Notes under the pieces: generated by a model
The model's database searches: none
The model's input: the letters and a program-made list of their open reading frames with translations, nothing else
Told to the model about the DNA's origin: nothing
Position numbers and translations under genes: made by a program
Shown: positions 1 to 64,000 of the stretch, piece by piece
How positions within the stretch are numbered: the first letter of the stretch is position 1
How the letters are laid out: each line of letters begins with the position of its first letter
Origin: Bacteroidia bacterium
GTDB lineage: Bacteria > Bacteroidota > Bacteroidia > M30B66
Assembly (NCBI GenBank): GCA_018401705.1
Contig: JAGYKL010000010.1
Location: 1-64,000, forward strand
Length of the DNA stretch: 64,000 bases
Reading direction: 5' to 3'

Positions 1-2
1 TT

Positions 3-968
3 ATTAGTTCTCATACAGTTAACGCAGTAATTGAAACAGCTCGAAATCTCAATTCTCCAGTAATTATTCAGTTCTCTAATGGTGGGGCTCAGTTCTTTGC
101 CGGCAAAGGATTAAAAAACGATCAACAACAGGCTTCTATCGCCGGAGGTATCTCTGGTGCGCACCATGTGCATATGATGTCAAAAGCATATGGAGTTCCT
201 GTGGTGCTTCATACCGACCATGCAGCTAAAAAACTTCTTCCATGGATTGACGGATTACTTGATGCCGGTGAAGAATTCTTCAAGCAAACCGGACAGCCTT
301 TATTCAGCTCACATATGCTTGATTTAAGTGAAGAACCTATCGAAGAGAACATCGACATCTGCAAGCGATATCTCGAAAGAATGTCAAAAATTGGGATGAC
401 ACTTGAAATTGAATTAGGTGTTACCGGTGGTGAAGAAGATGGGGTTGATAACTCTCATATCGATGCGAAACACCTTTACACTCAGCCCGAAGAGGTTGCT
501 TATGCTTATGAGGAATTGATGAAAATCAGTCCAAACTTCACTATAGCTGCAGCTTTTGGTAATGTTCACGGTGTTTACAAGCCAGGAAATGTGAAGCTTG
601 AGCCAAAAATTCTGGATAACTCTCAGAAATATATTCAAGAAAAATTTAATACTGGTGAAAAGCCGGTGAATTTTGTGTTTCATGGTGGTTCTGGTTCCTC
701 AGTTGAGGAAATCCGCGAGGCTATTTCTTATGGAGCTATCAAAATGAATATCGATACTGATCTTCAATGGGCTTTCTGGGAAGGTGTTAAAGATTACTAC
801 GAAGCCAATAAAGGTTATTTGCAAGGCCAAATTGGAAACCCTGATGGCGATGATAAACCAAATAAGAAGTTCTATGATCCTCGCGTTTGGGAACGCAAGG
901 GAGAAGAAAGCTTTATGGCAAGATTAAAGCAGGCTTTTGAAGATTTAAATTGTGTGGGAAGGAATTAA
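3..968 (+). CDS. fbaA: Class II fructose-bisphosphate aldolase, 5' partial
   Basis: Reversible cleavage of fructose 1,6-bisphosphate to glyceraldehyde 3-phosphate and dihydroxyacetone phosphate in cytoplasmic glycolysis and gluconeogenesis. The frame is open from base 3, so the true start lies before the window. About 321 residues are present against about 359 in E. coli FbaA. Visible landmarks follow the E. coli protein closely: QFSNGGAQFFAGKG, the metal-binding HTDHAAKKLLPWIDGLLDAG, IELGVTGGEEDGVDNSH, FGNVHGVYKPGNV, NFVFHGGSGS and KMNIDTDLQWA. This is the FbaA (class IIA) subtype and needs divalent metal. The next gene, pgi, is in the same pathway and strand but lies 337 bp away behind repeats, so co-transcription is doubtful. 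An internal Met at 168 is not the real start because strong family similarity continues upstream of it. Confidence 0.97.
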   Translation: MSSHTVNAVIETARNLNSPVIIQFSNGGAQFFAGKGLKNDQQQASIAGGISGAHHVHMMSKAYGVPVVLHTDHAAKKLLPWIDGLLDAGEEFFKQTGQPLFSSHMLDLSEEPIEENIDICKRYLERMSKIGMTLEIELGVTGGEEDGVDNSHIDAKHLYTQPEEVAYAYEELMKISPNFTIAAAFGNVHGVYKPGNVKLEPKILDNSQKYIQEKFNTGEKPVNFVFHGGSGSSVEEIREAISYGAIKMNIDTDLQWAFWEGVKDYYEANKGYLQGQIGNPDGDDKPNKKFYDPRVWERKGEESFMARLKQAFEDLNCVGRN

Positions 969-1082
969 GAAATAGGAGAAAGTTGATAGTGATTAGTAAA
1001 TAGGATCTTGCTTTTGAATTAGGTTAATTCTGCCTTTCAAAATTTATTAATATAACTTTCAATCCCTGAATTTCTCCGTTCT

Positions 1083-1187
1083 CCATACCTCGTGTTACGT
1101 ATTACGTACCTCGTATTACGTATTACGTACCTCGTATATCGTACATCGTATATCGTACATCGTATTACGCATATCGCACTAAGTATT
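1083..1187. repeat. Heptamer tandem array, TCGTATT/ACGTACC type
   Basis: About 15 consecutive 7-bp units in phase: for example TCGTGTT at 1090, ACGTATT at 1097, ACGTACC at 1104, TCGTATT at 1111, ACGTATT at 1118, ACGTACC at 1125, then TCGTATA and TCGTACA alternating to 1159. Units change by substitution, not by indel. On the reverse strand it reads TACGTAA TACGTAA, the same family as the array at 27876-28302. Confidence 0.85.
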
Positions 1188-1202
1188 CACCTTTACCATT
1201 TG

Positions 1203-1293
1203 ACTTAATACTTAATACTTAATATTAAATACTAAATACTAAATACTAAATACTAAATACTAAATACTTAATACTTAATACTTAATACTTTTT
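1203..1293. repeat. Heptamer tandem array, ACTTAAT/ACTAAAT type
   Basis: Thirteen 7-bp units: ACTTAAT three times, ATTAAAT, ACTAAAT five times, ACTTAAT three times, then ACTTTTT. It is one base out of phase with the array at 1083-1187. It ends about 12 bp before pgi, so the pgi promoter must lie inside or upstream of it. Gain or loss of units would move any promoter element in 7-bp steps. Confidence 0.9.
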
Positions 1294-1305
1294 ACCATTC
1301 CCCTC

Positions 1306-2955
1306 ATGCATTCAATAAAATTCGATAAAACCAAAGCATTCGGCTATCTCAATCAACATCTATCCTGGATAAAAGATAAGCACATGGCCGATTTCTTTCA
1401 AGATGATCCTGAAAGAGCTCAACGTTTTTCTATTCTATGGAGAGATTGGTATTTCGATTACTCAAAAAATCGCATCACCGATGAATCTAAGCGACTATTG
1501 CTTTCAATGGCTGAAGAATGCCAACTAAAAAATGCCATCGAACCCCAGTTTAATGGAGAAAAAATCAATCAAACCGAACATCGTGCTGTATTGCATACTG
1601 CCTTGAGAAACAGAAGCGGAAAACCTGTCATGTTTGAGGGGACTGACGTAATGCCTCAAATTAATGCAGTACTGCAAAAGATGAAGCAGTTTACCGAAGC
1701 TGTGCATTCTGGTAGCTGGAAAGGTTACACAGGTAAAACCATTCAGCATATAGTTAATATAGGTATTGGAGGTTCTGATTTAGGACCGGTAATGGTAACA
1801 GAAGCCCTAAAATCGTTCTCTAACAGAAACATTCAAATGCATTTCGTTTCGAATGTTGATGGCACTCACATGGCCGAAACGTTGAGAAAAGTAGAGCCTG
1901 AAACTACCTTGTTCATTATTGCATCAAAAACCTTCACTACTCAGGAAACAATGGCTAATGCGCACACTGCTCGCGATTGGTTTTTGAGTCATGCCGGAGA
2001 TATAAATCACGTTGCCGGACATTTCGTTGCAGTTTCTACAAATACTAAATCCGTTGCCGAATTCGGAATCAACACCCAAAACATGTTTGAGTTCTGGGAT
2101 TGGGTTGGAGGTCGATATTCACTCTGGAGTGCAATAGGTCTATCAATTAGCCTAAGTCTTGGCTTCGATAAATTCGAGCAATTGCTCGAAGGAGCCCATG
2201 CCATGGACAGGCATTTCAGAACTGCTGCATTTGGAGAAAATATTCCTGTTATGATGGCTCTGCTTGGCATTTGGTATGTCAATTTCTTTGGAGCTTCCTC
2301 ACAAGCCATTTTGCCTTACGACCAGTACTTGCATCGCTTTGCTGCATATTTTCAACAAGGAGATATGGAAAGTAATGGCAAATATGTCGACCGAGATGGG
2401 AATCCAGTGAATTATTCAACCGGGCCAGTAATCTGGGGTGAGCCGGGTACAAATGGTCAACATGCCTTTTATCAGTTGATTCATCAAGGAACTCAAATGA
2501 TTCCTTGCGATTTCATTGCTCCAGCAATTTCTCAAAATCAGATAGGAGAACATCATACTTTGTTGATGTCGAATTTCTTCGCCCAAACCGAGGCTTTAAT
2601 GAATGGTAAATCCCGCGAAGCGGTTGAAACAGAACTAAAAGCAAAGGGAATGAGCGATGAAGAAATTGCTTTTCAAGCGCCCTTCAGAGTTTTTAAGGGA
2701 AATAACCCAACCAATAGCTTCCTCATTCGCGAGATAAATCCTTTTAATCTTGGAGCTCTAATTGCGGCTTATGAGCACAAAATCTTCGTTCAGGGTGTAA
2801 TCTGGAATATCTTTAGTTACGACCAATGGGGTGTTGAATTGGGTAAGCAACTTGCCGGTAAAATCCTTCCTGAACTCAGAAATAAAGAGAATGTGCATTC
2901 GCATGATGCATCCACAAACAACCTAATCAATGCATTCAAAGCAATGCGCGAGTGA
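1306..2955 (+). CDS. pgi: Glucose-6-phosphate isomerase
   Basis: Interconverts glucose 6-phosphate and fructose 6-phosphate in the cytoplasm. The product is 549 residues, the same length as E. coli Pgi, and shows the family signatures in order: [16 protein letters not shown] near residue 150, [13 protein letters not shown] near 210, [14 protein letters not shown] near 270, the active-site stretch [19 protein letters not shown] near 378 and the C-terminal [20 protein letters not shown] with the catalytic Lys. The ATG at 1306 directly follows the heptamer array and aligns with the usual family N-terminus. A short GC-rich palindrome (CCGCGAAGCGG, 2613-2623) lies within the coding sequence. Downstream is a separately promoted cyclophilin gene. 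Confidence 0.98.
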
Positions 2956-2974
2956 ATTATCATCAGCTAAATTT

Positions 2975-2982
2975 TATCTTTG
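2975..2982 (+). promoter_or_regulatory. -7 box TATCTTTG of the cyclophilin gene
   Basis: Exact match to the Bacteroidota -7 consensus TAnnTTTG, 21 nt before the ATG at 3004. It overlaps the alternative TTG start at 2980, which argues that translation begins at 3004. I see no convincing -33 TTG. Confidence 0.6.
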
Positions 2983-3003
2983 CCCCAAAATCAAAAAAAT
3001 ATT

Positions 3004-3447
3004 ATGACCAAAGCAACTCTTACTACCAAGTACGGCGATATGAAGATTGAATTCTTTGATGCAGATGCCCCGAAAACAGTAGAAAATTTTGTTCGCCTTT
3101 CTAAATCTGGATACTACGATGGACTTACTTTTCATCGTGTAATTCCTGATTTCGTTGTGCAAGGAGGAGATCCTACAGGAACTGGAGCTGGTGGACCAGG
3201 ATATTCAATTCCTTGCGAATTAACAGGCGATAATCAATACCACGACCGTGGAGTTCTTTCTATGGCTCACGCCGGAAAAGACACCGGAGGTTCTCAGTTT
3301 TTCATTTGCCACAGCCGAAGCAATACCTCCCACCTTGATCGCAAACACACTTGTTTCGGTAAAGTTGTTGAGAACGTAGACATCGTTGATCAAATTCGTC
3401 AAGGTGACGTAATTGAGAAAATTGTTGTCGAAGAAGTTGAAGCATAA
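3004..3447 (+). CDS. Peptidyl-prolyl cis-trans isomerase, cyclophilin type
   Basis: Catalyses cis-trans isomerisation of peptidyl-proline bonds during protein folding. The 147-residue product has the cyclophilin core in order: FHRVIPDFVVQGGDPTGTG, RGVLSMAHAGKDTGGSQFFI and the CFGKVVENVDIVDQI end. Catalytic Arg and Phe/Gln positions are present. There is no signal peptide, so it is probably cytoplasmic. The start is the ATG at 3004; a longer frame would begin at TTG 2980 but that codon lies inside the -7 box. A strong hairpin terminator follows 18 nt after the stop, so this is a single-gene transcript. Confidence 0.95.
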   Translation: MTKATLTTKYGDMKIEFFDADAPKTVENFVRLSKSGYYDGLTFHRVIPDFVVQGGDPTGTGAGGPGYSIPCELTGDNQYHDRGVLSMAHAGKDTGGSQFFICHSRSNTSHLDRKHTCFGKVVENVDIVDQIRQGDVIEKIVVEEVEA

Positions 3448-3465
3448 TACATACAATATCAAGTT

Positions 3466-3507
3466 AATAAGCCTGATTAATTAATGCAATTAATCAGGCT
3501 TATTTTT
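3466..3507 (+). terminator. Rho-independent terminator after the cyclophilin gene
   Basis: A perfect 17-bp stem (left arm 3466-3482, right arm 3488-3504) with a 5-nt loop is followed by a T run. The T run is also part of a TATTTTTG box, suggesting that the terminator tail doubles as promoter for the next gene. Confidence 0.9.
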
Positions 3508-3508
3508 G
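3501..3508 (+). promoter_or_regulatory. -7 box TATTTTTG of the aminopeptidase gene
   Basis: Matches TAnnTTTG and overlaps the right arm and U-tract of the preceding terminator. It lies 38 nt before the chosen start at 3547. No clear -33 TTG is visible. Confidence 0.45.
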
Positions 3509-3546
3509 GTAGCTCACTCATTCTTTTCCCTATCAAAACCATCATC

Positions 3547-5955
3547 ATGAAATACTTCATTTGCATTCTTTTGGCTGCTGTTTCCTTCCGCCTGCAGGCG
3601 CAAACCATGCCTGAATTAAAAACCTTGCCCTATGACCCCAATTCAGTACCCAGGGAGCATCCGCTTAACTTCACGCATTTAATGCTTAAAGCCTCTTTTG
3701 TGCCCGAAGAAGGACTTATCAAAGGTGTCGTAGTTCATGAATTTAAACCAATTAGAGCAAAAGTAGATTCGGTTTTTCTCGATGCTCCAGGGATTGACAT
3801 TAAATCAGTTTCCAGTAAAGGAGAAGAGCTAAAGTATCGCACAGATTCAGCAGGCTTAACTATTTACTTTTCTAAACCTATTTTATACGGACAAGAGGGA
3901 AGTGTCGGAATTACCTACGAAGCGTATCCAAGAGCAGGATTGTACTTTATTGGATGGAATGATAAATCCGGCAAAAGCCGCAAGCAAATATGGTCGCAAG
4001 GTCAAGGAATTGACAATAGAAACTGGATTCCGATGTATGATGAGATGAACGACAAAATCACATCTGAAATGTATATCAGAATGCCTAAAGCTTATAAAGT
4101 CCTGTCAAACGGCACTTTTGTAGGAACTGAAGAGATGAACAACGACCTGGTTTGGCATTATAAAATGACACATCCACATGCTCCATACTTAATCATGTTG
4201 GGCATTGGAGATTATGAAATTGAGACCAGAACAACAAAGTCGGGACTTAAAACAAACCTCTGGTATTATCCCGATTGGAAAGACAGAGTGAAGAACACAT
4301 ATTCATACAGCACCGAAATGATTGACTTTTTTGAGAAAGAAATTGCTGTGCCCTTCCCTTGGGAAAATTACAGCCAGATTCCGGTTCAGGATTTTATGTA
4401 CGGAGCTATGGAAAACACTACAGCTACAGTATTTGGCGACTTCTTCTTTGTTGATTCAAGAGAATATCTCGATAGAAAATATGTTGGTGTAAATGCCCAT
4501 GAGCTTGCTCATCAATGGTTTGGAGATATGGTTACAGCGCGGAGCAAGGCTCATCACTGGCTTCAGGAAAGCTTTGCAACCCATTACAATATGCTTTATG
4601 AAGCAGAAGTTTTTGGCATAAATCACAAGCAACAAGGTTTTCGTAATGCTCAAAATGCAGCATTAAGAGCTTCTATGAAGGATTTATATCCTGTGGCAAG
4701 CAGTGAAGCCGGCAGCACCCGTTGGTATCCAAAAGGTGCCGCTGTTTTGTTCATGCTGAGATATGTTATTGGCGATGAAGCTTTTAGGGTAGGTATCAAA
4801 CATTACCTTGAGCAAAATGCGTATGCAAATGTAGACTCCGACGATTTGCTGGATGCTTTTGAAGAAGCCTGTGGCTATTCTCTCAATTGGTTCTGGGATG
4901 AATGGATTTACAGAGGAGGTGAGCCTGTTTGGAAAATCGAGACAACTTCCACCGAAGGTGAAACAACATTTGATGTTACTCAACTTCAAATGAATGAGCC
5001 CTATGTTTCGCTCTTTAAAATGCCTGTGATTCTTGAAGTTCACTTTGAAGATGGCACATCTGTTAGAGATTCAGTTTGGGTTGATGACTTTAACCACAGT
5101 TTTTCACTGAAATACCCTACCGGTAAAAAGCTTGCTTATTCACTTTTTGATCCGGGAAATCGTATTCTTAAATACATGGAATTCGAAAAGCCTTGGGAAC
5201 AACTTAAAAATCAGGCCGTTCAGGCCAAGTTCATGCTAGACAGATTGGATGCTGTTCAAGGTTTAGACAAGATAGATATCGACATAAAAAGGGATTTGTT
5301 ACAAAAGATTGCATCAGGAAAAGATTGGCATTTAGTGAGAGTTGCAGCTATAGAACAGCTTAAAGACGACAAGAAAAGTCAGAAATTACTCTCTAAGCTT
5401 TGCGCCGATTCGGACCTTGAAGTTAGAAAAGGAATCATAGATACTTACGACACCTTGCCCAATTGGCTTATTTCGTCAAGTGCAAGACTACTACTAGATT
5501 CGAGTTATGCTTTGCAGGAGAATGTTCTCAAAAAACTTTGCCTTTCAGATTCTGGAAATACCAAAAAGTATCTGGATATAACTGCCAAAGAAATGGGCAA
5601 TAATTCAAGAAATACGAGAATTACATGGCTGGGAATCGCCATTGCAAATGGTGATGTAAAATATCAGGAAGAGCTCATCGAATATCTTTCGCCTGGCTAT
5701 GAATTTGGAACTAGAAGAAATGCTGTGACAGAGTTGCTGAAGCTGAAGATATTTAATGAGAAAACCATGCTTTACGCATGGGATGCAGCCTTAAATCCTA
5801 ATGCAAGACTTGCATCAGCAGGAAGAGGATTTTTAACTCGCTCTATGAAAGCCAAGGATGAAAACAAAGAGATAATTTATGCTTTTCTTCAAAGCCAAAA
5901 GGCGGATGCCGAAGCTTGGAAACTTGAAATCATTAATAAGGTCTTGAGTGAATAG
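3547..5955 (+). CDS. Secreted M1 family aminopeptidase
   Basis: Zinc metallopeptidase that removes N-terminal residues from peptides, exported from the cytoplasm. Starting at ATG 3547 gives an 802-residue precursor with a signal peptide (KYFICILLAAVSFRLQAQ). An in-frame ATG at 3484 is unlikely because it lies in the loop of a transcription terminator. The exopeptidase motif YGAMENTTAT is near residue 285, the zinc site HELAHQWFGD near 318, and the downstream Glu ligand lies in QESFATHYN. The C-terminal third (from about residue 540) is helical and HEAT-like, as in other bacterial M1 enzymes. No T9SS sorting domain is present, so it is probably periplasmic. The signal-peptide coding region contains the perfect palindrome CGCCTGCAGGCG (3589-3600). 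Confidence 0.95.
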   Translation: MKYFICILLAAVSFRLQAQTMPELKTLPYDPNSVPREHPLNFTHLMLKASFVPEEGLIKGVVVHEFKPIRAKVDSVFLDAPGIDIKSVSSKGEELKYRTDSAGLTIYFSKPILYGQEGSVGITYEAYPRAGLYFIGWNDKSGKSRKQIWSQGQGIDNRNWIPMYDEMNDKITSEMYIRMPKAYKVLSNGTFVGTEEMNNDLVWHYKMTHPHAPYLIMLGIGDYEIETRTTKSGLKTNLWYYPDWKDRVKNTYSYSTEMIDFFEKEIAVPFPWENYSQIPVQDFMYGAMENTTATVFGDFFFVDSREYLDRKYVGVNAHELAHQWFGDMVTARSKAHHWLQESFATHYNMLYEAEVFGINHKQQGFRNAQNAALRASMKDLYPVASSEAGSTRWYPKGAAVLFMLRYVIGDEAFRVGIKHYLEQNAYANVDSDDLLDAFEEACGYSLNWFWDEWIYRGGEPVWKIETTSTEGETTFDVTQLQMNEPYVSLFKMPVILEVHFEDGTSVRDSVWVDDFNHSFSLKYPTGKKLAYSLFDPGNRILKYMEFEKPWEQLKNQAVQAKFMLDRLDAVQGLDKIDIDIKRDLLQKIASGKDWHLVRVAAIEQLKDDKKSQKLLSKLCADSDLEVRKGIIDTYDTLPNWLISSSARLLLDSSYALQENVLKKLCLSDSGNTKKYLDITAKEMGNNSRNTRITWLGIAIANGDVKYQEELIEYLSPGYEFGTRRNAVTELLKLKIFNEKTMLYAWDAALNPNARLASAGRGFLTRSMKAKDENKEIIYAFLQSQKADAEAWKLEIINKVLSE

Positions 5956-6008
5956 GCGATTAAGCCTTCAAAATAAATTTTATAAATTGCTAGACCTAAG
6001 TTGGCATC

Positions 6009-8096
6009 ATGAAAAATCTACTGGTATTAATTGCATTTCTTTTTATTAATAAAGTTTATTCTCAGTCCTTAGCAGCCGAGTGGGCTATAGGCTTAAGCTC
6101 TTCACTTAGTGCAAGGTGCACAGCTATTGATATTGATAATGAAGGAAACGTATATGCTACGGGATATTTCAAATCGTCGGTAGATTTTGACCCGGGACCT
6201 GAAGAGTTCATTTTATCAAATGGAATTAATCAAGATATTTTCGTAGCTAAATATTCTTCTTTAGGTGAGTTAATTTGGGCAAAACAAATAGGTGCCGACG
6301 GAGCCGATGCTGCAAATGATATTAAAGTAGATGGTTTAGGTCGAATTCATTTAACAGGTACTTATCAACCTCCTTGCAATTTCAATCCAGCTTCAGCTAC
6401 GGTTGTTAGTCCTGCTCCCAGAGGTGGCATGGATTTATTCATTCTAACACTTGATAATGATGGAAATTATCTAAGAGTTTTTGGAGGTGGTGGATCTGAA
6501 GATGACGAAGGCAAAGCTTTGGTTGTTGACAGTGACAATAATATTTACGTCACAGGAACCTATGAAGGAAGCGCAACAATAAGGTACCCGGGACAGCAGT
6601 CTAGCTCTGCTTCATTTGCAGGCTATGGTTTAAGGGACGTGTTTATGCTAAAAATAGGGTCAGATTTAAATGTAGTTTGGGACGAGCAATTGGGAGGAGC
6701 TAACTCTGATGATATATCCAATTGTATTGCTTTAGATGCAGATAACAACCTTGTGATTGGCGGCAGCTTCAGCGCTACATGTAATTTTAACACACCTAGC
6801 GGAAATAACAATTACGTATTTAATGCAAGTGGAAATAAAGATTGCTTTATCACTAAAAGAGCTAATAATGGCAACTTTCTGATGGCTAAAGTATTTGGAG
6901 GATCTAATGAGGATGCAGTATCTGACATTTCAATTGACAACTCTGGAAGTATATATTCTACTGGTTATTTTGAGGCGAATGCAGACTTTAATCCAGATAA
7001 TGCTGAGGAATTTATCTTAATGACTGGTTTGCCTTCATCGGGTAAAAGAACTTTTGTTCAGAAACTCGATAACAATGCTAATTTCGTTTGGGCTAAGCAA
7101 ATTCAATCAAGCACAGTAAATGTAGGAAATGCTATACATGTAACTAGCGATCAGGATGTTTATTTAAGCGGTTACTTCGTTGAAACCGCCGATTTTGACC
7201 CTGGGATTTCTGAATATAACCTTACTTCAACAAACATGACTGGCGATGTTTATACACTAAGACTTGATGCTATTGGTGATTTTCTTGAGGTAAAAACCTT
7301 CGGTGGAAGCATTTATGATGAGGCCTTTGATATTCATGTTGATGCTCAGGAGAATGTCTATGTAGTTGGCAGATTCGCTTCTTCTTATTCTATTGCATCA
7401 GGTATTGAACTTGCAGGAGAATCAAACGAAAATGGCTTCATTGTTAAATACGGTTTTTGTCAATCGTCTCAAGTTACAGATAATATAACATCTTGCGGAC
7501 CTTACACATGGATTGATGGAAATACTTATAACATAAGCAACAACACGGCAACATTCGTGCTATCTGGAGCTAATGTGAGTGGATGCGACAGCATCATTAA
7601 TTTGAACCTTACAGTTTATCCAGGTGGTGCTATTGATGCGAATGTGATTATGCTTCCTAATCAACAATTACAATCTCAGGCAACAGGAGTTACTTATCAG
7701 TGGCTCAATTGCAATGATGGTTTTAATGCAATACCTGGTGAAAACAATCAGTTGTTTACTCCAACTGAAGTTGGATTTTATGCTGTAGCATTATCTAATG
7801 GTACCTGCACCGATACTTCAGAATGTGTTGAAGGAGTGATTATTGGATTAGAAAATATTGATAAGAATGAAATTATCAATATTTATCCAAATCCCGGAAA
7901 TGGAAGTTTTTACCTGCCATCTGGAATTGAACCTGATCAAATAAGCATTTACAATTCCTTAGGGGTTTTGGTCTATAATCATAGTTCTTTCACAAAAAAC
8001 TCTGATATGATAAGCTTTAAAGGACATTCAGGGCTTTACTTTGTTAGCATCCTGTCTGGGGGAATTCAGTACCACTTTAATTACATTAAGGATTAA
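6009..8096 (+). CDS. SBBP-repeat protein with T9SS type A sorting domain
   Basis: Secreted, probably surface-attached protein of 695 residues. After the signal peptide (KNLLVLIAFLFINKVYSQ) come about seven repeats of the SBBP beta-propeller type, recognised by recurring A.DIDNEGNVYATGYF, VDFDPG and ELIWAKQIG patterns up to about residue 485. A Cys-containing domain (ITSCGPYTWIDG...SGCDSIINLNLTV) follows, then an Ig-like segment. The end carries the type A sorting domain (NIYPNPGNGSFYLPSG...GLYFVSILSGG) that directs export through the T9SS. Function beyond secretion is unknown. A near-match -7 box (TAAGTTGG, 5997-6004) ends 4 nt before ATG, the same spacing seen at several other genes here. 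Confidence 0.93.
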   Translation: MKNLLVLIAFLFINKVYSQSLAAEWAIGLSSSLSARCTAIDIDNEGNVYATGYFKSSVDFDPGPEEFILSNGINQDIFVAKYSSLGELIWAKQIGADGADAANDIKVDGLGRIHLTGTYQPPCNFNPASATVVSPAPRGGMDLFILTLDNDGNYLRVFGGGGSEDDEGKALVVDSDNNIYVTGTYEGSATIRYPGQQSSSASFAGYGLRDVFMLKIGSDLNVVWDEQLGGANSDDISNCIALDADNNLVIGGSFSATCNFNTPSGNNNYVFNASGNKDCFITKRANNGNFLMAKVFGGSNEDAVSDISIDNSGSIYSTGYFEANADFNPDNAEEFILMTGLPSSGKRTFVQKLDNNANFVWAKQIQSSTVNVGNAIHVTSDQDVYLSGYFVETADFDPGISEYNLTSTNMTGDVYTLRLDAIGDFLEVKTFGGSIYDEAFDIHVDAQENVYVVGRFASSYSIASGIELAGESNENGFIVKYGFCQSSQVTDNITSCGPYTWIDGNTYNISNNTATFVLSGANVSGCDSIINLNLTVYPGGAIDANVIMLPNQQLQSQATGVTYQWLNCNDGFNAIPGENNQLFTPTEVGFYAVALSNGTCTDTSECVEGVIIGLENIDKNEIINIYPNPGNGSFYLPSGIEPDQISIYNSLGVLVYNHSSFTKNSDMISFKGHSGLYFVSILSGGIQYHFNYIKD

Positions 8097-8108
8097 GGAT
8101 TTTCGTCC

Positions 8109-8145
8109 TGTAAAAGCAAAAAGGAAAAGATTATTCGCTTTTACA
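8109..8145 (+). other. 9-bp inverted repeat between two genes
   Basis: TGTAAAAGC (8109-8117) and GCTTTTACA (8137-8145) could pair with a 19-nt loop. It lacks a following T run, so it is a weak terminator candidate for the preceding T9SS gene. Confidence 0.35.
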
Positions 8146-8171
8146 CGAAGTAACACTTCCAATAGCCAACT

Positions 8172-8843
8172 ATGATAAACCAGCTCATTTGGACTGCCAT
8201 ATTAGTATCTATTCAGAACCTAGGACATGCACAGTCTAAAGAAATAACTATCAGGTTTATAGGTAACTGTGGACTGCAGCTTTCCGATGGAATATCAAAC
8301 ATTTATACTGATTTTCCTTACGTTTCAGGTTTTAACCAATATATGGAATACAAGGATTCAGAATTGATTGACATCAAGGATAGTTCCATTTTTATTTTTA
8401 CTCACAAGCACCCCGACCATTACTCTAAAAAACGAATGAAGCAAGTTTTAAAAGAAAAGGGTGGTTCGAAATATGGCAGCTGGGATATCGCTCAACTTGA
8501 GAGTCTAAATAAGATTATTCCAAACTTCAGGATTCAGGCATTTAAAACCCAGCATTTTTTATCTCGAAAACACTATTCTTATTTGATTGAATGGCATGGC
8601 AAAAGAATATTTTTATCTGGAGACACCAAACACACTGAAACCATTGTTTCTATCAATAATATTGATTGGGTTTTTATGCCGGCATGGATGGTTAGAGAAG
8701 CATTCATGGACAACAAACTGAAGATTGATTCAAAAATGTTTGCTGTTTATCACATAGGATTAAAAGACGATATTAGAATAAGTGGAGAGAGATTCTTAAT
8801 GTTGAAGAAGCAAGGAGAACTAATTTCGCTGCCATATGACTGA
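8172..8843 (+). CDS. Exported metallo-beta-lactamase-fold hydrolase
   Basis: A 223-residue protein with a signal peptide (to about residue 20, ending GHAQS) and the core of the UlaG-like metallo-beta-lactamase superfamily. The metal motif THKHPDHYS (HxHxDH) is near residue 77, SGDTKHTE supplies the central Asp and VYHIGL near the C-terminus supplies a likely late His. Such proteins hydrolyse phosphoesters, lactones or related bonds; the substrate cannot be deduced. There is no T9SS sorting domain, so it is probably periplasmic. It stands alone between two unrelated secreted proteins on the same strand. Confidence 0.85.
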   Translation: MINQLIWTAILVSIQNLGHAQSKEITIRFIGNCGLQLSDGISNIYTDFPYVSGFNQYMEYKDSELIDIKDSSIFIFTHKHPDHYSKKRMKQVLKEKGGSKYGSWDIAQLESLNKIIPNFRIQAFKTQHFLSRKHYSYLIEWHGKRIFLSGDTKHTETIVSINNIDWVFMPAWMVREAFMDNKLKIDSKMFAVYHIGLKDDIRISGERFLMLKKQGELISLPYD

Positions 8844-8974
8844 AATTGATTTGCCAAAATTCTGCTAAAAGACATTATACTGAATCTTAAATTAAATAGA
8901 ATGGCTTATATTTCCAACAATTAATAAAATTCATATAAAGTGTAACTAAATTGGTCTAAATCTCTCTATGGAGG

Positions 8975-9643
8975 ATGCGTATACTCGTACTATTCTTCTT
9001 GCTTGTAAGCCTAAATGGAGTCTCTCAGATTTCTTCTGGTATTTTGGTCATAATCCCCGATACTTCCGCAATTTTTCTCAACAGGAAATGTTCAAGAATA
9101 ATTTCTAATTCATCTGAATCAGAAACAGAATTTAAGAATTATCTCTCTTCAACTCTCAAAGAATCAGTAAAAAGAAGATATAAAGCAGATTATATAAGTG
9201 AAGACATTCCTGATTTAAAAGGTCTTCATGGCGATTATGTTTATGACGCCAAAAGAGTAAACTCATTTGAGAGGAGTAGCAAGCTGGATGGCAAAAATAT
9301 CTTTCAATTTATTTTCAGCATTAATAATGAAAGAGCTTTTGTTAGCAAGAAATTCGATGATTTATCTGAGCTCAAAATGAAAACTTTTGCTCAAACTCAT
9401 TTAGTGAAGTATATTGTTTCGATAAATCTGTTTGAGACTCTAATTCCAAAACCTTTTGACCGAAATACTCACTTCAATATTCATGTCGAAATATATGATA
9501 CAGACTTCAATATACTATACGCAGATGTTTTAAGTGAAAAAGTTAGAATAGGCAAACAGGTCTACTTTAGCACTTTGAAGTATTTTTTCAGAAGCAGAAT
9601 TGATTGGATTTGTAATCAAGGCTTACCTATTGTAAAAAAGTAG
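8975..9643 (+). CDS. Secreted protein of unknown function
   Basis: A 222-residue protein that I do not recognise. It has an N-terminal signal peptide (MRILVLFFLLVSLNGVSQ), so it is exported. The rest is mixed alpha/beta, rich in Lys, Ser and Phe, with no cysteine motif, catalytic signature or sorting domain that I can see. The ATG at 8975 directly follows GGAGG; a second ATG at 8968 is out of frame. It is on the same strand as the metallo-beta-lactamase-fold gene 131 bp upstream, but that gap is large for an operon. Confidence 0.8.
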   Translation: MRILVLFFLLVSLNGVSQISSGILVIIPDTSAIFLNRKCSRIISNSSESETEFKNYLSSTLKESVKRRYKADYISEDIPDLKGLHGDYVYDAKRVNSFERSSKLDGKNIFQFIFSINNERAFVSKKFDDLSELKMKTFAQTHLVKYIVSINLFETLIPKPFDRNTHFNIHVEIYDTDFNILYADVLSEKVRIGKQVYFSTLKYFFRSRIDWICNQGLPIVKK

Positions 9644-9774
9644 ATGAAGCAAGTTGCTTTAGGCTTTGGACATAAAAAAAGGCAAATTATTTTAACAAGG
9701 TTTTTAGCACAGAATTCTGCTCTAATAATACTAACCATGCAAAAACAATTTGCCAATATAATATTCTTAAACCC

Positions 9775-11214
9775 TTATTTAACTATGATTTTTCCTGTTT
9801 TTATTACTTGAGAATCTTTTGTTAACCGATAGAAATAAATTCCTTTCGCTTCGTATTTCAAACTAATTATTGTTTTATCAGAATTTATTTGAGTTATGTA
9901 TACTCTTTTGCCTAAAATATTTAGAATTTCAAATTCCGAATTTCCGAGGTCTGACTTAACATTAAAAATACCATTACTTGGATTAGGATAAATTACTAAA
10001 TCATCATTTTCTGCAGACTTATCAGCAATTGAAGTTGGATTGCCATCAGGACCATATACAGTATAATAAGCCCAAACAGCACAAAGAGGATTATTGACTT
10101 CTGCGACTAAAACGGCATATGTGCCTACTGCTAAATTTGAAATAGATTCGGCCGATGAACCGGTATTCCATGCTATTTCATATGGAGGATTACCTCCTGA
10201 AATTGAAATAGATGCAGAACCTGTTCCAGAAAATATGCTATTTGAACTTGAGTTGGTGCCAGAAATTGAAACAGAAAGATTACAACCTCCAGGAGCTACA
10301 TAATAACTGCCTACTCTCTGGCATTGGTTTCCATCGGTTACAATAACAGTATAAAGGCCAGGAATTGCGCCACTAATTGATTGTTCAGTCATTCCATTAC
10401 TCCAGGAAAAACTGTAGGGAGGAGTTCCGCCATTTAAGGAAACAGCGGCAGTTCCATCATTTGAACCAATTGAAGTTTCGCTCGTTCCTGTCACAGAAAT
10501 TGAAAACCCCTCACATGATGGCAAATTCAACACAATAGCATCAATATAAAATTCACTTCCCGCCACAGGCGTTGGAAGTGGTAATGGAGGAAGGCCTAAT
10601 GCTGAAAAATCAGGTACCGATCCAATGCTAGATGTGGCATAAATATCCATTCTATCCGGTTGTAAATCAGAATAATAAACAATAGGAATATTCATATTTG
10701 TCCATTCAGAAACTGTGTTGTTAGCTTCAAAATAGCCTTCTCCAATTATTTCATCTTCATCTGAAGCAGCGTTATATCTAGTAAGTGTAACATGCATACC
10801 TCCGGCATCATTTCCCATGGGCATAGATTTATATCTGAAATCTACAGATATCGGCCTTTGAGTATAAGGTATGCCTGGTTCAATAAACGAACCTAATTGA
10901 ATTCCACCACCTAAAGGGTTCGGAAGTGGAATTGAAATTCCAGGAAAAGGGGGAAAGCTTGGAATCTCGAAATTGGGACAATCTGGACAATTGCCAGTAA
11001 TCAATCTTACTGATGATGAGCCTTCACCAGGCTCAGAAGTTTCTCTAAAAACAGTTTGATCTCCTCCTGAGGCTTGTGTTATTTCATTGGAAGAACTCCA
11101 GCCATTGGGTTCATTACCTGACCAATTTTCAAAATCAAGATTGGTTTGTGCTGATGCTGTAAATACCATTGCGAAAGACAAAAAAAGTATTAAGCCGAAT
11201 AAATTTCTCTTCAT
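9775..11214 (-). CDS. T9SS type A cargo with two SprB repeats
   Basis: Secreted protein of 479 residues. The signal peptide is MKRNLFGLILFLSFAMVFTASAQ. Residues about 25-230 resemble the carbohydrate-binding-like beta-sandwich found at the start of many Bacteroidota surface proteins (DFENWSGNEPNGW). Two SprB-type repeats follow, marked by GGTPPYSFSWSNG and GGNPPYEIAWNTG with IPGLYTVIVTD endings. The type A sorting domain (LVIYPNPSNGIFNVKS...GIYFYRLTKDS) closes the protein. SprB repeats occur in gliding adhesins, so a role in adhesion is plausible but not shown. It is convergent with the gene at 8975. Confidence 0.92.
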   Translation of the reverse strand: MKRNLFGLILFLSFAMVFTASAQTNLDFENWSGNEPNGWSSSNEITQASGGDQTVFRETSEPGEGSSSVRLITGNCPDCPNFEIPSFPPFPGISIPLPNPLGGGIQLGSFIEPGIPYTQRPISVDFRYKSMPMGNDAGGMHVTLTRYNAASDEDEIIGEGYFEANNTVSEWTNMNIPIVYYSDLQPDRMDIYATSSIGSVPDFSALGLPPLPLPTPVAGSEFYIDAIVLNLPSCEGFSISVTGTSETSIGSNDGTAAVSLNGGTPPYSFSWSNGMTEQSISGAIPGLYTVIVTDGNQCQRVGSYYVAPGGCNLSVSISGTNSSSNSIFSGTGSASISISGGNPPYEIAWNTGSSAESISNLAVGTYAVLVAEVNNPLCAVWAYYTVYGPDGNPTSIADKSAENDDLVIYPNPSNGIFNVKSDLGNSEFEILNILGKRVYITQINSDKTIISLKYEAKGIYFYRLTKDSQVIKTGKIIVK

Positions 11215-11673
11215 ATTTTATTGTTATTTAAGATTTTCCTACTCATAAGGCTTTTCGGTTCCGCCTTTAATTCCAGAGTTATGTTGACTCATAAATACTT
11301 TTTTTGCAAGAACAATGCCATTAAAAACCAACAAAGACATTATAACGTTTCTTATCGATTATGCTTTTAGTATATATACATCGAACGATTAAAATCAGAT
11401 AAAGTGAAATAGTTTTATTCACTTTACATGAAATAAGTTTAAGAATTGATAACCATTGTATATCTACATTAAACTAAAGAAGAGGTAATAAAAAGCGTTT
11501 TTCCGCAATTTAGAAAGCAACAATAATTACGTTTGATAATTTGCAAAAAAGGGACTTTTACAAAAGTATGATTAGTGGGATAAGTTTTCGAGACTTGTAT
11601 GAGTTAAATAAGTCTATCTCTCGGTATCATTTCAAGCTTGATTTGATACTTTTGCGGGCCAATAATTTTCAGA
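11215..11673. other. Divergent intergenic region, no gene
   Basis: This 459-bp AT-rich stretch separates the T9SS cargo gene (minus) from the ABC-F gene (plus). I see no coding frame. It contains a 9-bp inverted repeat (TAAAGTGAA at 11400-11408, TTCACTTTA at 11418-11426) and the ABC-F -7 box at 11647. Confidence 0.7.
11647..11654 (+). promoter_or_regulatory. -7 box TACTTTTG of the ABC-F gene
   Basis: Exact TAnnTTTG match, 19 nt before the ATG at 11674. No -33 TTG at the expected distance is visible. Confidence 0.6.
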
Positions 11674-13311
11674 ATGATTACCGTAGATAGCCTCGCCGTT
11701 GAATACAGCGGAAAAACACTTTTTAGTAATGTTTCTTTCGCAATAAACCCCAGCGACAAGATTGCCTTGATGGGAAAGAATGGAGCCGGCAAGTCTACCA
11801 TCATGAAAATTATTGCTGGTGAATCTAAACCTTCAAGAGGTGCAGTTCGAGCTCCCAAAGAAGCTGTTATCGCCTATTTGCCGCAACATTTGCTTACAGA
11901 AGATAATTGCACAGTTTTCGAAGAAGCTGCTAAGGCATTCAAAACGGTTTTCGCTATGCGCGATGAAATGGAAAGACTCAATAAAGAGCTCGAAACTAGA
12001 ACCGACTACGAAAGCGACGAATACATGAGTATAATCGAAAAGGTTTCTGACCTTTCTGAAAAGTTTTATGCTCTTGAGGAAGTTAACTACGATGCCGAAG
12101 TTGAGAAAGCTCTTAAAGGTTTAGGCTTTAAGCAAGAAGACCTTTACCGTCCAACCAGCGAATTCAGCGGAGGTTGGCGTATGCGTATTGAATTAGCCAA
12201 AATTCTTCTTCAAAAACCCGATTTAATCCTGCTCGATGAACCAACCAACCACATTGATATAGAATCTGTGATTTGGCTTGAGGACTTTCTTGTGAACAAA
12301 GCAAATGCAGTACTAGTTATTTCTCACGACAAAGCTTTCATTGATAATATTACCAACCGCACCATCGAAGTCACGATGGGACGTATTTACGATTATAAGG
12401 CCAACTATTCGCACTACCTTCAATTGAGAGAGGAAAGAAGGTCTCATCAAATCAAGGCATATCAAGAGCAGCAACGAGAAATTGCCGATCATATGGCTTT
12501 CATTGAGCGTTTCCGGGGTACTTATTCAAAAACCAATCAGGTATCATCGCGAGAGCGAATGCTCGAGAAAATCGTTCCTATTGAAATTGACGAAATTGAT
12601 ACATCTGCATTAAAATTACGTTTTCCACCTGCACCTCGCTCAGGAGAACATCCGGTTACAGTGCGCGAATTAACCAAGAAATACGGCGATCAAGTCGTTT
12701 TTAATAAAGCCAACATGTCTATCACTCGCGGTGAAAAAATTGCCTTTGTTGGACGAAATGGAGAAGGAAAATCGACCATGATTAAGGCTATTCTTGGAGA
12801 AATCGAAGTAGAAGGCGAGGTTCACCTTGGCCATAACGCCAAGGTGGGATATTTTGCTCAGAATCAAGCCTCATTGCTGGATCCTCAACTTACCGTTTTT
12901 GAAACAGTTGATCAAGTGGCGGTTGGCGATATTCGTACGCAGATAAAGAATATGCTCGGACGTTTCATGTTTAGTGGCGATGATATCAATAAAAAGGTTT
13001 CTGTGCTTTCTGGTGGAGAGAAAACCAGATTGGCAATGGTTAAGCTGCTACTTGAGCCAGTTAATCTGCTTATTCTCGATGAGCCAACCAATCACTTAGA
13101 TTTAAAATCTAAGGATGTCCTCAAAGAAGCTTTGCTCGATTTCGATGGAACGCTAATTTTAGTATCACACGACCGTGCATTTCTAATGGGTTTAGCAAAA
13201 AAAGTATTTGAATTCAAAGACAAGCGCGTTATCGAGCACCTAGAAACTATCGATGAATTCCTTGAAAGAAACCGCATCCGAAGCATTGCTGAGTTGAATC
13301 TATCCAAATAA
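11674..13311 (+). CDS. ABC-F family ATPase
   Basis: Soluble protein of 545 residues with two ABC ATPase domains and no membrane segment, the layout of ABC-F translation factors (YbiT/Uup/EttA relatives) that act on ribosomes. Domain 1 has Walker A GKNGAGKS at residues 34-41, signature FSGGW and Walker B LILLDEPTNHIDIES. The interdomain linker (about 240-320) is Arg/Glu/Gln-rich and helical, as expected of the P-site tRNA-interacting motif. Domain 2 has GRNGEGKS, LSGGEK and LLILDEPTNHLDL. Which ABC-F subgroup it belongs to, and whether it gives antibiotic resistance, cannot be told by eye. It has its own promoter and no operon partner. Confidence 0.95.
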   Translation: MITVDSLAVEYSGKTLFSNVSFAINPSDKIALMGKNGAGKSTIMKIIAGESKPSRGAVRAPKEAVIAYLPQHLLTEDNCTVFEEAAKAFKTVFAMRDEMERLNKELETRTDYESDEYMSIIEKVSDLSEKFYALEEVNYDAEVEKALKGLGFKQEDLYRPTSEFSGGWRMRIELAKILLQKPDLILLDEPTNHIDIESVIWLEDFLVNKANAVLVISHDKAFIDNITNRTIEVTMGRIYDYKANYSHYLQLREERRSHQIKAYQEQQREIADHMAFIERFRGTYSKTNQVSSRERMLEKIVPIEIDEIDTSALKLRFPPAPRSGEHPVTVRELTKKYGDQVVFNKANMSITRGEKIAFVGRNGEGKSTMIKAILGEIEVEGEVHLGHNAKVGYFAQNQASLLDPQLTVFETVDQVAVGDIRTQIKNMLGRFMFSGDDINKKVSVLSGGEKTRLAMVKLLLEPVNLLILDEPTNHLDLKSKDVLKEALLDFDGTLILVSHDRAFLMGLAKKVFEFKDKRVIEHLETIDEFLERNRIRSIAELNLSK

Positions 13312-13626
13312 GCCGACCTAGTTTAGCTTATCAATAAGCATATTTAATGAATTTGATTTTAAAGTTCAATCTTGTTTGGATCGATAATTCGCCCGCTTGT
13401 TTCCGTAATATCTTGATTCATTTTAGGCTTAATACTTTGATAATATTCTTCTTCTGATTCATAAGCTAAAGCAGTTTAATTACTTGAACAGGTAAGATAT
13501 TGTCATATTTAAAAGCATTTTATTTATCCCCTGAGCAAAACTGTTTACATTAGTGTAGCTTGAACTAAAGAAAGTAAAATTTCCTATAATTTGAGATCGG
13601 CTTGTAAGCAGTTCAAATATCTAGAA
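13312..13626. other. Intergenic region with possible gene remnant
   Basis: About 315 bp between the ABC-F gene and the next T9SS gene. The minus strand at 13359-13475 has a protein-like open stretch, listed separately. Otherwise it is AT-rich with no signal beyond a weak 6-bp hairpin after the ABC-F stop. Confidence 0.5.
13359..13475 (-). pseudogene. Possible C-terminal remnant of a lost gene
   Basis: The minus strand reads 38 codons to a TAA, with a polar, protein-like composition (AYESEEEYYQSIKPKMNQD then ITETSGRIIDPNKIEL). A stop lies immediately upstream and the only ATG is mid-frame, so it could not be an intact gene of this length. The composition is unlike random AT-rich intergenic sequence. 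Chance cannot be excluded. Confidence 0.3.
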
Positions 13627-16536
13627 ATGATTATGAAATCAGGGATCTCTTTATCAATTGTTTTTTTAGTGCTTACAAATCTTTGCCTGGCCCAAGGAGG
13701 TTGGCAAACAATCTATCCTATTCAAAGCAATTCGCCCTATGGGGATGGCATTGAATCGGTAAGACAAACACCTGATGGTGGATATATACTTGCTGGTATG
13801 AGTGAACTTAATTCAGCAGCAAGCCAAAATAGAATAGTGAAAGTAAACGATCAGGGAATTGTGCAATGGTCAAATAGCTATTCTGCAGTTGGCAACTATT
13901 CTTGGGCAACGAATATTGAACTTTCACCTAACGGTGGATATTTTATTGAAGGCTACAGGACAAATCCAGTAAGCTTTGCCCGTGAGGTTTATCTTCAACG
14001 CCTCGATGCCAACGGTAATCAATTGTGGCTTAACTTCTATCCTCAAGCTCAAGTTGCAACTAAAGGAGATATCACCAACGATGGAGGTTTTATTCAAATT
14101 GGTTATTATGACAACAATGGCATTCAGGATACTTTATCAGTTATAAAAACAGATGAATCAGGCAATCTGCAGTGGTTAAGGAAATATCCCAATACCGGAA
14201 CCGGTATTGAAAGAATTCCTACTTCTATAATCCAGACATTAAATGGTGAATTCGTAGTAGCGGGTTATAAAGATCAGGGTTTTGGTGGACTTAATTTTCT
14301 TTGGAGACTTGATGCTTCTGGCGATTCTCTTTGGCAGAATACATATGGTGTTCAAATGAATCACCCTGAATATATTGGTCAGGTTCTTGAACTCGAAGAT
14401 AGCAGCATTGTTGCTTTAGGAAACGATGCCTTGACCTTTGGGGCTAATGACTTTTATCTCTATAGAACGGATCCAAATGGATACCTGCTTTGGGAAAAAT
14501 ACTATCAGCAAGCAAATGCATTCGGAACACATCTCGATGCAACAAGCGATGGTGGTTTCATTTTAACAGGATATCAACTGCTTTCATCATTGTATAATGT
14601 GATTCTAATAAAGACCGATATAGACGGAAATCAACAATGGCTTAAAACATACAACGGATATAGCAATGGTAGTTTCAAACCTTATTGTGTTCAACAAACT
14701 TCAGATGGAGGTTACATTGTTGGTGGAGCTAAGCTTCAAGGTCCGTATACCAGAACAAACATGTATCTCATCAAAACCGATGAACTAGGAGAAATCTACG
14801 GAAACACACTTCAAGGCTATATCTATGCTGATGCTAACGCCAATTGTTCTAATGATCCAGAGGAATACAAATTTCAAAACTGGATGGTTAAAGCAACAGG
14901 AAACCAAACATTTTTGACTTCATCTGATGAAACTGGTTTCTACTGGGTTAGGGTTGATACAGGAAATTATCAAGTAACTCTCCACCCAACAGGAATAAAT
15001 CCATATTGGGAAAACGCTTCTTGCACAAACGACACTCTAAATATATCCATCACCCAACCATTAACAACAATAGATACATCGTTTGCGCAAACAGCCTCTG
15101 CTTTTTGTCCTTTGCTAACTGTTGATATGGGCACACCTTTCCTAAGAAGATGCTTTAACAACACATATGCAGTTCAGTATTGCAATACAGGAACTGCTGC
15201 AGCAGAAGATGCATTTATAAACGTAGAATTTGATGATTTTTTAATCGTAGATAATTCAAGTATAAATGTTCCCTTTACGCAAATTGATTCTCAAAATTAT
15301 CAATTTGATATAGGCAATGTGCAAATAGGTGAATGTGGCTCAATCTCAATTTCAGTACTTGTATCATGTGATGCATTACTTGGTCAAACACATTGCAGTA
15401 ATGCTGAGATATTCCCTAATCAAAGCTGTTTAGAACCAATTTGGGAAGGACCTGTTGTTGCTCTAGAAGCCGAATGCAGGAATGATTCTGTTGTATTTAC
15501 AGTAAGTAACAGTGGAAGTGATATGCTTGAGCCAGTAGATTTCACTGTTATAGAAAATGGAACCATCATTGATATGGGCATCGTTGAACTTGCAGCTGCT
15601 CAATCGCAGGAAATTTCATACATAGCTAATGAAAACGCTAGTTACAGAATCAATGTAAATCAAGCTCAAGGCTTACCAGCAATTCTTGGCGACCCAATTG
15701 CAAGTATTGCAGTTTTAGGCTGTGGCTCAATTGAATCTGAAGGCTGGGTTGTTCAGTTATCTGACTACGATGGCTCTCCTTTTATTGATATTGACTGTCA
15801 TCAAAATATTGGTGCTTACGATCCAAATGATAAACAGGCTTCGCCTGTTGGATATGGCGAAGAGCATTTTATTAAGGAAAATAATGATCTCGAATATTTA
15901 ATCCGCTTTCAAAACACAGGGACTGATACAGCATTTACTATTGTTATTAGAGATACTATTTCTCAATTCCTTGATATAACAAGTATTCAACCTGGCAGTA
16001 GTAGTCATAACTACGCATGGCGAGTGTATGGTGAAGATGTTCAGGCTGTTGAATTTACGTTCAATAACATCATGCTGCCTGATAGCTTTGTTAACGAACC
16101 TGCTTCAAACGGATTTATCAAATACCGTATCAAGCAACTGGAAAATAATCAAATCGGAACGATTATCAATAATACAGCAGCCATCTATTTCGATTTCAAT
16201 GAACCCATTTTTACAAACGCTACCTTTCATGAAATAGGAGAGGACTTCATTGAAGAAGTTCTTATTACTAGTGACTTTAGCTCAATACTTGATCTTCAAA
16301 GAACCAAAGTTTATCCTAATCCTTTCAACCAATCAACACGCATTGAATTTCAAGGAGAATCAAAAGGTAATTTTAACTTAGAAGTTTATAATTCTTTAGG
16401 TCAACTAGTTCAAGAATACCAGTCTAAGCAGAATTACATTGATATTAGTCAGGGAACATTAAAACCTGGAGTCTATTTCTATACACTAAAGAATAATACT
16501 TTATTAATTGATTCAGGCAAGATGATTATTGAATAG
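13627..16536 (+). CDS. Large T9SS type A cargo protein
   Basis: Secreted protein of about 969 residues. The ATG at 13627 (or 13633) places the signal peptide SGISLSIVFLVLTNLCLAQ at the N-terminus; an in-frame TTG at 13591 adds an unlikely 12 residues. Residues about 25-390 contain propeller-like repeats (QTPDGGYILAG, SPNGGYFIEGY, NDGGFIQIGY, TSDGGFILTGY, TSDGGYIVGG). Next is an SdrD B-like segment (LQGYIYADANANC), beta-sandwich regions, and the conserved C-terminal block beginning YDPNDKQASPVGYGE that is common in Bacteroidota cargo. The type A sorting domain (VYPNPFNQSTRIEF...GVYFYTLKNN) ends it. It is a probable cell-surface or released protein of unknown target. Confidence 0.92.
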   Translation: MIMKSGISLSIVFLVLTNLCLAQGGWQTIYPIQSNSPYGDGIESVRQTPDGGYILAGMSELNSAASQNRIVKVNDQGIVQWSNSYSAVGNYSWATNIELSPNGGYFIEGYRTNPVSFAREVYLQRLDANGNQLWLNFYPQAQVATKGDITNDGGFIQIGYYDNNGIQDTLSVIKTDESGNLQWLRKYPNTGTGIERIPTSIIQTLNGEFVVAGYKDQGFGGLNFLWRLDASGDSLWQNTYGVQMNHPEYIGQVLELEDSSIVALGNDALTFGANDFYLYRTDPNGYLLWEKYYQQANAFGTHLDATSDGGFILTGYQLLSSLYNVILIKTDIDGNQQWLKTYNGYSNGSFKPYCVQQTSDGGYIVGGAKLQGPYTRTNMYLIKTDELGEIYGNTLQGYIYADANANCSNDPEEYKFQNWMVKATGNQTFLTSSDETGFYWVRVDTGNYQVTLHPTGINPYWENASCTNDTLNISITQPLTTIDTSFAQTASAFCPLLTVDMGTPFLRRCFNNTYAVQYCNTGTAAAEDAFINVEFDDFLIVDNSSINVPFTQIDSQNYQFDIGNVQIGECGSISISVLVSCDALLGQTHCSNAEIFPNQSCLEPIWEGPVVALEAECRNDSVVFTVSNSGSDMLEPVDFTVIENGTIIDMGIVELAAAQSQEISYIANENASYRINVNQAQGLPAILGDPIASIAVLGCGSIESEGWVVQLSDYDGSPFIDIDCHQNIGAYDPNDKQASPVGYGEEHFIKENNDLEYLIRFQNTGTDTAFTIVIRDTISQFLDITSIQPGSSSHNYAWRVYGEDVQAVEFTFNNIMLPDSFVNEPASNGFIKYRIKQLENNQIGTIINNTAAIYFDFNEPIFTNATFHEIGEDFIEEVLITSDFSSILDLQRTKVYPNPFNQSTRIEFQGESKGNFNLEVYNSLGQLVQEYQSKQNYIDISQGTLKPGVYFYTLKNNTLLIDSGKMIIE

Positions 16537-16679
16537 ACTCATCTTATAGAAATAGCCTCCTTAATATGATGAGCCAGCTATAATTGTAGATAATTTAAAT
16601 GAACATGTTTCTTATTCGGATTTGTGTTCACAAATTCAAATAGTTACATTTACAGTTAATTACCTAACCTATACTTGAA

Positions 16680-17849
16680 TTGAATTACTTTCAATTCAAA
16701 TTTGAGAATATCGATTTGAAATTACTTAGACTCTTTGCTATAGTTATATGCTCAATTGCAGTTTATGATGCAGGTGCTCAGTGTGAAGTAACGCCAATTC
16801 CTTCTAATGCAGTGGCTACTTGTAACCCTGCAGACAACTTTGGAAGTGCCTTATGTAATCAAAGTTCTATCTATTCATGCATAGGCGAAACTGTTTGCAT
16901 TGAATTATTTTTCACGGGAGATGTAGATTCGGTTCGAATTGACTGGGGAGACGGTTCAGCTTGCCAATGGTATAATGAAACAGTCATAACTGCTACTCAT
17001 GTTTACAGTATACCAGTTTCACAAAGAGACACGTGTCCATTTCCTCCTTACCAAGGATTACAAGGTTATCAAGGTAATGGAACGCGAGCTTTCTTGTACC
17101 AAATTGATTATTTTCAAGAGTGCACAATGACTAACCCTATCTTCAATTTAGATTTGGGAGGTACAACTTATGTTAGAATAGGCCAAGCTATAGATGTTAT
17201 ATTCGTTCAATATCTACCAAATGCTTTGTTCTCAATTGATCCTTATTATCCTTGCGCAGACGCAAGCATAAACATTCAAAACGAACCTTGCCCTAACGAA
17301 CCTAATGGTAATGAAACCTATTTCTGGAATTTCAATGGGGATTCAACATCTACATTACCAGACCCATTTCCTGTTTTTTCAGCAAATGCTGGAACCACTT
17401 CAATTTCCAGCTTTATCTCTTGCACTGTAACAAATTCTTGCGGATCTAGCAGTTATACACTTAATTTTTGTACCAGTCCAGAACTGTTTGCCAACTTTAA
17501 TTTCACAAACATAGTTTGTAAACCACCAAATGGTCCTTATGAATTAGATTTTTCTGCTAATCCTAGTTATCTAAATTCAAACCAAAACGAGCAATGTGCT
17601 ACCCCCGAATTTCTATGGGAAGTTACTCGAATTGACCCACTCAGTGATCAGTGCAATCCCGCTTTGCCCGGAAATCCTGCGGCTCCTATCATAAACGATG
17701 AATTCATTATAAACCCTGTTATTGAATTTGCATATCCGGGTGTTTATGAAATCCAATTAGAAATAACCACGCCTAACACTACGTGTGGAGACTTAGTAAT
17801 TAAAGATACTTTAACCATAATCGGACTCACCAACACCACCAATAATTGA
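16680..17849 (+). CDS. N-terminal fragment of the broken adhesin
   Basis: Frame 1 of the locus, 389 residues. The signal peptide (LLRLFAIVICSIAVYDAGAQ) is preceded only by TTG codons at 16680 and 16716; TTG 16716 would give the more typical MKLLRLFAIV start. It contains Cys-rich beta-sandwich segments including DSVRIDWGDGSACQ, a PKD-like motif. The frame ends at TGA 17847-17849, while a coding frame one base over continues with IIDLIGPSAGCSTPF. Confidence 0.75.
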   Translation: MNYFQFKFENIDLKLLRLFAIVICSIAVYDAGAQCEVTPIPSNAVATCNPADNFGSALCNQSSIYSCIGETVCIELFFTGDVDSVRIDWGDGSACQWYNETVITATHVYSIPVSQRDTCPFPPYQGLQGYQGNGTRAFLYQIDYFQECTMTNPIFNLDLGGTTYVRIGQAIDVIFVQYLPNALFSIDPYYPCADASINIQNEPCPNEPNGNETYFWNFNGDSTSTLPDPFPVFSANAGTTSISSFISCTVTNSCGSSSYTLNFCTSPELFANFNFTNIVCKPPNGPYELDFSANPSYLNSNQNEQCATPEFLWEVTRIDPLSDQCNPALPGNPAAPIINDEFIINPVIEFAYPGVYEIQLEITTPNTTCGDLVIKDTLTIIGLTNTTNN

Positions 17850-17974
17850 CTTAATTGGCCCTAGTGCAGGTTGTTCCACACCATTTCAAACAGAAATTAA
17901 TGTTACTCCTGGCGGAGCCTGTTTTGGAAGTTTTGATGGGACAAGTATTCAACAGACCCTGATTTAATTATTAA

Positions 17975-20900
17975 GATTCTCCTGGAGCCGTTATTCAAGA
18001 AAATCCTGGCTATAATTATATCCTTACCTACAATGTTGAAGATGCTTACTCAATTACAGCATCCAATTCTAATGAGTGTGGCGCTGCCAACAGTCCGAAT
18101 ATAGTCAATATCAATGTAATTCCAGAGGTAGTTATAGATGCAACTAGCGATACGACCTTTTGTGCAAACGAAACAGCGACCTTAGAAATTTTTCCGCCGC
18201 CTGCGGCTAATAATGGTGTAAATTATGTCTGGACTATTTCCGGTACCAGCGTTGAAGTAGCAAAAGCACCTGAATACACTTTTGTTGCAGAGAATTTTGG
18301 AAATGTACCTGTCACTACAACATACGTAATTGCTGCTTTAGCGCAGGGATGCGATGCAACCGATACTGTTGAAGTAACCGTAAATCCATCGCCAGATATT
18401 CCTTTAGTTAATGACGAAACTGTTTGCATTGGTGAAGATGTAGTTCTTACAGTTACTAATATTAATCCCGCTGTAGAGTATTTTTGGTATGATTCATATA
18501 ATTCAACAATTCCAGTGGGCACAGGTCCTAGTTTGAGTTTGACAAACTTACAATCTTCACAAACTTGGTTCATTGAAGCTATTGATATTGCTCTAATGCC
18601 TTGCGATACTTCGGTGAGAGATTCCGCTGTAATAACTGTTATTCAAGTTGGCTCAATTCAATTTTCTAATAATTCTGTTAGCATTTGTTTTCCTTCTTCA
18701 AACCCATTGCCCGAAAATCTTGATAACTACACAACCGTTAATCCTTCAAACGGAGTTTGGAGTGGACCTCCGGCTTTAAATCTTCTACCTAATGGTGAAT
18801 TAAATCCTTCTTCAATAGGTAATTTTTGGGCTGTTTATACAGTGAATGATGCTTCCACCGGTTGTAGTATTCTTGACTCGATTCAAGTTTTGGTTACCAG
18901 TCCTGATTCACTTCCATTAGATATCCCTGAGCCAATCTGTATCGGAGAATCTTTGCAGTTAGAACCTAGTCAATCTGGATGGTCTGTTGACGGAATACCC
19001 TTAAATAATGGACTTTATACCTCATCAGCCGCAGGCTTTGAATACGCAGTTTATACGCAAGGTGCGGTTGGTTGTGAAGTTACAGATTCTGTTATTATCG
19101 TTGTGAATCCTTTGCCTACCATCAATATTACAAGTCAAGGTCAGGCATTCTGCACAAACCAGGGAACTATCACAATTAGCGGAAATTCAAATACAGGTGA
19201 TGAATATAATTGGTATGTCTTAGGAAATGCAAGTTCAATTTCTACGAACGATTCCATTTTCGTTAGTCCCGCTAACAATACCAGTTATGCCTTGCAAATA
19301 ACTGATACAGCTACAAATTGCAGTATTAATGACACCATTCTGGTGGAAGTTATTACTAGTCCTGAAGCTGACTTTGCGGCAGCGATAAATTTTTGTGAAG
19401 GAGATACTATTTGGCCCATTAATAATAGCACTCCGGCGAATCTTCAATATTCATGGATTTTAAATGAGAATTATTCTAACCCGATAAATGTTGAAGAAGC
19501 CTATTACCTTTTGCCTGAAGGAGCTTATTCAATCAGTTTAATTGTGCAGGACAATATTTGCAGTGATACTGCAATGCAGGATGTTTATGTGTTTGCTCCA
19601 CCAATAGTCAACACTTCTGTATTAAACTTTAACTCTTGTAATCCTAATGATATTGAATTTCAAGCTGAAGTTTTAGACGAAGATTCAGTCGATTTTAATT
19701 ACAGCTATTCATGGGATTTTGGCAATGGAAGTAATTCCAGTGATTTAATTCCAAGTCCTGTTACTTACGATTTAACTGCTAATAATCAGCTGGATTATAC
19801 TTATTGGCTTAGTGTTACAGGAACTTATTGTGCCTCGGTTGTTAGCTCAGGTCAACTATCGTTTGACTCAATACCACATATACAGTTGGCCACAGATACC
19901 ATTTATGGCTGTAGTCCATTCATAACAGAAATACCTTTTTCAACATTAGGAACTCCGCATACTTTAACACTTACACTTGAAGATGGCACCGTGATTACGA
20001 ATGTTGATACACTACTTGAATTTACTGCAAGTGGAATAACTCAAACATTTAAAGTGGGAATTGTTGCTTGGAATGATTGCGGTTTTTCTAAAGATTCTAT
20101 TTATATACAAGTTCGACCTAATCCAGTTGTAGCCTTTATTGTTACTGATATTCCTTTGTTGGGTGCTTGTGAGGGTGACCAAATAAATATTTCCGGAGTA
20201 AATTCTATTGGAAGTGTAGATTCAACTTTATCATTTAGTTGGTACCTCGATGGCGATTTGTTATTTGTAGGTGGGGGATTTCTGAATTTAAATGATATCG
20301 GACCTGGTCAATACGATATACTTCTTAATGTTTCTGATGGTTGTAGCACAGCTCAAGATTCAATTGAAATAGAAATCTTTGGTCAACCAGCAATTACAAT
20401 CTTATCAGATGCTGACACTGTTTGTGTTAATCAAATTATTGAACTTCAATCAACTGCAGAAGATAATTTCTTGATAAGCTGGGATATGGGTGATGGTGAT
20501 TTTTACTACAATGATCAAACTATAAGTCATACTTATGCGACACCGGGTTTGTATGAAATTATAGTTGAAGCAAGAGATTCGAGTGGACTTTGCTTTGCAA
20601 CTGATACAATTACCAATCTGGTTTGGCCAAACACTGAAATTGAAGGTTTTGTGGATACAAGTTATGCCTGTATCGAAACTTTGGTTGAATTTACAAGCAC
20701 TACAAATAATCCTTCCAATAACATTAACTGGGATTTCGGAAATGGCGCCAATTCAGTTTTTGGAATGGATGTCACTTCTTATCCCGAAGCTGGTGTGTAT
20801 CAAGCAGTGGTAACTGCTTTCAATTCTATTACGGTGAATGGCTTCGGCTGTGAAGCAACGGATACTGTTGTGGTTAATATCTTACCTAATCCAATTAGTT

Positions 20901-21418
20901 TATTCTCATTGAATAATTTGGGGGAAACCTACTGCATTGCCGAAGGCGAGAGTGTTAGCATTGAATTAAATAATCAATCTAGTGAAGGTTTTGCATACCG
21001 CTGGTATGCGGATGAAGTATTCTTTTCTGATTTAGAGTTCCCTGTTTTCGAAACGACAGAGGTTGGTTCTCAAACCATTAAGTTAATTGTTTATTCTCAG
21101 TTTGGCTGTGCCGATTCATCAAGTTCTCAAATAAATGTAGGTTTGAAACCGGAAATGATTCTGAATGTTACTCCAAAGGAAGGCTGTGACCCTTTGTTAA
21201 GTGAAATTGAGCCTGTTTGTATTGGATGTGAGAGTATTAGCATTTGGGATGGAGGATTTATCATAGGTGATGGAAATCCATCGACACAGATCTTCGAGGG
21301 AGCAGGCGAACATTTTATTAGTCAAATAGGAGAGAGTTTAGAGGGTTGCGTGGATACAGTTAGTACAATTGTTTTAGTTAAGCCCAATCCAGTCCCTGAA
21401 TTTTGGGTTAGCCCCTGA
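17975..21418 (+). CDS. Central PKD-domain fragment of the broken adhesin
   Basis: Frame 2 of the locus, open from 17975 to the TGA at 21416-21418. Automated callers may start at GTG 18515, but protein-like sequence (SPGAVIQENPGYNYILTYNV) extends upstream to 17975. It holds roughly ten Ig/PKD-like units with paired cysteines; clear PKD cores are SYSWDFGNGSN, SWDMGDGDFYYND with HTYATPGLYEIIV, and NWDFGNGANS. The domain type suits extended surface adhesins. Confidence 0.8.
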   Translation, partial: DSPGAVIQENPGYNYILTYNVEDAYSITASNSNECGAANSPNIVNINVIPEVVIDATSDTTFCANETATLEIFPPPAANNGVNYVWTISGTSVEVAKAPEYTFVAENFGNVPVTTTYVIAALAQGCDATDTVEVTVNPSPDIPLVNDETVCIGEDVVLTVTNINPAVEYFWYDSYNSTIPVGTGPSLSLTNLQSSQTWFIEAIDIALMPCDTSVRDSAVITVIQVGSIQFSNNSVSICFPSSNPLPENLDNYTTVNPSNGVWSGPPALNLLPNGELNPSSIGNFWAVYTVNDASTGCSILDSIQVLVTSPDSLPLDIPEPICIGESLQLEPSQSGWSVDGIPLNNGLYTSSAAGFEYAVYTQGAVGCEVTDSVIIVVNPLPTINITSQGQAFCTNQGTITISGNSNTGDEYNWYVLGNASSISTNDSIFVSPANNTSYALQITDTATNCSINDTILVEVITSPEADFAAAINFCEGDTIWPINNSTPANLQYSWILNENYSNPINVEEAYYLLPEGAYSISLIVQDNICSDTAMQDVYVFAPPIVNTSVLNFNSCNPNDIEFQAEVLDEDSVDFNYSYSWDFGNGSNSSDLIPSPVTYDLTANNQLDYTYWLSVTGTYCASVVSSGQLSFDSIPHIQLATDTIYGCSPFITEIPFSTLGTPHTLTLTLEDGTVITNVDTLLEFTASGITQTFKVGIVAWNDCGFSKDSIYIQVRPNPVVAFIVTDIPLLGACEGDQINISGVNSIGSVDSTLSFSWYLDGDLLFVGGGFLNLNDIGPGQYDILLNVSDGCSTAQDSIEIEIFGQPAITILSDADTVCVNQIIELQSTAEDNFLISWDMGDGDFYYNDQTISHTYATPGLYEIIVEARDSSGLCFATDTITNLVWPNTEIEGFVDTSYACIETLVEFTSTTNNPSNNINWDFGNGANSVFGMDVTSYPEAGVYQAVVTAFNSITVNGFGCEATDTVVVNILPNPISLFSLNNLGETYCIAEGESVSIELNNQSSEGFAYRWYADEVFFSDLEFPVFETTEVGSQTIKLIVYSQFGCADSSSSQINVGLKPEMILNVTPKEGCDPLLSEIEPVCIGCESISIWDGGFIIGDGNPSTQIFEGAGEHFISQIGESLEGCVDTVSTIVLVKPNPVPEFWVSP

Positions 21419-21944
21419 AAGTATTCCTGCCACTGGCGGTGATTTATTATTTTCGAGTGGATTGCATCCCAATAATTTAACTTCTTATAGATTGTATTTA
21501 AATGATAGCCTTTTAGGCGGATGGTTAAACGATTTGCAAGTAAATCCAGTAGCAAATAATCAGGATAGTTTAGTATTTCGTTTGGAGCTATCGCTCGACG
21601 GCTGTTTAGATACAGCATTTCAACGTGTAGATATTTTTAATGATCAAACCATTTATTTCCCAAATTCATTTACACCTAATGGCGATGGTGTTAATGATGT
21701 GTTTAAACCTTCAGGAAATAATGTTAATGTTAAAGAGTTTCTTATTTACAACCGTTGGGGGGAGTTGATGCATGATGAATCGAATATTGCAATTGAAGAT
21801 ATTGTAGGGTGGAATGGAACTGCAAAGCCCAAAAGTAGTGTTGATAAAGTAATGGATGTTTATATTTATCGTTTGCTTTATGAAAGTGGAATTGGATCAG
21901 CAGATAACAAACTCATTACCGGCGCTGTTTACGCTATAGAATAA
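21414..21944 (+). CDS. C-terminal fragment with T9SS type B sorting domain
   Basis: Frame 0 of the locus, continuing from PESIPATGGDLLFSSGLH to the TAA at 21942-21944. The terminal about 90 residues (IYFPNSFTPNGDGVNDVFKP, FLIYNRWGELMHDE, YIYRLLYESG) are the gliding-motility-associated type B C-terminal domain used for export by the T9SS. On its own this fragment has no signal peptide and could not be exported. Confidence 0.85.
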   Translation, partial: PESIPATGGDLLFSSGLHPNNLTSYRLYLNDSLLGGWLNDLQVNPVANNQDSLVFRLELSLDGCLDTAFQRVDIFNDQTIYFPNSFTPNGDGVNDVFKPSGNNVNVKEFLIYNRWGELMHDESNIAIEDIVGWNGTAKPKSSVDKVMDVYIYRLLYESGIGSADNKLITGAVYAIE

Positions 21945-22053
21945 AAGCACTGATTATTTGATATATTAAACCCATAACTAGTACCAAATCGGGATAGTGA
22001 TTTTGTGTGTTTTTTTTTGATGTATTTTAATCAAATTAATTAACAGGAAACAA

Positions 22054-22084
22054 AAAAGGCTGATTCATTTTGAATCAGCCTTTT
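22054..22084 (-). terminator. Shared terminator between pnp and the adhesin locus
   Basis: A 14-bp stem, AAAAGGCTGATTCA (22054-22067) with TGAATCAGCCTTTT (22071-22084) around a TTT loop. It has T runs on both strands and so can stop both the pnp transcript and the converging adhesin transcript. Confidence 0.9.
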
Positions 22085-22106
22085 GATATTTAAGTAAAAT
22101 AAAAGC

Positions 22107-24239
22107 TTAGTTAGCAGCTTCCGGCTTTGGAAGTAAAATTTTGCGGCTTAACTTAAGCTTTCCTGTTTTCTTATCTACATCGATGAGCTTTACATCAATG
22201 ATATCGCCTTCTTTAAGAATTCCGTCAAGGTTTTCTAAGCGTCTCCATTCTACTTCAGAAATATGAAGTAATCCATCTTTTCCAGGAATAATCTCAACGA
22301 AAGCACCAAATGGAACAATAGATTTAACTTTTCCAGAATAAACTTCTCCAATTTCCGGTGTTGCAGTAATCGCACGGATACGTGCCATTGCCTTATCAAT
22401 ACTTTCCTTATTTGAGGAAGAAATCTGCACAATACCTTGCTCATTAACCTCTTCAATTGTGATAACAGTATTGGTTTCTTTTTGCATTTCCTGAATAATC
22501 TTTCCTCCAGGTCCGATAACAGCACCAATGAATTCTTTGGCAATACGCATCTCAACAATACGAGGTGCATGAGGCTTGTAATCTTCCCGCGGAGCGGTGA
22601 TAACCTTCTTCATTTCACCAAGAATATGAAGTCTACCTTGTTTTGCTTGGTTTAATGCATTAAGCATGATTTCATAGGAGAGACCTTGAACTTTGATATC
22701 CATCTGGCAAGCAGTAATGCCATCTTCAGTTCCGGTAACTTTAAAGTCCATATCACCTAAGTGATCTTCATCACCTAAAATATCACTCAGTACAGCATAA
22801 TTGCTGCCGTCATCAGTAATTAATCCCATGGCGATTCCTGAAACTGGTTTCTTAATCTTCACACCAGCGTCCATAAGAGCAAGCGTTCCTGCGCATACAG
22901 TTGCCATTGATGAAGAACCATTAGATTCAAGAATGTCAGAAACCACACGAATGGTGTATGGATTTTCAGAAGAGGAGGGAAGCATTGGCTTTAAAGCTCT
23001 TAATGCTAGGTTTCCATGACCAATTTCTCTTCTTGAAGTTCCTCTGTTCGGACGAGCTTCTCCTGTTGAGAAAGACGGAAAGTTATAATGTAAAAGGAAG
23101 TTGTTTTTTCCTTCTAATACAGCTCCATCAATAATTTGCTCATCCATTTTAGTACCTAAAGTAACGGTAGTTAATGATTGAGTTTCTCCACGAGTAAATA
23201 TTGCTGAACCGTGAGCGTATGGCAGATAATCAACCTCGCACCAAATAGGACGAATGTCGGTTAATCCACGGCCATCTAGACGAACTTTATCATCAAGAAT
23301 TGCCTTACGAACAGCTTTCTTCTCAACATCATGGAAATAAACACCAATAAGTGAAGCTTGAGCTGCCAATTCTTCTTCAGTAAGCTGCTCAAGATATGCA
23401 TTCTTGATTGCCTTAAATGCCTGACTTCTTTCTTTCTTGTTAGGATTTCCTGCTTTTGCAACAGCATAGCAATCGTCGAAACAAGCTTCCATCACAGCAT
23501 GGCGTAAAGCTTCATCATGAGTTTCATGATTGTATTCGCGTTTTGTAGCAGCACTTGCAACTTCAGCAGCTAATGATTTAATTGCATTAATCTGTACCTT
23601 GATAGCTTCATGAGCAATTTTAATTCCCTCAAGCATATCAGCTTCAGAAACTTCTTTCATTTCTCCTTCAACCATAACGATACTATCTAAAGAAGCGGCA
23701 ACCATAATATCGATATCTGCTCTTGACAAATTATCAATACTTGGGTTAACTTCAAATTTACCATCGATTCTGGCAACACGTACTTCTGAAACTGGTCCGT
23801 TAAAAGGGATATCACTTACTGCTAAAGCTGTTGATGCAGCTAAACAAGCTAAAGAATCAGGTAAATGCTCACGATCTGAAGAGATAAGCATAATCATCAT
23901 CTGAGTGTCGGCGTGATAATCTTCTGGAAATAATGGACGAAGTGCTCTGTCAACTAGGCGAGAAGTTAAGATCTCATTTTCAGAAGGTCTTGCTTCACGT
24001 TTAAAGAATCCACCAGGAAAACGACCTGTGGATGCATATTTTTCTTGATATTCTACAGTTAGTGGAAGGAAATCAACCCCTTCTTTTGCGTCTTCGTTAC
24101 TAACAACAGTTGCTAATAACATAGTTCCGCCCATGCGGATTACAGCAGAGCCATGTGCCTGCTTGGCCAGCTTTCCGGTTTCGAGTGTAATCTCTTTACC
24201 ATCGGGCATCGTAAATGTTTTACTGATTCCAATATTCAT
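22107..24239 (-). CDS. pnp: Polyribonucleotide nucleotidyltransferase (PNPase)
   Basis: Phosphorolytic 3'-to-5' exoribonuclease that degrades mRNA in the cytoplasm; also able to add nucleotides. The 710-residue product has the full layout: first RNase PH domain ([21 protein letters not shown]...[14 protein letters not shown]), helical linker, second RNase PH domain ([59 protein letters not shown]), KH domain ([20 protein letters not shown]) and S1 domain ([20 protein letters not shown]). It lies directly downstream of rpsO, the order seen in many bacteria, with a hairpin between them. A CCGCGGAGCGG palindrome lies at 22587-22597 within the KH region. Confidence 0.98.
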
Positions 24240-24274
24240 CTTTGTGGTGTCAAATTATGTTGCTTAAAAAAGGA

Positions 24275-24300
24275 AAAAGGCAATCCTTTGATTGCCTTTT
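24275..24300 (-). terminator. Hairpin between rpsO and pnp
   Basis: An 11-bp stem (24275-24285 with 24290-24300) and 4-nt loop with A/T flanks. It could be a partial terminator or mRNA processing site that sets rpsO above pnp expression, as the equivalent site does in E. coli. Confidence 0.75.
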
Positions 24301-24307
24301 CAATTCA

Positions 24308-24577
24308 TTACTTTCTGATTCCTAGCTCTTTAATGAGCGATCGGTATTTTTCAATGTCACGACCTTTTAAATAGTCCAACATACTTCTACGCTTTCCAAC
24401 AAGACGAATAAGTGAACGTTGTGTTCCAAAATCTTTGCGATTTAACTTAAGGTGCTCTGTCAAATCAGAGATGCGCTTTGAGAACATCGCTATTTGAGCC
24501 TCTGTAGAGCCAGTGTTTGTTTCTGCTCCGCCAAATTGGGCGAAGATTTCTTTTTTTGCTTCTGACGATAATGCCAT
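24308..24577 (-). CDS. rpsO: 30S ribosomal protein S15
   Basis: Primary 16S rRNA-binding protein of the small subunit platform. The 89-residue product starts MALSSEAKKEIFAQFGGAE and includes the S15 core GSTEAQIAMFSKRISDLTEH, GTQRSLIRLVGKRRSMLDYL and RYRSLIKELGIRK-like end. A longer frame reaches 24661, but family length and the -7 box at 24608-24615 fix the start at 24577. It is probably co-transcribed with pnp. Confidence 0.97.
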   Translation of the reverse strand: MALSSEAKKEIFAQFGGAETNTGSTEAQIAMFSKRISDLTEHLKLNRKDFGTQRSLIRLVGKRRSMLDYLKGRDIEKYRSLIKELGIRK

Positions 24578-24607
24578 GATATAATTTTTCTTCTTTTTAC
24601 AGGTCGG

Positions 24608-24615
24608 CAAAGTTA
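24608..24615 (-). promoter_or_regulatory. -7 box TAACTTTG of rpsO-pnp
   Basis: Exact TAnnTTTG match read on the minus strand, 30 nt before the rpsO ATG. It shows that codons upstream of 24577 are untranslated. Confidence 0.65.
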
Positions 24616-24752
24616 AATAAAATTTCGGTTCGTGATTAATGCCAATTAAAATAATTAACAATTGACTTGTTAATTTCTCAGATTGTCTAAAGTTGAGTTG
24701 AAGTTAACACTGAATCAATCGCATATAATTAGTACATTTAAATAAAAAAGAA

Positions 24753-25673
24753 ATGAAGTGCCTTACATTATTTATCGTGTTTTCATGCCTTATAGGCTTG
24801 AACGATAGCAATTCTCAAACAAATATTTACTTCGAGAATAATCCTGTTTGGACACAAAGCAGTAACTGTGCAGTTGGTTATCCATGCGTTAGAGAAGAAG
24901 TATTTGAATACAGAGTAGAAGGAGATACGCTCATTAACAATCTTACGTATGTTAAAATTTTCAAGTCAGGATATGGTAACTATAATTGGTTTGCTCCGCC
25001 TCCAAGCTTTGAATGCTCAGGTTCTTATAACTTTTCAGGAGAACAAGCAGAGTTCTACCTTAGATCAGAGGATAAGAAAATATTTTTCCTGAGCGCCTCT
25101 GAACCTCAAGAATTGTTATTATTTGACTTTAATCTAGAGCTTGGAGATACTCTGCCTATGTCTTATACAAACTATTCTGAAATCATAGTTAGTGATGTAG
25201 ATAGTATATTGATTGATGGAAGCTTTCATAAGCGGTTCATGCTTGAAGGTGAATCCACAGCTGAATATATCATTGAAGGAATTGGTAGTTCCAATGGACT
25301 CATAGAATCAATATCACCAATTCTAGAGTGTGGTTATACATTGAGATGCTTTAAATTAAATAATGAGACAATCCTTGCTACGCAAGACTCTTTGTGTGAC
25401 TTGATTCTTTCTTCACCTAAAATACAATTGCCTAATTTTTCAATTTATCCCAATCCTTTTGATGATAAACTCAATCTTAGTTTAAAAGGAAATGAAGTGA
25501 ACGAAAGAGAAATCCTTGTTTTCAACAGTGCAGGTATCAGAGTTAAAACCATTCAAACTCCGCAAAACGAAGTAGAACTTGATTTAACTGGCTTCCCACA
25601 AGGCTTTTATTTCCTCTCTGTTAGGTCAAATAATGAAATTAAGTTTCAACGTTTAATGAAAGTCAAGAATTGA
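24753..25673 (+). CDS. Small T9SS type A cargo protein
   Basis: Secreted protein of 306 residues with signal peptide MKCLTLFIVFSCLIGLNDSNS. The middle (about 25-220) is a beta-rich domain with conserved cysteines that I cannot assign. The last about 80 residues are a type A sorting domain (FSIYPNPFDDKLNLSLKG, EILVFNSAGIRVKT, FPQGFYFLSVRSNN). A near -7 box TACATTTA lies at 24733-24740. It converges on the S9 peptidase gene with only 5 bp between the stops. Confidence 0.9.
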   Translation: MKCLTLFIVFSCLIGLNDSNSQTNIYFENNPVWTQSSNCAVGYPCVREEVFEYRVEGDTLINNLTYVKIFKSGYGNYNWFAPPPSFECSGSYNFSGEQAEFYLRSEDKKIFFLSASEPQELLLFDFNLELGDTLPMSYTNYSEIIVSDVDSILIDGSFHKRFMLEGESTAEYIIEGIGSSNGLIESISPILECGYTLRCFKLNNETILATQDSLCDLILSSPKIQLPNFSIYPNPFDDKLNLSLKGNEVNEREILVFNSAGIRVKTIQTPQNEVELDLTGFPQGFYFLSVRSNNEIKFQRLMKVKN

Positions 25674-25678
25674 ATTAT

Positions 25679-27799
25679 TTAATACTCTTCTTCTTTTAAG
25701 TTTTCCATCAAATACCTCGAAATAGTCTTGTAAAGATGTAATCTGTCTTTTCCACGCACGTTGTGCGGATGGCCGGGATAAATCATATAATCAATCAATA
25801 CATCTTCATCAACGCATTGCTTAACCATAAGTTGAGAATGCTGCCAAACAACAACATCATCAACAGTTCCATGAATTAGCATTAATCTATCTTCCAAATT
25901 CTTGGCTGAATTTAGAAGATTCGTCTTCTCGTAACCTTCTGAATTGGTTTGAGGTGTATCCATATACCTTTCGGTATACATTACTTCATACATTTTCCAG
26001 TCAATTACTGGTCCGCCGGCAACGCCGGCTTTAAAAACACCTGGATTATTGCAAAGTAGAGTTGTGGTCATAAAACCTCCGAAACTCCAACCATGAACGC
26101 CAATTCGAGCAGGATTAACCCAAGGCAAAGACATTAAATAATCAACTCCTAACAATTGATCTTCCATCTCGGCTGCACCTAATTGCTTATGAATTACTTG
26201 CTCAAACTCAATACCTCTGTCGGCTGAACCTCGATTGTCTAATGTAAAAACTCCATAGCCTTGCGATGCCATCCAGCTCATCCAGAGATTTCCTCCTCCC
26301 AACCAACGGTTGGTAACCATCTGAGCATGAGGACCTCCATATACATATATTATTACGGGGTATTTTTTTCCTTGCTCGATGTTTCGAGGTTTAAAAAGTC
26401 GACCATTTAAGATTGTGCCATCTTTTGCTTTAACAGACACCAATATAGGTTTTGGCAATGCTTCCATGGCAATCGGGTCTGTTGCTTCAGATATTACATT
26501 TAGCTCCTTACCATTTGCATCATTAAGACTCACTTTTCCAGGAGTTTGCAAGCTGCTATATGTATCAATGAAATAAGTGTATAAGCCATTCCACTGCACA
26601 TTATGAACACCCGAAAGAGTAGTGATTTTTTGGAATTTCCCTTTCAAATCTATTTTTAAACACTGACGATCCAATCCATTATTTGCTGTTGCCATAACAT
26701 ACACCGAGCTAGCAGCAGGATTCATTCCTAAAACATCAGTTACAACCTCATTGCCGATATTAAATTGACGAATCATTTTGCCGTCAAGGTTGTAGAGATA
26801 AAGATGATTATAGCCATTTCGCTCACTTTGCCAAAGAAATTGATCTTTAGAACCGTTTATAAACATAGCAGCATGCTCAGGTTCTACCCATTGAGGATCT
26901 TCCTCAGTGATTAGAGTTTTAACAAATGCGCCATCAGATGAATTATATAGATTTAGATTCATCTTGTTTTGGTCGCGGTTGAGCTCGGCAATTAGCACAA
27001 ACTGCTCGTCTGGACTCCAGCTGATGTTTGTTAAATAGTGATCATCAGGCCCAGCAGTTTTGATATAAACGGTCTTCCCTGAAACTATATCATAAACTCC
27101 AAGCGTTACTTGATGACTTGTTTGACCAGCCATTGGGTACTTAATAGGAGTTTCCTCGGCGGGGATGGAGCTAAGTGAAACCAGAGGGTAATCAGTAACC
27201 ATAGTTTCATCCATGCGATAAAAAGCTAGTTTATTACCTGAAGGACTCCAGAAGGTTCCTTTGGTTATGCCAAACTCTTGGCGGTGAACCGCCGATGCGT
27301 ATACAATTCCATTTCCACCATCATCGCTTAGCTTTAGGTCTTTTCCATTTGAATGAATGAAAAGGTTATTTTCTTTTACAAAAGCAATGTTTTCAGAAAG
27401 CTCGTGTAAATCTACTAGTTCAGCGTCTTTTTGATTCCAGGCTTTATAAACGCCTTGAGTCTTTCCAATACTGTAGAAGTACATCTTTTCTTCAAATTCA
27501 AAAGTAAAACGGTTGCCGTCTATCCAATGAATTGAAGGTATTCTCTTTAAATGAGATTCCAAATCGGCAGGTTTAAAAAGAGTATCTACTTTATTATCAA
27601 CCGCGTTCACCCTAAGATAAGCCGATCTGTCGCTATTAGCATATCCGTAATAATTAGAGTTTGGTATCCACTCTATTCCACGTTGATATTTGGGATTAAG
27701 GTCGCTTCTCTTAAAAATATCGTCAATTGAAAGGGGCTCTTGAGCTGAAGCAGAATATGCAAAGCCTGAAAAAATAAGTAAAATGAGGTGTTTACGCAT
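25679..27799 (-). CDS. Secreted S9 family peptidase (dipeptidyl peptidase IV-like)
   Basis: Exported serine peptidase that probably removes dipeptides, often after proline. The 706-residue precursor begins with signal peptide MRKHLILLIFSGFAYSASAQ; an upstream in-frame ATG at 27820 overlaps the promoter. Residues about 60-430 form the DPPIV N-terminal beta-propeller. The C-terminal alpha/beta-hydrolase domain carries the nucleophile GWSFGGFMTT, the acid in HGTVDDVVVW and the His in YPGHPHNVRG. No T9SS domain is present, so a periplasmic location is likely. Together with the M1 aminopeptidase it suggests peptide scavenging. Confidence 0.95.
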   Translation of the reverse strand: MRKHLILLIFSGFAYSASAQEPLSIDDIFKRSDLNPKYQRGIEWIPNSNYYGYANSDRSAYLRVNAVDNKVDTLFKPADLESHLKRIPSIHWIDGNRFTFEFEEKMYFYSIGKTQGVYKAWNQKDAELVDLHELSENIAFVKENNLFIHSNGKDLKLSDDGGNGIVYASAVHRQEFGITKGTFWSPSGNKLAFYRMDETMVTDYPLVSLSSIPAEETPIKYPMAGQTSHQVTLGVYDIVSGKTVYIKTAGPDDHYLTNISWSPDEQFVLIAELNRDQNKMNLNLYNSSDGAFVKTLITEEDPQWVEPEHAAMFINGSKDQFLWQSERNGYNHLYLYNLDGKMIRQFNIGNEVVTDVLGMNPAASSVYVMATANNGLDRQCLKIDLKGKFQKITTLSGVHNVQWNGLYTYFIDTYSSLQTPGKVSLNDANGKELNVISEATDPIAMEALPKPILVSVKAKDGTILNGRLFKPRNIEQGKKYPVIIYVYGGPHAQMVTNRWLGGGNLWMSWMASQGYGVFTLDNRGSADRGIEFEQVIHKQLGAAEMEDQLLGVDYLMSLPWVNPARIGVHGWSFGGFMTTTLLCNNPGVFKAGVAGGPVIDWKMYEVMYTERYMDTPQTNSEGYEKTNLLNSAKNLEDRLMLIHGTVDDVVVWQHSQLMVKQCVDEDVLIDYMIYPGHPHNVRGKDRLHLYKTISRYLMENLKEEEY

Positions 27800-27817
27800 C
27801 AAATAAGAATAAGAGTT

Positions 27818-27849
27818 CAAACCTATTCAATCCAAACTATACTAACAAA
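27818..27849 (-). promoter_or_regulatory. Promoter of the S9 peptidase gene
   Basis: Read on the minus strand: TTTG (27849-27846), 20-nt spacer, TAGGTTTG (27825-27818). Both elements and the spacing fit the Bacteroidota promoter. The predicted leader is about 12 nt to the ATG at 27799. The heptamer array begins just upstream. Confidence 0.75.
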
Positions 27850-27875
27850 TTGAAGAAGAAGAAAGGATGAAGTAT

Positions 27876-28302
27876 ATCGTAATACGTACAACGTAATACG
27901 TAATACGTACATCGTAATACGTGCAACGTACAACGTAATACGTAATACATATATCGTAATACGCACATCGTAAATCGTAATACGTACAGCGTACAACGAA
28001 ATACGTACAGTGAAATACGTACAGCGAAATACGTACAGCGTACAACGAAATAAGTACAGCGAAATAAGTACAGCGTACAACGAAATACGTACAGCGAAAT
28101 AAGTACAACTTACAACGTACAACGTACATCGTACATCATAATACGCACATCGCACATCGCAATACGTACAGCGTATATCGAAATACGTACAGCGTACAAC
28201 TTACAACGTACATCGTACATCATAATTCGCACATCGCACATCGCAATGCGTACAGCGTATATCGCAATTCGTAAATCGAATTACGTACATCGTAATACGT
28301 TT
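27876..28302. repeat. 61-unit heptamer tandem array
   Basis: The 427 bp divide exactly into 61 heptamers from ATCGTAA at 27876 to TACGTTT at 28296. The common units are TACGTAC, AACGTAC, ATCGTAA, AGCGTAC, AGCGAAA and ATCGCAA. No unit is longer or shorter than 7 bp, so the phase is kept throughout. Blocks of whole units are duplicated: the run beginning AACTTAC at unit 34 recurs at unit 47 with one unit less. The array sits between the S9 peptidase promoter and the end of the large adhesin gene. Because stop codons are rare in this motif, long spurious reading frames cross it. Confidence 0.95.
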
Positions 28303-28304
28303 CC

Positions 28305-28322
28305 CATCCGCCGAAAGGCGAA
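28305..28322. repeat. Short GC-rich palindromic element
   Basis: CATCCGCCGAAAGGCGAA, with stem CGCC/GGCG and a GAAA tetraloop, directly after the heptamer array. The identical 18 bp occur in inverse orientation inside the gene at 32260-33471 (positions 33237-33254). Confidence 0.7.
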
Positions 28323-28336
28323 AATCTTTTAAAATG

Positions 28337-31300
28337 TTAGCGAATTAGAGTTATGGTACCGATAGAAGTTCTTTGCTCACACTGAGTAGTTACCCTAATT
28401 CTATATGCGTAAACTCCCTCTTGAACAAGTTTACCTAAATATGTTCCATCCCAGCCATCTTCGATAGAAGTCCAGCTATAAACAAGTTCGCCCCAGCGAT
28501 TATAAATACTAGCATCTAATTTAGGCTCTCCGGTGGTGTAAACCTGAAACTTCGTGTTGATTAAATCATTATCAGGAGTAAATGAATTAGGAATGTAAAC
28601 CGGATCGTTTTGATAAATAACCATTCTAGCTGTATCTGACTCAATAACATCTCCACAACCGGAAATAACACAGCGAACAACAAGATTATTTAGTTCATTA
28701 ACAGCTTCCGCTTGAAGAACTGGGGTAGAAGAGCCGGAAATAAAACCCTCATCTTCAAGATCTATAAAGTTTCCGACTTCGTCAAGTTGCTGCCATTGAA
28801 AGTTGATGCCTTCGCCTTGAGCTACAGTTTGGAAATTCACTGCCCCTCCAGAACAAGCAACTTGAGAGAAAGGAGAAGCCAACAAAACTGGAATTCCATT
28901 TAGAAAAAGCAGAGCTTCTTCACTAAAAACAGGAACTCCGCATGTGCTATTCACTTCTGCCCGATAAAGGGCATTCTGAAGAGAGACCGGAATATTATTT
29001 ATACTTAATGTTTCTTCTGTGCTTCCCGAATAAGTTCCACTATTAAACACATTAGACCATCCATTTCCTGTATTAACCTGCCATTGAATGTTGATTTCAT
29101 TCTCAACTTCTACAGCAATTTGAACATCTTCGCCTGGACAAACAGGTGGAGGCACTTGAATAAGACTAACCGTTGGAAGAGGGCTAACTGTGAGTGTTGC
29201 AGTTTCTGAATTAACTTGAGTGTTGCAGGCATTAGCAGAGACCATGAAAACTGCTTGGTTCTGATTTAAATTCACTGGATCAACAGTGAGGGTTGAAGTG
29301 CTAACACCTGAAAATCCATTTCCTTCAATAAGATTTGAAAATGTTGCTCCTGCATCAGTACTTATCATCCACTGAAATTCTGGGTTACCAGAAATATCAG
29401 AAAAGAAAATAGCAGATTCTCCTTCGCAACTTGTAACATCAAGCGGACTAAAAATTACTTGTGGAGAAGCTGTAATTTCAAATTCAACAGCATTAGAGTT
29501 CTGAGTAGAGCCACAAATGCCATCTACTTCACATCTAAAAAGATTACCTGCATCAGCTAAAGCTGGAGAAGAAATGGTTAGAGTGGAAGTATTTACTCCA
29601 GTATAAGGGGCTGTTTCGTTTAAGTCGCTATAATTAGCCCCTCCATCTGTTGAAATTTGCCATTGAAAATTCAGATTTGTTCCATTAGCATTTAATGCGA
29701 AGCTTACATCCTGACCTTCGCAGATTGTTTCATTAGTGGGTTGATTTGTGATGTTAGTGTTAGGATTTACAGTAAGAACAACTGCAACTGTAGTAAGATC
29801 ATCAGAACACCCACCGCTTAGTATGCATTGGTAACTTAATCCATTCACGCTTGTTGCAGCTCCAATCAAGTTTAAGGTTGAAGTTTGAGCATCTGAATAG
29901 CCATTTGCATTGTTAACATTATTAAAGCCAGAACCGGAATTGACCTGCCACTGATAGGAGGTAGCTCCGGTTGCACCTACAGAAAAACTTGCTGCTTCAC
30001 CTTGGCAAACAGTAAGAGGAGTTGGTTGTTGATTCACAACAATTTCATCTCCCGGGAGAATTGTTACCTGGGTGGAAATTACTGGAGTTCCACAACCATT
30101 AATTATCACCTGATAAATATTGCCTACAAGGTTAGCCGGAGTTCCTATTATAGTTAGCACAGACGAATTAACACCCGAGTAGGGTGGATTCGATTGAATA
30201 TTACTGAAAGAGGCTCCTCCATTAGTACTAACTTGCCATTGATATGTTAAGCCAGTGCCATCGGCATCAACACTAAAACCTACAGTTTGACCATTACAAT
30301 AATTTTGATCAAAAGGCTGGGTTGTAATTGTGGGACTTGATTGCACTGTTAGAATAGCTGCGTCGGTTGGAACATTTTGTCCACAAGCACCTGAAATAAC
30401 ACATTGATAGAGGTAGCCATTTAAAGAGGCTTGAACGTTTGAAAAACTAAGAGTAGTTGTAGTTGTTCCACTGTAAGCCCCGCCTTGGATTACATTATTA
30501 AATGTTGCTCCTCCATCAGTGCTGACTTGCCATTGGTAAGTGTTACCAGCAACTGCATTACCAACAGTCATGCTGCCATTATCTCCTTCACAAACTGATA
30601 AATCATCGGGGTTAGAGTTGCTGGCACCCGGAATTTGAGTTGCAGTAAAAGTCATTCGAGCTTCTAAAGGACGCTGAAAATATTCAATTACTAAATCAGT
30701 TGGTCCCGATAAACAAATCCCATTGGGATTGGCGGTTGCTGTTGTTTTGAAACTCGTTGAATATTGCTGTTCGATAAAGCTGTTTAGAATCCAGGTAGCT
30801 CCTCCATCAATACTAAACCTAATGCCATCATCTCCCTGAATGGTGAACGTGTAGTATCCCGGAGCAAAGTTTTCTTGTCTAAGTAGTCTTATGCTGAAGT
30901 TTTCAGTAAGTGAACTTCCACAGCCGATGCTAGTGCCATCATTCCAAGTTCCGGGAACACCCCCTGCTGATGATAAATTGATATCAAAACCCAGAGGGTT
31001 GATAACAACATGACCTTGATAATTTGAATTATTGAAAAAGTCCTGAGCAGCAACAATAGCCGGGGTATTTAATGTATTTCCGGTTGTAGGTGTCCATGTG
31101 TAAACATGACCATTCCAATTGCCTGAGCCTTGCGCGTTGGGAGCTATTGGAGCTATTGGTGCTACGTATGGAGTTATTGTTATGAAATTATTTCCACTGC
31201 ATTGAAATAAATCATTGGAAACATATCCAGTGGATGCCCGAATTTTAATTGTGTAATTACTTCCCGGTGGGGTTGCAATAGGAATTACAATGCGCGCAAA

Positions 31301-31609
31301 CAGATTATTGATGTTTCCTGAAAAAATATATGGCCCAAGCTGCCACGTAGTACCATTGTTGGTAGAGAATTCAGAAAATGGTAATACTTGTGTTCCTGTC
31401 GCAAACGAACCGGCTGAATTAGAAAGCAGAGCTTCAATTTGACTTCCTGCCGGTAGGTTCTCAATTTGGTTGACTTTTAATGTAATTGTTCCGCTTGCAC
31501 AAATTACAGGACAAGAATAGGGGACTGGCTCACTCCTTGAAATGTACTGGGCATTTAAGACAACTGCTCCGAATAATAACAGCACAAATATTAGCAACTT
31601 ACGCAACAT
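28337..31609 (-). CDS. Large Ig-like-repeat protein with T9SS type B sorting domain
   Basis: Secreted protein of 1,090 residues. Signal peptide MLRKLLIFVLLLFGAVVLNAQ. Residues about 25-150 form a beta domain, and about 150-335 a PA14-like segment (GDDGIRFSIDGGATW, IEYFQRPLEARMTF). About eight Ig-like repeats of about 85 residues follow, with the recurring core TYQWQVSTDGGATFNNV, SGTTTTTLSFSNV and YQCVISG..CG. The end is the type B, gliding-associated sorting domain (VYIPNSFTPDNDLINTKFQV, YNRWGELVYSWTS, GVYAYRIRVTTQ). It is probably a cell-surface adhesin or glycan-binding protein. Confidence 0.92.
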   Translation of the reverse strand: MLRKLLIFVLLLFGAVVLNAQYISRSEPVPYSCPVICASGTITLKVNQIENLPAGSQIEALLSNSAGSFATGTQVLPFSEFSTNNGTTWQLGPYIFSGNINNLFARIVIPIATPPGSNYTIKIRASTGYVSNDLFQCSGNNFITITPYVAPIAPIAPNAQGSGNWNGHVYTWTPTTGNTLNTPAIVAAQDFFNNSNYQGHVVINPLGFDINLSSAGGVPGTWNDGTSIGCGSSLTENFSIRLLRQENFAPGYYTFTIQGDDGIRFSIDGGATWILNSFIEQQYSTSFKTTATANPNGICLSGPTDLVIEYFQRPLEARMTFTATQIPGASNSNPDDLSVCEGDNGSMTVGNAVAGNTYQWQVSTDGGATFNNVIQGGAYSGTTTTTLSFSNVQASLNGYLYQCVISGACGQNVPTDAAILTVQSSPTITTQPFDQNYCNGQTVGFSVDADGTGLTYQWQVSTNGGASFSNIQSNPPYSGVNSSVLTIIGTPANLVGNIYQVIINGCGTPVISTQVTILPGDEIVVNQQPTPLTVCQGEAASFSVGATGATSYQWQVNSGSGFNNVNNANGYSDAQTSTLNLIGAATSVNGLSYQCILSGGCSDDLTTVAVVLTVNPNTNITNQPTNETICEGQDVSFALNANGTNLNFQWQISTDGGANYSDLNETAPYTGVNTSTLTISSPALADAGNLFRCEVDGICGSTQNSNAVEFEITASPQVIFSPLDVTSCEGESAIFFSDISGNPEFQWMISTDAGATFSNLIEGNGFSGVSTSTLTVDPVNLNQNQAVFMVSANACNTQVNSETATLTVSPLPTVSLIQVPPPVCPGEDVQIAVEVENEINIQWQVNTGNGWSNVFNSGTYSGSTEETLSINNIPVSLQNALYRAEVNSTCGVPVFSEEALLFLNGIPVLLASPFSQVACSGGAVNFQTVAQGEGINFQWQQLDEVGNFIDLEDEGFISGSSTPVLQAEAVNELNNLVVRCVISGCGDVIESDTARMVIYQNDPVYIPNSFTPDNDLINTKFQVYTTGEPKLDASIYNRWGELVYSWTSIEDGWDGTYLGKLVQEGVYAYRIRVTTQCEQRTSIGTITLIR

Positions 31610-31681
31610 GGTGTAAATATCGGAATTTTCAGTGTCAACGATACACTAAGGATTAAATTTATCTGTGCAACACCTCATTGT

Positions 31682-32221
31682 TTAACACCTTAGTTTGTTC
31701 GATATCTTAAGATAATTTCTTCCTGCAGCAGAAAATGCTGCTGATTCAAATGGCATATTTTCCTTTATGTATGGACTTATTTCCTGAGCTAAATCAGGAT
31801 AGTGTTTTGTCAACCTTAATAGCACATGAATAGCAAATACCCTACAAGCGATAGCATCATTTCTATCCATGAGTCTGTTAATACAAGAGTCTATTAGTTC
31901 TGCATGGATTTCTTCTCTTAGATTTATTTTCATAAATACTCGTAAAGCAGTTCTTCGAATGGATGAATGGCTCATTGTATTTGCGAGCAATTTTAAAATT
32001 GATTCATCATATTTCTCTACTAATTCAGGCTTTTCATCGACTAATAATTGAATCAATCTCGCTGATACAAACTGTACTCTTTCAGTTCCATAAATAAGGT
32101 CGTGCATTATCGAGTCGAGAAAATCTTTATCGGCAAGGCAAGTTGAAATGAAAACATCATAATCCTTTCTAAATCTTGCTAATAGCAAGGGCGCCTTTAA
32201 TTCAGCATAGGTATTTTTCAT
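31682..32221 (-). CDS. Helical (HEAT-like) protein of unknown function
   Basis: A 179-residue, all-helical cytoplasmic protein. Successive helix pairs (VQFVSARLIQLLVDEKPEL, SSIRRTALRVFMKINLREE, DAIACRVFAIHVLLRLTKHY) look like HEAT/ARM repeats, which commonly mediate protein contacts. No catalytic motif is seen. It is divergent from the secreted phosphatase-family gene, with 38 bp between start codons. I do not recognise a named family. Confidence 0.75.
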   Translation of the reverse strand: MKNTYAELKAPLLLARFRKDYDVFISTCLADKDFLDSIMHDLIYGTERVQFVSARLIQLLVDEKPELVEKYDESILKLLANTMSHSSIRRTALRVFMKINLREEIHAELIDSCINRLMDRNDAIACRVFAIHVLLRLTKHYPDLAQEISPYIKENMPFESAAFSAAGRNYLKISNKLRC

Positions 32222-32259
32222 GCTGCAATTTCGTGAATATTTATCCTTTACTTTGCTTA

Positions 32260-33471
32260 ATGCTTAGAAGTCTATCACTCTTTATCTTTGTTTTTTGTTG
32301 CGTGTTTGGGCTAAATGCTCAAAAAGACACTTTGAAATTGATGCAATATAATTTGCTCATGTTTCCTGAATCAAATCCAACTAAAGCTGTGCATCTTGAA
32401 ACGATACTCGAATATTTGCAACCTGATATAATCACGCTTAATGAGCTAACTTCATCTGCAGCAATAGATTCAATTTATTCTGTAGTTGATACTGCTAAAT
32501 ATCAGTTTGGACCTTTTTATGCCGACACTGACATTAGTAACGCTATTATTTATAACAAACAAAAGTTGGGTTTAGCGAGTTCATTCGCCTTTCAAACTAG
32601 TCCTAGAAAAACTCATGTTTACAAGCTTTTTTCGAAAAATCAGGACTTCTTTGCTTTTCCTGATACCGTTTTCATTAATGTAGGAGTGGTGCATTTCAAA
32701 TCATCACAGGGAGGGACAAATCAGAATATAAGATTAATTCAAGCAATAGATATTACAGATTACATTCGTGTATTTGAACCAGATAACTTCATCTTGGCTG
32801 GTGATTATAACATGTATACAAGTGAGGAGCCCGCTTATCAGGAGTTAATTTCAAATGCAAATGATTATTTAGTTGATCCGATTAGTCGCCCAGGAAATTG
32901 GAATAATAACGGCTCTTTTTCAGATATACATACTCAAAGTCCAAGAACAACTTCTTTTGATGGAGGTGTTACCGGCGGACTTGATGATAGGTTCGATATT
33001 ATGTTGGTTTTGAATGAGATTATGGAAGGAACAGGAGGAGTTAGGTATTTACCAGGAACCTATTTTGTGCCAGGCAACGACGGCAACCATTTTAATAAGT
33101 CAATACTGCAAACCCCTGAAAACACAAGTGCTCCTCAGGAAATTCTGGAAGCTTTACATGCAATGAGCGATCATTTACCAGTAGTTATGGAAATTGAAAT
33201 GGATCCATCTCAGGTTAGCACAAGAGTAAAGAAATATTCGCCTTTCGGCGGATGTTGCCCTAAGCCAGCTGAACTATTTTCAGATGAGAATATAACAACT
33301 TGGGCTATTTATGATTACTCTGGTAAATTGGAAGAGATGTCAGGAAGTTTGAGATTAGGTGATTTGCAATTAAACCCTGGATTTTATATGGTAAAACTAA
33401 GTAATTCAGATTGCAATTGCACTTATAAGATGGTGATTAGGGCTGATGGTGAGATACTATTTTCACGCTAA
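32260..33471 (+). CDS. Secreted endonuclease/exonuclease/phosphatase family protein
   Basis: A 403-residue exported member of the Mg-dependent EEP fold (DNase I-like). ATG 32260 gives signal peptide MLRSLSLFIFVFCCVFGLNAQ; the longer frame from 32176 would overlap the divergent gene. EEP landmarks are KLMQYNLLMFPE, ITLNELTS (metal-binding Glu), LAGDYNMYTSEEP (usual GDFN position) and the C-terminal catalytic AMSDHLPVVMEIE. The final about 60 residues (TTWAIYDYSGKLEEMSGSLR, NPGFYMVKLSNSD) resemble a T9SS type A sorting domain but lack the usual YPNP. The linker before it is encoded by the GC-rich palindromic element at 33237-33254. A near -7 box TTACTTTG (32248-32255) ends 4 nt before ATG. Confidence 0.87.
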   Translation: MLRSLSLFIFVFCCVFGLNAQKDTLKLMQYNLLMFPESNPTKAVHLETILEYLQPDIITLNELTSSAAIDSIYSVVDTAKYQFGPFYADTDISNAIIYNKQKLGLASSFAFQTSPRKTHVYKLFSKNQDFFAFPDTVFINVGVVHFKSSQGGTNQNIRLIQAIDITDYIRVFEPDNFILAGDYNMYTSEEPAYQELISNANDYLVDPISRPGNWNNNGSFSDIHTQSPRTTSFDGGVTGGLDDRFDIMLVLNEIMEGTGGVRYLPGTYFVPGNDGNHFNKSILQTPENTSAPQEILEALHAMSDHLPVVMEIEMDPSQVSTRVKKYSPFGGCCPKPAELFSDENITTWAIYDYSGKLEEMSGSLRLGDLQLNPGFYMVKLSNSDCNCTYKMVIRADGEILFSR

Positions 33472-33661
33472 GTTCCTCATCAAACAGAACCACATCGCCA
33501 ACACGAAGCTTGTTTCGCTTTCGTAATTCAGTTTGCCCATTTACTTTTACAACACCTGCCTCAATTGCTTGATTAGCCTGACCTCCGGTTTCGGTCCAAA
33601 ACATTAGCTTGATGAGTTTATTCAACTCGATGTATTCAGTAGTGATTTCGAATTCTTGCAT
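33437..33661 (-). CDS. S4-domain RNA-binding protein (YbcJ-like)
   Basis: A 74-residue protein consisting of one S4 RNA-binding fold, similar to E. coli YbcJ: YIELNKLIKLMFWTETGGQA, NQAIEAGVVKVNGQTELRKR, NKLRVGDVV. It probably binds structured RNA; the target is unknown. The start at 33661 (MQEFEITTEY) is preferred over 33682 because the upstream codons run into the 57-bp repeat array. Its 3' end overlaps the convergent phosphatase-family gene by 35 bp. Confidence 0.9.
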   Translation of the reverse strand: MQEFEITTEYIELNKLIKLMFWTETGGQANQAIEAGVVKVNGQTELRKRNKLRVGDVVLFDEELSVKIVSHHQP

Positions 33662-33678
33662 TGATTGGTTATTAAACA

Positions 33679-33875
33679 TCAAACTTCGACAGGCTCAGTT
33701 TGACGTTTACTAATCTAGTCAAACAGAGTCTCCAGTCAAACTTCGACAGGCTCAGTTTGACGTTTACTAATCTAGTCAAACAGAGTCTCTAGTCAAACTT
33801 CTGACAGGCTCAGTTTGACGTTTACTAATCTAGTCAAACAGAGTCTCCAGTCAAACTGAGCTTGTCGAAGTTTGA
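33679..33875. repeat. 57-bp direct repeats closed by an inverted copy
   Basis: Three units start at 33679, 33736 and 33793 (the third has one extra T). Each opens with a 25-bp imperfect palindrome (TCAAACTTCGACAGGC... ending CAGTTTGA) and ends with TCTAGTCAAACAGAGTCTC plus CAG or TAG. The fourth copy of the palindrome, at 33851-33875, is inverted, with one base changed. The array fills the gap between ndk and the S4 gene. Confidence 0.95.
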
Positions 33876-33885
33876 TTGGAGTATT

Positions 33886-34305
33886 TTAAAAACGCTCCAA
33901 TTCACTAAAGAAGAAATTCCCTTCAATGATTGCATTTTCATCGCTATCAGAACCGTGCATAGCATTAGCATCGATAGATTTAGCGAACATAGCACGGATA
34001 GTTCCTGGTGCTGCTTTAGTTGGATCAGTAGCTCCGATTAAGTCACGAAAATCTGCAACAGCATTATCTTTTTCAAGAATTGCAGCTACGATTGGTCCAG
34101 AAGACATGAAGGAAACTAAGTCGTTGAAAAATCCACGTTCTTTGTGAATTGCATAAAATTTACCAGCAGATTCTGGAGTTAAATGCGTGTATTTCATTGC
34201 GCGGATTGTGAATCCAGCTTCATTAATTTTTTGAAGAATTGCTCCGATGTGATTGTTTGAAACCGCATCAGGTTTAATCATTGTGAAGGTTACTGAGCCT
34301 GCCAT
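33886..34305 (-). CDS. ndk: Nucleoside diphosphate kinase
   Basis: Transfers the gamma-phosphate from ATP to nucleoside diphosphates in the cytoplasm through a phospho-histidine intermediate. The 139-residue product has [19 protein letters not shown] at the N-terminus, [28 protein letters not shown] and the active-site His at residue 117 in [12 protein letters not shown], the same position as in E. coli. It has its own promoter at 34337-34344 and is followed by the repeat array. Confidence 0.98.
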
Positions 34306-34336
34306 GTTTTCTTTTTATAGGTGTTATTTGAGGCGG

Positions 34337-34344
34337 CAAAAGTA
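34337..34344 (-). promoter_or_regulatory. -7 box TACTTTTG of ndk
   Basis: Exact TAnnTTTG on the minus strand, 31 nt before the ndk ATG. No -33 TTG at the usual distance is visible. Confidence 0.6.
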
Positions 34345-34392
34345 AGAAAAAGAAACTTGTAAAAGTTCTGAATTAGTTCATCAGAATATTAT

Positions 34393-35175
34393 TTAATACG
34401 GTTTTCGATTTCGCCAATAAGTAACAAAGTTGTCCAAGTCGTTTACTTGGAGATAATCAGCACCAGCATTAAGAAATAGGTCAAAAGCATTTGGCACTTC
34501 CGGAATGTCATAAACCCTCACTTTTCTTCCTGATTTTTGAGCCACTTTAATCATAGAGCTGAAACTATGATATTGCATATTGGGCATACTTCCGTTGCCA
34601 TTCCAATCGTAAACCTTCTTAAATCTCATTCCTGCTGTGCTTTTAAAAATGGAAGCATCTTCGGGACTGGTTTTGTTAAATGGCACTTCTGTAAAAACAA
34701 ATGAAGAAGACGAAATATATTCTGGAGTATTACCATTCTTTCCAGTTACAATAAGCCTGATTGCCTTTTTATTTATGCCATCTGAGCTCTTCGAACTTAA
34801 GATTTCAGAGTAGGGGCCAAGCTCTTTTTCTAAAGCTTTTACCGTTTCTATATCATCCGAGCGAAGCTCGAAAACCATAATAAACTCTTCTGTTCTTTCT
34901 AAATAAATATTGCCTTTTCTTTCACTAATCAACTTATTAGCAGGCTTTAGATATTTTTCACTTAACAAATTTGAACCACAATATAGATTGCCATCTTTCT
35001 TCAAACTAAGTTCAGCAGATATTCCAGCGAAACCATTTTCAAGAGCTTCATGAAGTGGCTTTTTTCTATCATGGTCATTTCCAGCAATTGCTCTTGCTAT
35101 GTATGCTGGCTGTGCGCTCAATAAAATGCATTGAAATAAAATTGAGAATAATATAAACTGAAATTTCATGCTCAT
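34393..35175 (-). CDS. GDPD-like (TIM-barrel) secreted protein, probably inactive
   Basis: A 260-residue exported protein (signal peptide MKFQFILFSILFQCILLSAQ; ATG at 35175 or 35169). The overall pattern is that of PI-PLC/GDPD-family proteins of Bacteroidota: IARAIAGNDHDRKKPLHEAL, NGFAGISAELSL, LYCGSNLL and the closing GADYLQVNDLDNF. Active relatives have AHND, EAD and HD at the first three places, supplying the two catalytic His and the metal ligands. Here these read AGND, SAE and SN, so the catalytic residues appear lost. It is the third gene of an operon behind an aldo/keto reductase, 15 bp away. Alignment by eye could misplace a residue. Confidence 0.7.
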   Translation of the reverse strand: MSMKFQFILFSILFQCILLSAQPAYIARAIAGNDHDRKKPLHEALENGFAGISAELSLKKDGNLYCGSNLLSEKYLKPANKLISERKGNIYLERTEEFIMVFELRSDDIETVKALEKELGPYSEILSSKSSDGINKKAIRLIVTGKNGNTPEYISSSSFVFTEVPFNKTSPEDASIFKSTAGMRFKKVYDWNGNGSMPNMQYHSFSSMIKVAQKSGRKVRVYDIPEVPNAFDLFLNAGADYLQVNDLDNFVTYWRNRKPY

Positions 35176-35190
35176 AAGTTAGCATTTACT

Positions 35191-36225
35191 TTAACGCAAG
35201 TCTTTTTTTCTGTGATTATCCACCTGCTCAAAGGTGCCTCCAAATAATACATCTTTTACTCCATCAGTTTCCAGGAATTCATGCGGAAAGCCTAGATTTT
35301 GTTGACTAATCTCATTTAACAACTTCAATTCTTCATCAGGAATAAGCAAATCAACACACTTTAGACTGTCCTCAAGTTGATGCGGTAAACGAGCACCAAT
35401 TATAGGAATCACTAATTGATCTCGCTGGCGAGTCCATTGAATAGCAACCTGAGCAGGAGTCACTCCAAGACGTTGCGCAACACCAACAACAACAGAAGCA
35501 ATTTTATTAGCACGATCACCCCGTCTTTCACTGTTTTCTTTCACTCTGCCTGCTTCATCTTTTAAATATTTGCCCGTTAATGCACCTCCCGCAAGTGGTG
35601 CCCAAGGTGTTACAGCTAAATCTAAAGCTTTTGCCATTGGTAAAAGGTCGGCTTCAGGGCTGCGCTGTAATAGATTATATTCAACCTGAAGAGCTGCAAA
35701 TTTTGCCCATCCTCTAAGTTCGGCAAGTGTGTTGCATTGCGAAACAATCCATGCTGGTGTATCGCTAACTCCAATATAATGAACCAAGCCTCTGGTTACC
35801 AGATCTTCAAGTCCACGCATAACTTCTTCAGTTCTTGTTGTAAAATCCCAGGCATGAATCCAAAGTAAATCGATGTATTCTGTATTCAACCTTTCTAAAC
35901 TGGTTTTTACAGATCTCATTAAGTTTTTTCGATGATTACCGGCAAAGTTAGGATCCCCGTTTCTGTCTTTGAGAGCAAATTTTGTTGCTAGTACAAAGTG
36001 ATCGCGGTCAGAAGCAATCATTTCGCCAAGCCATTTTTCACTTGTTCCTTCAGTATAACGATTCGCTGTGTCAAAAAAATTTCCACCTGCATTTGAATAG
36101 GTTTCAAAAACCTGTTGACTCTCACTACGATTTGAACCCCAATTCCATTCTAAACCAAAAGTCATTGTTCCCAAGCATAGCTCCGAAACTCTAAGGCCTG
36201 AATTGCCTAATAATTTATACTTCAT
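35191..36225 (-). CDS. Aldo/keto reductase
   Basis: NADPH-dependent oxidoreductase of the AKR superfamily, 344 residues, cytoplasmic. It has the Asp-Tyr pair in NFFDTANRYTEG, the Lys in VLATKFAL and the His in DLLWIHAWD, the full catalytic tetrad. The cofactor-binding end (VIPIIGARLPHQLEDSLKCV) is also present. Its start overlaps the stop of the upstream secreted-protein gene by 4 bp (ATGA), so the two are translationally coupled. Substrate unknown. Confidence 0.93.
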   Translation of the reverse strand: MKYKLLGNSGLRVSELCLGTMTFGLEWNWGSNRSESQQVFETYSNAGGNFFDTANRYTEGTSEKWLGEMIASDRDHFVLATKFALKDRNGDPNFAGNHRKNLMRSVKTSLERLNTEYIDLLWIHAWDFTTRTEEVMRGLEDLVTRGLVHYIGVSDTPAWIVSQCNTLAELRGWAKFAALQVEYNLLQRSPEADLLPMAKALDLAVTPWAPLAGGALTGKYLKDEAGRVKENSERRGDRANKIASVVVGVAQRLGVTPAQVAIQWTRQRDQLVIPIIGARLPHQLEDSLKCVDLLIPDEELKLLNEISQQNLGFPHEFLETDGVKDVLFGGTFEQVDNHRKKDLR

Positions 36226-37655
36226 AAATTCTGCTGCTCTGTGTATCTAAAACTTTGTTTAATTACTCTCTCTTGATTTACTAATTCATAAAGCATTAAA
36301 TCCGCGGTATAGTCAATTCGAAATGACGATTTTGAAAGTGCGATCAAATTAATGCCCGTTGACAAGCCATGCGACTTCTTTATTTCAATTTCTTTATCAA
36401 AAGCTTTAAAGTCAAGGCCTACGTTGGTCTTCCTTGGACTATTAATATAAATGAAAACACTATCTCTAGTCTGCTCGATACGAGAGAAATGCAAGTCCGT
36501 ATTTTCTTTAATCTCATAAAGCTCTCCCTTTTTTTGCCCATTCACTTTTACGAAACATGGATCTCCAATGTATGTGTCGCCTTGATCTCTCCAAGCAATT
36601 GGAAACGTCGGTATAAAATTTAATCTCGAACTATTAACAGAATTCCAATAACATGTTTTTGACAATCTAATGTCTCCAACAGGAACCCGCTCTTGCCAAG
36701 AGGCCTCAATTTGAGCGCCAACGAGGTCAATAGAAGGGTAGTAGGGATGAGATCTTAAAGGAGATGATGATGGTTGTATTAGCAAGTTTCTCTCAACTAA
36801 TTCATCTTTTATATAAATAAAATAGTCGAGAGCAATTCCTTCTGGATAATACTGCAACTTGCCTTTGAAGAAATTATACTGTGTTCCCGATTGTATTTCG
36901 GTCATTGAACTGAAATATTCAAATTCAATTAAATCGCTGTTAGTAGTCTTGTTAATGATAGAAACTGTTAATAAATGGGTGGCATTGAATTCCATTAAGC
37001 CTTTTTCAATGTTCAATGAACGTTGTTTAAAAAGTATTTGGAGTGTATCACCAATCTGCATGTTTCTGTTTAGAGGCTCATATTCTGTTGTCCCTGACTC
37101 ACTTTTACAAATCTCATTAAATAAGCTCCCGAGCATTCTATTTTTGAGGTAGGTGGGATTCATTTCCACTTCTATGCAAAAAAGCTCAGGCCTATAAACG
37201 AGAAAATATGTGGAATCGTTTTTTAAGAAATATTTCTCAGGAGCAGGAATCATTTCAGAAGAAGAGGGAAGGAGTCGTTTTATAATTAAGCCTTTTTTTC
37301 CACCCAAAACCCCTTCAAATTCTGCTTTATTCCTGTTGATATGAGTGGTAAGTGTATCGTTAATTTCTACTTTGATTTCACCCTTCTTAAAAATTGTGCT
37401 ACGCTTACCTCGTCCAGTTTTGTTTAGTCGGTTGGCATATGTCGAATAAAACTCTGTGACAATAGTATCTTTCTTACGGTTAATGGTAATAATCGAGTCT
37501 GTTTCCTCAAACCATGCAGGAAAGGTGCTTTTATCTGATCTTTGGCTGACCATTACCAAAGAAGACTTCCCAAATTCTTTGAGCGTGATTGCTTCCTGAG
37601 CGTTACTTAAGGATGCGGTAAACAAAAAAACAAATACGAGAAATAATTGGTTCAT
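36222..37655 (-). CDS. Secreted protein of unknown function, first gene of a three-gene operon
   Basis: A 477-residue protein with signal peptide MNQLFLVFVFLFTASLSNA. The remainder is beta-rich with few cysteines and no motif that I recognise; no lipobox or T9SS sorting domain is present, so it is probably periplasmic. It heads an operon with the aldo/keto reductase (4-bp overlap) and the GDPD-like protein. A perfect -7 box TAACTTTG (37667-37660) ends 4 nt before the ATG, predicting a leaderless transcript. It is divergent from the lipoprotein gene at 37738. Confidence 0.82.
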   Translation of the reverse strand: MNQLFLVFVFLFTASLSNAQEAITLKEFGKSSLVMVSQRSDKSTFPAWFEETDSIITINRKKDTIVTEFYSTYANRLNKTGRGKRSTIFKKGEIKVEINDTLTTHINRNKAEFEGVLGGKKGLIIKRLLPSSSEMIPAPEKYFLKNDSTYFLVYRPELFCIEVEMNPTYLKNRMLGSLFNEICKSESGTTEYEPLNRNMQIGDTLQILFKQRSLNIEKGLMEFNATHLLTVSIINKTTNSDLIEFEYFSSMTEIQSGTQYNFFKGKLQYYPEGIALDYFIYIKDELVERNLLIQPSSSPLRSHPYYPSIDLVGAQIEASWQERVPVGDIRLSKTCYWNSVNSSRLNFIPTFPIAWRDQGDTYIGDPCFVKVNGQKKGELYEIKENTDLHFSRIEQTRDSVFIYINSPRKTNVGLDFKAFDKEIEIKKSHGLSTGINLIALSKSSFRIDYTADLMLYELVNQERVIKQSFRYTEQQNL

Positions 37656-37659
37656 CTAG

Positions 37660-37667
37660 CAAAGTTA
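37660..37667 (-). promoter_or_regulatory. -7 box TAACTTTG placed for a leaderless mRNA
   Basis: Minus-strand TAACTTTG is followed by CTAG and then the ATG at 37655. A TTG lies 16 nt upstream of the box (37686-37684). The start of transcription would fall at or next to the A of ATG. Confidence 0.6.
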
Positions 37668-37737
37668 TGAATTGTATACACAGCAAGCTAAAAAGCAACA
37701 TATTCATATTTCGTATATTGCAAGAAATAACTTGACA

Positions 37738-38280
37738 ATGAATATTAAACTAAGCGCTACAAGCTTAATAATTTTGGTGTTAACCTTTTCTCAAGCCTGT
37801 AAAAAGAAAACTGCCGAACCTTTAAATTACGTTAAAACCTATGAAGAATATGCTTTTTCTGTTGACACTACTAACGGAACCGGCAACCTTACATTAGGTG
37901 TCTTTGAAGTCCAAACTGATATTCTAAATGAACTTAGTGCCGAAGGTTTCTCTGTAAATAACCTAAAATCGGTCAAAATTAATGAAATTAAACTGGAAGT
38001 ATTACAGGCGGGACAAACCTTGGATTATTTTAGAAGAATAGAACTAAAGTTGAGTACTTCAACTGCCGGAAATGTAATTTTTGGAACAAAAGACCTTCCT
38101 GAAAATTTCGAGAATAACTTTATAGTCTTTTCAGATGAAGGTGTTGATTTAAAAGAATACTTTAAACAAACTGAAATGATATTCACCGTAGGCGGAATAA
38201 ACGACTTGCCAATTCAGCCTACGCCAATAACTCTTAAAATTTCAATGAAATTTGATATCCAAGCAAGCTTGGGGAATTAA
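37738..38280 (+). CDS. Putative lipoprotein of unknown function
   Basis: A 180-residue protein starting MNIKLSATSLIILVLTFSQA followed by Cys-Lys-Lys-Lys. The hydrophobic stretch and FSQAC form a type II signal peptide lipobox, so the mature protein is probably lipid-anchored. The longer frame to 37672 would add a polar extension before the signal peptide and is unlikely. The mature part is beta-rich with no recognised domain. It converges on aroE with 11 bp between stops. Confidence 0.82.
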   Translation: MNIKLSATSLIILVLTFSQACKKKTAEPLNYVKTYEEYAFSVDTTNGTGNLTLGVFEVQTDILNELSAEGFSVNNLKSVKINEIKLEVLQAGQTLDYFRRIELKLSTSTAGNVIFGTKDLPENFENNFIVFSDEGVDLKEYFKQTEMIFTVGGINDLPIQPTPITLKISMKFDIQASLGN

Positions 38281-38291
38281 ACAGCAGTTGA

Positions 38292-39071
38292 TTATTGGAT
38301 TGCGTTAAGCCAGGTTCTTAAGCTTTGATCTGCTTGCATTACAAGCATGCTGAAGCCATTATGAACCATTGCACCCCGTTCTCTGCCTTCTCTAAGAAAA
38401 GCTGTTTCATCTGGATTATAGATTAAATCATAAAGCAGATGTTTATCCGTAATAAACTCATAAGGAATATTTACTAATTCCTCATTATTAGGAAATTGAC
38501 CTATGGGACTTGTATTAATTATTAAAGGATGAAATTTGATGACATGCTCATTAATGTCTTCATATCCTATTTCTTGTTCCCCTTCAGGGGATCTGCTCAC
38601 GAATAAGGTATCGACTCCTAATTTATATAATACATAAGCCACAGAACCTGCACTAGCGCCTGTTCCTAAAATAAGAGCTCTTTCAAACCAAGGACGCATC
38701 AACGGTTTGATGGATTCTTTGAAGCCGTAGATATCGGTATTGAAGCCTTTTAAGAACATTCCCGGAATTTTCTGACCATCAAAATCCGGAACATTACGTT
38801 CTACAACAACTGTATTTACAATGTTAAGTCCAGCTGCCGGCCCATAAAGTTGGTCTATGTATTTGCAAACTGATTGCTTGTAGGGGATAGTAACATTAAA
38901 GCCTTTGATTTGCTCATTTGCCCTTAGCCAAGCTGGTAAATCGGTAATATCACTCAGCTCTTGAGCTGAGTAAATCATATTATTTAAACCTTCTTGTTGA
39001 AACTTCTTTTTAAAGTAATCTGGAGAGAAGCTATGCTTCAATGATTTTCCAATAAGAGCAAATTGATGCAT
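38292..39071 (-). CDS. aroE: Shikimate dehydrogenase
   Basis: NADPH-dependent reduction of 3-dehydroshikimate to shikimate in aromatic amino acid synthesis. The 259-residue product has the substrate site HSFSPDYF, catalytic Lys in GFNVTIPYKQ, catalytic Asp in GFNTDIYGF, a dinucleotide loop GTGASAGSVAY (an atypical GAGG loop), and the closing LIYNPDETAFLREGRERGA and NGFSMLVMQA. It is the last gene of a tight four-gene run: TPR protein, ComA homologue, rhodanese, aroE. Confidence 0.95.
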   Translation of the reverse strand: MHQFALIGKSLKHSFSPDYFKKKFQQEGLNNMIYSAQELSDITDLPAWLRANEQIKGFNVTIPYKQSVCKYIDQLYGPAAGLNIVNTVVVERNVPDFDGQKIPGMFLKGFNTDIYGFKESIKPLMRPWFERALILGTGASAGSVAYVLYKLGVDTLFVSRSPEGEQEIGYEDINEHVIKFHPLIINTSPIGQFPNNEELVNIPYEFITDKHLLYDLIYNPDETAFLREGRERGAMVHNGFSMLVMQADQSLRTWLNAIQ

Positions 39072-39073
39072 GC

Positions 39074-39388
39074 TTAGTATTTGCTCAGACTAGGGTCTAT
39101 TTCATCAATCCATGCATAAATTCCACCTTTAAGATTTATGACATTTTCATAGCCTCTTTGCATCATGTATTTAGTAACATTGCCTGATCTACCACCGGAC
39201 TTACAATGAAAAACAACAGGAATATCTGTACTAATCTCATCCAACCTATTGGGAATTTCTCCCATAGGAATTAAGAGACCTCCAATATTTACGCTTTCAT
39301 TTTCATATTCTTCTCTCACATCAATTAACTGATGAGCTTTATTCTCTTCACGCCACTGCTTTAGTTCTGAAACGCTAATCTCTTTCAT
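39074..39388 (-). CDS. Single-domain rhodanese-like protein
   Basis: A 104-residue rhodanese domain with active-site Cys62 in the loop HCKSGGRSGN. Such proteins carry persulfide sulfur in sulfur transfer. The two-residue gap to aroE and 4-bp gap from the ComA homologue place it inside the same operon. A sulfur link with ComA (which uses sulfite) is possible but inferred only from position. Confidence 0.92.
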   Translation of the reverse strand: MKEISVSELKQWREENKAHQLIDVREEYENESVNIGGLLIPMGEIPNRLDEISTDIPVVFHCKSGGRSGNVTKYMMQRGYENVINLKGGIYAWIDEIDPSLSKY

Positions 39389-39392
39389 GCTA

Positions 39393-40184
39393 TTAATCGG
39401 CTGTTTGTTTTAAATGGGCAAATTCATCGGGTAAAAACTGGAAGAAAGTATCTCCTCGAAGACCTAATCTAAGTGTTTCCAAAGGAATAACATCATCGTA
39501 GGCTATATTTCCAAGATTAACATTTGCGCCTAAATGCTTGATAAACCAAGCCTGCTGGGACTTTACTGGAGCTTCCCAAAGGATTCTGTCGCCCGGAACC
39601 TTAGATAAAATTCTGTTAACCAAAACAACGTGAGCCGTTCCGTTTGGTCTGTAAATACCAACATTGCCACTTTCGCGTGCTTCTGCAATTACTTTCCAGG
39701 AGCCTGCTTCTAATTCTGAATTCATCATAGAAATCCACTTTGCAGGAGCAATTAAAATACCTGCCTCCTTAGAACCTACTTCCGACAACACCCGATAATC
39801 TTTTGATAGTTTTGAGATGTATTCACATTTCACATTATGCTCAAGTACAATAGAACCATCCGATACCTCGCAGGTATCTAATCCTAGATCATCAATGAAT
39901 TTCCTGTATTCATCATACATGGAACGGATTGCAAACGCTTCGAATAAAGTACCACCAACATAAACTTTAATGCCGGCATTTTGATAAAGCTTTATTTTCT
40001 CTTTTAAGTTTTTAGATACTACAGAAGTTCCAAAACCTAACTTTATTAAATCCGTTAGGTGCCCTGAGGCCGATAGAAAATCTTCAGCCTGCCTAAGGCT
40101 TAAACCTTTATCCATCATCATAGTTACGCCATTCTCTCTTGGATGCTCAGGGCGCTCAGGTATATGGGGGAGGAGTTTACTCAT
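39393..40184 (-). CDS. Phosphosulfolactate synthase (ComA) homologue
   Basis: A 263-residue TIM-barrel protein of the ComA family, which adds sulfite to phosphoenolpyruvate to give phosphosulfolactate, the first step toward coenzyme M in methanogens. Recognisable family segments are LIKLGFGTSVV, YVGGTLFEAFA, DTCEVSDGSI, VLSEVGSKE and ILWEAPVKSQQAWFI. Bacteria do not make coenzyme M by this route in general; in Bacteroidota a link to sulfonate metabolism such as sulfonolipid precursors is conceivable but unproven. Its start overlaps the TPR gene stop by 1 bp (TAATG). Confidence 0.87.
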   Translation of the reverse strand: MSKLLPHIPERPEHPRENGVTMMMDKGLSLRQAEDFLSASGHLTDLIKLGFGTSVVSKNLKEKIKLYQNAGIKVYVGGTLFEAFAIRSMYDEYRKFIDDLGLDTCEVSDGSIVLEHNVKCEYISKLSKDYRVLSEVGSKEAGILIAPAKWISMMNSELEAGSWKVIAEARESGNVGIYRPNGTAHVVLVNRILSKVPGDRILWEAPVKSQQAWFIKHLGANVNLGNIAYDDVIPLETLRLGLRGDTFFQFLPDEFAHLKQTAD

Positions 40185-41584
40185 TAGTTTTTCTTATTTC
40201 TTTCAATTAGCCGGCGAATGTCGGCATTCATTCCGAATCTACTTAATTCTTTAATCATCTTACTAGCCATTTCAGGATCCATTGTAATGGCTAATTCTGC
40301 CAATAATAATGCTGAACGGTCATTTCCTGCATGCAATTCAATTTCACAAGCCTGAAATGTTAACCTAGGATTTCCGGGGTGATATTTTACGCACTCTTGC
40401 ATGAGCTGATGCGCTTCACTTACTCGCTTTTGTTCTAGCATAAGATTAGAGAGGAAAATCCAAATTTCTTCGTTTTCAGGTTCAAACTCCAATACCTTGT
40501 TGTAGGCTTCTTCAGCTTGTCCACTAAAACCTAACTTTAATTGCAAATCTCCCAAAATAAACCAAAACGTACCTCTTGTTGGGTCAAGGTTAATTCCTTT
40601 CTTTACAAAAGCCAAGGCTTCAGAACTTTTTCCTGTAAAGTCTTTAACAACGCCAATTCCTACCCAAGCATCAGCAAGAAACTCATCTAATTCGGTTGCC
40701 TTTTCGTAATACTTTAGTGCCTCAGGATAATTTTCAAGATTCTCGTAGCATTCACCAATATAAAGGAATGTAAACGCATCAGGTTCTTCAAGCTTAAAGA
40801 GCTCTTTGTAACAAACAATGGCATCTTCGTATTTTTCTTGAGCAGCGAGACAGTTAGCTTTATTAAACCATGCTGCACCAAAACTATCGTCAATAACAAT
40901 TGCAAAATCAAAAGCAGTTACTGCCTTAGAATAATGCTGCAACTTGCTTTCAAGGTGACCTAATGAATACCAGGCTGTCTTTGAATAGGCATTTTCATCA
41001 AGAAAAGCATTGAAAAATCTAACACCAGCTTCATGTTTTTGGGCAAAGTCAAAACAAAATGACATTTCAAAAATGGCTGATTCGTTTTCGGGATTTAATT
41101 GAAGACATTTTCTTAAATAACGCGCTGCTTTGCCGTACTTACCTAAGTTCTGAAATTCAAAAGCAATAAATAAATATAACTCTTCTATACTACGATCAAG
41201 TCTTAAGGCTGATTTATAAGCTTGAATTGATTTTTCTGGCTTATTTAGCATTGAGTAAATGCCACCTCTGGTCATAAAGATTTCTGGATTTCCAGGCTCA
41301 AAAATCTCAACTTCATCTAATAAGGACAAAGCCAAATCATACTTTCCTTCGGCTGATAATAATTGCGACTTACGTAAAATGAAATAGGTAGCATCAGGAT
41401 ATTGACCTGTGGCGAATTTTATAGCTTTTAATGCCTTGTTATGATGATTCTCGAGTATGTAAAACTCTACGATATTCTCTAAATCATCTCTATCAAAATA
41501 ATACTGCTCATTCTCTCTGAGCATTTTTTCGAATCGTCTGACAGCAACGTCGGTATTATGTTCTTCCTGAGGGTACTCATTCAT
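40184..41584 (-). CDS. Cytoplasmic tetratricopeptide-repeat protein
   Basis: A 466-residue protein with about ten TPR units, for example AIKFATGQYPDATYFILRKS, ALRLDRSIEELYLFIAFEF, YGKAARYLRKCLQLNPENES, and AWFNKANCLAAQEKYEDAIV. No signal peptide or membrane segment is seen. It is probably a protein-interaction scaffold. It is the first gene of the operon with the ComA homologue, rhodanese and aroE and has a clear -7 box at 41617-41610. Confidence 0.92.
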   Translation of the reverse strand: MNEYPQEEHNTDVAVRRFEKMLRENEQYYFDRDDLENIVEFYILENHHNKALKAIKFATGQYPDATYFILRKSQLLSAEGKYDLALSLLDEVEIFEPGNPEIFMTRGGIYSMLNKPEKSIQAYKSALRLDRSIEELYLFIAFEFQNLGKYGKAARYLRKCLQLNPENESAIFEMSFCFDFAQKHEAGVRFFNAFLDENAYSKTAWYSLGHLESKLQHYSKAVTAFDFAIVIDDSFGAAWFNKANCLAAQEKYEDAIVCYKELFKLEEPDAFTFLYIGECYENLENYPEALKYYEKATELDEFLADAWVGIGVVKDFTGKSSEALAFVKKGINLDPTRGTFWFILGDLQLKLGFSGQAEEAYNKVLEFEPENEEIWIFLSNLMLEQKRVSEAHQLMQECVKYHPGNPRLTFQACEIELHAGNDRSALLLAELAITMDPEMASKMIKELSRFGMNADIRRLIERNKKN

Positions 41585-41609
41585 AGGCTGCCAGGTTTAA
41601 TGATATTCG

Positions 41610-41617
41610 CAAATCTA
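41610..41617 (-). promoter_or_regulatory. -7 box TAGATTTG of the TPR operon
   Basis: Exact TAnnTTTG on the minus strand, 25 nt before the ATG at 41584. Confidence 0.6.
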
Positions 41618-41768
41618 ACAAATTGAGTAGTTCATTTTGAGCTACTTATCCACATACTCATTGTTAAATATGTATCAATTTGAATATTAACGATTTTGCA
41701 AAGGTACTTAACATAGAGCAATTTCATGGCAGGTTTTTTGACAAGCCGCAAAATTTCTAATTTGAATT

Positions 41769-41807
41769 TGTCAATGTTCATTAGGTGTTGACAATTCTAA
41801 GTGTCAA
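41769..41807 (+). promoter_or_regulatory. Candidate operator with repeated TGTCAA sites
   Basis: TGTCAA at 41769-41774, TTGACA at 41788-41793 and TGTCAA at 41802-41807 form inverted pairs; the last two are a palindrome with an 8-nt centre. Another TTGACA lies at 41738-41743 and TGACA at 41810. They stand just upstream of the probable GH57 promoter. Confidence 0.35.
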
Positions 41808-41875
41808 TCTGACAATAATTTTTCTATACTTGCCGACCTTTACAAGTCCAACATTCTTCGTCAACGAAAAATTAC

Positions 41876-44314
41876 ATGGGAAAATACATTTGTATTCACG
41901 GGCATTTTTACCAACCTCCAAGAGAGAATGCCTGGCTGGAAGTGATTGAGCTGCAAGATTCAGCATATCCTTTTCATGATTGGAATGAAAGAATAACTCA
42001 CGAGTGTTACAGACCAAATGGATTTTCTAGAATCCTAGATTCCGAAGATTCTATCATAAATATTGTCAATAATTACGAACGTATTAGTTTCAACTTTGGC
42101 CCAACACTTCTTCAGTGGATGGAGGTTTATGCCAATGATGCTTATCAAGCTATACTTGAGGCCGATAAGAATAGTGTAAAAAAGTTCAACGGACATGGCA
42201 ATGCTATTGCTCAGGTTTATAATCACATCATCATGCCATTGGCAAATAGACGTGATAAAGAAACTCAAGTAATTTGGGGCATTCGTGATTTTGAAAGTCG
42301 TTTCGGGCGCAAACCTGAAGGTATGTGGTTAGCCGAAACTGCTGTTGATACCGAAACACTTGAGGTGCTATCAGAAAATGATATCAAGTACACCATTTTA
42401 GCACCGCGTCAGGCCAAAGAATTCAAGTCGGTTGATGGAAATTGGATTGATGTTTCAGGAGAGCAGATCAACACTCGAAAGCCGTACATATGTAATTTGC
42501 CTAATGGCAAAAGCATTTTTCTTTTCTTTTATGATGGCGGAATCTCTCAAGACATTGCATTTAAGGGACTTTTGATTGATGGAAAAGAATTGGCACATCG
42601 TCTTGCCGATGGTAGTGTTTCTGAAGAACCTCAGTTAATTCATGTTGCTACCGACGGTGAAAGCTACGGGCACCATCATCGTCATGGCGACATGGCTCTT
42701 GCTTATTGCCTTGATTATATTGAACAGAACAGTTTGGCGGAATTAATCAACTATGGTTTATTTCTAGAGAAATTCCCGCCAACTGATGAAGTAAGAATAT
42801 TTGATAACAGTTCCTGGAGCTGCGTTCATGGTGTGGAGCGCTGGCGCGCGGATTGTGGATGCTGCTCAGGAATGAATTCGGGCTGGCACCAGCAATGGCG
42901 AGCTCCTTTAAGAAATGCACTCGATTCTTTAAGAGACGATCTTGCAGTTGTTTTTGAAAAAGAACTTAGCCGATATATACAAGAGCCTTGGGATGCCAGA
43001 AATGATTACATCGAGATAGTACTTGATAGAAGCGACGAATCTGTTGATTCTTTTCTGAAAAAATGGTGTAAAACCCTTCCTGAGGGAAATCACAAAACAA
43101 AAGTGATTCGTTTACTTGAAATGCAAAGGCATGCCATGCTTATGTATACGAGTTGCGGTTGGTTCTTCGACGAAATTTCGGGAATTGAAACAACGCAGAT
43201 TCTGCAGTATGCAGACAGAGCCATTCAGCTTGCCGAAAGTGAAAGCAGCATTGTTCTTGAAAAGGATTTTCTCAGTCAATTAGAGAAGGCTCCAAGCAAT
43301 CTGCCTGAACTAAAAAATGGTGCGCTTATTCATAAAAAATACGTTCAACCATCACGATTATCTCTCTCAAGAGTTGGTTCACATTATGCCGTAGCATCCT
43401 TGTTTGAAGAGTTTCCTGAACTCATGAATATTTGTAATTATCGCGCTGAAAGCGAGGATTACTTGAGGCTAGACGCCGGAACCCTTAGAATGGCTGTTGG
43501 AAAAACCCAGGTCCATTCTCTTATCACTCATAGCGTTAAAGAATTCTATTTTGCGGTTATTTGGTTAGGCCAAAATCATATTCTAGGAAATTCCAGTTCT
43601 TTTATTGAAGAATCTGAATACATGACCATGAAAGCCGAACTTACTGAGGCTTTTAAGAATTCAAAAATTGCCGAAGTAATTGGTATCATGCAGACCTACT
43701 TTGGTCCAGAAAAGTTCTCACTTTGGAATTTATTTAAAGATGAACAAAGGAAAGTACTCGATATTATCATTAAGAATGACATAGAGCAAGCCGAAAAGGA
43801 CTTTAGAAGCATTTATAAGAGGAATTACAATATTCTTTCGGTTATGAACGATGCCAGAATTCCAATTCCCAAAGTGCTTCTCAATAACCTCGAGAATGTA
43901 ATAAACACTGAGCTTCGTCACATATTCGAAAACGGAACACTTCAAGCATCAAGATTAGAGCAGCTCGCTGCAGATGCAATTAGGTGGAATGTAAAACTTG
44001 ATTCAACCAGTATAAGCTTTGCTGCAGGTGAGAAGATATTTCACTTGCTTAGAATTCTTGAATATAGCGACAGCGGACTTAGAGAAATGGAATTGATACT
44101 CTCTGTTTTTCAACAGATGAAGAACCTATCAATAGAACTTGACTTGGTTGAATTTCAAAACGAATATTTTTTGAAGGGAAAAAAGATTCTTTCTGAGCAC
44201 AGTAGAGTTAGTTTCAGCGTTCAAAGCCAGAAAATACAGTGGATACAAAAGTACTTAGAGATAGGTAAATGGATTAATGTTAAGCTTCCCGAAAGACTGA
44301 AGGAATTAGTTTAA
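41876..44314 (+). CDS. Glycoside hydrolase family 57 protein with DUF3536 region
   Basis: An 812-residue cytoplasmic protein of GH57, the alpha-amylase/4-alpha-glucanotransferase-type family. The start MGKYICIHGHFYQPPRENAW matches the family N-terminus. Likely catalytic residues are Glu154 in MWLAETAVD and Asp260 in HVATDGESYGHHHRHGD. The remainder (about 340-812) is mostly helical and corresponds to the DUF3536-type extension with the Cys-rich VERWRADCGCCSG loop. A role in glycogen or maltodextrin processing is likely from the family. Its stop abuts the DUF2721 stop with no bases between. Confidence 0.9.
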   Translation: MGKYICIHGHFYQPPRENAWLEVIELQDSAYPFHDWNERITHECYRPNGFSRILDSEDSIINIVNNYERISFNFGPTLLQWMEVYANDAYQAILEADKNSVKKFNGHGNAIAQVYNHIIMPLANRRDKETQVIWGIRDFESRFGRKPEGMWLAETAVDTETLEVLSENDIKYTILAPRQAKEFKSVDGNWIDVSGEQINTRKPYICNLPNGKSIFLFFYDGGISQDIAFKGLLIDGKELAHRLADGSVSEEPQLIHVATDGESYGHHHRHGDMALAYCLDYIEQNSLAELINYGLFLEKFPPTDEVRIFDNSSWSCVHGVERWRADCGCCSGMNSGWHQQWRAPLRNALDSLRDDLAVVFEKELSRYIQEPWDARNDYIEIVLDRSDESVDSFLKKWCKTLPEGNHKTKVIRLLEMQRHAMLMYTSCGWFFDEISGIETTQILQYADRAIQLAESESSIVLEKDFLSQLEKAPSNLPELKNGALIHKKYVQPSRLSLSRVGSHYAVASLFEEFPELMNICNYRAESEDYLRLDAGTLRMAVGKTQVHSLITHSVKEFYFAVIWLGQNHILGNSSSFIEESEYMTMKAELTEAFKNSKIAEVIGIMQTYFGPEKFSLWNLFKDEQRKVLDIIIKNDIEQAEKDFRSIYKRNYNILSVMNDARIPIPKVLLNNLENVINTELRHIFENGTLQASRLEQLAADAIRWNVKLDSTSISFAAGEKIFHLLRILEYSDSGLREMELILSVFQQMKNLSIELDLVEFQNEYFLKGKKILSEHSRVSFSVQSQKIQWIQKYLEIGKWINVKLPERLKELV

Positions 44315-44716
44315 TCATTCATCGCCTAAACCTTCAGTCTTACTAAGTTCAAGCTTTAAAGCACTTACTGAGATTAGGGTTTCCTGAAAAGAGAGTAGGA
44401 GAGAGAGTATCATGAAAATCAGGCTGAATCCGAAAAGGATTCCTGACAAAACCTGATATCCTAAATACACAGCAAACATTGTAAAAACACAAGTAAGAAT
44501 ACTTGCAATACCAAAAGCCTGCATGTTTCTTATTAGGATGATTCGCCTTCTTAGGTTTTTTATTTGATTAAAAAGATTAGAATCGGGCTCAGATTCATAT
44601 CGGCTTCTTAAGCCTCTGATAAGAGTGGCTAAAGCCAAAAAACGATTAGTATATGCCAATAAAAGCAATGAAATTGCTGGAAATAGAAGCGCTGGAGTTG
44701 TTAAGGTAACTTCCAT
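44315..44716 (-). CDS. DUF2721 family membrane protein
   Basis: A 133-residue protein (start MEVTLTTPALLFPA; a further ATG at 44725 adds three residues). It has about three membrane segments: PALLFPAISLLLLAYTNRFL, AFGIASILTCVFTMFAVYLG and ILFGFSLIFMILSLLLSF, with a basic cytoplasmic loop between the first two. This is the DUF2721 layout. Function unknown. It is 34 bp downstream of accD on the same strand, so probably co-transcribed. Confidence 0.87.
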   Translation of the reverse strand: MEVTLTTPALLFPAISLLLLAYTNRFLALATLIRGLRSRYESEPDSNLFNQIKNLRRRIILIRNMQAFGIASILTCVFTMFAVYLGYQVLSGILFGFSLIFMILSLLLSFQETLISVSALKLELSKTEGLGDE

Positions 44717-44750
44717 ATAAAGCAATTAGCTTGGAAATTCGATATGAAAA

Positions 44751-45632
44751 TTAATCCAATGCATTCTTTATGATAGGAGTACAATCCTCCTTTAGCAACA
44801 TCTTTAAGATTTCTGAAAGCCTTTGCTTTAAATCCCTGCGTTCAATTATTAAATCTAAGAAACCATGCTCAAGAACAAATTCAGCTGTTTGAAAGCCTTC
44901 TGGTAAATCCTTACCAATAGTTTCTTTAACAACTCGAGGCCCAGCAAATCCTATCAAAGCGCCTGGCTCGGCAATGTTCAAGTCTCCAAGCATGGCATAA
45001 GAAGCAGTTACTCCACCAGTGGTTGGATCAGTTAACATTGATATGTAGGGCAATCCAGCTTCACTAAGCAAAGTTAGTTTTGCCGACGTTTTTGCCATTT
45101 GCATTAAAGAAAATGCAGCTTCCATCATCCGGGCACCGCCCGATTTACTAATAATCATGAAAGATGATTTATGCTTGATACTATAATCAATAGCACGTGA
45201 AATTTTCTCTCCAACAACAGAACCCATAGAACCTCCGATAAAATCAAAGTTCATGCAGGCAATTACTAGCTTAACTCCATCTACAGTACCATAGCCAACA
45301 GAAATTGCATCGGTATAACCGCTCTTTTTGATACTTGCAACTAACCTGTCTTTATACTTCTTAGTATCTTCAAACTCTAGAGGATCTGCAGAACGAATAT
45401 TTTTCAAAAGCTCTTCATACTTGCCTTCATCGAAAAGTATAGAAAAGTATTCCCGAGAATTGATGCGCTCATGATGATTGCAATTATCACAGACCCAAAG
45501 GCTCGAAGCATGATCACTCGAAGAGTAAATCTTTTTGCATGAAGGGCATTTATACCACAATCCTTCCGGAGTTTCTTTCTTCTCTGTTGTTGTTGTAGTA
45601 ATATTTTTATTCTTGCGACTAAACCAGCTCAT
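44751..45632 (-). CDS. accD: Acetyl-CoA carboxylase carboxyltransferase subunit beta
   Basis: Transfers CO2 from carboxybiotin to acetyl-CoA, together with AccA, to make malonyl-CoA for fatty acid synthesis. The 293-residue product has the N-terminal zinc ribbon with Cys29, Cys32, Cys48 and Cys51, and the crotonase-fold core (VKLVIACMNFDFIGGSMGSV, SGGARMMEAAFSLMQMAKTS, LTDPTTGGVTASYAMLGD, IGFAGPRVVKETI). It has a well-formed promoter and leads an apparent operon with the DUF2721 gene. Confidence 0.97.
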   Translation of the reverse strand: MSWFSRKNKNITTTTTEKKETPEGLWYKCPSCKKIYSSSDHASSLWVCDNCNHHERINSREYFSILFDEGKYEELLKNIRSADPLEFEDTKKYKDRLVASIKKSGYTDAISVGYGTVDGVKLVIACMNFDFIGGSMGSVVGEKISRAIDYSIKHKSSFMIISKSGGARMMEAAFSLMQMAKTSAKLTLLSEAGLPYISMLTDPTTGGVTASYAMLGDLNIAEPGALIGFAGPRVVKETIGKDLPEGFQTAEFVLEHGFLDLIIERRDLKQRLSEILKMLLKEDCTPIIKNALD

Positions 45633-45693
45633 TCAATTAAATTTTATTCAGGTTTTGTTAATTCTAGAAAAACATCTGCCCGAAAAGGGGCAA

Positions 45694-45724
45694 CAAACCT
45701 AAGCCATTTCAACTCAAACACAAA
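45694..45724 (-). promoter_or_regulatory. Promoter of accD
   Basis: Minus-strand TTTG (45724-45721), 19-nt spacer, TAGGTTTG (45701-45694): a textbook Bacteroidota promoter. The leader would be about 55 nt and begins with TGCCC...GGGCA, a short hairpin. Confidence 0.8.
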
Positions 45725-45828
45725 CGAAAAAATGCATGATGAAGGCTTAATACATTCTATATCAAAATATTAAGAAATTCAAAAATCCCAATCAAAGAAT
45801 TACGAACTTGCATTCAAATTTAGAACAA

Positions 45829-46239
45829 ATGATGAAGCTTCTTGTGTTTTTTACACTATGTACATGTTTCAATTGTCTAAAAGCTCAACCTCAAGAGTTT
45901 ACGTTTACAGGACCTGATGGAAAGGAGATGAGTTTAAGACAATATTATGTAGCATTTTTAATGAGTGGGGAAGTTCGTTCTCAAACCAAAGAGGAGGCAT
46001 CTGAACTACAAAATAAGCATATTGCATACCTCACAAAATTATTGGAGGATGGCATAATTCTATTAAATGGGCCATTTGATGAAGATTCGGCTATGCGTGG
46101 GATGAGCATTTATGCAACCGATTCTGCTGAAAAAGCGAGGGAATATGCCGAAAATGATCCAGCTGTAAAAAGCGGAAGGTTAAAAATTGAGATTCATCCT
46201 TGGTGGAGCGCTCCGTTTGTTCCCGAGTTTAATAAATAA
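45829..46239 (+). CDS. Exported YCII-domain protein
   Basis: A 136-residue protein with signal peptide MMKLLVFFTLCTCFNCLKAQ followed by a YCII-related ferredoxin-like fold (YYVAFLMSGEVRSQTKEEAS, HIAYLTKLLEDGIILLNGPF, AEKAREYAENDPAVKSGRL). YCII domains carry a conserved His/Asp pair; His and Asp of ENDPAVKSG fit. Export is unusual for this normally cytoplasmic family, though Bacteroidota homologues with signal peptides exist. The start is ATG 45829 or 45832; TTG 45808 is unlikely. Confidence 0.85.
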   Translation: MMKLLVFFTLCTCFNCLKAQPQEFTFTGPDGKEMSLRQYYVAFLMSGEVRSQTKEEASELQNKHIAYLTKLLEDGIILLNGPFDEDSAMRGMSIYATDSAEKAREYAENDPAVKSGRLKIEIHPWWSAPFVPEFNK

Positions 46240-46253
46240 TGTATTGAAAGAAC

Positions 46254-47525
46254 ATGAACAATAAGCAAAATCAAATAAATTGCCCAAACTGTGGAACTAC
46301 AATCGATGTTCAGGACATACTTGCTCATCAACTCGAGGAACAGATAAATCAAAAGTATCAACAACAACTTATTGAAGAAAAGAACAAGTTTCACAAGCAG
46401 GAAGAGCAGTTAAGAAAAGCGAAAGAAGAGTTTGAACAAAAGAAAAAGGAGGAGAACGAGTTGTTTCAGGAAAGATTGGATAAGCAACTGAAACAGGAGC
46501 GAAGGTTGATTGAAGATAAGTTGAAAGCAAAACTTCAAGATGAGCAGAAGGAGCAATTCGATGCACTTCAAAAGGAGTTAAATGAAAAATCGCTTCAGAT
46601 TAAGGAGCTAAACCTTGCAAAAGTTGAAATTGAACGCTTAAAACGAGCTAATGCTGAAGCAAAAGAAGAGGCTGAAGCTCAGGCCCAAAAGAAACTTAAC
46701 GAATTACTTCTTTCTGAAAGAGATAAAATAAGAAAAACAGAAGAAGAGAAAAATGAACTTCGCTTCAAGGAAATGCAGAAGCAACTTGAAGATCAAAAGC
46801 GCTTGACTGAAGAAATGAAGCGTAAGCAGGAGCAAGGCTCTATGCAATTACAAGGCGAAGTGCAGGAATTGGCTATTGAAGAATGGCTGGGTTCTAATTT
46901 TCCCCTTGATACTATAGAAGAAATAAAGAAAGGTGCACGTGGAGGTGATTGTATCCAGATTGTAAATACTTACACCAAGCAAAATTGCGGCACGATATAC
47001 TACGAAAGTAAACGCACCAAAGACTTTCAGAATTCCTGGATTGAAAAGTTCAAAGCTGATATTCGCGAGAAAAGTGCAACTATCGGAGTGCTTGTTACTG
47101 AAGTCATGCCTTCTGAAATGCCTAGAATGGGGATGAAAGAAGGTGTTTGGATTTGTAATTATGAGGAGTTTAAAGGTTTGAGTGCGGTATTGAGAGAAAC
47201 AGTTATTAAGCTCAGTGCTCTGGAAGATTCTCAAGAAAACAAAGGCGACAAAATGCATTTGCTTTATGATTATTTAACTGGCAATACTTTCAGAATGCAG
47301 GTTGAAGCAATAGTTGAGGGGTTCAGTTCAATGAAAACGGCTTTAGACTCTGAAAAACGTTCGATGTTTAGAATCTGGAAAGAAAGAGAAAAGCAGATTG
47401 ACAAAGTTTTAATCAACACCACAGAAATGTATGGTTCGGTAAGAGGAATCGCCGGAAATGCCATTCAAGAAGTAAAAGCACTTGAGCTTGATTCTGCAAA
47501 TGACTTTGATGAAGATGATGAATAA
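46254..47525 (+). CDS. DUF2130 family coiled-coil protein
   Basis: A 423-residue protein of the DUF2130 family. A zinc-ribbon-like NCPNCGTTIDV lies at the N-terminus, then a long charged coiled coil (about 25-200, rich in Glu, Lys, Gln), then the conserved globular part (VQELAIEEWLGSNFPLDTIE, GARGGDCIQIVN, GTIYYESKRTKDFQNSWIEK, FKADIREKSATIGVLVTEVM). The globular part resembles restriction-endonuclease folds (E.K pattern in YESKRTK), but activity is not established. It lies 14 bp after the YCII gene on the same strand. Confidence 0.9.
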   Translation: MNNKQNQINCPNCGTTIDVQDILAHQLEEQINQKYQQQLIEEKNKFHKQEEQLRKAKEEFEQKKKEENELFQERLDKQLKQERRLIEDKLKAKLQDEQKEQFDALQKELNEKSLQIKELNLAKVEIERLKRANAEAKEEAEAQAQKKLNELLLSERDKIRKTEEEKNELRFKEMQKQLEDQKRLTEEMKRKQEQGSMQLQGEVQELAIEEWLGSNFPLDTIEEIKKGARGGDCIQIVNTYTKQNCGTIYYESKRTKDFQNSWIEKFKADIREKSATIGVLVTEVMPSEMPRMGMKEGVWICNYEEFKGLSAVLRETVIKLSALEDSQENKGDKMHLLYDYLTGNTFRMQVEAIVEGFSSMKTALDSEKRSMFRIWKEREKQIDKVLINTTEMYGSVRGIAGNAIQEVKALELDSANDFDEDDE

Positions 47526-47527
47526 AA

Positions 47528-47818
47528 CTCTTAATATCCCTTAAGCAATGAGCTGATATGTTAAAAGCTAGAGATCCTGTCCAGATATTTTTAATCCGTG
47601 CGATTCTCAATTCATAATTTCAATCAAACCAATTGAGCTGAATTTTGCAATGCTTGAGATACTGATCTAGAATTTTTCATCCATGCGATTCTGAGCAGAT
47701 TTTAATACTCAAACCTATTGAGCTGAAATTTTCAATCCTTGGGATTCCCGTTCATGAAACTTTTATTTATGGGATTCTCAGAAAAGTTGTTTCAAAACTC
47801 TGATCTATCGAATTCTCG
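47528..47818. repeat. Degenerate 28-29-bp tandem array, about ten units
   Basis: Units share a pattern near TTTTCAATCC-TG-GATTCT-AGCTGA. The GATTCT-like core recurs at 47602, 47658 (GATACT), 47687, 47743 (GATTCC) and 47773; intermediate units at about 47630 and 47715 end in ATTGAGCTGA. Alternate spacings of 56 and 29 show an 85-bp higher-order period of three units. Earlier units ending GAGCTGA and GTCCAGA extend it left almost to the DUF2130 stop. Lengths are not multiples of three, so it is not a coding repeat. Confidence 0.7.
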
Positions 47819-47914
47819 AATAGTATTTTGCTTTAACATAAATTCTATCGATATCATACTTCGTTTGATATCTGATTTTATGTTAATCAGCATAGCTGAA
47901 TGCAAAATACTATT
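47819..47914. other. 96-bp nested inverted repeat, possible three-way junction
   Basis: The outer stem is 13 bp, perfect: AATAGTATTTTGC (47819-47831) with GCAAAATACTATT (47902-47914). Inside, TTAACATAAA (47833-47842) pairs with TTTATGTTAA (47877-47886), capped by GATATCA (47850-47856) with TGATATC (47866-47872). A separate hairpin TCAGC-ATA-GCTGA occupies 47887-47899. It is either a structured RNA (3' UTR or independent) or a small palindromic mobile element. Confidence 0.8.
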
Positions 47915-48100
47915 ATTGTTCTATAATTAATATTATGTTAAATAGAATATTTTATTCAATCTATTGATGTTTAACCTATTACACTCGGTTCAAAGTACGA
48001 TATACAATGCTCAAATTTGCGATGAATGATTTTTGCACATTTGGTTTCACACGCAAATTCCCCTTGCATCATTTCACTTCTTACCTTCACCTTTATCCAT

Positions 48101-48135
48101 AAAAAATCCCGAGAGTCTTTCTCTCGGGATTTTTT
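48101..48135 (-). terminator. Terminator of the gyrA-TPR operon
   Basis: A 15-bp perfect stem, AAAAAATCCCGAGAG (48101-48115) with CTCTCGGGATTTTTT (48121-48135), loop of 5 nt. It lies 18 bp after the TPR stop on the minus strand and has T runs in both directions. Confidence 0.92.
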
Positions 48136-48153
48136 AGCTATATACAAAACCAA

Positions 48154-49314
48154 TTACGGTTGCATCATCTTATTAACTTTCTCATACTTCTCAGTCATGT
48201 TCATGCGACTGTAAATTTGTTTCAGGGTTCGTAATAAAGCCTGAACATCTGGACTTTCTTGAGGGGCTAATTCTAACGCTTTTTCCAAATTGGGCAATGC
48301 CTTATTGAATTCTGCTTCAGCTAACTTATTTCCGGCTTCGTATTTTTTCATGTCTTTTTCATCATTGGCGATATCTTGCAAACGCTTTGCTTCATTGTTA
48401 TACATCGCTCCCATATTAAAATATGCTTCCCAGAAATCAGGTTTAATTTCAATCGCTTTTTTGTAAGAAGCAATTGCCTGTTCTTTCTTGCTTAAATCCT
48501 CATAGATTGTACCTGCTGCATAGTGCAACAAATGGTTTGTAGGATCTTTCTCAATTGCTTGAACCAATAACTTTTCAGCCTCGGCCGATTTTCCGCGCAT
48601 CAAATAATAATTAAGCTCTTCAGTGAGTAACTTCTGATCATTTGGAAACGCAGCTCTTCCTTCTTCAAGACTTTTCATTGCAGCAACAGTATCACCTTTC
48701 GATTTTTGAATGGTAATTAACTGTATGTACCGATTACCGTCGTCATCAATATTATAGCTAATAAGTTGCTTCAGATATTTCTCGGCTTTCTCATAATTAT
48801 CTGCTCTAATAGCAGCAATAGAAGAATTCTCTAAAGCAGCGGTGTCAAGAATATTTTTCTTTAATCCCAAATCAAAGGCTCCTTCGAAATAAGTCAAGGC
48901 TCCGTTGAAATTGTTCTCATTAAAGGCCATTATTCCTAGGTTCTTGTAACCTACAAGTGCTTTCTGATATGATTCTTCAGCATATTCATAAGCTGGATCT
49001 AAGTCAAATACTTTCGTGTATGATTCAATGGCTGTCAACAATGGGTTTTGACCACCTGAAGTGAATGCTTCATTTTTACTGTCATTCATAGCCCAATAAA
49101 CGTTTCCGCGGTAGTACCACGTTTTGGGTTTTGACATTGTTTTCTCATTAGTAATAGCCTGATCAATGTTCTCTTGAGCTTTCTTTAATTGCTCAACATC
49201 CTTATCCTGTAAATAATAATTCAGGTAATTATAGGCGCTTACTACTTTACTTTGCTGAGCAATAGCCGGGGCCGTAATGCCTATGGCAAAGAGTATCAGA
49301 AAAATACGGTTCAT
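48154..49314 (-). CDS. Secreted tetratricopeptide-repeat protein
   Basis: A 386-residue exported protein. ATG 49314 gives signal peptide MNRIFLILFAIGITAPAIAQ; a longer frame from 49398 would lie within the gyrA coding sequence. The TPR units include SYTKVFDLDPAYEYAEESY, ALTYFEGAFDLGLKKN, LVQAIEKDPTNHLLHYAAGT, AIASYKKAIEIKPDFWEAYF and NLEKALELAPQESPDVQ. Probably a periplasmic or envelope scaffold. It lies 16 bp after gyrA on the same strand and shares its terminator, so the two form an operon. Confidence 0.92.
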   Translation of the reverse strand: MNRIFLILFAIGITAPAIAQQSKVVSAYNYLNYYLQDKDVEQLKKAQENIDQAITNEKTMSKPKTWYYRGNVYWAMNDSKNEAFTSGGQNPLLTAIESYTKVFDLDPAYEYAEESYQKALVGYKNLGIMAFNENNFNGALTYFEGAFDLGLKKNILDTAALENSSIAAIRADNYEKAEKYLKQLISYNIDDDGNRYIQLITIQKSKGDTVAAMKSLEEGRAAFPNDQKLLTEELNYYLMRGKSAEAEKLLVQAIEKDPTNHLLHYAAGTIYEDLSKKEQAIASYKKAIEIKPDFWEAYFNMGAMYNNEAKRLQDIANDEKDMKKYEAGNKLAEAEFNKALPNLEKALELAPQESPDVQALLRTLKQIYSRMNMTEKYEKVNKMMQP

Positions 49315-49330
49315 ATTAAAAGGGTTTAAT

Positions 49331-51895
49331 TTATTCTTCAGTTGGATTTTCATCTTCGGTTTCTTTGTTTTCGCTTTCATCACCTGTAGCTCCTTCAATT
49401 CCTTCAGAACCTGTTGCCTCTATGCCTTCAACTCCTTCAATCTCTTCTTCTTCCTCCTCTTTCTCAACATTAGTAACAGCCGCGATACTTTGATTGTTTC
49501 TTAGAGTTATTAGTCTCACACCTTGAGTATTTCTGCCCATAACTCTTAAGCCATCAATTGGAATACGAATCATAACTCCAGAACGGGTGATAATCATCAA
49601 ATCTTCCTCATCTTTTACAGCAAGTAAAGCAATTAAAGCACCTGTCTTTTCTGTAATATTAATAGTCTTTACCCCTTTTCCACCTCTATTGGTGATTCTA
49701 TATTCATCTATATTGGAGCGTTTACCATATCCATTTTCAGAAACGACCATGATTTGAGTATTAGTATCCTCTGCACAAACCAGTCCAACTACTTCGTCTT
49801 CATCATTTGCTAAAGTAACTCCCCTCACTCCTGCTGCATTTCTTCCCATTGGTCTTACTTTGGCTTCAGGGAAACGAATAGCACGACCACTCTTTAATGC
49901 CATCATGATTTCAGAGCTTCCGCTTGTCATCGTTGCAGCTAGCAATTCTTCTCCATCACGAACAGTAATTGCATTAATACCGTTAACTCGAGGTCTTGAA
50001 TAAGCCTCCAAAGCAGTTTTCTTAATGGTTCCTCGATTAGTACACATAATAATGTAGTTATTATTAATGTACTCCTCGTTACTCAAACTGGTAACATTAA
50101 CATAAGCAACCACTTTATCATCCGGCGGAATATTTATCAGGTTTTGAATTGCTCTTCCTTTTGAAGTCTTAGTTCCTTCAGGAACTTCAAATGCACGCAT
50201 CCAGAAACATCTGCCTAGTTTAGTAAAGAACAACAAGTAATTGTGAGTTGAAGCCGTGAACAAATGCTCTAAGAAGTCTTCGTCTCTCGTATTTGAACCT
50301 TTAGATCCTGTTCCACCTCTTTTTTGCGTGCGGTATTCATTGAGATTCGTTCTTTTGATGTAACCTAAGTGTGAAACAGTAATTACACAAGGCTCATCAG
50401 CGATAAAGTCTTCAATTTTTTCTCCGTCAGCAGCATAGATAATTTCTGTTCTACGCTCATCATTGTACTTCTCTTTAATTTCAACTAGCTCATCTTTGAT
50501 AATCTTCATTCTCAGACCTTCGTCAGCAAGAATAGATTTCAAATATTCAATAGTCTTCATTAATTCATCGTACTCTTCTCTAATCTTATCACGCTCAAGT
50601 CCGGTTAGTCTTTGAAGAGTCAAGTTAAGAATCGCTCTCGCTTGAATTTCAGACAAATCAAAGCTTTCCATTAAGCCCTCTCTTGCATCATCAGGTGTTC
50701 TTGATGCTCTAATGAGTGAAATTATTGCGTCTAGATTATCAAGAGCAATTAAGAATCCTTCTAGAACATGAGCTCGCTTTTCTGCTTGTTCAAGCTCAAA
50801 TTTAGTGCGTCTTACGAGAACATCATGACGATGATCTACGAAATGTCGAATCATATCTTTTAGATTCAACATCTCTGGACGTCCTTTAACAAGCGCAATG
50901 TTGTTTACTGAAAATGAGGACTGTAGCTGCGTATATTTAAACAAGTTGTTCAATACAACATTTGTAATTGTATCTCTTTTTAATTCATATACAATACGCA
51001 TTCCGTCACGGTCACTCTCGTCACGAATATCACTGATTCCTTCAAGTTTCTTATCGTTTATAAGATCAGCCGTCTTGCGAATCATCTCCGCTTTGTTAAC
51101 CATGTAAGGAATTTCAGATACGATGATTCGCTCCCTGCCGTTATCGGTTTGTTCGATAAAAGTTTTAGCTCTCATCACTACCCTGCCACGTCCAGTTTCA
51201 AAGGCGTCTTTTACGCCTTCATAACCATAAATTATTCCTCCCGTAGGGAAATCAGGAGCTTTTACAAATTGCATTAGCTCCTGAACAGTTATTTCCTTGT
51301 TGTCGATATAAGCTACCGTACCGTCAATTACTTCACCTAACTGGTGAGGAGGCATATTTGTAGCCATACCAACTGCAATTCCAGATGCTCCATTAACCAA
51401 AAGATTTGGGATTTTTGCTGGCAAAACAGTTGGTTCTTCAAGTGAATCATCGAAATTCAGCCTGAAATCAACAGTATTTTTATCGATATCAGCAAGCATT
51501 TCCTCAGCTAGCTTCTTTAAGCGAGCTTCAGTATATCGCATTGCAGCTGGACTATCACCATCGATAGACCCAAAGTTACCTTGTCCGTCAACCAAAGGAT
51601 ATCTCAAACTCCATTCTTGAGCCATACGAACCATGGCATCATAAACTGAAGTATCTCCATGTGGGTGATATTTACCAAGAACCTCCCCTACAATTCTTGC
51701 AGATTTCTTGTGAGCTCGATTTGAAGCCACGCCTAAATCCTGCATTCCATAAAGAACACGGCGGTGAACGGGCTTTAATCCATCACGTACATCTGGTAAG
51801 GCACGTGACACAATGACCGACATCGAATAATCGATATAGGCGGTTTTCATTTCTTCTTCGATATTAATCGGAATAATTTTCTCTCCTTCTGCCAT
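49331..51895 (-). CDS. gyrA: DNA gyrase subunit A
   Basis: The DNA-cleaving subunit of gyrase, which negatively supercoils DNA using ATP with GyrB. The 854-residue product has the winged-helix/tower core with catalytic Tyr121 in [10 protein letters not shown]. The quinolone region reads [14 protein letters not shown], with Thr at the position of E. coli Ser83 and Asp at Asp87. The GyrA box appears as [10 protein letters not shown] near residue 525, and beta-pinwheel blades follow. It ends in a very acidic tail ([15 protein letters not shown] onward, about 50 residues). It is divergent from clpC and co-transcribed with the downstream TPR gene. Confidence 0.98.
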
Positions 51896-52098
51896 AAAAT
51901 CAGTTAAACATGAACAGTATAATTGTTGTTAATAGAGTGACGTTTCAATCAAGTTGCGAATATACTTTAAATGGGTAAAAGCAGCCGAAAATTGAATGCT
52001 TAGTATTAACAAAAATCTGTTTGTAATTAACAATCGTATATCGTTTGATGATGCGACAGGCAATTAAATTTGTAATCGAAGGATGACAATCTTTTCAG

Positions 52099-52106
52099 TA
52101 CATTTG
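52099..52106 (+). promoter_or_regulatory. -7 box TACATTTG of clpC
   Basis: Exact TAnnTTTG, 35 nt before the ATG at 52142. A TTTG at 52069-52072 is 26 nt upstream, somewhat beyond the usual spacer. Confidence 0.55.
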
Positions 52107-52141
52107 AATCGACTGACATCACAAACCAGTAAACCACCACT

Positions 52142-54688
52142 ATGGAAGCGAGATTTTCACCACGTGTAAAAGATGTAATTTCCTACAGCCGGGAAGAGGC
52201 TCTTAGATTAGGCCATGATTATATGGGCGTTGAGCACCTGCTCTTAGGTATTATAAGAGAAGGCGAAGGCATGGCTATTAAGATACTTAAAAATCTTGGA
52301 GTTGACGTTCCTGAACTCAGAAAACAAATTGAAGGTTCAATTAAAGTGTCGACAGGCAAGTCATTGAATCTTAATCAAATACCACTAGTCAAGCAAGCTG
52401 AACGCGCTCTTAAAGTCACATATCTTGAAGCCCGTCTTTTCAAGACTAACTTGATTGGTACAGAACATCTTCTTTTAGCAATTCTAAAAGATGACGACAA
52501 TATTGTCACAAAAACCCTAGAGAAATTTAATGTGAATTATTCTATCGTACGCGACGAACTCAAAAACCTGCTTACAGAAGAGCCAAGGGCTCAAGCTCAA
52601 AGCAACCCATTAGATGATGACAATGATGATGATGGTGGCACTTTCGGTGGTGGAACCAAAAAAGTTAGCGATACCAAATCAAAAACTCCAGTTTTAGATA
52701 ATTTTGGAAGAGACCTTACTAAGGCCGCCGATGAAGGAAAACTTGATCCTATTGTTGGTCGTGAAAAAGAAATTGAAAGGGTGTCCCAAATTCTTTCCAG
52801 AAGGAAAAAGAACAACCCTATATTAATAGGTGAACCTGGTGTTGGTAAATCAGCTATTGCCGAAGGTCTTGCACTAAGAATAGTCCAAAAGAAAGTGTCT
52901 CGTGTGCTTTTCGATAAACGAGTAATCACTTTAGACCTTGCCTCTTTGGTTGCTGGTACTAAATACCGCGGTCAATTTGAAGAGCGTATGAAAGCTGTTC
53001 TAAATGAATTGGAGAAATCTCCTGATGTAATCTTATTTATTGATGAGATTCACACTATTGTTGGTGCTGGTGGTGCAAGCGGATCACTTGATGCTTCTAA
53101 CATGTTCAAGCCTGCATTAGCCAGGGGAGAAATTCAATGTATAGGAGCAACTACATTGGATGAATATAGACAGTATATCGAGAAAGACGGTGCTCTTGAA
53201 CGTCGTTTTCAAAAAGTAATTGTTGATCCTACTTCTGAAGAAGAAACTGTTCAAATCCTCAATAATATCAAAGGTAAATATGAAGACCACCATAACGTTA
53301 CCTACACTGATGAAGCTATTAAAGCTTGCGTAACTCTTACTCAAAGATACGTTAGCGATCGTCACTTGCCGGATAAAGCAATAGATGCTTTGGATGAAGC
53401 TGGCTCTCGTGTGCATATTACAAACATTCATGTTCCTCAAAACATTCTAGATATTGAGGCAAAAATCGAAGATGTTAAAGCAGAGAAGATTCAGGTTGTT
53501 AAAAGCCAGAAGTATGAAGAAGCTGCTAGACTTCGTGATAAAGAAAAGCAGCTTATTGAACAGCTGGATGTTGCCAAGAAAGCTTGGGAAGAGGAAACAA
53601 GAAATAACCGTCAAACAGTTTCAGAAGATAATGTTGCTGAAGTTGTTGCTATGATGACAGGCGTTCCTACTCAGCGAATTGCTCAGAATGAAAGCTCACG
53701 CTTGGTTAAAATGTACGATGAAATTCATGGTAAAGTAATTGGACAGGATGAGGCTATTAAAAAGGTAGTTAAGGCAATTCAAAGAAACCGTGCCGGTTTG
53801 AAGGATCCAAATCGCCCTATCGGTTCTTTTATTTTCTTGGGACCAACTGGTGTTGGTAAAACTCAACTAGCAAAAGTTCTTTCCAAATACCTATTCGATA
53901 GTGATGAAGCTCTTATCAGAATAGATATGAGTGAATACATGGAGAAATTTGCAGTTTCTAGATTAATCGGAGCGCCTCCTGGATACGTTGGATATGAAGA
54001 AGGTGGACAACTCACCGAAAAAGTGAGAAGAAAGCCTTACTCAGTGATTCTTCTTGATGAGATTGAAAAAGCGCATCCAGATGTATTTAACTTATTACTT
54101 CAAGTTCTGGATGATGGACAATTGACAGATAGTCTTGGACGTAAAATAGATTTTAAGAATGCAATTATCATTATGACTTCTAATATTGGCTCTCGCCAAT
54201 TGAAAGATTTTGGTCAAGGTGTTGGTTTTGCTACCGGAGCCAAAGTATCATCTGCATCTGATCATGAACGCGGTGTTATTGAGTCTGCTTTAAAGAAAGC
54301 ATTCGCTCCTGAATTCCTTAATCGTGTTGATGATGTTATCATGTTTAATTCATTGTCTAAAGAAAATATCAATACAATCATTGATATTGAATTAGCACAA
54401 GTATACAAGCGCATTGAAAACATGGGTTACAAAATCAAACTCGAAGATTCTGCAAGAGATTTTATTGTAGAAAAAGGGTATGATTCTCAATTTGGTGCAA
54501 GACCACTAAAAAGAGCTATTCAGAAATACGTTGAAGATCCTTTAGCTGAACATATCATCAATGCCAAGCTAACTGAAGGCGATTCAATTAACTTGTCTTA
54601 CAATTCCGAAAACAATGAGATGGATGTTAAGATTATAAAGCCTAGAAAAAAGAAAAAGCCTGAAGACAGTTCTTCTGAATCTGAATAA
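52142..54688 (+). CDS. clpC: ATP-dependent Clp protease ATP-binding subunit ClpC
   Basis: AAA+ unfoldase that feeds proteins to ClpP and takes part in protein quality control. The 848-residue product has the double Clp N domain (FSPRVKDVISYSREEALRLG...MGVEHLLLGII), AAA1 with Walker A GEPGVGKS near residue 230 and LFIDEIHTIVGAG, the UVR motif (SQKYEEAARLRDKEKQLIEQ) near 455 that marks ClpC rather than ClpB, AAA2 with GPTGVGKT near 567, and the ClpB-type D2-small domain. The C-terminal tail is Lys-rich then Ser/Glu-rich. It is a single gene followed by a strong terminator. Confidence 0.97.
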   Translation: MEARFSPRVKDVISYSREEALRLGHDYMGVEHLLLGIIREGEGMAIKILKNLGVDVPELRKQIEGSIKVSTGKSLNLNQIPLVKQAERALKVTYLEARLFKTNLIGTEHLLLAILKDDDNIVTKTLEKFNVNYSIVRDELKNLLTEEPRAQAQSNPLDDDNDDDGGTFGGGTKKVSDTKSKTPVLDNFGRDLTKAADEGKLDPIVGREKEIERVSQILSRRKKNNPILIGEPGVGKSAIAEGLALRIVQKKVSRVLFDKRVITLDLASLVAGTKYRGQFEERMKAVLNELEKSPDVILFIDEIHTIVGAGGASGSLDASNMFKPALARGEIQCIGATTLDEYRQYIEKDGALERRFQKVIVDPTSEEETVQILNNIKGKYEDHHNVTYTDEAIKACVTLTQRYVSDRHLPDKAIDALDEAGSRVHITNIHVPQNILDIEAKIEDVKAEKIQVVKSQKYEEAARLRDKEKQLIEQLDVAKKAWEEETRNNRQTVSEDNVAEVVAMMTGVPTQRIAQNESSRLVKMYDEIHGKVIGQDEAIKKVVKAIQRNRAGLKDPNRPIGSFIFLGPTGVGKTQLAKVLSKYLFDSDEALIRIDMSEYMEKFAVSRLIGAPPGYVGYEEGGQLTEKVRRKPYSVILLDEIEKAHPDVFNLLLQVLDDGQLTDSLGRKIDFKNAIIIMTSNIGSRQLKDFGQGVGFATGAKVSSASDHERGVIESALKKAFAPEFLNRVDDVIMFNSLSKENINTIIDIELAQVYKRIENMGYKIKLEDSARDFIVEKGYDSQFGARPLKRAIQKYVEDPLAEHIINAKLTEGDSINLSYNSENNEMDVKIIKPRKKKKPEDSSSESE

Positions 54689-54706
54689 TGGAATTTTCAA
54701 TTCACT

Positions 54707-54741
54707 AAAAAGCCCGAACAATTATATTGTTCGGGCTTTTT
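54707..54741 (+). terminator. Bidirectional terminator between clpC and the OMP gene
   Basis: A 16-bp perfect stem, AAAAAGCCCGAACAAT (54707-54722) with ATTGTTCGGGCTTTTT (54726-54741), 3-nt loop. It serves converging clpC and fabI-OMP transcripts. Confidence 0.93.
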
Positions 54742-54773
54742 CTTTAATGCTTATTTTGATTTCAGGTCTTAGA

Positions 54774-55508
54774 TTAAATTACTCTTTTGAAAGAATAAAT
54801 AAAGCCTAAACCAAATGAAATAAATTGAATGTTTCCTTTAAGCTCTTCAGAAGTATATGGCAATGCACCTTTATCTAAACCAACTTGCTCTGGCCTAAAC
54901 CAGCCATTGGTCCACGAATACGATAATTTAATTGTCATACCTACCCTATCCTCAAAAAAATACATAAAGTTTATACCTGGCTCAATAAGTAAAGCTTCAT
55001 AATTGGATGCACTAACATCACCTTTAAAAGCATTCCTGATTTTAGAATATCGAACAATCGAGTACCCTGCATTTACGTTAAAATTAAAAAAGGAATACTG
55101 CCCTACCCATTTATCATAGCCAATTGTCACCCCTGGAGTGTATGCGTTATGAATGGTTCTAACCTGATTGATAATTCCTGCAATAACAGTATCAATAACA
55201 TTTGATGCTCCCTGCCTGATTTGAAATCCTGTATATCTCATATTCAACCCAACATTCCATCCTTTGGCAAAGCCAAAATGAAATCCACCATTCATATCTC
55301 CTACAGAATAGAAGTTGTTTCTCATGGCGCGCGGCTGAACAAGGTTTCCTAATCCTCCGTCGAATCGAAAGGTAATTGGAAGTGTCTTTTGTTCAACCCG
55401 CTTCTCTTCATCTTGAGAAAAACCAAAAGTACTGGTGAGTAGAAAAATAATAATCAATCCAGCCTTAAGGCTGAAGCACAAATATGTATGGAACTTATTT
55501 TGAATCAT
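54774..55508 (-). CDS. Outer-membrane beta-barrel protein
   Basis: A 244-residue exported protein. ATG 55508 gives a signal peptide (SLKAGLIIIFLLTSTFGFSQ). The mature part shows alternating amphipathic beta strands with aromatic girdles (GGFHFGFAKGWNVGLNMRYT, SFFNFNVNAGYSIVRYSK, GMTIKLSYSWTNGWF) and closes with the strand ISFGLGFIYSFKRVI, typical of outer-membrane barrels. Ligand unknown. The start overlaps the last 14 bp of fabI in another frame, so the two genes are co-transcribed. Confidence 0.85.
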   Translation of the reverse strand: MIQNKFHTYLCFSLKAGLIIIFLLTSTFGFSQDEEKRVEQKTLPITFRFDGGLGNLVQPRAMRNNFYSVGDMNGGFHFGFAKGWNVGLNMRYTGFQIRQGASNVIDTVIAGIINQVRTIHNAYTPGVTIGYDKWVGQYSFFNFNVNAGYSIVRYSKIRNAFKGDVSASNYEALLIEPGINFMYFFEDRVGMTIKLSYSWTNGWFRPEQVGLDKGALPYTSEELKGNIQFISFGLGFIYSFKRVI

Positions 55509-56313
55509 CAGTTTCAGTGGCAACCATAGCTGCATTTATACCCATCATAGAAAAACCTCCATCGTGAAACAGGTTCTGCATGGTAACCATGCGAGTATAA
55601 TCAGAAAACAAAGTGACGCAATACTTTGCACAATCTTCAGCTGAAGCATTTCCTAGTGGAGACATTGTATCAGCATATCTGAAAAACTCCTTAAACCCTG
55701 GCACCCCACTTCCGGCAGTTGTCCATGTTGGTGATTGAGAAACGGTATTTACGCGAACATGTTTCGCTTTACCGTAATGATATCCAAAACTTCTTGCAAT
55801 TGATTCAAGTAAAGCCTTAGCTTCTGCCATATCGCTGTAGTCAGGAAAAGTTCTTTGCGCTGCGATATAACTAAGAGCTACAACTGAAGCCCAATCATTT
55901 AATGCATCTAACTTATGAGCATTTTGCAAAACTCGATGAAGAGATAATGCAGAAACATCTAAAGTTTTATGAAAGAAATCGTAATTCAAATCCATGTATG
56001 GCTTTGCTTTCCTTACGTTAGGGGACATACCAATAGAATGAAGTACAAAATCAATTTTACCACCCAGAATTTCTTGAGATTCAGTAAACAACTTTGTTAA
56101 GTCTTCATCTGAAGTCGCATCTGCAGGAATTATTTTAGAATTGGTTGTTTCTGCCAATTTGTTTATTTCACCCATTCTCATAGCAATAGGTGCATTCGTT
56201 AAAACAAATGTAGCTCCTTCCTGATGAGCTACCTGAGCAACTTTCCATGCAATACTTTGCTCATCCAGTGCCCCGAAAATAATTCCACGTTTTCCTTTCA
56301 ATAGTTGAGTCAT
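55495..56313 (-). CDS. fabI: Enoyl-[acyl-carrier-protein] reductase (NADH)
   Basis: Last reductive step of each fatty acid elongation cycle. The 272-residue product has the FabI nucleotide site (GKRGIIFGALDEQSIAWKVA), LVDFVLHSIG-like IDFVLHSIGMSP, and the catalytic set: Tyr in LSYIAAQR, then Tyr and Lys in PDYSDMAEAKALLES. The VNTVSQSPTWTTAGSGVPGF substrate loop is present. A near -7 box (TACTTTTA) lies at 56354-56361. It precedes and overlaps the outer-membrane barrel gene. Confidence 0.96.
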   Translation of the reverse strand: MTQLLKGKRGIIFGALDEQSIAWKVAQVAHQEGATFVLTNAPIAMRMGEINKLAETTNSKIIPADATSDEDLTKLFTESQEILGGKIDFVLHSIGMSPNVRKAKPYMDLNYDFFHKTLDVSALSLHRVLQNAHKLDALNDWASVVALSYIAAQRTFPDYSDMAEAKALLESIARSFGYHYGKAKHVRVNTVSQSPTWTTAGSGVPGFKEFFRYADTMSPLGNASAEDCAKYCVTLFSDYTRMVTMQNLFHDGGFSMMGINAAMVATETDDSK

Positions 56314-56367
56314 AGCTAATTTTGATTCGTTATATCTTTCTAAATTTTGGAGGTAAAAGTAAGTGTT

Positions 56368-58032
56368 TTATGAGGATGTTATACCCAAAAGAGATTTTGC
56401 ATGGCTTAAAGCTGCTTCCGTAAGCTCCTTTCCGCTTAACATTGCTGCTACTTCAGAAATTCTGGATTCCTCATTTAGCCTTACAATTTTGGAAATGGTT
56501 CTTTTTCCTTCTTCCTGTTTTAAAACTTTATAATGATTTTTTCCTTTTCCTGCTATTTGAGGTAAATGCGTAATTGAGAGAACCTGCATATCATTAGCCA
56601 TTTGCTCAAAAAGGTCTCCCATTTTTTCTGCAATTGCGCCCGACACTCCTGTATCTATTTCATCAAAAATAATTGTTGGTAAAGCTCTGGTTGACGCTAG
56701 AATCCTCTTTAATGCCAACATCAATCTTGAAAACTCTCCTCCCGAGGCAACCTTACTCAATTCCTGAATGTCTTGCCCGGCATTCGCTGAAAACATAAAC
56801 TTAACATTGTCAAAGCCATCAGCCCCTGGCTGCTCCTTTAAATCAATATTAAATTGAACTTTAGCCTTTGGCATACCCAACTGGCTTAGTAACCCTAAGC
56901 AAACTTTCTCTAGTGTTGGAGCCGCTTTAATGCGCTCTTCATGCAGTTGCATGCCCAAATTTGAGACCTCCGTGAATAACTTTTGAGTCTGCTTTTCCAG
57001 CTCTTCCGACTCATGACTCACTCTGCCACTTCTCTGAAGTCTTTCATCTAATTGATTTCTGAGTTCAATGAGTTCATTACAGGTTGAAACCCGGTGCTTC
57101 TGAAGGACATGATTAATTTTATCCCATCTCGATTCTAAAGCTTGCAATCTCTGAGGATCTATTTCTATATCTGATGACGCCTGCCTCGTTGTTTCAAGAA
57201 TATCTTTAAGCTCGATCTGGACAGATTTTATCCTATCTGAAATTTCTAAGGCAACATCAGTATATTTTACAATGCTGCTTGCTGCTTGCAAAGCTTTTCT
57301 AAGCTCGTCTAAAACACCTTGCTCATCCCTATCTAAGATATTCTCAATTACAACAAGCTGCTCGCTTATATCTTCAGCATGTTGAAGTGTTTTCAACTCG
57401 TTTTCCAGACTTATCTCCTCGCCTGCTTTTAAATCGAGACTTTCTAATTCATTAAACTGAAATTTTAAAAAATCCTCTTCCTGCAATAAACGTCTCTCCT
57501 CTTCTACCAACTCATCCCGCCTGCGGCGGACGATTCGCCATTCATGGAAGCATTTCTTATACAAATTAGTTAATTCATTTATAGATGAATTTCCATCAAG
57601 TAAATCAACCAAAAAAGCTGATTCTTTTAACTGTAAAGTATCATGCTGTGAGTGAATATCAACCAGTTTAACTCCCAATTCTTTGAGCTGACTCAGGTTG
57701 ACAGGTGTATCATTTATAAAGGCACGAGATTTACCTTGAGGACTAAGTTCTCTTCGAATAATGCATTGCGAATCATAATCCAAATCATAGCCTTCAAAAA
57801 ATGCATTGAGGTGATAGTTTGAAATATCAAACTTAGCCTCAAGAATACATTTCTGTTTTTGATCTCTTAAGACACCAGAATCAGCCCTCTCTCCCAGTAA
57901 TAATGATAAAGCTCCTAAGAGAATTGATTTTCCAGAGCCTGTTTCACCTGTAATTATAGATAGTCCTGCGCTGAATTCTATATCTGACTCTTCGATTAGA
58001 GCATAATTGCGGATGGTTAGCCTTTGCAACAT
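56368..58032 (-). CDS. recN: DNA repair protein RecN
   Basis: SMC-like ATPase acting in double-strand break repair. The 554-residue product has Walker A GETGSGKS at residues 29-36, HSQHDTLQLKE near 132, central coiled coils (about 150-350), the ABC signature LSKVASGGEFSRLMLALKRI near 430 and Walker B PTIIFDEIDTGVSG near 450. The ending VLSITHLPQIAGKGKNHYKV is typical. A -7 box TAAATTTG (58044-58037) ends 4 nt before the ATG. A GC-rich palindrome (CCGCCTGCGGCGG, 57517-57529) encodes an RRRR stretch in the coiled coil. Confidence 0.97.
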   Translation of the reverse strand: MLQRLTIRNYALIEESDIEFSAGLSIITGETGSGKSILLGALSLLLGERADSGVLRDQKQKCILEAKFDISNYHLNAFFEGYDLDYDSQCIIRRELSPQGKSRAFINDTPVNLSQLKELGVKLVDIHSQHDTLQLKESAFLVDLLDGNSSINELTNLYKKCFHEWRIVRRRRDELVEEERRLLQEEDFLKFQFNELESLDLKAGEEISLENELKTLQHAEDISEQLVVIENILDRDEQGVLDELRKALQAASSIVKYTDVALEISDRIKSVQIELKDILETTRQASSDIEIDPQRLQALESRWDKINHVLQKHRVSTCNELIELRNQLDERLQRSGRVSHESEELEKQTQKLFTEVSNLGMQLHEERIKAAPTLEKVCLGLLSQLGMPKAKVQFNIDLKEQPGADGFDNVKFMFSANAGQDIQELSKVASGGEFSRLMLALKRILASTRALPTIIFDEIDTGVSGAIAEKMGDLFEQMANDMQVLSITHLPQIAGKGKNHYKVLKQEEGKRTISKIVRLNEESRISEVAAMLSGKELTEAALSHAKSLLGITSS

Positions 58033-58036
58033 GAAG

Positions 58037-58044
58037 CAAATTTA
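58037..58044 (-). promoter_or_regulatory. -7 box TAAATTTG of recN, leaderless placement
   Basis: Minus-strand exact TAnnTTTG followed by CTTC and ATG at 58032. Transcription would begin at or beside the start codon. Confidence 0.6.
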
Positions 58045-58144
58045 TTCACTTATTCAGCATTGCGATATGTCAAATGCACTAAAGTATGAACAGCATTGTC
58101 AATTACTATTTCATATTACGAATAATGAAAAGCTTTACTCATTG

Positions 58145-58152
58145 TATCTTTG
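58145..58152 (+). promoter_or_regulatory. -7 box TATCTTTG of the AlbA_2 gene, leaderless placement
   Basis: Exact TAnnTTTG followed by CTCA and ATG at 58157, the same 4-nt spacing as recN on the opposite strand. It shows that the frame upstream of 58157 is not translated. Confidence 0.6.
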
Positions 58153-58156
58153 CTCA

Positions 58157-58795
58157 ATGCAATCGATTCGAGAGCTTATTTCACAAGGCGAAAGCCAAAC
58201 ACTTGAATTTAAATTTGAATTGAACTCGGCTCGTAGAATTTCTGAGACTATTTCAGCTTTTTCAAATACTGATGGTGGCACTCTGCTTATTGGAGTTAAA
58301 GATAATGGAGTTCCAGCTGGAGTTCGGCTTGAGGAGGAACTGTATGTGCTTGAAGCTGCAACCGATTTATATTGTAAACCTTCTGTTAAGCCAATTATTA
58401 GAAAGCATGAAATTGATGGGAAACTCATCGTTGAAGTCGTTATCTCTAAAGCTGAAACTAAGCCGATACTTGCCGAATATGAAATTGGAGTGCAAAAAGC
58501 ATGGCTTAGAATAAATGCATCAAACCGATTAGCAACCCCAGTACACTTGAGACTTTGGCAAATTAATGATACAGCCAATCCTGCTCCGTCAAGCTTCTCA
58601 GAAAGTGAACAAAAGATTCTGGAACTCTTCAATCAAAAAAAATGGCTAAGCCTTAATCAAGTAAGCCGATTAACTAAACTTCCTCGATTTAAAGTAATAC
58701 AATCGCTTGCCGATTTTTGTCGTTGGGAAATTATAGCATGCGAACCAGAAGCTTCAGGAGGTTTTATTTTTACCTTGCAAGAAAATATCAATTAA
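58157..58795 (+). CDS. AlbA_2 (Schlafen-type) ATP-binding-domain protein
   Basis: A 212-residue cytoplasmic protein. Residues about 1-135 are the AlbA_2/Schlafen domain (ESQTLEFKFELNSARRISET, ISAFSNTDGGTLLIGVKDNG, VPAGVRL), with the conserved EFK and GGTLLIGV motifs. Residues about 150-205 look like a winged helix (SESEQKILELFNQKKWLSLN, VSRLTKLPRFKVIQSLADF), so it probably binds nucleic acid. A longer frame to 58007 is rejected because it overlaps the recN start and both promoters. A tiny membrane-protein gene follows 12 bp downstream. Confidence 0.88.
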   Translation: MQSIRELISQGESQTLEFKFELNSARRISETISAFSNTDGGTLLIGVKDNGVPAGVRLEEELYVLEAATDLYCKPSVKPIIRKHEIDGKLIVEVVISKAETKPILAEYEIGVQKAWLRINASNRLATPVHLRLWQINDTANPAPSSFSESEQKILELFNQKKWLSLNQVSRLTKLPRFKVIQSLADFCRWEIIACEPEASGGFIFTLQENIN

Positions 58796-58807
58796 GAAAT
58801 CAAACCA

Positions 58808-58918
58808 ATGGCACTTTGGAAATTAGCACTTCTCTCCGTAGGAATACTTTCTGTTCCTTATGCTGTGCTAAAATTAGTCATTTACGTTTGTAAGAAAGAG
58901 AAGTCTTCGAAATCTTAA
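58808..58918 (+). CDS. Small single-pass membrane protein, 36 residues
   Basis: The frame reads M-ALWKLALLSVGILSVPYA, then VLKLVIYVCKKEKSSKS. One hydrophobic helix of about 22 residues is followed by a basic tail, which suggests an inner-membrane protein with the tail in the cytoplasm. It begins 12 bp after the AlbA_2 stop and is probably translated from the same mRNA. It is short enough to be missed by gene finders. Coding status rests on composition and position only. Confidence 0.55.
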   Translation: MALWKLALLSVGILSVPYAVLKLVIYVCKKEKSSKS

Positions 58919-59023
58919 GCATTTAGTTTTAAGCAATCTGATTTTTATCATTTTATGTGGCTTGGTTACTTAATAACTTAGCTTTTAAATGTTTCATTTA
59001 ATTGTAATGATTACTTATTAATC

Positions 59024-59917
59024 ATGGAATTTATAGACTATTATAAAGTATTAGGCATCAATAAAAATGCTTCGGATGATGATATAAAGAAAGCTTATCG
59101 AAAAGCAGCCCGTAAGTATCATCCCGATTTAAATCCAAACGACAAAGAAGCAGAAAAGAAGTTCAAGGAAATAAACGAAGCTAATGAGGTCCTTAGCAAT
59201 GCTGAAAACCGAAAAAAGTATGATGCTTATGGTAAAGATTGGAAACACGCCGATCATTTCGAACAAGCCAAGCAAAATCAAAGTCGACAATCTTCAGGTC
59301 ATAGAGGCTCTTCAGCTAACTTTGAAAATGAAGACTATTCTGACTTTTTCGAATCTATGTTTGGAGGTCAATTCTCCGGCAGATCTAGATCACAAGCAGC
59401 TTTCAAAGGGCAAGATTTTAACGCTGAGCTTCATCTTAGCTTGAAAGAAGTATATACTACTCAACAAAAAACGTTAACAGTTAACGGTAAAAACATTAGG
59501 ATTACAATACCGGCTGGCATAAACAATGGACAAATTATTAAAATTAAAGGTCAGGGCGGCGATGGAATAAATGGAGGACCAAAAGGAGATCTCTATATTA
59601 AATTCCGTATTGAAAATGACAGCCTTTTCAGGCTGGATGGAAATAACCTCTACTCTACTGTAAATTTGGATTTATATACTGCTGTATTAGGTGGTTCAAT
59701 ACTGGTAAATACTTTTGACTCTCAGGTAAAAGTGAAAGTGAGTCCTGAAACTCAAAATGGAACCAAAGTCAAGCTTAAAGGAAAAGGATTTCCTGTTTAT
59801 AAGAAGGAAGGCACTTTTGGAGATTTAATTATTACATATCAAGTTGAAATACCTAAAAACCTTACTGATCAAGAAAAAGAACTTTTCAAACAACTTTCAA
59901 ATCTTAGATCGTCATGA
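59024..59917 (+). CDS. cbpA: DnaJ-like co-chaperone CbpA
   Basis: Hsp40 co-chaperone that stimulates DnaK. The 297-residue product starts with a J domain ([20 protein letters not shown]) carrying His33-Pro34-Asp35, then a Gly/Ser-rich linker (about 75-125), then two DnaJ C-terminal substrate domains ([57 protein letters not shown]). It lacks the zinc-finger domain, which marks CbpA rather than DnaJ. It overlaps cbpM by 4 bp. Confidence 0.95.
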
Positions 59918-60210
59918 AGAATATAGAACTCATTCCTTTATCCAGTCTTTGCAAGCATTTCGAAATTGAAATGTCATTCTTCACTGACCTTCAAAAGCAT
60001 GGACTCATTCAAATGCGCATCGTTGAAAAGGAATACTTTATTGAAGAGGACGCAATTGATGAAATAGAGAAAATAATACGCTTGAATAAAGATCTTGAAA
60101 TTAACCTTCAAGGCATTGATGCAATCTTCAACCTACTAACGAGGATAAAATCACTCGAAAATGAAAACCAAAATCTCAAAAATCGACTTCGATTATTTGA
60201 TGAATTTTAA
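59914..60210 (+). CDS. cbpM: Chaperone modulator CbpM
   Basis: A 98-residue MerR-like protein with a helix-turn-helix-type N-terminus ([20 protein letters not shown]) and a C-terminal coiled coil ([19 protein letters not shown]). CbpM inhibits CbpA in E. coli by binding its J domain. Pairing and ATGA overlap with cbpA support the name. It converges on the unknown secreted-protein gene with 29 bp between stops and no terminator visible. Confidence 0.9.
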
Positions 60211-60239
60211 GACTTATTCTTTGCGTTCTAATTACTTAG

Positions 60240-61802
60240 CTATTTGTCTAAAGAAAGCACACCAACCTTATATTTATTGCTTGAAATAGCAACAAGCCAA
60301 ATTGAGCTGTTGCTTATTTGATTTGAGAAAGAAGGCACGAAGTAGAATCGACTACGTTTTTCTGTTGATGCATTTTCACGCGAAAAACCTCCATTCTTGT
60401 CCAATTGGGCGTGAACAATGACAGCTTTCCGCATATTATCCATTCGATGAGCTCTTCTCTGATCTGTCTCAGACAGGTTTTTGGGATTATCGTTAAATAC
60501 AAAATGCATCGACTCTCCTGTGAATCCAAAAGCATATGAAGAAAAGTATCCAGCATCATTACTGCTTTCTTGATATTTAGGAACATCAGCAGCCCAAAGA
60601 ATATCACCATCCGAACTTGTTCGAATCACAATAATATTATTGAAATAATAGAAGTAATTACAATTAAACATCCCTGTTCTAAAGTCCTGATAACAAATTT
60701 CATCAATCAAAAATTGCTCTGCAACTAATCCAAAACTACCGTCATTGAACTTTACAAAATGATCAAGTTTAAAATCACTTAACTCAACCTGTCCCTTAAT
60801 TCTGCTACTTTCAAGAAAACTAGCTGAAAAAGAAGGGTCAAAATCATTCAGCACTTTACCTTCAATACTTTGGCTGGCCCTGTTCACTTTTAACATAAAA
60901 GTGCCGGCAGCATTACCCATCCCCCTATTCGAATAAAATCCTGAGCAGGTAACATCGCCATCATCTTCAAGAAACATATCAATATCGGTGATGAACTTAT
61001 CACCTAATTTCAGTTCATAATCTTCAACCAATGACGAGTCACCATCAAATGTTACCAAACCATATCTGAACGGAGGCCCTTGTTTACCAGCCGGTTCATC
61101 CTTGTCGTATCTAACGCGAACCAATAAAAAAACCCTGCCCGAAGAATCTACTTTTGCTCTGTGAATAGAAAAGTTTTTTCCCTTATAGGGGAATTCAATC
61201 TCCCTACTCCATTTCGTATCTAGCTGACTATCAAAATAATGGAACGATATTTTCTCATTCGAGAATTTATCAAATCTTTCAGAGAAGAAGCTCAACATAG
61301 ATGAACCATCGCCTGATGCAACAAAGTTCAATGCTTCAATATCACTTTTACGAGTGGCAGGAAACTGTGCTATTCTCTTCTCCTTCCCTACCGGATCACC
61401 TGATAATGAATAAATCCTCCCATACAATTCAATCTTATCCTTTTCTCGATTATAATACGTAGCAAATAACACAGGATTATCCCCTAGCCTTTCCATTACC
61501 TGATACTCAAGCGATTTATCTCCTCGATTTGTTTCTAGCTCAATTTCCTTATTAAACTGAGGTAAAAGAGTCAAATCATCAAACCGTTGAATGTATGTTT
61601 TGCTTGCCGAAAATAATTTAGTTCGAGTTTGCGATTGCATCATCACTCCGTCTGTCCAATTTCCAATAACTGAAAATGACGTGGAACTTGAAGGTTTAAA
61701 AATTTCTCCGCCCCATTGAATTCGGTTCTCAAACTGTCCATAAAGAGGACTCATACTCAACAGTAGAACTATTGAAACTAGCTGGCAATTAAACAACTTC
61801 AT
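60240..61802 (-). CDS. Secreted protein of unknown function
   Basis: A 520-residue exported protein. ATG 61802 gives signal peptide MKLFNCQLVSIVLLLSMSPLYG; a frame to 61862 adds an unlikely 20-residue extension. The mature part is beta-rich with repeated strand pairs (VMERLGDNPVLFATYYNREK, GSSMLSFFSERFDKFSN, GRVFLLVRVRYDKDEPAG), suggestive of a beta-propeller, and has Cys residues near residue 380. No T9SS domain or lipobox is present. I do not recognise the family. The 14 bp around its start codon are identical to those at the TPR gene ending at 41584. Confidence 0.8.
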   Translation of the reverse strand: MKLFNCQLVSIVLLLSMSPLYGQFENRIQWGGEIFKPSSSTSFSVIGNWTDGVMMQSQTRTKLFSASKTYIQRFDDLTLLPQFNKEIELETNRGDKSLEYQVMERLGDNPVLFATYYNREKDKIELYGRIYSLSGDPVGKEKRIAQFPATRKSDIEALNFVASGDGSSMLSFFSERFDKFSNEKISFHYFDSQLDTKWSREIEFPYKGKNFSIHRAKVDSSGRVFLLVRVRYDKDEPAGKQGPPFRYGLVTFDGDSSLVEDYELKLGDKFITDIDMFLEDDGDVTCSGFYSNRGMGNAAGTFMLKVNRASQSIEGKVLNDFDPSFSASFLESSRIKGQVELSDFKLDHFVKFNDGSFGLVAEQFLIDEICYQDFRTGMFNCNYFYYFNNIIVIRTSSDGDILWAADVPKYQESSNDAGYFSSYAFGFTGESMHFVFNDNPKNLSETDQRRAHRMDNMRKAVIVHAQLDKNGGFSRENASTEKRSRFYFVPSFSNQISNSSIWLVAISSNKYKVGVLSLDK

Positions 61803-61966
61803 AGGCTGCCAAGTTAAGAATCGCTTGAATATCATTTCTACTGATAACGCATTAAAATACAAACTGTTTTATATTAATACCAATCACAAACTGTTAACGT
61901 TCTCGTGTTGATACTTCCTTTGCATTTTCGCTTAAGAGCTGCAGTGCTTGAGTAATTTTACAATCT

Positions 61967-64000
61967 ATGATACGAATTTTTAAGCTTATACTCTTTGTTT
62001 CTTGCCTGGCTCTGGTTTTTTCATCATTCTTTAGCCCTCCAAGAAATATTTCATATACTGAATTACAAAAAGATCCCCCATTTCTTAATGATGGTAAGAA
62101 ATGGGTAGATTCAATAATGTTAAAATTGACACCTGAGCAGCGAATAGCGCAGCTTTTCATGGTGGCTGCTTATTCAAACAAGCCAATTGCACATCGCGAT
62201 GAAATTGCAAAACTCATTAAGGACCAGCAAATCGGTGGATTGATTTTCATGCAGGGAGGTCCAGTGCGTCAGGCTAAGCTTACAAATTATTATCAAAAGC
62301 TTTCAAATGTTCCATTAATGATTTCTATTGATGGTGAATGGGGAGTTTCTATGCGTCTCGATTCAACCCCGGTTTATCCCAAACAAATGACTCTTGGGGC
62401 AATCCAAAACGATACTCTAATTTATTCTATGGGAGCTAGAATTGCTCAAGAATGCCAACGACTGGGAATTCATGTAAATTTTGCACCGGTTGTGGATGTG
62501 AACAGTAATCCTTCAAATCCGGTCATTAATATGCGATCTTTTGGCTCCGATAAATACAATGTAGCCCGAAAAGGTATTGCTTACATGATGGGTATGCAAA
62601 ACAACGGCGTGCTAGCAAATGCAAAACACTTTCCCGGCCATGGCGATACAGATTCTGACTCTCATAAAACTCTCCCAACAATCAATCATACACGTGAAAG
62701 GCTCGATTCAATTGAATTGTACCCATTTCGTCAACTCATAAATTTCGGTTTAGGTAGCATGATGGTGGCTCATTTAAATGTTCCATCGCTTGATAAAACT
62801 CAGGGACGACCTACAACCTTGTCTCCATATGTGGTTGATACTTTGCTACGTCAAGAACTTGGCTTTAAGGGATTGGTTTTTACAGATGCACTAAACATGA
62901 AAGGAATTAGCGCCTCTTTAACTTCAAATCAGATAAATATAAATGCAATAAAAGCAGGCAATGATATTTTGCTTTTCGCCAGCGATGTGGCGGAAGGTAT
63001 TAAAGGAATAAAATCAGCCATAGATAAAGGAGAAATTTCTCAAGATGAAATTGATGCTCGATGCCGAAAAATCCTGCATGCCAAATATTGGATGGGCTTG
63101 CATAAGTTTGAAGCTGTGCAGGTAGCTAATCTTGTTGAGAATTTAAATAATGAAAGCTCTGAATTAATTCGTCGTAAACTCACTGAAGCTTCATTAACAG
63201 TGCTTGAGAACAATAATTTAATTCCTCTCAAAGGACTTGATACTTTAAAGATTGCTCACCTTGGGGTGGATGGAGAAAAAGAAAGTATTTTCTTAAAAAC
63301 TCTTAACAAATACACTAAAGTTAAAGGCTTCACTATAGGTAAAAGTGTTTTGCTAGATCAAAAAACTGAACTTCTTCAGAAACTGAAAGAGTTTAATGTG
63401 GTGATTGTAACAATCAACAATCCTAAAAATACAATGTCGAAAAAGGCTGGCATAAATGCAGCAGTTAGTAACTTCTTAACTGCATTAAATAAGCAGTCGA
63501 ATGTTATTTTAAACCTATTGGCTAATCCATATAGTTTAGAATCACTTTCTGATGCTGCCACACCCCAAACTCTTATTGTTTCTTATGAAGATAATGATCT
63601 TAGTCAGGAACTTTCGGCTCAACTCATTTTTGGAGGTATCAAGGCAAATGGTAAACTGCCAGTTTATGTCGATGAACGCTACGCATTCGGAAGTGGAAAG
63701 GAAACAGCAGAGGCTATAAGAATGAAATATACCATTCCTGCCGAAATGGGATACACAAACGCTGATTTCAGAAAAATTGATTCTTTAGCTGAAATTGCTA
63801 TTAAATTAAAAGCCACTCCTGGTTGTCAATTGCTTATAGCTCAAAATGGAAAAGTCTTTTATAACAAAGCATTTGGTAAACATACTTATGCCAGTAATTC
63901 CCTACCCGTCTTAACAACTGATTTATATGATTTAGCAAGTATAACAAAGGTAGCTGCGACAACCTTAAGTATCATGCGTCTTACCGATGAACTTTATATT
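61967..64000 (+). CDS. Glycoside hydrolase family 3 / beta-lactamase fusion, 3' partial
   Basis: A secreted enzyme, open to the window end (at least 678 residues). An N-terminal hydrophobic segment (IFKLILFVSCLALVFSSFF) exports it. Residues about 45-370 are a GH3 domain of the NagZ type: VPLMISIDGEWGVSMRLDS, GIHVNFAPVVDVNSNPSN, KHFPGHGDTDSDSHKTLP near 220 (catalytic His/Asp loop), and GFKGLVFTDALNMKGI with the nucleophile Asp. It therefore probably removes N-acetylglucosamine from muropeptides or chitin-like glycans. A GH3 C-terminal region follows, then a serine beta-lactamase/PBP-like domain begins near 600 with SITK (SxxK) near residue 658. The fusion suggests joint attack on peptidoglycan. 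Confidence 0.9.
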   Translation, partial: MIRIFKLILFVSCLALVFSSFFSPPRNISYTELQKDPPFLNDGKKWVDSIMLKLTPEQRIAQLFMVAAYSNKPIAHRDEIAKLIKDQQIGGLIFMQGGPVRQAKLTNYYQKLSNVPLMISIDGEWGVSMRLDSTPVYPKQMTLGAIQNDTLIYSMGARIAQECQRLGIHVNFAPVVDVNSNPSNPVINMRSFGSDKYNVARKGIAYMMGMQNNGVLANAKHFPGHGDTDSDSHKTLPTINHTRERLDSIELYPFRQLINFGLGSMMVAHLNVPSLDKTQGRPTTLSPYVVDTLLRQELGFKGLVFTDALNMKGISASLTSNQININAIKAGNDILLFASDVAEGIKGIKSAIDKGEISQDEIDARCRKILHAKYWMGLHKFEAVQVANLVENLNNESSELIRRKLTEASLTVLENNNLIPLKGLDTLKIAHLGVDGEKESIFLKTLNKYTKVKGFTIGKSVLLDQKTELLQKLKEFNVVIVTINNPKNTMSKKAGINAAVSNFLTALNKQSNVILNLLANPYSLESLSDAATPQTLIVSYEDNDLSQELSAQLIFGGIKANGKLPVYVDERYAFGSGKETAEAIRMKYTIPAEMGYTNADFRKIDSLAEIAIKLKATPGCQLLIAQNGKVFYNKAFGKHTYASNSLPVLTTDLYDLASITKVAATTLSIMRLTDELYI

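Follow-up and report, generated by a model that had tools for sequence, protein, structure and literature searches.

Tandem repeats with a unit of 7 bp are over-represented in bacterial genomes, according to a passage of PMC4692102 that cites its reference 33 and to a satellites survey (PMC6749651). Slippage by the footprint of the polymerase has been suggested as their cause (PMC4692102). MacGregor, in 2015, described TAACTGA and mixed heptamer repeats in Beggiatoaceae, Cyanobacteria and Bacteroidetes, found that long heptamer arrays of Gramella and Aequorivita are missing from the shorter spacers of relatives, and observed indels in 7-nt steps among Cyanothece strains (PMC4679880). The phenomenon of heptamer arrays is therefore already known in bacteria, including Bacteroidota (PMC4679880, PMC4692102, PMC6749651). 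The sequence-only reading that drew attention to the present array knew of no established role for such arrays in Bacteroidota; that holds as far as a role is concerned, but arrays there had been reported (PMC4679880).

The array considered here occupies positions 27876-28302 of the window, meaning the whole 64,000-nucleotide stretch of Bacteroidia bacterium contig JAGYKL010000010.1 that was analysed. With its exact 7-bp tandem units, intergenic position, occurrence at multiple loci and period-7 excess, it belongs with the other loci described below among the heptameric SSR. Bacterial heptameric SSR are likewise intergenic, tandem, of period 7, present at many loci per genome and made of imperfect units; the present array differs in its CGTANNN vocabulary and in its unusual length and degeneracy (61 units). 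It resembles the repeats of PMC4679880 in consisting of heptamers in spacers. In Beggiatoa a single invariant heptamer sits immediately before start codons; the units here are degenerate and have no preferred orientation. The array is not a TAACTGA-type putative translational regulator, which has a fixed sense orientation a few nucleotides before a start codon, since the likely start codon is ~76 bp away and the orientation at other loci is mixed. The G-rich heptamers of Xanthomonas and Nostoc are also intergenic and variable in length and sequence between close relatives (PMC4692102). The present units have at most two G and no G-tract, which sets them apart from G-quadruplex heptamers, and no quadruplex is expected. 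The STRR sequences of cyanobacteria are likewise degenerate heptamers in spacers. Classical STRR units probably differ in sequence from the present array, and CGTANNN is not known to be among them.

The array and its spacer

The 427 bp of the array split into 61 heptamers in a single phase with zero indels, just as the sequence-only reading had counted them, and the units read CGTANNN on the + strand (heptamer split, Tandem Repeats Finder and a cyclic model). Columns 3, 4 and 6 are near-constant (C in 57, G in 56 and A in 59 of the 61 units). Column 5 is T, A or C in 44, 9 and 8 units, and columns 1 (A/T, 38/23), 2 (A/T/G, 31/19/11) and 7 (C/A/T, 32/24/5) alternate among few bases. The self-identity of the array is 0.60 at lag 7, 0.69 at lag 14, 0.71 at lag 21 and 0.70 at lag 35, whereas lags other than multiples of 7 give 0.13-0.28. 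In the two stretches scored by the cyclic model, 27873-27998 and 28101-28261, there are 0 phase breaks. The array is far above chance, as the same threshold yields no tandem array of period 2-6, 8 or 9 in 464 kb, and it is the longest of its repeat type found in the present analysis.

Tandem Repeats Finder reports super-periods of 21, 35, 42, 49 and 84 bp within the array. A 49-bp (7-unit) block is duplicated at 27979-28107, and an 84-bp (12-unit) block at 28088-28294, the latter also evident in the heptamer split, where its two copies are unequal by one whole unit. The claim that whole blocks are duplicated from units 34 and 47 is thereby confirmed. The block at unit 34 recurs at unit 47 minus one AACGTAC, so a whole-unit indel is visible inside the array.

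The array takes up most of a ~537-bp spacer (427 + 110 bp) between two genes on the - strand. One, at 25679-27820, encodes a DPPIV/prolyl oligopeptidase S9 family peptidase (Pfam PF00930, PF00326); from its ORF, the likely ATG is at 27799, and the array starts ~76 bp upstream. The other, at 28337-31609, encodes an Ig-like repeat protein with a CHU_C type IX secretion signal (PF13927, PF13585), and its stop is 34 bp away from the array. Two overlapping - strand ORFs, 27823-28155 and 27842-28129 (110 and 95 aa), run across the array and could be mis-annotated as genes. We ascribe them to the scarcity of stops in the repeat and reject a coding array. A phage origin was also rejected, the array having no match in phage records. 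Elsewhere in the window, at 33679-33857, a 57-bp unit stands in tandem in 3.1 copies that are 97% alike. It has inverted halves (TCAAACT...AGTTTGA, CTTCGACAGGCTCAG) and resembles a dispersed palindromic repeat.

Distribution in the genome and its relatives

The sequence-only reading had proposed a search for further arrays in this genome and in related ones, and they exist in both. A nucleotide search with the array returned 18 matches, some of them overlapping, in the 3.74-Mb assembly, and the pattern with free NNN (CGTANNNCGTANNNCGTA) matches exactly at at least 14 loci. With one mismatch allowed, the pattern has 206 matches and its reversed control 15 in the same genome. The total is about fifteen or more heptamer arrays, most of whose units read CGTANNN. 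In the window, a second CGTANNN array at 1081-1187 is adjoined by an array of another 7-mer (ACTTAAT/ACTAAAT) at 1182-1313, both found by Tandem Repeats Finder and a spacer survey; across 1081-1313, CGTATTA units are followed by ACTTAAT units. A 464-kb sample, made up of the window and 20 stretches of which several were picked because they hold arrays, contains 16 tandem arrays at period 7 and 0 at periods 2-6, 8 and 9. The arrays examined all lie between genes, with only repeat-born ORFs overlying them. Both strands carry them, the neighbouring genes may be convergent, divergent or co-directional, and they show no evident bias to a strand or gene arrangement and no evident link with an RNA family (Rfam) or promoter. 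When the flanks of arrays were compared, they had no common sequence beyond the heptads, save at two neighbouring loci.

Four other genomes of the family that were searched (G004, G006, G007, G008) contain CGTANNN arrays; the pattern search found none in two complete family genomes (G003, G005). Across the class, 28 of 198 genomes have at least one four-unit CGTANNN match. In the spacing controls, 10 of 119 genomes have the CGTA core at spacing 6, each at a single place, and 1 of 119 has it at spacing 8. The period spectrum of the same-family loci comprises 27 arrays at period 7, 0 at 3-6 and 8, 1 at 2 and 2 at 9. Stretches from the sister genus carry other vocabularies (AGTCNNN, CTTTNNN, ATTAAGT), again almost only at period 7. 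Outside the phylum, the Planktothrix agardhii plasmid p1 has a near-perfect CGTAAAT array (L249, 1487-1684) between the DISARM gene drmA and a DUF1998 gene; the hypothetical protein annotated across it is probably a spurious gene. In an IncFII plasmid of Salmonella Bareilly (L250, 600-640), there are about four CGTACAA units beside a point at which similarity to ~480 other plasmids begins.

The spacer orthologous to that of the array, between the same gene pair in the same order, is 108 bp long in G008 (L025) and 46 bp in G003 (L111), with no heptads in either. Hence the array was either gained in the present lineage or lost in both others, and from these sequences gain would be the simpler. 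Since gene order at the locus is kept in G008 and G003, we rejected the array as the mark of a rearrangement breakpoint there. In one spacer shared by G004 and G008 with flanks ~95% identical, the orthologous arrays are 14 bp apart in length and several of their units are different, with the phase kept; such a length difference in 7-bp steps is clear in this one pair, the remaining pairs aligning too poorly to count. A short array at another G004/G008 locus, upstream of another gene, is identical. Outside arrays, the G004/G008 alignment has no excess of fresh 7-bp duplications in ~3.6 kb of intergenic DNA, a sample too small to decide on such a bias. At L190 and L202, two loci of these genomes, heptad arrays also have as neighbours in the spacers a distinct kind of dispersed repeat, a hairpin of the type CCACGGACTAAAGTCCGTGGCTGCG.

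Phase keeping and unit vocabulary

Applied to 18 arrays totalling 2,349 bp, the cyclic model detects 3 phase breaks, of which a single array on contig 8 accounts for two. This is far below what chance indels would leave and accords with the claim that the phase is not broken by frequent indels. Unit trees imply ~272 substitutions in 19 arrays, and aligned intergenic DNA of G004 and G008 has 49 indels to 483 substitutions. At face value, that ratio predicts ~27 indels in the arrays. Two provisos apply: substitutions were counted indirectly, from the unit types, which may give too high a figure, and tracts in phase may be easier to detect as arrays. The scarcity of phase breaks therefore supports a phase-keeping process without proving it.

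The grammar of four fixed and three variable positions is striking by eye. It was discarded, being not significant once duplicated units are collapsed (column-conservation test, p = 0.46 over 19 arrays and 0.3-0.7 for single arrays). With duplicates collapsed, changes fall across the columns as chance predicts, so block duplication can account for the seeming CG conservation. The differences among units comprise 82 transitions and 190 transversions, compared with 206:277 in aligned intergenic DNA. Differences this rich in transversions are unlike simple point-mutation decay.

Each genome has a small vocabulary of its own. Among the loci listed for the present genome, the common triplets are CAA and TTA, each at 9 of 14, and CAT at 8 of 14; in other genomes they are AAT, ATT and ACT (G101) or TTG, TTT and TAA (G006). 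The Jaccard similarity of triplet sets is 0.28 within a genome, 0.16 to other genomes of the family and 0.10 to other families, and 0 of 2,000 permutations reached the within-genome value, in a test restricted to the listed loci, which had been retrieved by a pattern of constant core and unconstrained triplet. This shared vocabulary is not what independent random seeds would give. Strings of 3 or 4 units are not shared between loci in excess (p = 0.09 and 1.0), so these data do not demonstrate plain copying between loci. Three properties measured here were not found in the heptamer-repeat literature compared: that the period is nearly exclusive, that the phase is so rarely broken, and that each genome has its own vocabulary.

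Origin and function of the array

On balance, the array is probably a non-coding heptameric minisatellite with fast turnover, grown and shrunk in whole units and most likely without a specific function at this locus. It would have started as a short 7-mer run between the two flanking genes, which are co-directional. We infer that slippage was the motor; slippage or unequal exchange would have added whole 7-bp units and multi-unit blocks. The register may be kept because pairing between partly matching units would be productive only in register, and a unit with an off-length indel would pair badly and not spread. For a period of exactly 7, an effect of the polymerase footprint has been proposed (PMC4692102). 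In favor of a minisatellite are the period-7 excess, the short heptad-free spacers of two relatives, the whole-unit differences both internal and orthologous, the even spread of substitutions over the columns after collapsing, and the presence of arrays on both strands and in all gene arrangements. Against it are the shared within-genome vocabulary, the mostly transversional unit differences, and the lack of a surplus of fresh 7-bp duplications in the ~3.6 kb outside arrays.

The sequence-only reading had offered either whole-unit gain and loss or a spacing selected for protein binding or DNA bending. The former is borne out by the internal copies and by the one orthologous pair; the latter is not. 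The data are better matched by a tract that slips or duplicates in whole units than by a protein-binding or RNA element under selection, because the spacer is free of the array in two relatives, no strand or arrangement is preferred, and in one pair the arrays have changed while their flanks remain ~95% identical. We think it quite unlikely that the array binds a nucleoid-like protein that would need to touch the DNA once every 7 bp, 21 bp being two helical turns. The identity peak at lag 21, the absence of strand preference, and the 3 phase breaks set against the inferred substitutions and the intergenic indel ratio are what such an array would lead one to expect. But neither place nor unit order is conserved, the fixed core varies by dialect (CGTA, AGTC, CTTT), and both the failed column conservation and the possibly inflated substitution count weaken the case. 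An RNA element transcribed from the array, such as a small RNA, decoy or structured leader, is highly improbable. The - strand does fold more stably than shuffles (z = -3.2), but the + strand gives z = -1.5, there is no Rfam match, arrays lie in both orientations relative to genes, and self-complementary units such as TACGTA suffice for such stability.

The position of the array ~76 bp upstream of the peptidase gene's likely start codon raises the possibility that unit number tunes expression of that gene. The hmw1A/hmw2A promoters of Haemophilus influenzae likewise carry 7-bp tandem repeats ahead of a gene, and there more repeats mean less HMW expression (PMC10127715). That tract lies in the promoter and has a shown effect on expression. 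Such tracts make a regulatory effect possible, and nothing at the present array points to one: promoter-like sites are no more numerous than in shuffles, arrays also sit in spacers of every arrangement, and the same gene pair does without an array in relatives. A length-variable regulatory tract is therefore unlikely. Very unlikely, in our estimate, is a process, whether mobile or templated in the manner of a reverse transcriptase or telomerase, that writes genome-specific 7-mers into spacers. It would account for dispersed loci, on both strands, having a vocabulary in common but no common order of units, for the transversion-rich differences, and for insertion into an otherwise short spacer. 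However, no enzyme or template came up, short of a gene-by-gene search, the flanks have little in common, and unit-level turnover of old arrays could look alike. We also doubt the broader proposition that a directed process, either an enzyme adding 7-mers of a genome-specific vocabulary or a protein that binds in 7-bp register and selects them, builds and maintains arrays across Bacteroidota spacers. The present genome and its relatives sharpen the question of why tandem repeats in the spacers of bacteria are biased to a unit of exactly 7 bp. Any mechanism, whether polymerase slippage, binding or templated addition, must account for the near-exclusivity of the period, the rarity of phase breaks and the genome-specific vocabulary.
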